From Ignavibacteriota bacterium (GTDB lineage: Bacteria; Bacteroidota; Ignavibacteria; UBA10030): 32,319 nt of DNA. Made by a program: the position numbers and the translations under genes. Of this stretch, positions 1 to 32,319 are shown one piece after another; the stretch's first letter is position 1; each line of letters starts with the position of its first letter. The notes below the pieces were generated by a model that was given only the letters and a program-made list of their open reading frames with translations, was not told where the DNA came from and ran no database searches. Location of the stretch: positions 1 to 32,319 of the forward strand of contig PMDB01000097.1 in NCBI GenBank assembly GCA_003155495.1, given 5' to 3'.

Positions 1-120
1 TTCTCAATTTCAAGTCTGATGACCTAATCTCTGAGTCGTTAGACTTTTCGAATAGGGTTGAAACCCAGCTAAATTGACATTTGTCGTGCACACTTTTTCA
101 AAGAACATCCTTACGATAAA

Positions 121-151
121 AATGCCCATCTTCAATGGGCATTCAAATTTT
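121..151. terminator. Bidirectional intrinsic terminator
   Basis: A perfect 9-bp stem (AATGCCCAT at 121-129, ATGGGCATT at 135-143) with a 5-nt loop is followed on the plus strand by a T-run. On the minus strand it is followed by TTTTTA. It lies about 100 bp past the stop codon of the minus-strand gene at 248-925 and probably ends that transcript; it could also end one entering from the left. Positions 1-120 hold no gene I can support. Confidence 0.7.
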
Positions 152-247
152 TTTTCTAAGGAACCTTCCGCCTTTATCGTGCGGGTTCATAATATAGTAT
201 TTCATTTCTTAAATGTCAACACCTAATTCTCTGGAAAAGAAAATAGT

Positions 248-925
248 TTATCGTTGACGCAAGACTTCCTGTCGGACTTGCTTTTCTAGCCGAAGGTGTT
301 CTTCAGCAGATATATTAAACCGTTCTCGGAGGATATCCAAACGATCTAAATCTTGGGGAGTGATAGATCCAGTTTTCCAACTATCAACAATCGCTTGTAA
401 ATAGATCTCGAGTTGGACTTCTTGTTCCAAATCCGTATGCTCTTGATCACTAATTCCCATCGCATTTCGAAGTGTCACCAAGATGGCATTTTCATCCTTG
501 CTTAATGCGCCATCTGTCCAAGCATGTTTAAGTGCCTGAGCGTAAGCCTGAATAGAAACAACAGGTACTGTCGGTGGGGCTTGTGTTCCTTTTTGTATCT
601 CAGCCCGTCTTTTTTCTTCTTCTTGTTGCCGACGAGATTTCTCTTCTTCCTGTTGTCGGCGAGATTTCTCTTCTTCCTGTTGTCGGCGAGATTTCTCTTC
701 AACCTGGCGCCGTGTTTCTTCCACCAGGCGTTTGCTCGCTAACTCCGTTTGTCGTTGGACTTCCAGTGCTTGGCGTTCAGCCATTCCCGCACGTTTTTTT
801 TCTTCTTCAACAAACTTATCGATGACAGGAGAAGATAAAGCATCTGCCGCATCTTTCTTTTTTTGCTCAAGAATTTTGCGCTTGAGTTCCTCAACTTTTT
901 GTCGTTGTTCGTCCAGATCCGGCAT
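248..925 (-). CDS. Coiled-coil protein with two C-terminal DG-S/DE-LR-GIS-EH helical repeats
   Basis: The 225-aa protein has no signal peptide. Residues 5-110 are almost all charged (Glu, Lys, Arg, Gln) and should form a long coiled coil. Inside it the nine-residue unit EEKSRRQQE is repeated three times (residues 76-102), encoded by a 27-bp DNA repeat. After a short Pro-rich linker come two related ~44-residue units (about 127-170 and 173-217). Each has the pattern Y-x-Q-A-[ILK]-x-x-[AS]-W-x-[DT]-G followed by a short helix, LR, and [GN]-I-S-x-[QE]-E-H, and looks like a TerB- or EF-hand-like helical module. I do not know the family by name. A cytoplasmic scaffold or sensor role is only a guess. 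The ATG at 925 has a weak ribosome binding site. Confidence 0.7.
   Translation of the reverse strand: MPDLDEQRQKVEELKRKILEQKKKDAADALSSPVIDKFVEEEKKRAGMAERQALEVQRQTELASKRLVEETRRQVEEKSRRQQEEEKSRRQQEEEKSRRQQEEEKRRAEIQKGTQAPPTVPVVSIQAYAQALKHAWTDGALSKDENAILVTLRNAMGISDQEHTDLEQEVQLEIYLQAIVDSWKTGSITPQDLDRLDILRERFNISAEEHLRLEKQVRQEVLRQR
615..695. repeat. 27-bp in-frame tandem repeat, three units
   Basis: Units at 615-641, 642-668 and 669-695; the last two are identical and the first differs at three positions. A partial, diverged fourth unit follows. Each encodes nine residues of the coiled coil in the 248-925 gene. The unit length is a multiple of three, so copy-number slippage would preserve the reading frame. 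Confidence 0.9.
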
Positions 926-1066
926 TGTTTAGAAGCAATTCACTTTATTCATGGTTAAAAGAAATTATAATCTGATTATTCCGTGCTCATTGAATATATT
1001 TAAATCGTCTCCGAATGTCAACGAATCCGACAGCCTGTTTACTTTCGTATTAAAAAAACAGCCAAA

Positions 1067-1240
1067 TCAAGGTTTATCCGGCAACTCGTTGAAAGCACTT
1101 CCGAACAGGTCATCGGCGATCTCAGAAGATTCTACGAAATCGTGAAATTCAAGTCCCTCCTGGTTCTTTCGCCTCAGGTAAAACAGCATCAAAGAAATCG
1201 CTGCTCCGGTAAATAATCCAATCAGAATATATTTCTTCAT
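1067..1240 (-). CDS. Small single-pass membrane protein, 57 aa (YtxH-like layout)
   Basis: A 57-codon reading frame starts at ATG 1240 with a good ribosome binding site (AAAGAGGA, 4-6 nt upstream on the minus strand) and ends at TGA (1069-1067). Residues 3-21 form one hydrophobic segment beginning MKKYILIGLFTGAAISL, followed by LRRK and an acidic cytoplasmic tail ending ELPDKP. This membrane anchor plus short charged tail recalls YtxH-type gas-vesicle/stress peptides, but similarity is by layout only. It lies 63 bp downstream of the histone-like gene on the same strand and is probably cotranscribed with it. Confidence 0.6.
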   Translation of the reverse strand: MKKYILIGLFTGAAISLMLFYLRRKNQEGLEFHDFVESSEIADDLFGSAFNELPDKP

Positions 1241-1303
1241 TGATCCTCTTTATCTGTGGAGATGATCTTTTAATCACCACCAATATGAAGAATTCGGACC
1301 GGG

Positions 1304-1519
1304 TTATGCCGCAGGTGGCGGTGTTGGCTGTGTTTCTCCTTCGGCCATTTTTGCTTTCACATCCTGAACCTCATTGCGAATTTCCTGCGCTTTCTTTTTC
1401 AGGTTTGCCATGTGCTTCCGAAGACGCACACCTGCCGATTTATTTTCCTTTATATAAAATTTCTCGAAATCCGCTTTGAATGTCGCTACGAGATCCAGCA
1501 GTTCTTGATACCGATCCAT
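1304..1519 (-). CDS. Histone H1-like protein, Hc1 family
   Basis: The 71-aa protein matches the short bacterial Hc1-type histone-like proteins of Bacteroidota and Chlamydia: an N-terminal RYQELLDLV helix, an ADFEKFYIKENKSAG segment, then VRLRKHMANLKKKAQEIRNE and a Pro-rich tail (PTPPPAA). Family members bind DNA without sequence preference and compact the nucleoid. It is less lysine/alanine rich than chlamydial Hc1 and lacks the repetitive C-terminal tail, like the versions common in Bacteroidota. A good Shine-Dalgarno (AGGAG, 9 nt upstream) supports ATG 1519. The 57-aa membrane peptide follows on the same strand. Confidence 0.85.
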   Translation of the reverse strand: MDRYQELLDLVATFKADFEKFYIKENKSAGVRLRKHMANLKKKAQEIRNEVQDVKAKMAEGETQPTPPPAA

Positions 1520-1956
1520 TTTATTGCTCCTATCGATTATTTACGCTTGATAATTGTAAACTTCTACTTAAAGCTAGAGTATCAAACATCGTTTTGATGT
1601 GTTGATTACATTAAAAATTCGCCAGTAAGATACGCATTTGATTTGGAGAAGTCAAAGAGGATTGGCGAATTTTTTCGAAAATCGCAATCACCTTCAAAAC
1701 GTGTAAAAAAAACCTTTTTTTTATTCCTTTTCAGGTCTAATGCCCACCAGCTTTCTCCACTTAATGGATACCCATCAATCCGCCAAAAAGACGGCGGATG
1801 CATAAAGCGCAAAATCCGCGAGCATATCAAAAAAAGTCACCCCTGAATGTTTTAATCGGGAATCAAGAGAAACAGATTGAATACCTCGGAATATGGTCTG
1901 ATGCAGATTATTAATATCCCATGTTATTGCCTTAATCACTGAAGACGAAGAGGAGG
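1520..1956. other. 437-bp intergenic stretch with two inverted repeats
   Basis: No convincing gene: the short frames here lack ribosome binding sites and family-like sequence. It carries a 12-bp inverted repeat, AAAAATTCGCCA at 1613-1624 and its complement at 1663-1674, 38 bp apart. It also has a hairpin ATCCGCC/GGCGGAT (1778-1784 and 1793-1799, 8-nt loop), similar to one at 20036-20054. The promoter of the histone-like gene should lie near 1520-1570. Confidence 0.6.
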
Positions 1957-2352
1957 CTACTTTTTTTGCGTTTTTACGCCAGACTGCGGAAAGATCACTT
2001 CGAGACGCTTTACTACATAATCAACCGAAAGAGGCTTTACAAGATACGCTGAAACTTTGTATGAAAGAAGTTCTCTAACAAGAACCATTTCACTATGTGA
2101 AGTAACTATGACAACTGGTAAATTTCGATATTCACGAATGGAACGGATCGCCTTGAGAGTTTCTTTTCCATTCATGACTGGCATCTCGTAATCGAGAAAA
2201 ACAACATCCGGTTTTTCTATGGAAAGTTTCCCGAGCGCGTCTTTTCCATGTACCGCCTCGATAATTTGTGCATCAAATGCCTTGGTTAAAATTTTCCCCA
2301 GGAGCATTCTGCTTTCAAGACTATCATCAACAATAAGCGCCTTCATCAACAT
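1957..2352 (-). CDS. Single-domain response regulator (CheY-like receiver)
   Basis: A 131-residue receiver domain with all key residues, numbered from ATG 2352: acidic pair Asp9/Asp10 (LIVDD), phosphoacceptor Asp54 (FLDYEMPVMNG), Thr84 (VIVTS) and Lys106 (YLVKP). No output domain follows; the C-terminus is a short basic tail. It should signal through protein contacts, as CheY or Spo0F do. The ATG at 2352 has a GGGGG tract 5 nt upstream; the frame can be extended to a TTG at 2364, and ATG 2346 is also possible. No histidine kinase or chemotaxis gene is in the window, so the partner is unknown. Confidence 0.9.
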   Translation of the reverse strand: MLMKALIVDDSLESRMLLGKILTKAFDAQIIEAVHGKDALGKLSIEKPDVVFLDYEMPVMNGKETLKAIRSIREYRNLPVVIVTSHSEMVLVRELLSYKVSAYLVKPLSVDYVVKRLEVIFPQSGVKTQKK

Positions 2353-2454
2353 CTTAACCCCCAAATATGTTATACTATTTTTTTTAATGTAGCAAGCTGT
2401 ATGATTAATCGCAATCTTTAGAACTGAAACATCTTTTGCTCATATATTCAATGG

Positions 2455-2530
2455 CTCACAGACTTCACTACTCTGCGCCAAAAGCGTACCAGCCCGCTAT
2501 GCATTCTGGCGGAATAGTCTCATCTGCTCA
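2455..2530 (+). repeat. Degenerate copy of the twin-hairpin intergenic repeat
   Basis: The block containing ACTCTGCGCCAAAAGCG and TCTGGCGGAATAG corresponds to repeats at about 11140-11180 and 13700-13745, where the hairpins are better conserved. It lies just past the 3' end of the mannanase-like gene, with its right edge reaching the stop-codon region. Its arms are decayed, so it is probably an old copy. Confidence 0.5.
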
Positions 2531-2538
2531 TAATTTAT

Positions 2539-4107
2539 TCAACGAACTAAAAGCATTTTCTTTTGGAGGCTCGCAAAATCTGTTTGGAGCCTGTATACAT
2601 ACATACCCGAAGCGACGGGGCGGTAATACTCATCTGTCCCATCCCAAATAACGGTATGAGTTCCCATGCTTTCAGAACGTGATGCAAGTGTCTTCACATT
2701 CTGCCCCAACAGGTTGTAAATGACCAGCCTGATACGGGAGGGTGCTTTCAGGGAGAACCGGATTGTGGTCACAGGATTGAACGGGTTTGGATAATTCTGT
2801 TCCAGAGAAAAGTCATAAACAATTATTTGTTCAGCAACTTCCGTATCGACTCTCAGGCCCATCATCAGCAAAGAGTGTCTTTTCAGGATGCCGATGGTAG
2901 AAGAGTCGGTGTCGAAAACTGAATTCAATCCTTGCGCTTCCATGGGCGGATCGCACATAAACGGATCTCCCACACGCCAACGATAATCCCCGTTTGGCGA
3001 CCGGGCTTCTCCGCCCCATCCCCAGAAATTTGATCCAGCGATAGGTGAACCCGCTGCAGCACTTTCGTAGATCATTGTAAGTAAAGAAGTGAAGTACTGA
3101 TCCCGGATGGTCGTCGGTGTACCGGCAGCGGATTGCTGAAGATCCCTTGGAAGACCGTATTCTTCCATCGTCAGCGGCTTGTTCAAAGTCCATGCATATG
3201 CAATATGATCCTGGATATACCCTTTTGCCTTTACTAATGCGGAAGAGTATGAGCGTGTGCCGGAAGATGGATTCATCGGATCATACCAATTCCAGTTCAA
3301 CGCCCAAAGATGAATGGTCGCATAATCAATAGAATATGGTTGATGTACGCTCAAAAAAATGGTTGAACTTCCATTGCACCCCATCGTCCCTTCATTCCCT
3401 GTCGTCACAAGATGGTTGGAATCGAGAGAGTGAATATATTGCGCGGTGGAATCTATCCATTGATAGAAGGAATTATAATAGGCCGCATTCGATCCCGGGC
3501 GCGGTTCATTCGCGAGCTCCCAGGCCATGATAGCAGGATCCTCATAATAATGCAATCCGGTCACAGAATTCCGGCGGTTGATCAAATCACTTATATATTT
3601 TCTAAAGGCAGTGTTTGCTGCTGTATGTTGATAGAAAATTTTTCGTTCTCCCGCGAACCACGTGAGGTATTGCTCCATTCCCCCCGACCAATTCCAGTAA
3701 TTGTTCAAAAAGATTACGGCGTGCATATTTCTCTTATTCATTTCGGAAAGCAAAAAATCCAATCCGATGAGAAGAGAATCGTTGTACACACCGGGGGAAG
3801 TCTGGATTGCCGGTTTTACAGCATCCTGATTCGTGGAGGCTTCGGAAGCTCCGAGGATTCTGAGGTTATCAATTCCATTATTCTTCAGACGGTCGAGCTC
3901 ACGAACCAGCCTTTCCCTGTTCCCTGTCTGTCCGGAGCTTCCCAGATAGCAGCCGTACCAAAAATTTGTGCCAACAAAATAGTAAGGTTTGCCCTCCAAC
4001 ATAAAATGAGTATTCTGCACCTGCACATAGTGATATTGAGAGATCGCGGTTGTCGTGCAGAACAAGGTGAGAACAAACGAAATGATGTACGTAGTTCTTT
4101 TAGTCAT
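2539..4107 (-). CDS. Secreted GH5-family mannanase-like glycoside hydrolase with T9SS sorting domain
   Basis: The 522-aa protein begins with a signal peptide (about residues 1-24, ending AISQ). Residues 25-420 form a glycoside hydrolase family 5 TIM barrel of the beta-mannanase (GH5_7) type: GTNFWYG near 47, N-E-P with Glu201 as predicted acid/base, and EEYG with Glu316 as predicted nucleophile. The NFWGWGGEARS stretch also fits mannan endo-1,4-beta-mannosidases. From about residue 436 a type A sorting domain (YPNPFNP...IRFSL...GQNVKTL...SGMYVYRLQ) directs outer-membrane passage and surface attachment or release by the type IX system. It should cleave mannan or glucomannan outside the cell. 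No other carbohydrate gene is adjacent, and a 355-bp gap separates it from the divergent dapL-like gene. Confidence 0.9.
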   Translation of the reverse strand: MTKRTTYIISFVLTLFCTTTAISQYHYVQVQNTHFMLEGKPYYFVGTNFWYGCYLGSSGQTGNRERLVRELDRLKNNGIDNLRILGASEASTNQDAVKPAIQTSPGVYNDSLLIGLDFLLSEMNKRNMHAVIFLNNYWNWSGGMEQYLTWFAGERKIFYQHTAANTAFRKYISDLINRRNSVTGLHYYEDPAIMAWELANEPRPGSNAAYYNSFYQWIDSTAQYIHSLDSNHLVTTGNEGTMGCNGSSTIFLSVHQPYSIDYATIHLWALNWNWYDPMNPSSGTRSYSSALVKAKGYIQDHIAYAWTLNKPLTMEEYGLPRDLQQSAAGTPTTIRDQYFTSLLTMIYESAAAGSPIAGSNFWGWGGEARSPNGDYRWRVGDPFMCDPPMEAQGLNSVFDTDSSTIGILKRHSLLMMGLRVDTEVAEQIIVYDFSLEQNYPNPFNPVTTIRFSLKAPSRIRLVIYNLLGQNVKTLASRSESMGTHTVIWDGTDEYYRPVASGMYVYRLQTDFASLQKKMLLVR

Positions 4108-4297
4108 AGATGCTTTAATGCGTTTCTCTATGAATGAAATCTATCGTATTGTTTCATCTGAATATAGATATTTATTGGAACAATTAAAGAATATGCATCA
4201 AAGAAAAAGACAGAGGACTATAGTCTACACCGATCAATTCCTTTTGTACTTCGCAGCGGATGCGAACACTGCAGCTTGATAAATTACCATGTGGTTA

Positions 4298-4326
4298 TTG
4301 CAATTATATTGGATTTCATCTATAAT
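4298..4326 (+). promoter_or_regulatory. Candidate promoter for the dapL-like/dapF-like pair
   Basis: TTGCAA (4298-4303) and a perfect TATAAT (4321-4326) are separated by 17 bp, about 135 bp upstream of the start codon at 4463. A second TATAAT lies at 4345-4350. The region is very AT-rich, so chance matches are possible. The 4108-4462 gap holds no gene I can support and must also contain the promoter of the divergent mannanase-like gene. Confidence 0.4.
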
Positions 4327-4462
4327 ATTAATAATTCAATAAATTATAATACGGCAAGTTCGTTTATCGATGGTCATTATATGCAATTGCCGGCTGTGCC
4401 GATACAAGAAAGGAAGAGAAGGACGGCGTCTATAACATAAGGCAGAAAGGAAAAATGTTTTC

Positions 4463-5695
4463 ATGAATTTCTTTGATGATAAGATTGCAGAAAGGCTTGG
4501 AGGAATCAATTTTGGAAAATCTACAGAAATTTACAAATTTGAACTGATCAAACGAGCTAAGGCAGCAGCGAAAATCGCGCACCCTGAATTATCTATTATC
4601 GACATGGGTGTCGGAGAACCCGATTGGCCGGCAGATCCTCTTGTTGTTGAAACCCTCTCCCAGGAAGCAGGAAAACCGGAAAACCGATGGTATGCAGATA
4701 ATGGCATTCCCGAATTTCAACATGCCGCTGCCCAATATTTGCACAAAGTGTACGGATTGAATATTGAAAGTCCGTTAGAACATATTGTACATGGAATCGG
4801 TTCAAAACCAGTGCTTGCATTACTTCCAATTTGCTTGATCAATCCAGGAGACATTTTTCTCACAACTGTACCCGGATATCCAGTATCAGCGACCTATACA
4901 AAATATCTTGGAGGAGATGTATTCAACCTTCCTCTCCTTGAATCCAACTCATTTCTACCGGATTTAGAATCTATTCCGCCTTCCATTTTGAAAAAATCAA
5001 AAGCCCTCTACCTGAATTATCCAAATAATCCTACCGGAGCTACGGCAACACCGGAATTTTTCAAACACGCGGTTAACTTCGCACACCGTAATGGAATCGT
5101 TATTATTCACGATGCTCCCTATAGTGCGCTGACCTATGATGGTTATAAGCCGTTAAGCTTTTTATCTGTTGATGGAGCGATGGATGTCGGTGTCGAAGTC
5201 CATTCATTATCGAAAGCGTTCAACATGACGGGCTGGAGAATAGGTTTCATCTGCGGAAATTCCAAAGCGATCAAGGCCTATGCAACGGTTAAAGACAATA
5301 CTGATTCAGGACAATTCCGGGCGATTCAGAAAGCAGCGATACAGGCATTTAATCACTTGGAGATCACAAAAGCTACAGTAGACAAATATTCGAGAAGATT
5401 TGATCTGCTGGTACATGCACTTTGCGAATTGGGATTCAAAGCAAAGAAGCCCAAAGGATCATTCTATTGTTATGTCCATGCGCCCATCGGCACGGAACAT
5501 GGTGAAGAATTCAAAACAGCGGCAGAGTTTTCGGATTTTCTCATTCGATCAGCCTTGATTTCAACGGTTCCATGGGATGATGCAGGGAGCTATGTCCGAT
5601 TCTCAGTAACATTTGAAGCCGATTCAATCGAACGTGAAAAAGAAGTACTTGATGAAATGAAAAATCGGATGAGAAAATTAAAATTGAAATTCTAA
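4463..5695 (+). CDS. dapL: LL-diaminopimelate aminotransferase-like PLP enzyme
   Basis: The 410-aa protein is a fold-type I class I/II aminotransferase closest in pattern to DapL, which makes LL-2,6-diaminopimelate from tetrahydrodipicolinate and glutamate. Visible features: GVGEPDWP near 49, IGSKPVLALLP near 112, PGYPV (137-141), NYPNNPTGA with the NNPTG turn (188-192), Asp217 (HDAPYS) contacting the PLP ring nitrogen, and the Schiff-base Lys251 in HSLSKAFNMTGWRIG. DapL-like IGSK and LPDLESIP motifs favour this family over AspC or MetC-type enzymes, but specificity is not proven. An AAAGGA ribosome binding site precedes ATG 4463. The DapF-like gene starts 25 bp downstream, suggesting a two-gene operon for meso-DAP or a related amino acid. 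Confidence 0.8.
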   Translation: MNFFDDKIAERLGGINFGKSTEIYKFELIKRAKAAAKIAHPELSIIDMGVGEPDWPADPLVVETLSQEAGKPENRWYADNGIPEFQHAAAQYLHKVYGLNIESPLEHIVHGIGSKPVLALLPICLINPGDIFLTTVPGYPVSATYTKYLGGDVFNLPLLESNSFLPDLESIPPSILKKSKALYLNYPNNPTGATATPEFFKHAVNFAHRNGIVIIHDAPYSALTYDGYKPLSFLSVDGAMDVGVEVHSLSKAFNMTGWRIGFICGNSKAIKAYATVKDNTDSGQFRAIQKAAIQAFNHLEITKATVDKYSRRFDLLVHALCELGFKAKKPKGSFYCYVHAPIGTEHGEEFKTAAEFSDFLIRSALISTVPWDDAGSYVRFSVTFEADSIEREKEVLDEMKNRMRKLKLKF

Positions 5696-5720
5696 AACGG
5701 GCACAGGAATACGTTGGCAC

Positions 5721-6605
5721 ATGAAAAACAACCGCAAAGAAAAAAAAGAAGAAAATGCAATCAAATTCCATAAATATCACGGGCTTGGGAACGACTACAT
5801 CGTTATAGATCCAAGAAAAACAAAAATTACTTTGGACGAGTCGACAATCAGGTTAATTTGCAATCGAAATTTTGGAGTTGGCTCCGACGGAATATTGTAC
5901 GGCCCTGAAATAAAAGATACCATTTTCAAACTGAGAATATTCAATCCAGACGGAAGCGAGGCAGAAAAGAGCGGCAATGGATTAAGAATATTTTCTCGTT
6001 ATTTATGGGACGTTGGTTTGGTACAAACAAATCCGTTTATCATCAATACCATCGGTGGAAATGTACAATCTGAAATACTGGAGAACGGCGATTTAATCAA
6101 AATTGAGATGGGAAAAGTTTCATTTCTTGCTTCAGACATTCCTCTCAAGGGAGACGAAGGTGAAGTTCTCAATAGGAATTTCGTGATACAAGGAAAATCC
6201 TTCCGATACTGTGCTGCGAATATCGGAAATCCTCATTGCGTCATTCTTTGTGATGATATATCTCCTGAAATTGCTAAAGAGTATGGGCCGCACATTGAGA
6301 AGAACACAATCTTTCCCAGAAGAACCAATGTCCAATTCATGAAAATTATCAACAAAAAGCATATACAAATTGAAATTTGGGAAAGAGGTGCCGGATATAC
6401 TTTGGCATCAGGAAGCAGCAGCATAGCTTCAGCAGCAGTTGCTTTTAAATTAGGTTTGTGCGAAGACAACATAACCGTGAACATGCAAGGCGGGGATCTT
6501 AATATTGAATTCACACCCGATTTCAGTGCGACAATGATCGGTCCTGTTATAGCAATCTGTGAAGGAATAATACAAGAAGACTTCTTTGAAAAAAGCAAAA
6601 GATAA
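5721..6605 (+). CDS. DapF-fold epimerase/racemase homologue with both catalytic Cys replaced by Ser
   Basis: The 294-aa protein has the DapF fold signatures: KYHGLGNDYIVID at the start, NFGVGSDGIL, FNPDGSEAEKSGNGLRIF, NIGNPHCVI, RRTNVQF and ERGAGYTLASGSSS. In known diaminopimelate epimerases two cysteines act as acid/base pair, in the motifs CGNG and ACGTG. Here both sites read Ser: Ser84 (SGNG) and Ser230 (ASGSSS), and the Glu of GETLAC is Tyr226. The rest of the protein is intact, so it is not a decayed gene. It may be a distinct DapF-like racemase or isomerase, or a non-classical DAP epimerase. Context next to a DapL-like aminotransferase favours a role in DAP or a related amino acid. It carries about ten extra charged residues at the N-terminus. 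Confidence 0.8.
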   Translation: MKNNRKEKKEENAIKFHKYHGLGNDYIVIDPRKTKITLDESTIRLICNRNFGVGSDGILYGPEIKDTIFKLRIFNPDGSEAEKSGNGLRIFSRYLWDVGLVQTNPFIINTIGGNVQSEILENGDLIKIEMGKVSFLASDIPLKGDEGEVLNRNFVIQGKSFRYCAANIGNPHCVILCDDISPEIAKEYGPHIEKNTIFPRRTNVQFMKIINKKHIQIEIWERGAGYTLASGSSSIASAAVAFKLGLCEDNITVNMQGGDLNIEFTPDFSATMIGPVIAICEGIIQEDFFEKSKR

Positions 6606-6645
6606 GACCGCTGGGGAAGAGGAAAAGAATATGCTAAAGTACGCT

Positions 6646-6694
6646 GCCTAACGTGGCAAGCCCAATACATCGGGCATTGCCGGAACCGTTATAT
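6646..6694 (+). other. attC-like hairpin (integron cassette site-like)
   Basis: GCCTAAC (6646-6652, matching RYYYAAC) and GTTATAT (6688-6694, near GTTRRRY) bracket an imperfect inverted repeat. The inner arms GGCAAGCCC (6655-6663) and GGGCATTGCC (6672-6681) pair except for one unpaired A at 6676. Two boxes flanking an arm with an extrahelical base is the layout of integron attC sites. It lies 40 bp after the dapF-like stop codon. The right box is not a full match, so it may be a relic or an unrelated REP-type hairpin. Confidence 0.35.
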
Positions 6695-6738
6695 GATACG
6701 GATTTTTGAATCGCCGATAAACAAAAACTCTGAACAAT

Positions 6739-6781
6739 CTACAGCTACATCCCTCGTAACCTCAGCGAGTTTGTCTTCACA
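6739..6781 (+). repeat. 3'-end repeat family (AACCTCAGCGAG), copy 1
   Basis: The block CTACAG...CCTCGTAACCTCAGCGAGTT...TTCACA also occurs at 23821-23864 and 31381-31427, always in plus orientation and downstream of a plus-strand stop codon. This copy follows the dapF-like gene by 133 bp and also lies 27 bp past the stop of the minus-strand glycosyltransferase. No gene is seen in 6606-6807. Confidence 0.6.
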
Positions 6782-6807
6782 TCTCATAGGCTCATAGACT
6801 TATAGAC

Positions 6808-7950
6808 TCATGATCTCGTTTTGCTCAAGAACTCCCCAACTTCTTCCGTTCCGCTTCGCATATTCATCTTCTCGATGTTCTTGAGGTATCGCTGGTATTT
6901 TTCCTCGCCGGAAACAAGTTCTTGTATAATAGAGGGGAGTTTGGCGATACTGCGTTCAAAGATGCCGAGTTCGTTATCGCGGACAAACTCCATGTTGCCC
7001 AATTCTTGTTCCCAGAGATAGTCATTGATGATAGGAATCTTTTTCATGATCAGTATTTCCATAATCGTCGAGGCGCCGCATTTGGTGATCACGATATCCG
7101 AAGAATTGAGAAGTTCATACACAAAATCGACGAACGCAAAGACTTTCAAAGACGGATTGTGTTGCTGCAGTACAAGAGCGTCGGCATAAAGTTTTTTGTT
7201 CTTGCCACAGACGATAGCGATCTCAACATCCAGCGAAGCGTGCAGCAAGTGTTGGAGGATTGACTTTCCGTGCGGAATGCCATCACCTCCGCCTATGATA
7301 AGGACGACTTTCTTCTCGGGGGCGAACCCGAACTTTTGTTTCACCTTCGCTATTTCGGCGGAGGAGAGAATCGTTGAGAATTGTTTGTCGAGAACGAATG
7401 GAAAAACTCGAAGTTTCGATGCGGAAATTTTTCGTTTCTGAACGCAGTCTTCTTTCAAGCGTTCGCTAAAAACGATATACTGTTCTTGCTCTCGCTGGAA
7501 CCAGAGGGGATGTGCAGTGAACGGATCGGTGACGACCGTAATCACCGGGATATCATACTGCAATTCTTTTAAAATATCCAGCACGGGCGCTATGAGAAAG
7601 AAGTGGAAAATTACGATCTTTGCAGGGCGTTCTTCAGCAATGCGCTTTTTGAGATACGGTTTCATGAAAAAACCGGACATCGTGGCGTTGCAATGTCTGA
7701 TCAAAGAAAATTTGTTGGTAGCATAGAGGAATTCATAATACAGCTTCGAACGTGCTTGCAAGAGTCGATAGCCGTCTTCAAGGATATAGCGCACAATGGA
7801 GTTTGCATTCACGAGGCCATCGACGAGCACCGGTTCGATGGTACTTCCATGTACTGAAGAAAGATAATGTGCAATCGAGTTGGCAGGGGCAAAATGTCCA
7901 CCGCCGGTCTTAAGATAGAGGAGAAAATATTTTTCTTTATGGTTTTGCAT
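6808..7950 (-). CDS. GT28/MGDG-synthase-like glycosyltransferase
   Basis: The 380-aa protein has the GT-B architecture of MurG and monogalactosyl/glucosyl-diacylglycerol synthases. The N-terminal acceptor domain carries the glycine-rich GGGHFAPA loop (residues 16-23). The C-terminal nucleotide-sugar domain has IGGGDG near 220, KCGASTIMEIL and the WEQELGN segment, in the positions of the MurG-type donor site. Enzymes of this group add a hexose from UDP-sugar to diacylglycerol or another lipid at the inner face of the cytoplasmic membrane. The exact sugar and lipid cannot be read. It starts 39 bp after a second GT-B-like gene on the same strand, so the two probably form one operon for envelope glycolipid synthesis. 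Confidence 0.8.
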   Translation of the reverse strand: MQNHKEKYFLLYLKTGGGHFAPANSIAHYLSSVHGSTIEPVLVDGLVNANSIVRYILEDGYRLLQARSKLYYEFLYATNKFSLIRHCNATMSGFFMKPYLKKRIAEERPAKIVIFHFFLIAPVLDILKELQYDIPVITVVTDPFTAHPLWFQREQEQYIVFSERLKEDCVQKRKISASKLRVFPFVLDKQFSTILSSAEIAKVKQKFGFAPEKKVVLIIGGGDGIPHGKSILQHLLHASLDVEIAIVCGKNKKLYADALVLQQHNPSLKVFAFVDFVYELLNSSDIVITKCGASTIMEILIMKKIPIINDYLWEQELGNMEFVRDNELGIFERSIAKLPSIIQELVSGEEKYQRYLKNIEKMNMRSGTEEVGEFLSKTRS

Positions 7951-7989
7951 ACGATCGACCTACCGCAGCAGGGGGCCAGGGAAAACGGC

Positions 7990-9324
7990 TTACCGTTCCA
8001 ACGGTGAATTGCTGCTCGTCATTTTTCCTGTTTCCAGTACTTCCATGATTTTTGTCGTGCCGAGTTTTCGCGCTTTCAAAAATCCGGACCAGGCCATATC
8101 GGCGATATGTCCATCGTGCAGCGTTTCATACAACCATTGGTGCGTATAGTCGGGATCCTTTTGCTCCATTCCGGCATGAATTTCGTTCAGCCACTGACGG
8201 TTGAAGCGTTCCTGCGAACCGATTGTTGGCGTCATGATGATGGGGATACCGAGACCAGCATAGAACGACAGCTCGCTCGGTTTTGTCCATAGGATGTCGG
8301 TCTCGCGCATCGCCGTGTTGAATTCCTGGAAGTACTCATGAAGTGTTTCTGCGTAAATGATCCGGATGTTGTCCGTCCCGATGTCTTTCTTAATATCACG
8401 AAAATAGGAAACCACCTCCGGACGGATACCGGCAACAAGATTCAACCGCATCGTTCCTGCACGGATTCTTTCTTTGACACTGAAGGCAATCCGTCCACCG
8501 ATTTCCTTTTGCGCTCCCGCTCCGCCGACGGAGTAGGTGATCGTGAGCGGGCGCTTCGTGCGGAGGGTGCAGTTCTTTTTCCCGAGAAACTGTTCGACGC
8601 TTCGCCGGTGATTCGTCCAGAATCTGTTATTCGGATCAAGAATGCATAACCGCTGGCCGACGTCTGATTTTATTGTAGCCAGATTTTTTCCGAGGAGGTC
8701 GAGTGGAAGAGGAAATCCCGTTAGGAAAATTCTTTCTTCCGGCACACCATACGATTTGAGCCGCTGCGCCGCTTTGCCACATGGAGCGAAATAATTAATG
8801 CGACTTTCCCATGGATGCTTCGCCACCCATACCCGATTGATATCAGCATCGCAAATAATGCAAAAGATCGGTTCGTGCCCGCGTATATCCGCCGCGATTG
8901 CCGGTGCAAAGTACGACGTGATCAACGGCAACGGTTTAGTCAAAATTTTCTCCATTATCCCGTTGCAAAGTCCATTCTTGAGATTGATTTCCAACAGATC
9001 GACCTGATATGTGCTGCGCGAGAGATTCCGGATCGGGTAAAATTCAGGTATGTGCATCATCGTATCGAACATCGCGAAGATCGGTTTGCCGACCAGCGGG
9101 ACACCTCGCGCCCGGGAAAACGATTCATACACCTCCAATAGCCGTTTCCATGATTTCTTTTCTTTCTCGCTCGATCCGTCATTCTTGCCGACGGTGATGA
9201 GCCCTCCTTCAGCGAATTCCTTCAATGGAAAGACTGCCCGCTGGTGCCCGTATCCCATATCGGCGGAGACAACCCACGCAGAGATACTTTTCAATAACTT
9301 GGTTGATTGCTTCTTGGATTTCAT
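7990..9324 (-). CDS. GT-B-like glycosyltransferase-type protein of unclear family
   Basis: A protein of about 444 residues, first of a two-gene minus-strand unit. Its N-terminus (WVVSADMGYGHQRAVFPL) resembles the glycine-rich GYGHxRA loop of MGDG-synthase-like transferases. The middle has TYSVGGAGAQKEIGGRI, which could be a phosphate-binding loop of the donor domain. The late segment DILWTKPSELSFYAGLGIPIIMTPTIGSQE matches the position of the MurG-type nucleotide-sugar site (usually G-x-x-T-x-x-E). It is longer than usual between the two domains. I judge it a relative of GT28 enzymes acting with its neighbour, but substrate and activity are unknown. ATG 9324 is preferred; a TTG nine bases upstream is possible. 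Neither has a strong ribosome binding site. Confidence 0.65.
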   Translation of the reverse strand: MKSKKQSTKLLKSISAWVVSADMGYGHQRAVFPLKEFAEGGLITVGKNDGSSEKEKKSWKRLLEVYESFSRARGVPLVGKPIFAMFDTMMHIPEFYPIRNLSRSTYQVDLLEINLKNGLCNGIMEKILTKPLPLITSYFAPAIAADIRGHEPIFCIICDADINRVWVAKHPWESRINYFAPCGKAAQRLKSYGVPEERIFLTGFPLPLDLLGKNLATIKSDVGQRLCILDPNNRFWTNHRRSVEQFLGKKNCTLRTKRPLTITYSVGGAGAQKEIGGRIAFSVKERIRAGTMRLNLVAGIRPEVVSYFRDIKKDIGTDNIRIIYAETLHEYFQEFNTAMRETDILWTKPSELSFYAGLGIPIIMTPTIGSQERFNRQWLNEIHAGMEQKDPDYTHQWLYETLHDGHIADMAWSGFLKARKLGTTKIMEVLETGKMTSSNSPLER

Positions 9325-9427
9325 GAGATACAAAGATACATAATATTTTGTTGGAAGGTTATCGGTATCGCCCGATCATGAGCGATCCGTACAGGCATAA
9401 TGCTAAATTATATCCCGGGAAAAGAAA

Positions 9428-9463
9428 AACCCGTTTCCAGACGACAAAAAGCGGGTTGTTTTT
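9428..9463. terminator. Terminator-like hairpin between divergent genes
   Basis: AACCCG (9428-9433) pairs with CGGGTT (9452-9457) across an 18-nt loop. GTTTTTTCT follows on the plus strand and GTTTTTCTTTT on the minus strand, so it could stop transcription both ways. It sits between genes transcribed away from each other, where no upstream gene needs it, so it may end a short leader or small RNA. Confidence 0.5.
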
Positions 9464-9519
9464 TCTAAAAACGCCGGCTCGTCCGCATGATTATGCCAAA
9501 GCCACCACCGGGGAACTCA

Positions 9520-9700
9520 ATGGGCGAAGTGACTTCGCCCATACCTATTTTATACTCGCAATCGCATATTTGCTTACCATCTCAACTGCTCCTCTTCTCT
9601 TCTGATCATATCCTCCACCCCCCTTGCTTCTCAAACCAAAAAATATTACACTTTACTCAAGTAGTTCCCATCCTTGCAGAATTACACGATAGAGCTTCAA
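9520..9700 (+). repeat. Composite upstream repeat, copy 1
   Basis: It begins with a near-perfect palindrome (ATGGGCGAAGT, one central G, ACTTCGCCCAT; 9520-9542). Next come an ACCATCTCAACTG block and the core CCTTGCTTCTC at 9622, then TTACACTTTACTCAAGT and GTTCCCATCCTT. The modules recur in the same order and orientation at about 11100-11440, 13571-14070 and 20679-20786. This copy ends about 50 bp before the start of the broken membrane gene at 9754. The rest of the 9325-9753 gap has no gene I can support. Confidence 0.7.
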
Positions 9701-9753
9701 GAAAAATGTTTTTTTAAGCAATTGAGTAAGAACAATTAGAAAGGAATAAACAT

Positions 9754-10386
9754 ATGAAATATTCGACAATACAGCGATTAGGAGGAATTGCTATCATACT
9801 TGGTTCAGTGCTTTTTACTGCGTGGGCAATCTGCTGGACAATGCTATTGCCAGTGCATGAACGAGCCCGAGATGTATCTCTCATGATTTTACATCCTCAT
9901 TGGATATGGATCGCTTCATTAGCGTTTCCAGGGGTTGTTTTAATGATTTTTGGCTATACGGCAGTCTATTCAAGATTATACAATAAAACCGGTATTCTAG
10001 GTTTCATTGGATATGTATTTATAATTTTAGCGTATATTTTTTAAGCAGCAAAGATAACCTGGGAAATATTTGTATATCCGATTATCGTGAGTTATGCACC
10101 GTCTATTCCATTATTTCGGGATAAAATTTTACTAGAACATCCTCAATTCATTTTGTTCCGATTGCTCGCAAGTGTATCTATTTTTATCGGTGTTGTTCTT
10201 TTTTGCATAACTTTAATAAAAAGCCATGAATTTCCCAAAAGTGCTGGAATTCTAATTTTATGCGGTGCAGTGATTTATGCTGTTGGTCCAACGATCAATA
10301 TTTATTTGGCTATAATAGGAGTCCTGATACTTTCTATCGGTTGTTTTATTCTGGGATATAAAATGCTTTTCAATGTGAAAGAATAA
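9754..10386 (+). pseudogene. Multi-pass membrane protein interrupted by one in-frame TAA
   Basis: A continuous 211-codon frame is interrupted only by TAA at 10042-10044 (codon 97). Both sides read as one protein. The first half has hydrophobic segments near residues 9-32, 48-68 and 80-96; after the stop the same frame continues AAKITWEIFVYPII and has three further segments to FNVKE. A single T-to-A change from TTA (Leu) would explain the stop, and no frameshift is needed. An AAAGGAAT ribosome binding site precedes ATG 9754. The RLGGIAIILGSVL start is typical of small integral membrane proteins of unknown function. It could be a recent pseudogene, a strain variant or a sequencing error. A separate gene starting at GTG 10087 is less likely. 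Confidence 0.65.
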
Positions 10387-10440
10387 TCCCGGTTTAACAA
10401 TCATTGAAGTCTTATTCTTTCATCATGGAGAAAAATTAAA

Positions 10441-10863
10441 ATGGATCAACCGGTACTTTCAGATAAAACACAATTTCCCACAGAAGAAATAATCTATTCG
10501 TATCTCGGGAAGGCCAAAAACATCTGGATTCCCTTTTTTGAATATCTTCGTGAGAACCATCCCGATATTACAACCGAGTGGCGGTATTATAATGACGGGA
10601 AAAACTGGCTGATGAAGGTTACACGGAAGAAAAAGACGGTTTTCTGGTTGTCTGTTCTGAAAGGAACTTTCAGAATTACTTTTTACTTTACCGACAGGGC
10701 GGCGAACGCTATCGCCGACAGTACCATTCCCACGGAAATGAAGAAACAGTTCAAGGAAGGAAAACGGTTTAATAAAATCCGGGGACTGACAGTCCTGTTC
10801 AAATCTAAAAAAGATATTGAATCTGCAAAAACATTATTATCAATAAAACTGAGCACTAAATAA
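10441..10863 (+). CDS. DUF3788 domain protein, paralogue 1
   Basis: A 140-aa soluble protein with the DUF3788 pattern: LSDKTQFPTEEII near the start, EWRYYNDGKNWLMKV and KKKTVFWLSV in the middle, FRITFYFTDRA, and a final KIRGLTVLF...SIKLS. The function of the family is unknown; it is often found near small DUF1801/YdhG-like and transcription-factor genes. A second copy at 20794-21216 has the same length and is about 80% identical by eye. This copy lies 54 bp past the broken membrane gene and has its own GGAG ribosome binding site. Confidence 0.85.
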   Translation: MDQPVLSDKTQFPTEEIIYSYLGKAKNIWIPFFEYLRENHPDITTEWRYYNDGKNWLMKVTRKKKTVFWLSVLKGTFRITFYFTDRAANAIADSTIPTEMKKQFKEGKRFNKIRGLTVLFKSKKDIESAKTLLSIKLSTK

Positions 10864-11099
10864 AACAACAAGAAGCGACTGCGGGAGAATATCATTACAA
10901 TGAAGAAATTACTATCGTTTTTTCCGGATCGATACAAGAAGAAATTGTAAAATTTTTATATAATTTAGAGAGAATTAAAACTACCGTTAACAACATGTAA
11001 TACGCCATAGCAGGTTTTCTGCACGGCCGAGAGTAACGTAAATTGCGATGTTCAGTTCTTTTATTAACTTTACTGCAACTAAACACTTCTCAGGTGAAA
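10864..11099. other. Intergenic stretch before composite repeat copy 2
   Basis: No supported gene. A 16-codon frame at 10900-10950 (starting MKKLLSFF) has weak start signals and is probably chance. Confidence 0.4.
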
Positions 11100-11440
11100 C
11101 TCAAGGGATGAAGGCACTTTGCCCCTACTCTGACTCACAACTCTGCGCCAAAGGTGCATCCGCCTCTGATGGAATAACCTATATGCTCTACTGTTCGCCG
11201 CTCATTATTCACTCCTTGCTGCTTTTATCTCCCTTGCTTCTCCTCCTAAAAAATACTACAATTTACTTCAGCGGTTCCCATCCTTCCTGATTTTTTAGGG
11301 ATTCGCTTCATTTCTTTTTATGGAACCGCATAAAAAAAAATTAAAAACTCTAATACAACAACAAACAAAAAAATATAAGTACCATGTGTCGTCTGTCACA
11401 CCACATTGGCAGTAATAATGACATATATTATACTTAGGTA
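11100..11440 (+). repeat. Composite upstream repeat, copy 2
   Basis: The modules appear in the same order as in the other copies. A decayed GGGATGAAGG...CTTTGCCCC palindrome (11104-11124) is followed by the twin-hairpin block TGCGCC/GGTGCA (11144-11158) and TTATTCACT. Next come CCTTGCTTCTC (11232), ACTACAATTTACT and GGTTCCCATCCTTCCTGA (11273-11290). A diverged second part, including TGACATATATTATACTTAGG near 11418, matches the region before the gene at 14116. The 677-aa T9SS protein starts at 11488. Confidence 0.7.
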
Positions 11441-11487
11441 GTGGGTCGCAATCGCCATTACACAAAATGGCATAGGAGGCACAATCA

Positions 11488-13521
11488 ATGCGTAAAAACA
11501 TTATTATCATAATTGCGGTTTCTATCGCTCTTCAATGGCAATCTCAGGTCTTGTATGCCCAAAGCTCAGGAGCCGATTCGATAATCTATTCAGACGATTT
11601 TGAAGCAGGACAGGGTTTGTGGCAGGTATCCAATGGATTGTGGAGTGTTGGAGAAGATGGAACTCTACCATCATACGTTTCGCGCCCGGGTAAGATGGCC
11701 GGAGGAGTGCTTGGTGGAGACGTCCCGCCAGGCGGATTTAATACATATTTCATTTCTCCGCCCATCGTACTACCATCAATAAATACAGATGAGGAACTTA
11801 GGGTCGGTTTTATACACTGGCATGACTTCAATGAATATGTCGCCGGTTGGGTCAGTGTACGAATTGATTCCGGTGGAGGAAAATACGGCAAGTGGGAACA
11901 AGTATCTGTCGAATATGAGAGCAATCTAAATTTTAATTATTGGAAAAATGCTTCGATCGTTATATCCAAATATATGGGAAAACGCATTAATGTTGGATTC
12001 CTACTTGTTGGTTTTACAGATTCTAGAGGTACCTCATCGGGACGTGGATGGCGTATTGATGATATGCGTATAGTAAAATCAAGGTTCAATATAAATACTC
12101 TACCGGTAGCATGGGACTTCGATCAGGATTGGAGTACTGAAACAAGTGCGAATAGTTGGTGGGATTCTTACGGATTATTTTGTGTCGGTAGAGATACTCT
12201 TGTAACCGCTCCAAGTCAGCCCAATTGTGCCGGAACAAACTTAAATATTTCCACTGTTCCCAGAACAGGTTTTTCCGTCTATTTGGCTTCCCCAAGCGTT
12301 CAGATTCCCGTTATGGCAGGGGCAGATGATATTATTTTCCGATTCCGTTACTATCTCGACCGCAATAAATATTTAGTAGGACAATCGGTTATTGCCGAAG
12401 ATTCTGGAAATGGAAATTGGGGATCATGGAAGGTTTTGGCGCAATATACAACGTCCACACAATGGACAAGGGTACCGATTACTCTTCCGGTAAGTTATCA
12501 AGGAAAAACAGTACGATTTGGCTTCGCTCTCATCGGTTGGACAGATTCTTTGGGAGGTCCAAGTGGAAAAGGATTTTATATAGACGATGTCGATTTGTTC
12601 TCCACTGCCACACATGTTACAGCACCGCAACTTGTGATCCCCAAGAATAGTTCAATCGCAATTGGAACGAATCCAACATTCCGTTGGCGGTTAGTAGCTT
12701 CTGCATTTAATTATCGAATTCAAGTTTCAAAAAATCCATCATTTGCCACAACATTGCTTGATTCTTCTGATATCGAACCGACTTCATATATATCTACAAA
12801 AGATCTTTCGGACACTGCAGGCGTTTATTATTGGCGTGTGTGTGCAACGAATGGATTAGGAGCAAGTGCGTGGTCGAATGTATGGCATTTTAATTCCGAA
12901 TTCACTAAAAATGTTACAGCACCGCAGCTCGTATTCCCTACTAATGGCTCAATCGCAATTGGAACGAAACCAACATTTCGTTGGCAGATAGCAGCATCTG
13001 CATTTAATTATCGAATTCAAGTTTCAAAAGACTCAATATTTGCCACAACAATACTCGATTCTTCTGAAATCGAACCGACTTCATATACATCTACAAAAGA
13101 CCTTCCGGATACCGTCAGTACATATTATTGGCGTGTATGTGCAACGAATGGATTAGGAACGAGTGTGTGGTCGGTTGTATGGCATTTTCATTCCGGTTTA
13201 ACTGAAGTAAAGGAAATAACTGCATTACAACCTAAAGTCTTTTCACTCCAGCAAAATTACCCAAACCCCTTTAATCCATCGACAAGGATTTCCTTTGATC
13301 TTCCGTCAAAATCATTCGTATCACTTAAAATATTTGATTTGATAGGAAGAGAAGTGGCAACACTTGTGTCCGAAGAGTTATCTGCCGGCAGCTATGCGAA
13401 GCAATGGAATGCAACGAGGTTGCCAAGCGGCGTTTATTTTTATCGGTTACAGGCTCGCCAAACATCCGGCGGGCAAACCGGATCATTTATAGACACAAAA
13501 AAACTTATTTTGTTGAAATAA
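11488..13521 (+). CDS. Secreted multidomain protein with two beta-sandwich modules, two FN3-like repeats and a T9SS sorting domain
   Basis: The 677-aa protein has a signal peptide (about 1-25, ending LYAQS). Two related modules follow (about 33-195 and 203-370), each starting with a D-F-[ED]...W segment and ending in G-x-G-[WF]-x-I-D-D, like MAM/concanavalin-type beta-sandwich domains common in Bacteroidota surface proteins. Residues 376-474 and 475-573 are two fibronectin-III-like repeats of 99 residues with YYWRVCATNGLG, nearly identical in sequence. The tail from about 588 is a type A sorting domain (QNYPNPFNPSTRISFDLP...SGVYFYRLQ). No catalytic motif is seen, so it is probably an adhesin or structural surface protein. 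An AGGAGG site 8 nt upstream fixes ATG 11488. Confidence 0.85.
   Translation: MRKNIIIIIAVSIALQWQSQVLYAQSSGADSIIYSDDFEAGQGLWQVSNGLWSVGEDGTLPSYVSRPGKMAGGVLGGDVPPGGFNTYFISPPIVLPSINTDEELRVGFIHWHDFNEYVAGWVSVRIDSGGGKYGKWEQVSVEYESNLNFNYWKNASIVISKYMGKRINVGFLLVGFTDSRGTSSGRGWRIDDMRIVKSRFNINTLPVAWDFDQDWSTETSANSWWDSYGLFCVGRDTLVTAPSQPNCAGTNLNISTVPRTGFSVYLASPSVQIPVMAGADDIIFRFRYYLDRNKYLVGQSVIAEDSGNGNWGSWKVLAQYTTSTQWTRVPITLPVSYQGKTVRFGFALIGWTDSLGGPSGKGFYIDDVDLFSTATHVTAPQLVIPKNSSIAIGTNPTFRWRLVASAFNYRIQVSKNPSFATTLLDSSDIEPTSYISTKDLSDTAGVYYWRVCATNGLGASAWSNVWHFNSEFTKNVTAPQLVFPTNGSIAIGTKPTFRWQIAASAFNYRIQVSKDSIFATTILDSSEIEPTSYTSTKDLPDTVSTYYWRVCATNGLGTSVWSVVWHFHSGLTEVKEITALQPKVFSLQQNYPNPFNPSTRISFDLPSKSFVSLKIFDLIGREVATLVSEELSAGSYAKQWNATRLPSGVYFYRLQARQTSGGQTGSFIDTKKLILLK
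12615..13205 (+). repeat. 297-bp tandem duplication inside the T9SS protein gene
   Basis: Two direct units, 12615-12911 and 12912-13205, each encode one FN3-like repeat. They are still similar at DNA level, sharing for example ACAGCACCGCA and long runs around ATTTAATTATCGAATTC. This points to a fairly recent internal duplication. Confidence 0.85.
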
Positions 13522-13573
13522 CAGGCCTATACACCAATGGACTGCGTATTGATCCTCGGTCAGGACTCTACAA

Positions 13574-13602
13574 GGGGCGAAGGAACATCGCCCCTACTTT
13601 TT
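13574..13602 (+). terminator. Terminator-like GGGGCGA hairpin after the T9SS protein
   Basis: GGGGCGA (13574-13580) pairs with TCGCCCC (13588-13594) over a 7-nt loop, followed by TACTTTTTTT. It lies 52 bp after the TAA at 13521. The hairpin is also the first module of composite repeat copy 3, so repeat and terminator may be the same element. Confidence 0.55.
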
Positions 13603-14070
13603 TTATACACGCAATTGTTATTTGCATATCGTCTCAACTGTTCACGTACCCGACATGTTTTACGGCGGGTAGACTCTTTTTAATTACCATCTCAACTACT
13701 TATCGACTCTGCGCCGGAGGCGCATCCGCCTTTGGCGGAATAAACTCACAGACTCCCTGGCTTCCCTGCTCATCTATTCAATGACGTCCAACTGATAACT
13801 ATTTACTATTCACTCTTTACTCTTTGCCGCTTTAATCCTCCTTGCTTCTCAAACCAAAAAATCCTACACTTTACTCAAATGGTTCCCATCCTTCCTGATT
13901 TTTAGGGAATTGCTTCATCACTCTTCACGGAGAGTGCATTTTTTTAAAACTTGGTGATACAATGGCAAACAATACCAACAAGATAAATGCAACGTGACAC
14001 ATTGCCCTCCCCCTTGTGAGTAAAAACGACATATGTCATAATTTATGTAGTTTGGTGCAATGCAGCCGTC
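13574..14070 (+). repeat. Composite upstream repeat, copy 3 (longest)
   Basis: Modules in order: the GGGGCGA hairpin; TATACACGCAATTG and CGTCTCAACTG; and two adjacent perfect hairpins, TGCGCC-GGA-GGCGCA (13710-13724) and TCCGCC-TTT-GGCGGA (13725-13739). Then come TTTACTATTCACT (13802-13814), CCTTGCTTCTC (13840), CCTACACTTTACTC and GGTTCCCATCCTTCCTGA. The second part, with GACATATGTC near 14030, parallels the region before 11488. The stretch 13522-14115 contains no gene I can support. The DUF6869-like gene starts at 14116. Confidence 0.75.
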
Positions 14071-14115
14071 TTTTATGCAACGATTGTATATCCTGAAGTG
14101 TGGAAATAACTAAGC

Positions 14116-14940
14116 ATGTTAGATACACTCCGAACAGATGGAACCATCACTGATTGGCTTGTCCATAGTGAAGTCGCTAAGGATGCAAATTTACTTAACG
14201 AATTGCCCCACAACAATCCTGAAGAAGGGTGGAGTATAATTCTTAAGGTTCTTCATCTACCGGAATCTCAGATGCATCTTCCTGCTCTTTCCGACTGCCT
14301 CAAAAGTCTCTTTATCCATCATGGGGAGGAATTCATTGAGCGTATTGAAGCCCAGGCGGTAAATGACTCTCGTTTCAAAGCCTGTTTGGCGCAGATACAC
14401 TTACATCCTGGAACTCACGTCCCCTCACAACTATGGGAGCGCCTGACAAATGCAGCGGGAATTCCTGCGGAGCGTGTAGCATCATCCTTAGAAAGAGCAT
14501 TAGTGCAAATTCCGGATCTTTCGGAAGCTCTTTATGCATCTCCAATTCTTTCGGAGCCGAAGGATATCGTTTATTTTCTTTTTACTGATAGCGACCTGGA
14601 ACGCATTGCACATAATTGGATAAAGCACCAGGAAACATTCTGGGCCCTGAAAAAAATTAATCATATCATCAGCGATGAATTTATTGAATATGCGTACAAC
14701 GTCGTCAAAATTCTTTATGAGAAATCCTCGTCGGACGTTCATTTGAGTTCTATTGGTGCGGGTCCGCTTACGGATTTGCTGGAAAAGAATGGAGCGTTTA
14801 TTATAGACCGAGTAGAGAAACTTGCTTCTACTGATCGGCGATTTCGAATCTGTCTCAGTTACGTTTGGCCTACTAAAATAGAGGTTGACCTATGGAAAAG
14901 AATTGCTAAAGCAAGGGACGGTGAACCTCAACGAGGATAA
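14116..14940 (+). CDS. DUF6869-like protein with two internal repeats
   Basis: The 274-aa protein has no signal peptide or membrane segment. Two related helical blocks are visible. Residues 60-91 read L-x-x-L-F-I-H-H-G-E-E-F-I-E-R-I-E and then DSRFKACL; residues 211-247 read SSIGAGPLTDLLEKNG, FIIDRVEKLA and DRRFRICL. The IGAGPL...HG...FI.RVE...D.RFR pattern resembles DUF6869 proteins, whose function is unknown; they are often scattered near toxin or immunity genes. The match is from memory and moderate. ATG 14116 has only a weak GGA upstream. It is preceded by composite repeat copy 3 and followed by a gene-poor stretch. Confidence 0.6.
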   Translation: MLDTLRTDGTITDWLVHSEVAKDANLLNELPHNNPEEGWSIILKVLHLPESQMHLPALSDCLKSLFIHHGEEFIERIEAQAVNDSRFKACLAQIHLHPGTHVPSQLWERLTNAAGIPAERVASSLERALVQIPDLSEALYASPILSEPKDIVYFLFTDSDLERIAHNWIKHQETFWALKKINHIISDEFIEYAYNVVKILYEKSSSDVHLSSIGAGPLTDLLEKNGAFIIDRVEKLASTDRRFRICLSYVWPTKIEVDLWKRIAKARDGEPQRG

Positions 14941-15381
14941 TCTCTTATAACTTTTTACTATTTACTCTTTACAACCCTCACCCCCCTGCTTTTCCTCTTC
15001 TCAATTACTCATCGATTCATTTACTCATACTCTCAACAACTCATGGGCTTATGAGCTCCCATGCTCCACTGCTTCATAGCTCTTCATGCGGACCATAAGA
15101 ATTTTACATACATATTGAATCTGATCAGACAAGAAGCCTGCATCAATAATCTCGGAAGAAATAACGGGTGCTGATTTCATCCGCATCCCCCTGCCGGCTC
15201 TCATGAAACATTTTTTTTAGTTGGAACGTTTTCTGCAAATTCCTCGTTGTTGATTTATCAATAAATCAGGGAAAAAAGCAAACCTTCTTTCTTGAGCATA
15301 AAAATCCAGTCATGAAATACATCATGTAATCGCTCAGAGTCGTGCTTATCACAGTGCATGACACTTCGAGGCCGATGCAAG
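14941..15381. other. Gene-free stretch with short TTTACT repeats
   Basis: The start (14950-14975) has degenerate TTTACTATTTACTCTTTAC-like repeats. The CTCATGGGC...GAGCTCCCATG block (15042-15063) can fold. I see no gene in the remainder; its sequence has no sustained frame with a ribosome binding site. Confidence 0.5.
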
Positions 15382-15409
15382 ATGGAACGAATCGTTCGTT
15401 CCATATAAT
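15382..15409 (+). promoter_or_regulatory. Candidate TetR-type operator overlapping a promoter
   Basis: A perfect 10-bp inverted repeat, ATGGAACGAA (15382-15391) and TTCGTTCCAT (15395-15404) with a 3-bp centre, is immediately followed by TATAAT (15404-15409). Operators of this size and symmetry with GAACG half-sites are typical of TetR-family repressors, and binding here would cover the promoter. It lies 36 bp before the SRPBCC pseudogene and could control the downstream gene run. No TetR gene is in the window. Confidence 0.5.
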
Positions 15410-15440
15410 GAAAACTTGAATTCATAAAAGGGATACTTCC

Positions 15441-15986
15441 ATGAAATAAACAATACCGAGAATAGGTGCGGGACTTGGTGTTCTCGTTGTAATACTACTC
15501 ATCTTCGCATCAACAAAACCGGACGCATTCCATGTTGAACGTTCAACAATCATAAATGCTTCTTCGGGAAAAATATTCTCACTCATCAACGATTTCCACA
15601 ATTGGAATTCCTGGTCACCGTACGAAAATCTTGATCCTTCAATGAAGAGGACATTCAGCGGCGCGGAAAACGGCAAAGGTGCGGTGTATACCTGGGAAGG
15701 GAATTCAAAAGTTGGCGCAGGACGCATGGAGATCATCGACACAGCTCTTTCCAGGATTACCATCAAATTGGATTTTATCAAACCATTTGAAGCACATAAT
15801 ATAACGGAGTTTATTCTGGAACCCGAAGGAGAAAACATGAAGCTCACATAGGCAATGCACGGACCCAGCCGATTCATTGGAAAGATCATGAGTGTTTTTT
15901 TCAGTATGGACCATATGATCGGGAAAGATTTCGAGACCGGACTTTCTAATTTAAAATCTCTCACGGAAAGGCAGCTGCATGAATAA
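15441..15986 (+). pseudogene. SRPBCC (polyketide cyclase-like) protein gene with two in-frame stop codons
   Basis: One open 182-codon frame is broken by TAA at 15447-15449 (codon 3) and TAG at 15849-15851 (codon 137). Translated through, it reads as a full SRPBCC family protein: an N-terminal membrane anchor (GAGLGVLVVILLIFASTKPD), VERSTIINAS, INDFHNWNSWSPYE, YTWEGNSKVGAGRMEII, LDFIKPFEAHN and, after the second stop, AMHGPSRFIGKIMSVFFSMD. The expected residue at the second stop in this family is Trp (TGG), and at codon 3 probably Lys (AAA), so two single-base changes suffice. The family binds hydrophobic ligands. It is probably a recent pseudogene at the head of the gene run that follows. Confidence 0.75.
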
Positions 15987-16115
15987 GAACATTTTCAAAA
16001 GTATCAGAACCATCATGCCGCACGAGAGATGCTGAAGCAAGTTCGCAGCATCATTCGGCCTGTTTAAATTAAAAAAGGTAAAAACGAACAAATAATTAAA
16101 TCACAGGAGGTCGAC

Positions 16116-16688
16116 TTGAGAAAATTATCGGTATTCACTATCATTACACTGGACGGCTACTTCGAAGGGCCAAATAGAGATATCAACTGGCCTAAGCACG
16201 GCGCAGAAGAAAATGAATATGCTGTCGAGAATCTTCAATCAGGGAGCACGCTTCTTTTTGGAAGAGTGACATATGAGATGATGGCAAGTTACTGGCCGAC
16301 ACAGAATGCGATTAAAAATTCCCCAATGGTGGCTGAAGGAATGAATAATGCAGACAAGATAGTCTTTTCTAAAACGTTGAAAAAGGCCGAGTGGAACAAT
16401 ACGAGGGTGGTGAAGGATAATATTGTCGAAGAAGTAAAGAAAATGAAGCGGATGCCCGGGAAGGATATGACACTGATGGGCAGCGGAAGCATTTTAACCC
16501 AGTTTGCAGAACAGGGTTTGATCGATGAATTTCAGATCAGGGTGGATCCCATTGTTCTGGGCGATGGCACGCCAATATTCAAAAACATCAAGCGCAAGCT
16601 GAACCTGAAACTTACAATGACAAGAACATTTAAAAGCGGAGCGGTTCTTCATTGCTACCAGCCGATGGACTTCACTACGAGAGAATGA
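16116..16688 (+). CDS. Dihydrofolate reductase/RibD C-terminal family protein
   Basis: The 190-aa protein matches the RibD_C/YyaP-type reductase family: KLSVFTIITLDGYFEGP at the start, LLFGRVTYEMM near 47, a central GKDMTLMGSGSIL nucleotide-binding stretch, and LIDEFQIRVDPIVLGDGTPIF. Family members bind NADPH; the substrate of these stand-alone versions is mostly unknown. The start is TTG 16116, supported by AGGAGG 8 nt upstream. It is followed closely by the VOC protein gene, and by DoxX, YCII and DUF1801 genes further on, a frequent company for this family. Confidence 0.85.
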   Translation: MRKLSVFTIITLDGYFEGPNRDINWPKHGAEENEYAVENLQSGSTLLFGRVTYEMMASYWPTQNAIKNSPMVAEGMNNADKIVFSKTLKKAEWNNTRVVKDNIVEEVKKMKRMPGKDMTLMGSGSILTQFAEQGLIDEFQIRVDPIVLGDGTPIFKNIKRKLNLKLTMTRTFKSGAVLHCYQPMDFTTRE

Positions 16689-16726
16689 ATCCGGCAATTC
16701 GTTAAAAGAAAATGAAAGGAGACTCC

Positions 16727-17182
16727 ATGCAAAAAATCACGCCGTTCTTATGGTTCAACAATAACGCCGAAGAGGCGATGAATTTTTATGTTTCTATTTT
16801 TAAGAACTCAAAAATTGTCAGTGTCCGGCGTCAGGGAAAGAATGGGCCGGTCTTCACCGCAACATTCCAGCTTGAAGGGAAAAAATATTTTGTACTCAAC
16901 GGGGGCCCGCAGTTCAAATTCACGGAAGCTATTTCATTCTTTGTGAACTGTGAGACGCAGAAAGAAGTGGATACGCTGTGGGCAAAACTTTCAGAAGGAG
17001 GAGAAATACAACAATGCGGCTGGCTGAAAGACAAATTCGGACTGTCATGGCAGATCATTCCTTCTATTCTCGGAAAGCTGCTTCAAGACAAAGATCCCGA
17101 GAAATCGAAAAGAGTTATGAATGCAATGCTTACGATGAAAAAGATTGATATAAAAGCTTTGAAGCAAGCGTATAAGCAATAA
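16727..17182 (+). CDS. PhnB-like VOC family protein
   Basis: A 151-aa glyoxalase/bleomycin-resistance fold protein of the PhnB type (also called 3-demethylubiquinone-9 methyltransferase-like). Visible are the start [72 protein letters not shown], and a helical tail. The enzymatic role is uncertain. ATG 16727 is chosen because AAAGGAG stands 6-7 nt upstream; an earlier ATG at 16712 has no such site. It is 38 bp after the RibD-like gene and likely cotranscribed. Confidence 0.85.
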
Positions 17183-17313
17183 GTGAAATGTTACAAGTAT
17201 ATATTCCCATAATAAACAATCCTCGCTGTCTCGCAAGGCGGGCCTTTGAATAAGTTAATAGAGAAATCATCTTAAAACAAATCTAAAATAACGAAATAGA
17301 AAGGATATACAAA

Positions 17314-17745
17314 ATGGAAAATATAAGTAATAAAAAAGAAATGACTCTTGCCACAAGATGGCAGGCGTGGAGTCCGTACTTGCACAGCCTCCTTCGCATC
17401 GCAGCCGCGATAATGTTCATCCTTACCGGTACAGTGATACTCTTCGCCTTTCCAATAGGAATGCCACCCAATGGCAGCACAGCCTCGTTGATGTCCCAGA
17501 TAGGAATCGGAGGCATTCTTGAAACGTTCGGTGGCATTTTGATCCTCTTCGGCCTGTTCACGCGTCCCACGGCGTTCATTTTGTCAGGCGAGATGGCGGT
17601 TGCGTATTTCCAGTTTCACTTTCCTCAGAATGTCTGGCCGGTTGTAAACGGAGGAGTCAGTGCCGTTCTTTACTGTTTTCTCTGGCTCTATTTCTCCGCC
17701 GCTGGTGCGGGACCATGGAGCCTTGACGCGAAGCGGAAGAAGTGA
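17314..17745 (+). CDS. DoxX family membrane protein
   Basis: The 143-aa protein has four hydrophobic segments (about 24-46, 63-83, 87-104, 110-128) with the DoxX-type layout LRIAAAIMFILTGTVILF...GGILETFGGILILFGLFTRPTAFILSGEMAVAYF. DoxX proteins are small inner-membrane proteins linked to thiosulfate or redox stress in some bacteria, but most have no known role. An AAAGGA precedes the ATG. It sits in a run of small metabolic genes on the same strand, with about 130 bp before it and 95 bp after. Confidence 0.85.
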   Translation: MENISNKKEMTLATRWQAWSPYLHSLLRIAAAIMFILTGTVILFAFPIGMPPNGSTASLMSQIGIGGILETFGGILILFGLFTRPTAFILSGEMAVAYFQFHFPQNVWPVVNGGVSAVLYCFLWLYFSAAGAGPWSLDAKRKK

Positions 17746-17840
17746 CTTCACATCAGCGTAGTGTTCTTTAGACAAGGAGATGAATCGGGAATCTATTGCA
17801 TTTCCATTTTGTTTATAATCTATCATTGGATAAGGATCGT

Positions 17841-19115
17841 ATGAAAACTTTTTTTATTCTCGGTAGTTGTATATTAATCCTCTGCTGTAATGCCCAAACG
17901 CTGCCCCCGGGCGTAAAAATGACGCCGCTCAAACAAACAAAACTTGTTCCGGTGAGACTTGTCGTTCCGGAACAGTTCAAAGACAAAATACACAGAGACC
18001 ATGTACTCTACATTCCTGAAGGATATTCAGCCAAAGTATTCTATGCCGGAAGATTAGACAAACCGCGGTTTTTTGCTTGGGGGCCCGACAGTGTTCTTTA
18101 TGTTGCAAACAAAAACAGCGGCGAAATTATTGCGCTGCCGGATAAAAATCATGACGGCGTTGCCGATACGGCGATCGTTGCAGCATCCGGATTTCATCTT
18201 TCTCATGACCTCGCATTTTATAACGGTGCTATGTACGTTGCCGAAGAACGACGTATCATAAAATGTATGGATAAAAATAATGACGGGATATACGAAACGA
18301 AAGAAGTGTTTATCGATTCTATTGCCGCAGGCGCCCGGCAGCCGGGAGGCGGGCACGATACACGCACCATCGTCTTCGATCCGGCAAAGAAAAAAATGTA
18401 CCTCTCCATCGGTTCGTCATGCAATGTGTGCCGTGATGAGGAATATCGAGCAGTGATTGAAGAGTACAATGACGACGGGACAGGCCGCCATTTATTTGCT
18501 GCAGGCATCCGCAATGCAGTAGGGATGACATTGCATAACGGCCGGCTCTGGGCCGACAACAATGGCAGCGATTGGCAAGGAGAAGATATCCCTCCGGAAT
18601 GGATCGATGTTGTGCGTGACGGCGGCTTTTACGGACATCCGTTTGCGTATGCGGACGGCATGTATTTCGATTTTCATGCCCACAAGGAATACACCGGCTT
18701 GCTTCCGTTGACAGCGGAAGATAGCGCACGTGTACGATCGATGGTACAACCCGCGGCGCTCGTTCAGGCGCACTCCGCGCCCATGGCAATTGAATTTTCC
18801 AATTCATCATTTCCGCCGCAATTTCGCAATGGGGCATTTGTTGCTTTTCGCGGTTCATGGAACCGCACTCTTCCCACCGGCTACAAAGTCGTTTTTTTTA
18901 AATTCCACAGCGACCATGATACAACTGCCGAGTACGTGACGGATGTAGTCACAGGATACCAACCGAAAAACACAGCATCTCAGGTAGTTATTTGGGGACG
19001 TCCTGTCGGGTTGGCGACAGACCTGCGCGGGAACCTCTATGTTGGTTCCGATGATATTACACAGTTCATTGCAATTATTTCTCCAGAAACCTCCGGGAAG
19101 AAATCCGCCAGATAA
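17841..19115 (+). CDS. Secreted PQQ-dependent sugar dehydrogenase-like beta-propeller (sorbosone dehydrogenase type)
   Basis: The 424-aa protein starts MKTFFILGSCILILCCNAQ, a signal peptide or lipoprotein signal with two cysteines near the cleavage site. The mature part has the glucose/sorbosone dehydrogenase pattern: AWGPDSVLYVANKNSGEI, IGSSCNVCRDEEYRAVIEEYNDDG, LFAAGIRNAVGMT, WADNNGSDWQGEDIPPEW and HSAPMAIEF...FRGSWNRT. These six-bladed propellers use PQQ to oxidise sugars in the periplasm. The SSCNVC pair is common in this subgroup. No cytochrome domain or PQQ synthesis gene is in view, so cofactor supply is unknown. ATG 17841 is chosen because AAGGA lies 5 nt upstream. Confidence 0.85.
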   Translation: MKTFFILGSCILILCCNAQTLPPGVKMTPLKQTKLVPVRLVVPEQFKDKIHRDHVLYIPEGYSAKVFYAGRLDKPRFFAWGPDSVLYVANKNSGEIIALPDKNHDGVADTAIVAASGFHLSHDLAFYNGAMYVAEERRIIKCMDKNNDGIYETKEVFIDSIAAGARQPGGGHDTRTIVFDPAKKKMYLSIGSSCNVCRDEEYRAVIEEYNDDGTGRHLFAAGIRNAVGMTLHNGRLWADNNGSDWQGEDIPPEWIDVVRDGGFYGHPFAYADGMYFDFHAHKEYTGLLPLTAEDSARVRSMVQPAALVQAHSAPMAIEFSNSSFPPQFRNGAFVAFRGSWNRTLPTGYKVVFFKFHSDHDTTAEYVTDVVTGYQPKNTASQVVIWGRPVGLATDLRGNLYVGSDDITQFIAIISPETSGKKSAR

Positions 19116-19158
19116 CATTCGTTACTCTTTTCACATTTGCATCCGAAGGAATAAAACC

Positions 19159-19545
19159 ATGAAAGAATTTATGCTGCTTATCCGAAACGAAATTGACCAC
19201 CAGGCGGAATGGCCGTCTGAGCGGCATGGAGACTTCCTGAAGAAATGCGAGCTCTACATTGACAATCTAAAAAAAGAAGGGAAATTGATATCTGCGCAGC
19301 CGCTGGTGAGGGAAGGAAAAATAATTTCCGGCAGAAAAGGATCATGGAACGATGTGCCGTTCAATGAAACCAAAGAAGTGCAGGTAGGGTACTATCACAT
19401 TCTTGCCGGCGACATGAACGAGGCTGTATCCATTGCAAAAGAAAATCCTGAATTTGAATACGGTACGACTGCGCGAATAGAAGTCCGGCCCATAAAAACA
19501 AAAGAAGTAACAACCAACTATGTTTATCCTAAAACAAACAGTTGA
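19159..19545 (+). CDS. YCII-related domain protein
   Basis: The 128-aa protein begins MKEFMLLIRNE and continues HGDFLKKCELYIDNLKKEGKLISAQPL, then VQVGYYHILAGDMNEAVSIAKENPEFEYGTTARIEVRPI. This is the ferredoxin-like YCII fold, in the long DGPF-type version often placed beside ECF sigma factors. The molecular role is not established. ATG 19159 follows a GAAGGA site. It is 43 bp downstream of the sugar-dehydrogenase-like gene. A GCAGGTA/TACCTGC hairpin (19557-19577) lies after it. Confidence 0.8.
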   Translation: MKEFMLLIRNEIDHQAEWPSERHGDFLKKCELYIDNLKKEGKLISAQPLVREGKIISGRKGSWNDVPFNETKEVQVGYYHILAGDMNEAVSIAKENPEFEYGTTARIEVRPIKTKEVTTNYVYPKTNS

Positions 19546-19556
19546 CAGGTGAAGCG

Positions 19557-19577
19557 GCAGGTATTGTATTTACCTGC
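19557..19577. repeat. Short hairpin between YCII and DUF1801 genes
   Basis: GCAGGTA (19557-19563) and TACCTGC (19571-19577) form a perfect 7-bp stem with a 7-nt loop. There is no T-run, so it may be an RNA-processing or stabilising hairpin rather than a terminator. Confidence 0.4.
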
Positions 19578-19600
19578 AGATCAGCGAAGAAAATAAAATC

Positions 19601-19981
19601 ATGATTTCAAAAAAAACAAGACCCGAAAGTATAGCCGAATATATTAAAGCGGCCCCCAAAGAAACTCAAAAGAAATTGCGCGAAATGCGTGCTTGTATTC
19701 GTACAGCTGCACCCGGAGCGGAGGAAAGTATGAAATGGGGGATGCCCACTTTCTCTTATCAGAGAATACTGGTCATATTTGCTGCGTTCAAACATCATAT
19801 CGGTTTCTTCCCTACACCATCGGCAGTAAGAGCTTTCAAGAAAGATCTTTCAAAATTTAAGACCTCGAAAGGAACGATCCAGTTTCCACTGGAGAAGCCG
19901 CTGCCTCTCTCTTTGATCCGTAAGATCACCAAGTTCCGTGTTCGGGAGAGCCTTGAGAGAGATGGAAAATGGAAATCGTGA
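19601..19981 (+). CDS. DUF1801 / YdhG-like protein
   Basis: A 126-aa protein of the YdhG/DUF1801 family (frataxin-like fold): SIAEYIKAAPKETQKKLREMRACIRTAAPGAEESMKW, then GMPTFSYQRILVIFAAFKHHIGFFP and IQFPLEKPLPLSLIRKITKFRV. The function is unknown; some relatives are linked to iron or stress. It ends the small-gene run that starts at the SRPBCC pseudogene. Its TGA is followed at once by repeat DNA. ATG 19601 has only a weak purine-rich stretch upstream. Confidence 0.85.
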   Translation: MISKKTRPESIAEYIKAAPKETQKKLREMRACIRTAAPGAEESMKWGMPTFSYQRILVIFAAFKHHIGFFPTPSAVRAFKKDLSKFKTSKGTIQFPLEKPLPLSLIRKITKFRVRESLERDGKWKS

Positions 19982-19998
19982 GCAGAAACGAATGAACG

Positions 19999-20170
19999 TG
20001 CGAAAGCACTTCGCCCCTACGAATGGGCTTGATACCCGCCCAATAAGACGGCGGATAATAATCAAGCCCCTACTTACAAACACGCCACTGTTCACTCTTC
20101 ACTGTTTACTATTTACCATTCACTGTTTACCCTTCACAGTTTACTATTCACTCTTTACCATTCACTCTTC
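19999..20170. repeat. Nested palindromes and TTTACTATTCACT micro-repeats
   Basis: A decayed GCGAAAGCACTTCGCCCCTAC palindrome (20000-20020) is followed by a nested hairpin: GGGCTTGAT (20025-20033) with ATCAAGCCC (20061-20069), and CCGCC/GGCGG inside it. Positions 20085-20170 hold about ten degenerate copies of a 7-10 nt unit like TTCACTGTTTAC or TTTACTATTCACT. The stretch lies between convergent genes (DUF1801 and the HTH gene). Confidence 0.65.
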
Positions 20171-20175
20171 ACAAG

Positions 20176-20484
20176 CTACGCCAGCATTCGAACAAGATTT
20201 TTTCTTGACGTACCCAATGCCAACAATGAGCGGACAAGTAAATCAAGCGATACCGAAGGGTCACTAAGTTCCATCTTTGCAACTCTCGACTGGCTGGACT
20301 TCAGCAGGCGGGCCAATTGTTCTTGCGTCATTTTCTTTTCCCGCCGGGTTTCCTGCAGTGTCTTACTTAATGCAAGTTTCAGTTCTACGTAAGCAGATTC
20401 TTCAGGTGAAAAGCTGAGGAATTCTTCTGCAGTGCCGACCTTCCATCCTTTCGATTCAAGGCGCTTTCTCTTTGCAGTATTCAT
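20176..20484 (-). CDS. XRE-type helix-turn-helix protein, HigA-like antitoxin without visible toxin
   Basis: The 102-aa protein has a short basic N-terminus (MNTAKRKRLESKGW), a linker TAEEFLSFSPEE, and a C-terminal HTH (about 45-98: LQETRREKKMTQEQLARLLKSSQSRVAKMELSDPSVSLDLLVRSLLALG). This layout matches HigA-like antitoxins, in which a RelE/HigB toxin gene usually lies immediately upstream. Here the 309 bp upstream on the minus strand is repeat DNA with no toxin-like frame, so it may be an orphan regulator or the survivor of a broken toxin-antitoxin pair. ATG 20484 has a weak GGAGTAAGAAT ribosome binding site. Confidence 0.8.
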   Translation of the reverse strand: MNTAKRKRLESKGWKVGTAEEFLSFSPEESAYVELKLALSKTLQETRREKKMTQEQLARLLKSSQSRVAKMELSDPSVSLDLLVRSLLALGTSRKNLVRMLA

Positions 20485-20537
20485 ATTCTTACTCCATCAT
20501 GCAAATCTCAAAAACAGAGACCTACCAAAACACTCTT

Positions 20538-20645
20538 GTCATGCCCGCGGATTTTTAGCGGGCATCCAGAATTCTGGACTCCCCGCTTGCCATAGCACAC
20601 TTTGTACGGCGGGCAGGCCGATTGAAACATTCGGGAGTGACAACA
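20538..20645. repeat. REP-like element with GCCCGC hairpin
   Basis: TGTCATGCCCGCG...GCGGGCATCCAG contains a perfect TGCCCGC/GCGGGCA stem (20542-20548 and 20558-20564). It is followed by CAGAATTCTG and by a second GC-rich pairing that ends ATTCGGGAGTGACAA. The layout is that of the widespread TCATTCCCGCG...GGATTCC intergenic repeats. Related pieces occur at 31620-31655 and 32080-32175. Confidence 0.55.
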
Positions 20646-20646
20646 T

Positions 20647-20662
20647 ATGTCAAATTTGACAT
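20647..20662. promoter_or_regulatory. Perfect 16-bp palindrome ATGTCAAATTTGACAT
   Basis: The sequence is its own reverse complement and is followed by another TGTCAA at 20665. It lies between the minus-strand HTH gene and the plus-strand DUF3788 gene, so it could be an operator. It is 163 bp from the HTH start and 132 bp from the DUF3788 start; its target is unknown. Confidence 0.4.
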
Positions 20663-20678
20663 ACTGTCAAGACCCAAC

Positions 20679-20786
20679 GGGCGAAACCACTTCGCCCCTA
20701 CGACTCTTTACTCTTCACTGTTCACTATTCACCGCTTTTACTTCCTTGCTTCTCTTTTCAAAAACTCCTACACTTTGTTCAGGAGG
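20679..20786 (+). repeat. Composite upstream repeat, copy 4 (runs into the ribosome binding site)
   Basis: A GGGCGAA/TTCGCCC hairpin (20679-20685 and 20691-20697) is followed by CTCTTCACTGTTCACTATTC, CCTTGCTTCTC (20744) and CTCCTACACTTTGTTC. It ends at AGGAGG (20781-20786), the Shine-Dalgarno of the DUF3788 gene. It is the shortest of the four copies and lacks the GGTTCCCATCC block. Confidence 0.7.
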
Positions 20787-20793
20787 AATGAAC

Positions 20794-21216
20794 ATGGACC
20801 AACCGGTACTATCCGATAAAACACAATTTCCCACCGAAGAAATAATCTTTTCGCATCTCGGAAAAACTAAGGATATCTGGATAGCTTTTTTTGAATATCT
20901 TCATGAGAACCATCCCGACATTATTCCAGAGTGGCGGTATTACAACGACGGGAAAAGCTGGCTGATGAAGAATACACGGAAGAAAAAGACGGTCTTCTGG
21001 TTGTCTGTTCAAAAAGGATTTTTCAGAACCACTTTTTACTTTACCGACAGAGCAGCAAAAGCAATTGCGGGCAGCAGCATTCCCGTGGAAATGAAAAAGC
21101 AGTTCAAGGAAGGAAAACAGTACGGTAAAATCCGGGGGCTGACGGTTTTATTTAAGTATAAAAAAGATATCGAGACTGCCAAAGCGCTCTTAGCAATTAA
21201 ATTGAGCATTAAATAA
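20794..21216 (+). CDS. DUF3788 domain protein, paralogue 2
   Basis: A 140-aa protein of the same length as the 10441-10863 product, about 80% identical by eye, and sharing its first 18 residues (MDQPVLSDKTQFPTEEII). It keeps the family core: EWRYYNDGKSWLMKN, KKKTVFWLSVQKG, TFYFTDRAAKAIA and KIRGLTVLFKYKKD. The start is ATG 20794, 7 nt after AGGAGG; an ATG at 20788 is too close to that site. It is preceded by composite repeat copy 4 and followed, after 127 bp, by the 801-aa nuclease-like gene. Confidence 0.85.
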   Translation: MDQPVLSDKTQFPTEEIIFSHLGKTKDIWIAFFEYLHENHPDIIPEWRYYNDGKSWLMKNTRKKKTVFWLSVQKGFFRTTFYFTDRAAKAIAGSSIPVEMKKQFKEGKQYGKIRGLTVLFKYKKDIETAKALLAIKLSIK

Positions 21217-21343
21217 AAGAGTAAAAATAAACTGACAGAACTGTAAAATATCTGTTATATGAATTAGGTAAAGCGGTAGTGCAGTTTTACAAATGTTATT
21301 TGAAATTGTACCAATATAAATTCTAATAGACAAAGAATAGTAT

Positions 21344-23749
21344 ATGTCATCAACAAGACTTGAAATCACGCTTCGGCCACTCAAATTTGCTTTGATTGTT
21401 AATCCACATGATCAAAAATCAATTCTCGAAGCAATTCAATTGAACAGTTTTTTATGGGGTGGAACCTACAATCTAATCATTCCAAAGTTCAATAAAATCC
21501 CTAAAAATTGGGAACATCCGCTCAGTAAGAGCCAGACGGCTTCTTCTATATTTGCCGGGTACGTAGATAATTTCGATCCTGATTTTCTAGTTCCAATCCG
21601 ACTTGATGATTTCGACAAATCCTCTTTTGCAAATCGCAGGATTGTCTCACTAAATGAAATAGTCAGTGGAGCCCGCAGTAGTGGAATCCCCGGTATGGGT
21701 GTAGGACTTTTTGAAATTCTACGTTCATTTATTAGATCAGAGTTAAAATATATCCGGAAGGATCCTCTGCACTTTAGAATCCCAGAGCATAATGGCAAAT
21801 ACAAATTGTTTTTCTCTAGTGTTTTCGGAACTCTCGCACCTGATCAATCTGATTTCTTTCACAAACATTTCGATAAGGAATTGAATGCAGAATGGTTAGA
21901 ATGTGACTTCTCTAACTTTGCAACCTTCTTTAAGGGGGATAATCTCTTTCTCAGACGTCTCACAAGTCATCAACTGAAAGTAAACAGACACAATGGATGG
22001 AATCGAGGCATCTGTATTTTTCACTTTGACGCAACGAAAACACTTGATATAATCGATTACTGGAATCTACGAGCAATAGGTTGGGATGTAATGCCAGTTC
22101 CAATCCAAGCTGATCTGACAGGTGATCTTAAAGAGAGCACCCTCTCATTTATCAAGGAGAATTACATACAAGATCGCAATAATCCGAATATCTATCACAA
22201 TGTGTCATTGATAAAGAGCAGATCACTTAGCGATGAAGACACAAAATCTTTCGTTGAAGCATTAGATTTACCTAAACCATTGTCCCCGCATAGAAGTTAC
22301 ATAAACTATCTCTCTTATCCTCGAATGTGGGATGAGTGGGCACGTAGCCGTGATGGAGTGGAATGTTGTGATTTGGAAGCAGGAAAATCAAAAACTGAGC
22401 TTCCTGACACACAGCAAGAACTCAGTTTTACAACGGTAGATCCAAAGTTCATGTTGACCAACATACACTCTGCCGAGCCTCGTTTCGCCAATAAAGTTGA
22501 AATACGGACATATGGCGATCGAGAACTTGTTGCAGAGGTTATCCCAGAATGTGACAACACCATGACTTCGGCCATTGGTGGTTTTGGAATTCGAGAATGG
22601 CGATTTGCAAAGAAATCCATTGTGTATCTATCTCACTATCGAGATTGGTCAGTGAATTTACGTCAGCCTCTTGCGGAGAAAGTTATTTCAGCATGGCTGA
22701 AAACGAAGAACGTGGAAACGACTCTTTCTCCTGCGGGATTAATAGCAAAACAAATGCTTTTTCAACTTAAAGGCACATTTGGAATAAATTGGCTTTCCAA
22801 CGAATTACTTGTTCAATTTCTTATCAAGATGTCTAACGGCAAATCTATACTGAAAGATACCTTCTTTGCAGAATTCGGCAAGATTGCTCAAGCAGAAAAA
22901 TACAAATCCGATGTTAAAAGGATGCTTGAGGGTCTCATGAAGACCGAAATGTTTCGTCTTGGGTTCGAGCTCCAATGTCCCACATGCACCCAATTCTCTT
23001 GGTATTCCATAGAAGTCATCAGATATCAGGTGCAATGCGAAAAATGTCTCTCGAAGTTTGACATTCCATCTCATTCGCCTAACGACATAAAATGGTCGTA
23101 TAGAACATTCGGACCATTCAGCTTGCCTAGTCAATCAGTCGGAGTCTATCCTGTTTTATTAACTCTAAGATTCTTTGCTCGCGTACTTGATGGGGCTACT
23201 ACTCCTCTTTTATCATCTGAATTTCGTCATCTTAATGGTATTATTGAAGTTGACCTTACCCTTCTTTTCCGCGAGTCAAGATTCTGGAATGACAAAACTG
23301 AAATGATATTTTGTGAATGCAAGGCATATAACAAATTTGAAAAGAATGACATCAACCGGTTGAGAGTGCTTGCGCGTCAATTTCCTGGTGCTTTTCTTGT
23401 TCTCAGCACATTCCGTAAGAGTCTAACAGACTCAGAGAAAAGATTGGTGCGCGGCCTTGCTAGTACTGGCAGAAAATACTGGAAGGCCGACCGCCCATAT
23501 AATCCTGTTCTCATTTTAACTGGAACTGAGTTGTTTTCGAATTGGGGTCCACCATCTTGTTGGAAGGATGCAGGCGGATCCCATGCTGTCTTTGCAGAGA
23601 AACAGCAAGCTTGGCAAGACTTGTTATCTCTCTGCGATGCAACTCAACAGCTATACTTGGATATGAAACCTTGGCATGAGTGGCTACAAGAACAGTGGAA
23701 TAAACGTTCGATCTCAAAGCATGCTGTAGAACCAGAAGCAACTATTTAA
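21344..23749 (+). CDS. 801-aa protein with zinc ribbon and C-terminal PD-(D/E)XK nuclease signature; candidate defence protein
   Basis: I do not recognise the full-length family. The N-terminus (residues 10-80) has LRPLKFALIVNPHD, SILEAIQLNSFLWGGTYNLIIP and DNFDPDFLVPI, a compact alpha/beta domain reminiscent of ligand-sensing or nucleotide-binding domains. Residues 420-540 are mainly helical. Four cysteines, Cys545, Cys548, Cys565 and Cys568 (CPTC...CEKC), form a zinc ribbon. Residues 631-695 fit a PD-(D/E)XK nuclease: Asp637 in IIEVDLTLLF, then Glu658-Cys-Lys660 in MIFCECKAY, and a strand FLVLSTF. No helicase, methylase or ATPase motif is visible. It stands alone between repeat-rich spacers and is not part of an evident multigene system. 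The start has a weak ribosome binding site. Confidence 0.6.
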   Translation: MSSTRLEITLRPLKFALIVNPHDQKSILEAIQLNSFLWGGTYNLIIPKFNKIPKNWEHPLSKSQTASSIFAGYVDNFDPDFLVPIRLDDFDKSSFANRRIVSLNEIVSGARSSGIPGMGVGLFEILRSFIRSELKYIRKDPLHFRIPEHNGKYKLFFSSVFGTLAPDQSDFFHKHFDKELNAEWLECDFSNFATFFKGDNLFLRRLTSHQLKVNRHNGWNRGICIFHFDATKTLDIIDYWNLRAIGWDVMPVPIQADLTGDLKESTLSFIKENYIQDRNNPNIYHNVSLIKSRSLSDEDTKSFVEALDLPKPLSPHRSYINYLSYPRMWDEWARSRDGVECCDLEAGKSKTELPDTQQELSFTTVDPKFMLTNIHSAEPRFANKVEIRTYGDRELVAEVIPECDNTMTSAIGGFGIREWRFAKKSIVYLSHYRDWSVNLRQPLAEKVISAWLKTKNVETTLSPAGLIAKQMLFQLKGTFGINWLSNELLVQFLIKMSNGKSILKDTFFAEFGKIAQAEKYKSDVKRMLEGLMKTEMFRLGFELQCPTCTQFSWYSIEVIRYQVQCEKCLSKFDIPSHSPNDIKWSYRTFGPFSLPSQSVGVYPVLLTLRFFARVLDGATTPLLSSEFRHLNGIIEVDLTLLFRESRFWNDKTEMIFCECKAYNKFEKNDINRLRVLARQFPGAFLVLSTFRKSLTDSEKRLVRGLASTGRKYWKADRPYNPVLILTGTELFSNWGPPSCWKDAGGSHAVFAEKQQAWQDLLSLCDATQQLYLDMKPWHEWLQEQWNKRSISKHAVEPEATI

Positions 23750-24083
23750 GAGCATGTGTACAACTTCACATAGCGCACACAAAAATGCTGTACACAATTA
23801 TCTATATAAAATCCAACACCCTACAGCTTCACTCCTCCTAACCTCAGCGAGTTCGTCACTACACTTTAAGATTGTAGATTTAAGATGGTAGAAGGTAGAA
23901 TAATGACTTATGCCTTATTAAATTCTTTTATACAAGCCCGCGAAATCGATAGAAGTAAGCTGGGCTAAAGCAAGAGAGTACTTATTATATCCGATTGATA
24001 CCTTCTAAACACATTGCTCATTATATCCTGAATCCGAACTCCACCTTGCGATAACACATTTCGATTTCGCTGGTGTTTCTTTC
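23750..24083. repeat. Gene-free stretch with 3'-end repeat family copy 2
   Basis: CTACAG...CTAACCTCAGCGAGTT...CACTACACTT (23821-23864) matches 6739-6781 and 31381-31427. It continues with GATTTAAGATGGTAG, also shared with 31447-31463. An AGCCCGCG...GCTGGGCT pairing follows (23935-23968). No supported gene. Confidence 0.55.
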
Positions 24084-24270
24084 TGTCGCTTTCTTTGCAC
24101 ATTCAAAGAAAGCGACGAAAAATTTTTTATAAATATTCTCAGACATGGATACCACACCAGAATCATCCGGGTATTACGATTTCCCTGGGGAGTCTTTTCT
24201 GTCCGGGCGCAATGCATTGCGCCCCTACAAAAGAATCGATGACGGCAAAACATCGCCTTTGAGCATGCCC
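24084..24270 (+). repeat. Long dispersed repeat, copy A, with 13-bp hairpin
   Basis: A perfect hairpin GTCGCTTTCTTTG (24084-24096) / CAAAGAAAGCGAC (24103-24115) is followed by GAAAAATTTTTT. Next come about 75 bp shared with 31870-31943 (TATTCTCAGACATGGATA... CCAGAATCATCCGG). A GGGCGCAATGCATTGCGCCC palindrome (24207-24226) with CTACAAAAGAA closes the core, followed by GATGACGGCAAA...CATCGCC. By eye the two copies are roughly 90% identical over about 150 bp. Confidence 0.75.
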
Positions 24271-24483
24271 AGAAAAGAATAATCGAACCCCCGCTGACAT
24301 AGGTCTGCGTATACATGTGGTATGCTAACGCATACCTTCATCATACGCTCCCTTAATGAAAGGGGGGATACAAGGGGGTTGGAAGAAGACCGGGGGGTTA
24401 AAAAGGCATGACAAAATATTTACCTCATTCACAAACTCCGTTTAGGAACGGACAGTGTTGAAGCTCTGTTTCAAAGCAGAAGT

Positions 24484-24531
24484 GGAAGCGAAGCTTCCGT
24501 CAGCAGCGTTCCCAAGCCGAGCTTGGGAACG
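24484..24531. repeat. Twin REP-like hairpins after the efflux operon
   Basis: GGAAGC-GAA-GCTTCC (24484-24498) is followed by CGTTCCCAAGC (24507-24517) and GCTTGGGAACG (24521-24531), a perfect 11-bp stem with a 3-nt loop. It begins 16 bp beyond the stop of the RND gene on the minus strand. There is no T-run, so it is more likely a REP-type mRNA stabiliser or transcription-end structure than a classical terminator. Confidence 0.6.
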
Positions 24532-24546
24532 AGAAGACTCTCCATG

Positions 24547-27500
24547 TTACTCCCGATGCGAGATTTGCTCTGAATGTTCCTTCGCTTCGTGTTCTAAATT
24601 CTTTAATCCTTCCTTGCTGTAGGCAATCCGGGTTATCGTAACAAACAACACGGGGACGATGAATATAGCCAGCATCGTCGCCGCCAGCATCCCGCCAAGC
24701 ACAGTCCAGCCGATAGTGGATCTCGCCTGGGCACCGGCGCCTGCAGCAAACGCCAGCGGTGAAACACCGAGAATAAATGCCATGGACGTCATAAGAATGG
24801 GGCGCAGTCTCAGCTTCACCGCTTCAAGTGTCGCTTCGATCAGGTTCATCCCGTTGTCGACCCGTGCTTTTCCGAATTCCACAATAAGGATTGCGTTCTT
24901 TGCCGCCAGCCCGATCAATGTGATCAATCCGATCTGCGCGTAGATGTTGTTGCTCAGGTGCGGAAGAAACGTGAGCGTCAGAATGGCGCCGAACGCACCG
25001 ATAGGGACTGCAAGGAGGACCGCGAAAGGAACGGACCAGCTTTCATACAGCGCCGTCAGAAACAGGAACACAAAAACGATGGATAGAATAAATATTGTTG
25101 TCGTACTGCTGCCGGCATTAATTTCTTCGCGGCTGAGTCCAGAAAATTCGTACCCGTACCCGGCAGGAAGAACATCCGCCGCCACTTCGCGCAGCGCCTC
25201 AATCGCCTGTCCGCTGCTGTATCCTTCTCCCGCGCTGCCGTTGATCTCTGCCGTGCGGAATAAATTGTAGTGTGTAATGAGCGGAGCGTTTTCGACAACT
25301 TTATAACTGATCAGCGTTCCGAGCGGGATCATCATTCCTGATGAGTTCTTCACGTAATACTTGGACAGGTTTTGAATATTCGTCCGGAAGGAAGTGTCCG
25401 CCTGCGCCACCACATGGAAATTCCGTCCGTAGATCGTGAAATCGTTCACGTAACGGCTGCCGAGGTACGTCTGAAGCGTTGAATAAACATCTGATATGGA
25501 AAGTCCCAGCTTCTTGCACTTTTCCCTATCGACATCCACTTGATATCCCGGCGTGTGCGCGCTGAAGAAAGAGAACACGCGGCTGAGTTCGGGGCGTTTA
25601 TTCGCCGCCGCTACAAATGTCTGCACGGTTTTTTCAAATTGTTTGATGTCGTCCGTGCTTTCGTGCTGCTCGAGTTCGAATGTGAAGCCGCCCGTTTGCC
25701 CGAGGCCGGGAATTGCCGGAGGCGAGATGACGATGACGTTCGCGCTTTTGATGGCGGAGAATTTCTGCTGCAATGTTGCGATCAGCGAACTCAATTGCAG
25801 TGACTGCTCTTTCCGGTCGTCCCATTGTTTCAATTGGACGAAAATGGTGCCGCTGTTCGATTTGGTGGCAAACGTTACCACATTCAATCCGCCCAGCGCA
25901 GCGAAGTGGGCAATGCCCGGCGTCTCTTGAAGGATGCCCATCATCGTGTTCAACACATCAAGGCTTCTGGTTGTCGATGAAGCTTCAGGCAATTCAAATG
26001 TGACGTACAACCGTCCTTCATCTTCCGTTGGAATGAAACCGGTCGGCTTGCTTTTGAACAGTATCGCAGTCCCTAAGTAGAGAATGGCAAGCAGGATGAG
26101 TGCGTACTTAGCCAAACGAATCCATGTTTTAACGCTGTTGGTATAAGAATTCGTTGTCCTCTCAAACCATTCGTTGAAGCGGAGGAAGAACTTATTCAAA
26201 CCTTTCGCCTTGACGCCAACACGCGATGGTTTTAAAAGAAGAGTGCACAGAGCCGGCGTCAACGACAATGCAACGAAAGCCGAAATGAGAACCGAAATCG
26301 CTATCGTGATGGCGAACTGCTGATACAAGCGTCCGACGATACCGGGAATGAATCCCACCGGGATGAAAACCGCAGCGAGGATTAAAGCTATGGCGACAAC
26401 GGGCCCTGAAATATCCTGCATTGCCTTGATCGTTGCTTCCTTCGGAGAAAATTTTTCCCGGTCGATATAATGCTGTGTCGCCTCGACAACAATGATGGCG
26501 TCGTCCACGACAATGCCGATCGCCAGGACGAAGCCGAACATAGTCAACGTGTTGATCGTGAAGCCCAGCGGAACAAAAAAAGCAAACGTCCCGATAAGCG
26601 AAACGGGAATCGCCAGCACCGGAATGAGAGTCGCACGCCAGCTTTGAAGGAACAGGAAGACGACGAGCACAACCAGTCCAAGAGCCTCGATCAACGTCAG
26701 GACGACTTCTTCGATCGACACTTTCACTACAGAGACTGCTTCAAACGGCACGACGTAGTCGACATCCTTAGGAAAGGATTTCTTCAAAGTTTCCATCGCT
26801 TTGTAGATTCCGCCCGCAACATCGAGAGCATTGCTCCCCGGCGCCTGAAAGACCAGGAGATATGATGCGCGCTTCCCATCGACAAAGGAATTGTTGGCAT
26901 AACTGAATTTGCCGAGTTGTACGCGGGCAACATCGTGCAGATGAACGGCAGAACCCTCACGGGGATTCGATTGAATGATGATATTACCGAACTGCTCTTC
27001 AGAATTTAATCGGCTGTTCGTGAACACCGTATACTCAAATGCCTGCGCATCCTTCTGCGGAGGAGCTCCGACAGAGCCGGCAGCAATCTGCAAATTCTGT
27101 TCGGCGAGAGCGTTGATAACATCATTCGTAGTCAATCCCCGCTGTGCGAGACGATCGGGAGAGAGCCAGACGCGCATGCTGAAATCATCGGCACGCGTAA
27201 AAATATCGCCGACACCGGAAACCCGCAGCAGCGCATCCCGGATAAAGATATTCGTATAGTTATCGACGAATGTGACACCGTGCGTGCCATCGGGTGAATA
27301 GATGGCGACAAGCATCAGAATGCTTGGACTGCGTTTCCTCGTCGTCAAGCCGAGACGCTTGACGTCATCGGGGAGCTGCGGCGTGGCAATTCCGACACGG
27401 TTCTGGATATCGAGCGCGGCAATATCCGGATTGGTACCGACATTCAGGGTGACATTGATCGTCGTTCTGCCGTCGCTCGTACTGTTTCCCTGCATATATG

Positions 27501-27729
27501 CCATGCCGGGGGTACCGTTGACCTGCGATTCAATCGGTGTCGTGACAGTTTGCTCGACGGTCTGGGCATCCGCACCGTTGAACGAGCCGGAGATCTGAAC
27601 AGTCGGCGGAGTGATGTCCGGATACTGGCTGACAGGAAGCTTGGAGATCGAGAGAAGCCCGACAAGAACAATAACAATGGAAATAACAATTGCAGTGATG
27701 GGCCTTCGAATAAACGTATTAGCGATCAT
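24547..27729 (-). CDS. RND multidrug efflux transporter, HAE1 (AcrB/MexB) family
   Basis: The 1060-aa protein is full length for AcrB-type inner-membrane pumps. It begins MIANTFIRRPITAIVISI (TM1) and continues SKLPVSQYPDITPPTVQIS. The proton-relay pair Asp409/Asp410 is in GIVVDDAIIVVE (TM4), and the TM10 lysine is in AAKNAILIVEF (near 943). Two large periplasmic loops and twelve membrane spans fit the family. It takes substrates from periplasm or membrane and exports them with proton influx, together with the adaptor and TolC proteins encoded just upstream. It is the last gene of the operon, 18 bp after the adaptor gene. Substrates cannot be predicted. Confidence 0.95.
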   Translation of the reverse strand: MIANTFIRRPITAIVISIVIVLVGLLSISKLPVSQYPDITPPTVQISGSFNGADAQTVEQTVTTPIESQVNGTPGMAYMQGNSTSDGRTTINVTLNVGTNPDIAALDIQNRVGIATPQLPDDVKRLGLTTRKRSPSILMLVAIYSPDGTHGVTFVDNYTNIFIRDALLRVSGVGDIFTRADDFSMRVWLSPDRLAQRGLTTNDVINALAEQNLQIAAGSVGAPPQKDAQAFEYTVFTNSRLNSEEQFGNIIIQSNPREGSAVHLHDVARVQLGKFSYANNSFVDGKRASYLLVFQAPGSNALDVAGGIYKAMETLKKSFPKDVDYVVPFEAVSVVKVSIEEVVLTLIEALGLVVLVVFLFLQSWRATLIPVLAIPVSLIGTFAFFVPLGFTINTLTMFGFVLAIGIVVDDAIIVVEATQHYIDREKFSPKEATIKAMQDISGPVVAIALILAAVFIPVGFIPGIVGRLYQQFAITIAISVLISAFVALSLTPALCTLLLKPSRVGVKAKGLNKFFLRFNEWFERTTNSYTNSVKTWIRLAKYALILLAILYLGTAILFKSKPTGFIPTEDEGRLYVTFELPEASSTTRSLDVLNTMMGILQETPGIAHFAALGGLNVVTFATKSNSGTIFVQLKQWDDRKEQSLQLSSLIATLQQKFSAIKSANVIVISPPAIPGLGQTGGFTFELEQHESTDDIKQFEKTVQTFVAAANKRPELSRVFSFFSAHTPGYQVDVDREKCKKLGLSISDVYSTLQTYLGSRYVNDFTIYGRNFHVVAQADTSFRTNIQNLSKYYVKNSSGMMIPLGTLISYKVVENAPLITHYNLFRTAEINGSAGEGYSSGQAIEALREVAADVLPAGYGYEFSGLSREEINAGSSTTTIFILSIVFVFLFLTALYESWSVPFAVLLAVPIGAFGAILTLTFLPHLSNNIYAQIGLITLIGLAAKNAILIVEFGKARVDNGMNLIEATLEAVKLRLRPILMTSMAFILGVSPLAFAAGAGAQARSTIGWTVLGGMLAATMLAIFIVPVLFVTITRIAYSKEGLKNLEHEAKEHSEQISHRE

Positions 27730-27747
27730 CGGTTTCTTACCAGACCG

Positions 27748-28890
27748 TTATTTGCTATATCCGGGTTTGGAAACCGGCGGCATTCCTGCAGATGCTACCG
27801 CAACGAGCGCGTTCTCTCTCAAACGCTGCATCCCATCGGTCACAATTTGATCGCCGGGCTGCAATCCATCTTTCACGACAACCATATCGTTAATATTCAT
27901 GCCGAGCGTTACCCTGTGTTGTATTGCCCTGTTCTCTTTGACTGCAAAGACAAAATACTCCCCCATTTGCTCAATCACCGCTTTATACGGGATGAGCATT
28001 GCAGTGGAACCAGTGGCCGCCTGAATACGAAGGTTGCACGTCAATCCGGGCTTGAGGATTTTCTTCGAGTTGGGAAAAATAACCCTGACCCGAATTGTTC
28101 CTGTTTGGAAATCAACAGACCGATCGAGGAAACTCAGCCTGCCGGAAGATGTATAGAATGACTGATCCGGGAGAACGATCGTGAACGTTGAGTCTATCCC
28201 GTTGTCGCTGCTCTGGAGCAGGGTGTTGAAACGGCTAATCTGTTTTTCATCCACCGCACAATCGACGGCGATTGGATCGTCAGAAGATATGGTATTCAAT
28301 ACCGTCTGGCCTATTGTCACAGCAGATCCCCGCTTCACTTGCGATATCCCGATTGTCCCATCGAACGGAGCATGAATCACAGAGTAGAGCAGATTTGTTT
28401 CTGCGCTCTTGACTGATGCTTCTGCTGCTGCAACTTGCATTTTTGATGATTCGAGATCGTCAACTGCATGTTCAAGCGTTTGCCGCGCGACGGCATCATA
28501 CTTCGCAAGATCCCTGTATCGATCTGCATCTTGCTGCGCTTTGGCGAGATTCGCTTTGGCAACATTCAGGTTCGCCCGCACCTGATCATACGTCGCCTGG
28601 TATTGTTGTTGATCGATAGCATAAAGTCGAATTCCTTTTGTGACATGCTGCCCGTCCTGAACAAAAATTTCGGTGATGTATCCGGACACTTCCGGCCTGA
28701 GATCGACCTGATTCAAGGCGACAACCGTAGCCGGGTACTCGTCAAAGTACGCCGCGCTGCCTGTCTTTACTTCAGTGGTAGCGACCTGAATAAGCGGAGG
28801 CCCCTTTTGTTCCGCCGCTTTGTTCACACTGCAGGAAGTGAGCAATACCGAGATGATAAGGATTGCGGTAACAATGATGATGTTTTTCAT
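27748..28890 (-). CDS. RND efflux periplasmic adaptor lipoprotein (membrane fusion protein)
   Basis: The 380-aa protein has a lipobox LLTSC (Cys20) for lipid anchoring. A beta-barrel/lipoyl start follows (VATTEVKTGSAAYFDEYPATVVALNQVDLRPEVSGYI), then a helical hairpin with repeated A-K-A-N-L type heptads (about 100-165). The second lipoyl half (VIHAPFDGTIGISQVKRGSAVTIGQ) and the barrel and membrane-proximal domains ending GDQIVTDGMQRLREN come last. It joins the RND pump to the TolC protein. It lies between them on the minus strand, 20 bp after the TolC gene. A CAGGA site precedes the ATG. Confidence 0.95.
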   Translation of the reverse strand: MKNIIIVTAILIISVLLTSCSVNKAAEQKGPPLIQVATTEVKTGSAAYFDEYPATVVALNQVDLRPEVSGYITEIFVQDGQHVTKGIRLYAIDQQQYQATYDQVRANLNVAKANLAKAQQDADRYRDLAKYDAVARQTLEHAVDDLESSKMQVAAAEASVKSAETNLLYSVIHAPFDGTIGISQVKRGSAVTIGQTVLNTISSDDPIAVDCAVDEKQISRFNTLLQSSDNGIDSTFTIVLPDQSFYTSSGRLSFLDRSVDFQTGTIRVRVIFPNSKKILKPGLTCNLRIQAATGSTAMLIPYKAVIEQMGEYFVFAVKENRAIQHRVTLGMNINDMVVVKDGLQPGDQIVTDGMQRLRENALVAVASAGMPPVSKPGYSK

Positions 28891-28910
28891 AGTGAATGAT
28901 CCTGAAATTG

Positions 28911-30248
28911 TTAATAAGATATTGTGCCGAGTGCTTTCTGCATATCAAGCTTGCTGACAAGCAGTTGATACATGGCGTTGGTCTGATTGACCTGGGCAGA
29001 CCGGAGGTCCGTTTCTGCCGTGATGAATTCGAGATACGATTTTGTTCCGGCTTTGTATTGAAGCTGGATGGTCCGGTAGACATCCTGGGCGAGTTGAAGG
29101 TTGTCGCTCAACACCTTATAGTTGTTCAAATTGCTCTTGTAATTTGCCAAAGCCAGTGCATATTGTGTATTGATACTGTTCTCAAGTGAAAGTACGTCGT
29201 AGTCGACGCGGTCAAGCTGCAGTTTCGCCTGTTTTATTTGTTGGATCCTTTTCCCTCCCTCAAACAGAGGAAACGAAAGCTCAAGGCCAACGAACGAGTA
29301 CGGGTAACGTTGATTGTAGAGCGGGTCGATGAAACTGTTTTGATAGTTGATCGTGTATCCGCCATAAAGGCTGAGAGATGGGATAAAGCTCCATTTATAA
29401 TAATTCAGATTGTCTTCCTGAAGGTGCATTTGAGTCTGCAGGAGTTGGAATTCAATCCTGTTGTCATAATTGAGCGACCCGCTCGTATCGAAAAAAGCTT
29501 CACGCACCATCTGTGTGCTGTCATAGTCGAGATCCAGATTTGCTGCATTAGGATATCCCATCTGTTCCTTAAGATTGGCGACGCGTGCTTTCAAGAGTTC
29601 CCCCGCCTGTTGCCTGTCGGCCTTGGCATTGTTCAATGCGATCTGAGCCCGCATATAATCCGTCTTATCGACGATGCCGCCCTGGTACTTTGTGTGGGCA
29701 TCCTTGGAGCTTTGTTCAAGCCGCAGAATCGCCTCGTCAAGCAATTCAATCTGCTGTATCGTCACCAACGTCGCATAATAGGCATTGCTCACATTGACAA
29801 CAACATCGATCTTGGTACTCAGTGTTCTCTGTTTGGCAAATGTACGTACATCGCTTGCGCTGGTACTGGCGAGCAGAACGTCTTTATTGAACAACGTCTG
29901 TGTTGCTGTGAATTGAATGTTGGAGTTGTTTGCCAATCCTTGATTTATAGGAACGCCCCCTACAATTGCCACCGGAATTTGAGGATTATGCTGCACGTTG
30001 AAGTTTAGGTTCAGTTGAGGAAACCAGTCAGCCAGCTTTCCCTGTATGGTGCGTTCAGCAATTTCCTCATCCACGAGCGACTCTTGCACCAATGGTTGGT
30101 GCACCAGCGCATAGCGGATACAGTTCTGAAGAGTTCTACGTTCCAGCAATGAGTCGAACGCCTGTTGCGATTGAGCTGCCATTGTTGAATACAACAACAC
30201 GAGAATTAAAAACAACATTCTTCGTATAATAATGTTTCTTCTTTTCAT
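28911..30248 (-). CDS. TolC-family outer-membrane efflux protein
   Basis: A protein of about 445 residues with a signal peptide (MLFLILVLLYSTMAAQSQQ) and two repeats of long helices with an OEP-type pattern: LQNCIRYALVHQPLVQE, LLDEAILRLEQSSKDAHTKYQGGIVDKTDYMRAQIALNNAKA, then LSLYGGYTINYQ, and YRTIQLQYKAGTKSYLEFITAETDLRSAQ. It forms the trimeric channel through the outer membrane and periplasm for the pump. First gene of the three-gene unit; the order TolC, adaptor, pump is common in Bacteroidota. ATG 30248 is preferred over an upstream TTG at 30278; ATG 30218 is also possible. No repressor gene is adjacent. Confidence 0.9.
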   Translation of the reverse strand: MKRRNIIIRRMLFLILVLLYSTMAAQSQQAFDSLLERRTLQNCIRYALVHQPLVQESLVDEEIAERTIQGKLADWFPQLNLNFNVQHNPQIPVAIVGGVPINQGLANNSNIQFTATQTLFNKDVLLASTSASDVRTFAKQRTLSTKIDVVVNVSNAYYATLVTIQQIELLDEAILRLEQSSKDAHTKYQGGIVDKTDYMRAQIALNNAKADRQQAGELLKARVANLKEQMGYPNAANLDLDYDSTQMVREAFFDTSGSLNYDNRIEFQLLQTQMHLQEDNLNYYKWSFIPSLSLYGGYTINYQNSFIDPLYNQRYPYSFVGLELSFPLFEGGKRIQQIKQAKLQLDRVDYDVLSLENSINTQYALALANYKSNLNNYKVLSDNLQLAQDVYRTIQLQYKAGTKSYLEFITAETDLRSAQVNQTNAMYQLLVSKLDMQKALGTISY

Positions 30249-30278
30249 CAGTAGATAGTTTATAGATATTCTAAGCAA

Positions 30279-30818
30279 GAGAATGGATGGATCTCTTGCG
30301 ATGTGTAGTTCACGAAAAATCCTTACAGATCATCATACTGTTCATTTTCCATATCTAGATAACAACGAATGACTATCAAAGGTTTCTTTATAGATATCAT
30401 TTTCAAAGTCGCTGCCGGAAACATTGCGATTCTCGAAAACGAAGTGAGTTTTTTTAATGGGCGCTTGTAGATTGTGGATTTTGAATCGGAAATGGTATCC
30501 GCTTATAGCAGACCATGAATGTCGAACTGCCATTGAGTGAAGGATATGCCGAGACTCAGCAATTTGGATTTAACGCAGGTACTTCAGATATCTGTGATAA
30601 TAGATTTTCATGCCAGATGAACAGTCGACATGATCACAAAGAATATCTGACCTGTATCTCCAAAGATTGATCTACCTCGTCGTCCCATGACAATCACTCT
30701 CTTTGTTCGGCGTTTTGATACTATCAGAAATTCCTTCCGGATACTCAACTGCAGCATCGGTCTCGACGCCCGCCCAGCGAAATGGCGAACAAGCAATTCC
30801 CGACCACACCAGAACATT
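30279..30818. other. Gene-free stretch upstream of the efflux operon
   Basis: It contains the promoter side of the TolC-adaptor-RND operon. I found no convincing protein frame and no clear operator palindrome. The region is of mixed composition and may include decayed coding DNA. Confidence 0.4.
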
Positions 30819-30909
30819 TGTCATTTCGAATTCCGACGAAGTCGGGATGAGAAATCTAAACCAAAAAAAGATTTCTCTCCCAATTAAAAGCATCGGGATC
30901 GAAATGACA
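30819..30909. repeat. 91-bp MITE/REP-like element with 11-bp terminal inverted repeats
   Basis: TGTCATTTCGA (30819-30829) and its exact complement TCGAAATGACA (30899-30909) flank the element. Inside are a CCGAC/GTCGG hairpin and a longer stem GAGAAATCT (30849-30857) / AGATTTCTC (30869-30877). The layout is a small folded element with no coding capacity, like the TCATTTCGA-type repeats seen between genes in Bacteroidota. No flanking target duplication is obvious. No gene was found between it and 31098. Confidence 0.65.
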
Positions 30910-31098
30910 GTGGGACGGCCGATGGTTTTTGAACCTCTCCCCCGCACAGAAGCATTGCGGGGCAGGACTAACCCTCTCTTATCCCAAACGGATGCCTATA
31001 CTATGCACATGCTTCCGACATACATTGGAAACTTTGAATGGAACTAAATATTTTGTAAATTGTGTTCGAGTTATTGAGAAATAAATAGAGGAATTTAT

Positions 31099-31374
31099 AT
31101 GCGCAGCTCCCAACGCGATTTGAATAATAATCAGGAAGAATTATTTGCAGAGAAACCATATGGAACTGCATACCAATCGAAGGATGCCAAGTTTCTCGCA
31201 TGGCAACCAATACAAACAGGCAAAATAGTTGCATTATTTAATATCATCGATCGAAAACACCCCAATTATGGATCGACCGTTACGGCAAATACCCTCCACA
31301 ATCTGAAACTGCAAGTTCCTTCGACTCCTCCCAAACCGCCTTCATATTCGCTTTATAAGTTCCCAAATAAATGA
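31099..31374 (+). CDS. Small conserved hypothetical protein, 91 aa
   Basis: A 91-aa soluble protein with GAGGAA 6-8 nt before the ATG. The core LAWQPIQTGKIVALFNIIDRKHPNYGSTVTANTLHNLKLQVP looks like a conserved short domain: a hydrophobic strand pair, then HPxYGSTVT and LKLQVPSTP. It resembles small uncharacterised proteins of Bacteroidota, but I cannot name a family. The N-terminus is polar and the C-terminus proline-rich. No partner gene is next to it; the 3'-end repeat begins 7 bp after its stop. Confidence 0.6.
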   Translation: MRSSQRDLNNNQEELFAEKPYGTAYQSKDAKFLAWQPIQTGKIVALFNIIDRKHPNYGSTVTANTLHNLKLQVPSTPPKPPSYSLYKFPNK

Positions 31375-31380
31375 AACTGC

Positions 31381-31470
31381 CTATTGATGTTCACCCCTCG
31401 CAACCTCAGTGAGATTGTCACCACACTTACAAGATAGAAGATGGAAGATTTAAGATGGTAGATGGTCTAG
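31381..31470 (+). repeat. 3'-end repeat family (AACCTCAGTGAG), copy 3
   Basis: Begins 7 bp after the stop of the 91-aa gene. It contains CTAT...TTCACCCCTCGCAACCTCAGTGAG...TCACCACACTT and then GATTTAAGATGGTAGATGG, also shared with 23879-23894. It has the same orientation and placement relative to a plus-strand gene as the copies at 6739 and 23821. Confidence 0.6.
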
Positions 31471-31507
31471 CATTAAAAATCCTTGGCAGCTGGAAGCCTG
31501 AGAATGT

Positions 31508-31738
31508 ATCACGCTTCGCGTGATTCAATTTTTTGCCTCCGGCTGGGAATGACAGTTTTTTTTTCCCCATTCCCCAATAAAAAATATTTTGTCACTCCCA
31601 CATACACCGGTGTCTATCAGTCTGGATTCCCGACAAAAGCATTCGGGAATGACTTTTCCTTTTTTTATCTTTTATTTGCGCCCGCAAAATTGATAGCCGG
31701 AGGCCTGTAACTGTATCACGCTTTGCGTGATTCAAATT
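31508..31738. repeat. Cluster of terminator-like and REP-like hairpins
   Basis: ATCACGC-TTC-GCGTGAT (31508-31524) is followed by TCAATTTTTT. A near copy ATCACGC-TTT-GCGTGAT at 31715-31731 is followed by TCAAATTTTC; both are preceded by TGTATC-type context, so this is a direct repeat. Between them ATTCCCGA (31626-31633) pairs with TCGGGAAT (31643-31650), followed by a T-rich run. Confidence 0.6.
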
Positions 31739-31781
31739 TTCCTTTACCAGAATGATGATTAACGTTAAATATCTTATTTGT

Positions 31782-32010
31782 CTGGGCACAACGTGTTGTG
31801 CCCCTACAAAAGCAATCTTAAGGGGGCTAATGTGCTTTCTTTTCGCCAAAAGAAAGCGGCAAAAATCTTTTATAAATATTCTCAGACATGGATAACACAC
31901 CAGAATCATCCGGATATTACGATTTCCCTGTGGAGTCTTTTCTGCCGGGCGCAATGCATTGCGCCCCTACAAAAGAACCGATGACGGCAAACATCGCCTT
32001 GTGCATGTCC
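31782..32010 (+). repeat. Long dispersed repeat, copy B, with flanking palindromes
   Basis: GGGCACAACGTGTTGTGCCC with CTACAAAAG (31782-31810) lies about 165 bp before GGGCGCAATGCATTGCGCCC with CTACAAAAG (31949-31977). Between them are a CTTTCTTTTCGCCAAAAGAAAG hairpin region and the ~75-bp segment shared with copy A (24131-24206). The shared CATCGCC block follows. The whole is a non-coding repeat copy. Confidence 0.7.
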
Positions 32011-32220
32011 ATTACCGCCAAAGGAATGCCAATACAATTATAAACAATCCTCACCTCAAGCATCGAGGTGTTTTGCTTGTCTATGCTGGATTCTATTATT
32101 CTAGATTCCCGTTCATGAAATAAGGACACACGCTTTCGCCTGAGACATTATCAGGCCTCTGGCTGCGGGAATGACAATAAAGATTCCGCGTCTTATTTCC
32201 AACAAAAAAAATCTTAAAAA
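32011..32220. repeat. Repeat-rich gap before the last gene
   Basis: Contains CCTCACCTC..GAGGTG (32050-32070), GATTCTATTATTCTAGATTCCCG and later GCGGGAATGAC (32165-32175), parts of the TCATTCCCG-type repeat seen at 20538-20645. No gene found. Confidence 0.45.
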
Positions 32221-32225
32221 AGTAC

Positions 32226-32282
32226 TTGACAATGTGATATCACTATGCTATCATTGTAATAGCATTATCATTGAATAGGAGG
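32226..32282 (+). promoter_or_regulatory. Sigma70-type promoter with nested operators and ribosome binding site
   Basis: TTGACA (32226-32231) and TATCAT (32249-32254) are 17 bp apart. The spacer contains the perfect palindrome GTGATATCAC (32234-32243). A second inverted repeat, ATGCTAT (32245-32251) and ATAGCAT (32259-32265), overlaps the -10 and start site. AGGAGG (32277-32282) is the ribosome binding site for ATG 32288. The layout suggests tight repression by one or two regulators, possibly autoregulation by the product. Confidence 0.6.
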
Positions 32283-32287
32283 AAAAA

Positions 32288-32319
32288 ATGCAAACAATTA
32301 AAGAAACGAAAGCTTTCAA
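32288..32319 (+). CDS. Partial gene running off the right edge
   Basis: Only the start is present: ATG 32288 and ten full codons (MQTIKETKAF) plus two bases. The strong AGGAGG site and a consensus-like promoter support a real gene. Too little is present to name a family. Confidence 0.6.
   Translation, partial: MQTIKETKAF

Follow-up and report, generated by a model that had tools for sequence, protein, structure and literature searches.

Can2 and Card1 nucleases are known as switches that are thrown by the cyclic oligoadenylates (cOA) of type III CRISPR systems. In these proteins and in Cdn1, all cOA-activated type III CRISPR nucleases (DUF1887, PF09002), a Rossmann-type N-terminal part is followed by a nuclease, an order that recurs in the protein described here, P0001. 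In Can2 and Cdn1 the chain rearranges once a ligand is bound in the Rossmann part, and in Cdn1 the nuclease halves are thereby paired as well (PMC7969007, PMC12825302). What happens when such a nuclease half is found behind a different front half? We analysed a stretch of 32,319 nucleotides from an Ignavibacteriota bacterium (contig PMDB01000097.1), hereafter the window, in which P0001 is encoded. On balance we favour the view of P0001 as a horizontally transferred conflict nuclease that works on its own, most likely against phage, with its N-terminal module as the sensor.

P0001 is read from a single frame with an ATG start and a stop codon at 23747-23749 (Table 1). An earlier note on this DNA had proposed the 801-residue frame as a single-gene unit with an unknown N-terminal domain, and this description stands: the plus-strand frame is intact, full members of the family nearly always consist of one open reading frame of about 760-860 residues, and P0001 has no match in Pfam and none among PADLOC 2.0.0 families, both searched at E up to 1. 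The residues that it named, Asp637 and Glu658-x-Lys660, are found at these positions, as are the CxxC...CxxC of residues 545-568 and the N-terminal motif block NSFLWGGTYNLIIP at residues 34-47. It overlooked E635, a further acidic residue two positions before D637, with which the motif becomes E-x-D...E-x-K. In an alignment of 66 sequences C545, C548, C565, C568, E635, D637, E658 and K660 are all invariant, and the string C..C..C..C-E.D-E.K, with its four cysteines, is kept in 70/70 full-length homologue frames, a set that counts at least one contig twice (as L088 and L091); conservation on this scale exceeds chance. Conserved positions of the N-terminal module are W38-G39-G40, P44, D80, G162, D235 and W240-N-L-R243. 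The last of these is invariant as well, which is partly built into the collection scan, keyed as it was on the W240-N-L-R243 pattern, and it is also seen in relatives found without that pattern. From the order of its elements in the prediction, the helical segment of residues ~480-536 appears winged-helix-like.

Table 1. Features of P0001, of its neighbours in the window and of selected homologue loci.
Feature	Position	Strand	Basis
P0001 open reading frame, single open frame, 801 aa	21344..23749	+	Frame reading; full-length homologues
Two-lobed Rossmann-like N-terminal module (predicted), residues ~14-330	21383..22333	+	AlphaFold models; conservation
Beta-rich linker segment (predicted), residues ~331-440, poorly conserved	22334..22663	+	AlphaFold models
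Can2/Card1/Cdn1-like C-terminal half (predicted), residues 446-766	22679..23641	+	Structure searches
Helical segment, residues ~480-536	22781..22951	+	Predicted secondary structure
Cys4 zinc ribbon CxxC-x16-CxxC, residues 545-568	22976..23047	+	Invariant Cys; weak zinc-ribbon model matches in homologues
Catalytic E635-V-D637 ... E658-C-K660, residues 635-660	23246..23323	+	Alignment invariance; profile alignment
DUF3788 gene, upstream neighbour, not part of the system	20647..21216	+	Pfam; on other contigs in congeners
RND efflux operon (AcrB, HlyD, OEP), downstream neighbour	24547..30278	-	Pfam; congener comparison
AlbA_2/HATPase proteins at homologue loci	L020:2746-3960, L030:4743-5711, L032:701-2200, L038:12445-13995, L079:6882-7829

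An AlphaFold model of full-length P0001, built on the family alignment, reached a mean pLDDT of 89 and a pTM of 0.89. In this predicted structure D637 and E658/K660 lie on neighbouring strands (632-643 and 653-660), as in the PD-(D/E)XK core. Foldseek with the model returned Cdn1 (9u49) at E 3.1e-6 as its sole match below 0.001, and the top ranks in VIA-align were Card1, Cdn1, Can2 and Can1 (Z 11.1-9.7), mostly across residues 446-766. VC1899 (1xmx) aligned with Z 9.3. The nuclease half also aligns to MspJI, EndoMS, FokI and the small subunit of BspD6I with Z 6-9, and the scores of the Can2 group (9-11) exceed those of most other restriction enzymes. That the C-terminal half of P0001 has a PD-(D/E)XK nuclease fold is near certain, as the earlier note had surmised from the letters, and the core is present in a predicted structure that aligns to FokI, EndoMS, MspJI, BspD6I and Card1 alike. 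The closest structural kin of the modelled domain is the nuclease half of Can2/Card1/Cdn1, an assignment more specific than the one first proposed. In a profile-profile alignment against Card1_endonuc reading frames (six rows fetched from the phylum, of which one is short and spurious), E635-x-D637 falls on E-x-D and E658-x-K660 on E-C-K (E-x-K). The alignment in catalytic register has P 1.2e-4 for one comparison, with a modest probability of 55%. The active-site pair mutated in Can2 is E276/D278 (PMC7969007), the same E-x-D pattern as E635/D637, with E635 as the counterpart of the glutamate in that pair. As part of the view stated at the outset, and with the same slight leaning in its favour, we propose that the back half of P0001 is a metal-dependent, DNA- or RNA-cutting nuclease built like Can2/Card1, to which a Cys4 zinc ribbon has been added. 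A fold search of BFVD gave one match below 0.001, S5M4M0, an uncharacterised protein of 274 residues from Bacillus phage JL (Foldseek E 1.2e-5), which could be a phage relative of one P0001 domain.

How, then, does the front half compare? Folded alone, residues 1-440 give a compact model (pLDDT 89.5, pTM 0.92), in which residues 13-311 form two Rossmann-like lobes. The best structural matches of this module are C. difficile Cwp6/SLPL with Z ~8, a level common for unrelated folds, and the role of the module as a sensor, possibly of a ligand, is for this reason a guess. The N-terminal profile did not align with the CARF portion of Can2-family sequences (P 0.25). CARF and SAVED chains are absent among the listed structural matches of the N-terminal model, an absence from a list that excludes nothing. 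As predicted, the module is compact, two-lobed and not recognisably CARF.

P0001 might nonetheless be a true cyclic-nucleotide effector, its lobes forming a pocket of diverged, tandem CARF/SAVED-like type for a cyclic oligonucleotide that Cas10 or a CD-NTase produces elsewhere in the cell, as in Can1 with its two CARF domains in one chain. The Can1/Can2/Card1 fold of the C-terminal half speaks for this, as do the two Rossmann-like lobes in one chain, reminiscent of Can1, and a strong match to the Cas10 palm in 6/50 homologue-bearing genomes. SMODS exceeded its cut-off in four others of the 50, with no overlap between the two groups, and 40/50 had neither; many of these genomes are incomplete MAGs, so that a missing Cas10 or cyclase match in them is no firm negative, and the cyclase test covered SMODS only, which a cyclase too diverged for that model would escape. 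Weaker palm matches, mostly at model positions ~57-132, are by inference ordinary GGDEF domains. The query genome, 97% complete, contains no match to SMODS and none to the Cas10 palm. With both lacking from its own genome and from 40 of the 50, dependence of P0001 on CRISPR or CBASS is unlikely. Neither cyclase nor CRISPR genes are among the families listed for neighbours of the homologues, and together with the failure of the N-terminal profile to align to the CARF part of the Can2 family this makes a cyclic-nucleotide effector, to our minds, quite improbable. In Methylobacter tundripaludum the homologue locus L018 may lie ~22 kb from a Cas10 gene (G445:C1:482516-482923), provided that C1 is the contig of L018.

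The family to which P0001 belongs is real and conserved: rare, unnamed and scattered over many bacterial phyla. A set of diverse members gave only faint, sub-threshold scores in NCBIfam and Pfam, mostly to zinc-ribbon models; none of ten homologues matched PF09002 (Card1_endonuc) with E up to 0.1, and a sequence search of solved structures with the family profiles yielded no credible match. In a GTDB collection of 84,980 genomes we found 90 loci in at least 14 phyla, a lower bound, given that the scan was keyed on one peptide pattern. Carriers include Poribacteria, Chloroflexota, Acidobacteriota, Pseudomonadota, Planctomycetota, CPR lineages, Bacteroidota and others. Within the phylum sample, matches occurred in 6/395 genomes, that of the query included, and four of these six were full length. 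Full-length relatives reside on Photobacterium and Bradyrhizobium plasmids, and two copies were found on IMG/VR contigs; the phage records searched held none, and blastn with two enterobacterial members detected no copy in E. coli. A homologue search of 60 related genomes (five of the same genus, its own genome aside) was negative. The patchy distribution expected of an accessory gene is borne out by a family that reaches at least 14 phyla yet is absent from these 60 relatives. In the tree the query groups beside members from Acidobacteriota, Poribacteria and Chloroflexota, outside the single Bacteroidota clade, with a best identity of 43%. This placement, drawn from sequence, fits transfer between phyla, of which a tree alone is no proof.

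Are homologues of P0001 accompanied by defence genes? In a set of 259 of their neighbours Pfam recognised R-M methylases, helicases (ResIII and SNF2), HsdR, GmrSD and Mrr, as well as genes of conjugative elements. One plasmid copy adjoins YhaV/PrlF toxin-antitoxin genes, with an abortive-infection protein close by. Two neighbour sets of ~130 proteins each matched 271 and 270 PADLOC families (families, not proteins, are counted), versus 124 for 130 control proteins taken at contig starts in the same set of genomes, one of which starts happened to include type I R-M genes. The enrichment of defence genes near homologues is thus modest, about two-fold against a small control. An all-against-all BLAST of 867 neighbour reading frames revealed no recurring partner gene, apart from helicases that cluster loosely across 13 loci. 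The alternative that the earlier note had raised against its own proposal, homologues always next to housekeeping genes, is not what these loci look like: no fixed set of housekeeping genes goes with the homologues.

At two divergent outgroup loci (L082:667-12298 and L077:1257-12322) a relative of P0001 is accompanied by an HmaB-like methylase, a small reading frame and an HmaA/DrmD/BrxH-like SNF2 helicase; together they possibly constitute a distinct helicase-methylase-nuclease system. An IetS-like protein is encoded upstream of the set in L082. Such a neighbourhood, in which the relative sits as a nuclease partner would, lends weight to a second alternative, that P0001 is a restriction or DNA-processing nuclease akin to type IV restriction enzymes, not gated by a ligand, which reads DNA modification or structure through the winged-helix-like segment, the zinc ribbon and the N-terminal module. 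The matches of the nuclease half to MspJI, EndoMS, FokI and BspD6I (Z 6-9) and the zinc ribbon adjoining it would suit such an enzyme. Against it, the main subfamily has no recurring methylase or helicase partner, and, a weaker point, no solved modified-base reader appears in the Foldseek top list for the N-terminus. We regard this alternative as unlikely. No link between P0001 and PIWI-RE or CoCoNuTs was found in this analysis. An AlbA_2/HATPase (RecG-C-like) protein is encoded near the nuclease gene in five loci of the family (Table 1). The one in L079 matched PADLOC pAgo models; an Argonaute/APAZ partner was considered and rejected, its kin at the four other loci looking like AlbA_2/HATPase proteins.

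Some copies adjoin genes typical of Bacteroidetes conjugative elements (DUF1896, DUF4099, DUF3945, topoisomerase, RteC). P0001 could accordingly be a nuclease of mobile elements rather than of defence, acting in element stability, in competition with other plasmids or in DNA processing during transfer, and its presence on plasmids and its absence from the congeners of the query agree with such a role. However, the scanned neighbours of most copies show no recurring transfer genes, and defence genes travel on such elements too; we give this possibility little credence.

Within the window P0001 does not lie in a defence island: it is surrounded by metabolic or transport genes (RibD_C, YCII, DUF3788 and an RND efflux operon), and, as the earlier note remarked, neither a methylase nor a helicase accompanies it there. 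In two congeners the RND operon is 89-97% identical, and P0001 is absent from those genomes. Unrelated genes occupy the space beside the operon in a congener (G078), and this stretch is therefore variable. The repeat-rich spacers once cited as typical of variable loci are indeed present, but they are dispersed across genomes of the genus and not specific to P0001. Within the window they lie at 20077-20172, 20686-20739, 13781-13834 and 23810-24121, and comprise 14-base TTCACTCTTTACCA-type units as well as hairpins such as GTCGCTTTCTTTG/CAAAGAAAGCGAC near 24085-24130; some of those elsewhere in the genus are near integron integrase genes. An integron integrase exceeds the family cut-off (TIGR02249, 390-454 bits) in 4/5 congeners (G395, G397, G078 and G398; loci L144-L147 and L150), and none does so in the query's own genome. 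We rejected an integron cassette: the spacers around P0001 have no attC-like site, and the whole window has no more of them than shuffled sequence. The DUF3788 genes at 10441-10863 and 20647-21216, 10 kb apart, are ~84% identical over 300 bases, and such small genes seem to move, given their relatives on other contigs in congeners. At 11488-13521 the window also encodes a 677-residue protein that bears a C-terminal signal for type IX secretion; 297 bases of its frame are duplicated in tandem (12614-13195).

Taking together the frame and its conservation, the predicted fold, the active-site register, the patchy distribution and the lack of a required cyclase, we infer that a role of P0001 in defence is likely; sensing, an off-state and the substrate belong to the proposal that follows. 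On the model of Can2, Card1 and Cdn1, P0001 would probably be off by default, its nuclease under control of the N-terminal half. Release might come when the N-terminal module binds something; this could be a small molecule that fits the cleft separating the two lobes, or a product made by the phage. The nuclease halves would then pair and cut nucleic acid, and phage growth would be stopped or the cell shut down. The same nuclease half behind a different conserved front half, with most carriers devoid of a cyclase, would mean that the effector module has been reused under another trigger. A bolder generalisation, which we put forward tentatively and think somewhat less probable than its negation, is that of a widespread, CRISPR-independent family of single-protein immune nucleases, built from a Can2/Card1 nuclease module and a new two-lobed Rossmann sensor. 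If true, the effector module is paired with a non-CARF sensor, and the infection signal derives from neither Cas10 nor a CD-NTase. The invariant N-terminal block (W38-G-G, D80, D235, W240-N-L-R243) offers a direct handle on the trigger. Pipelines built on Pfam, NCBIfam and PADLOC would miss the family, since tested members have no model there.

Among known systems, those of Hma type or resembling DISARM are approached only by the outgroup loci L082 and L077, where helicase and methylase adjoin; the query and the main subfamily have no such partners. Can1 (6sce), a monomeric nuclease with two CARF domains, shares with P0001, as predicted, two Rossmann-type lobes and a C-terminal active PD-(D/E)XK domain in one chain, and aligns over 166 residues with Z 9.7. 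Can1, however, alternates CARF and nuclease-like domains, whereas P0001 has both lobes first and one nuclease domain. VC1899, an orphan DUF1887 protein whose activator is uncharacterised (PMC7969007), also joins a Rossmann part to a Can2-type nuclease, but is an ordinary DUF1887 protein of 380 residues. Unlike Can2 and Card1, P0001 has no Pfam match and is not tied to Cas10; a PF09002 match and an association with CRISPR (Cas10) were both sought and neither was found, and for this reason P0001 should not be filed as Can2. It is twice as long as Can2/Card1/Cdn1 (801 versus ~370-430 residues), and differs from them in its two-lobed N-terminus, not recognisable as CARF, and in the added Cys4 zinc ribbon. 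With these nucleases P0001 shares the predicted fold of residues 446-766 (Z ~10-11; Foldseek E 3e-6 to Cdn1) and E-x-D...E-x-K in register, and in type it would be a sensor-plus-nuclease effector.
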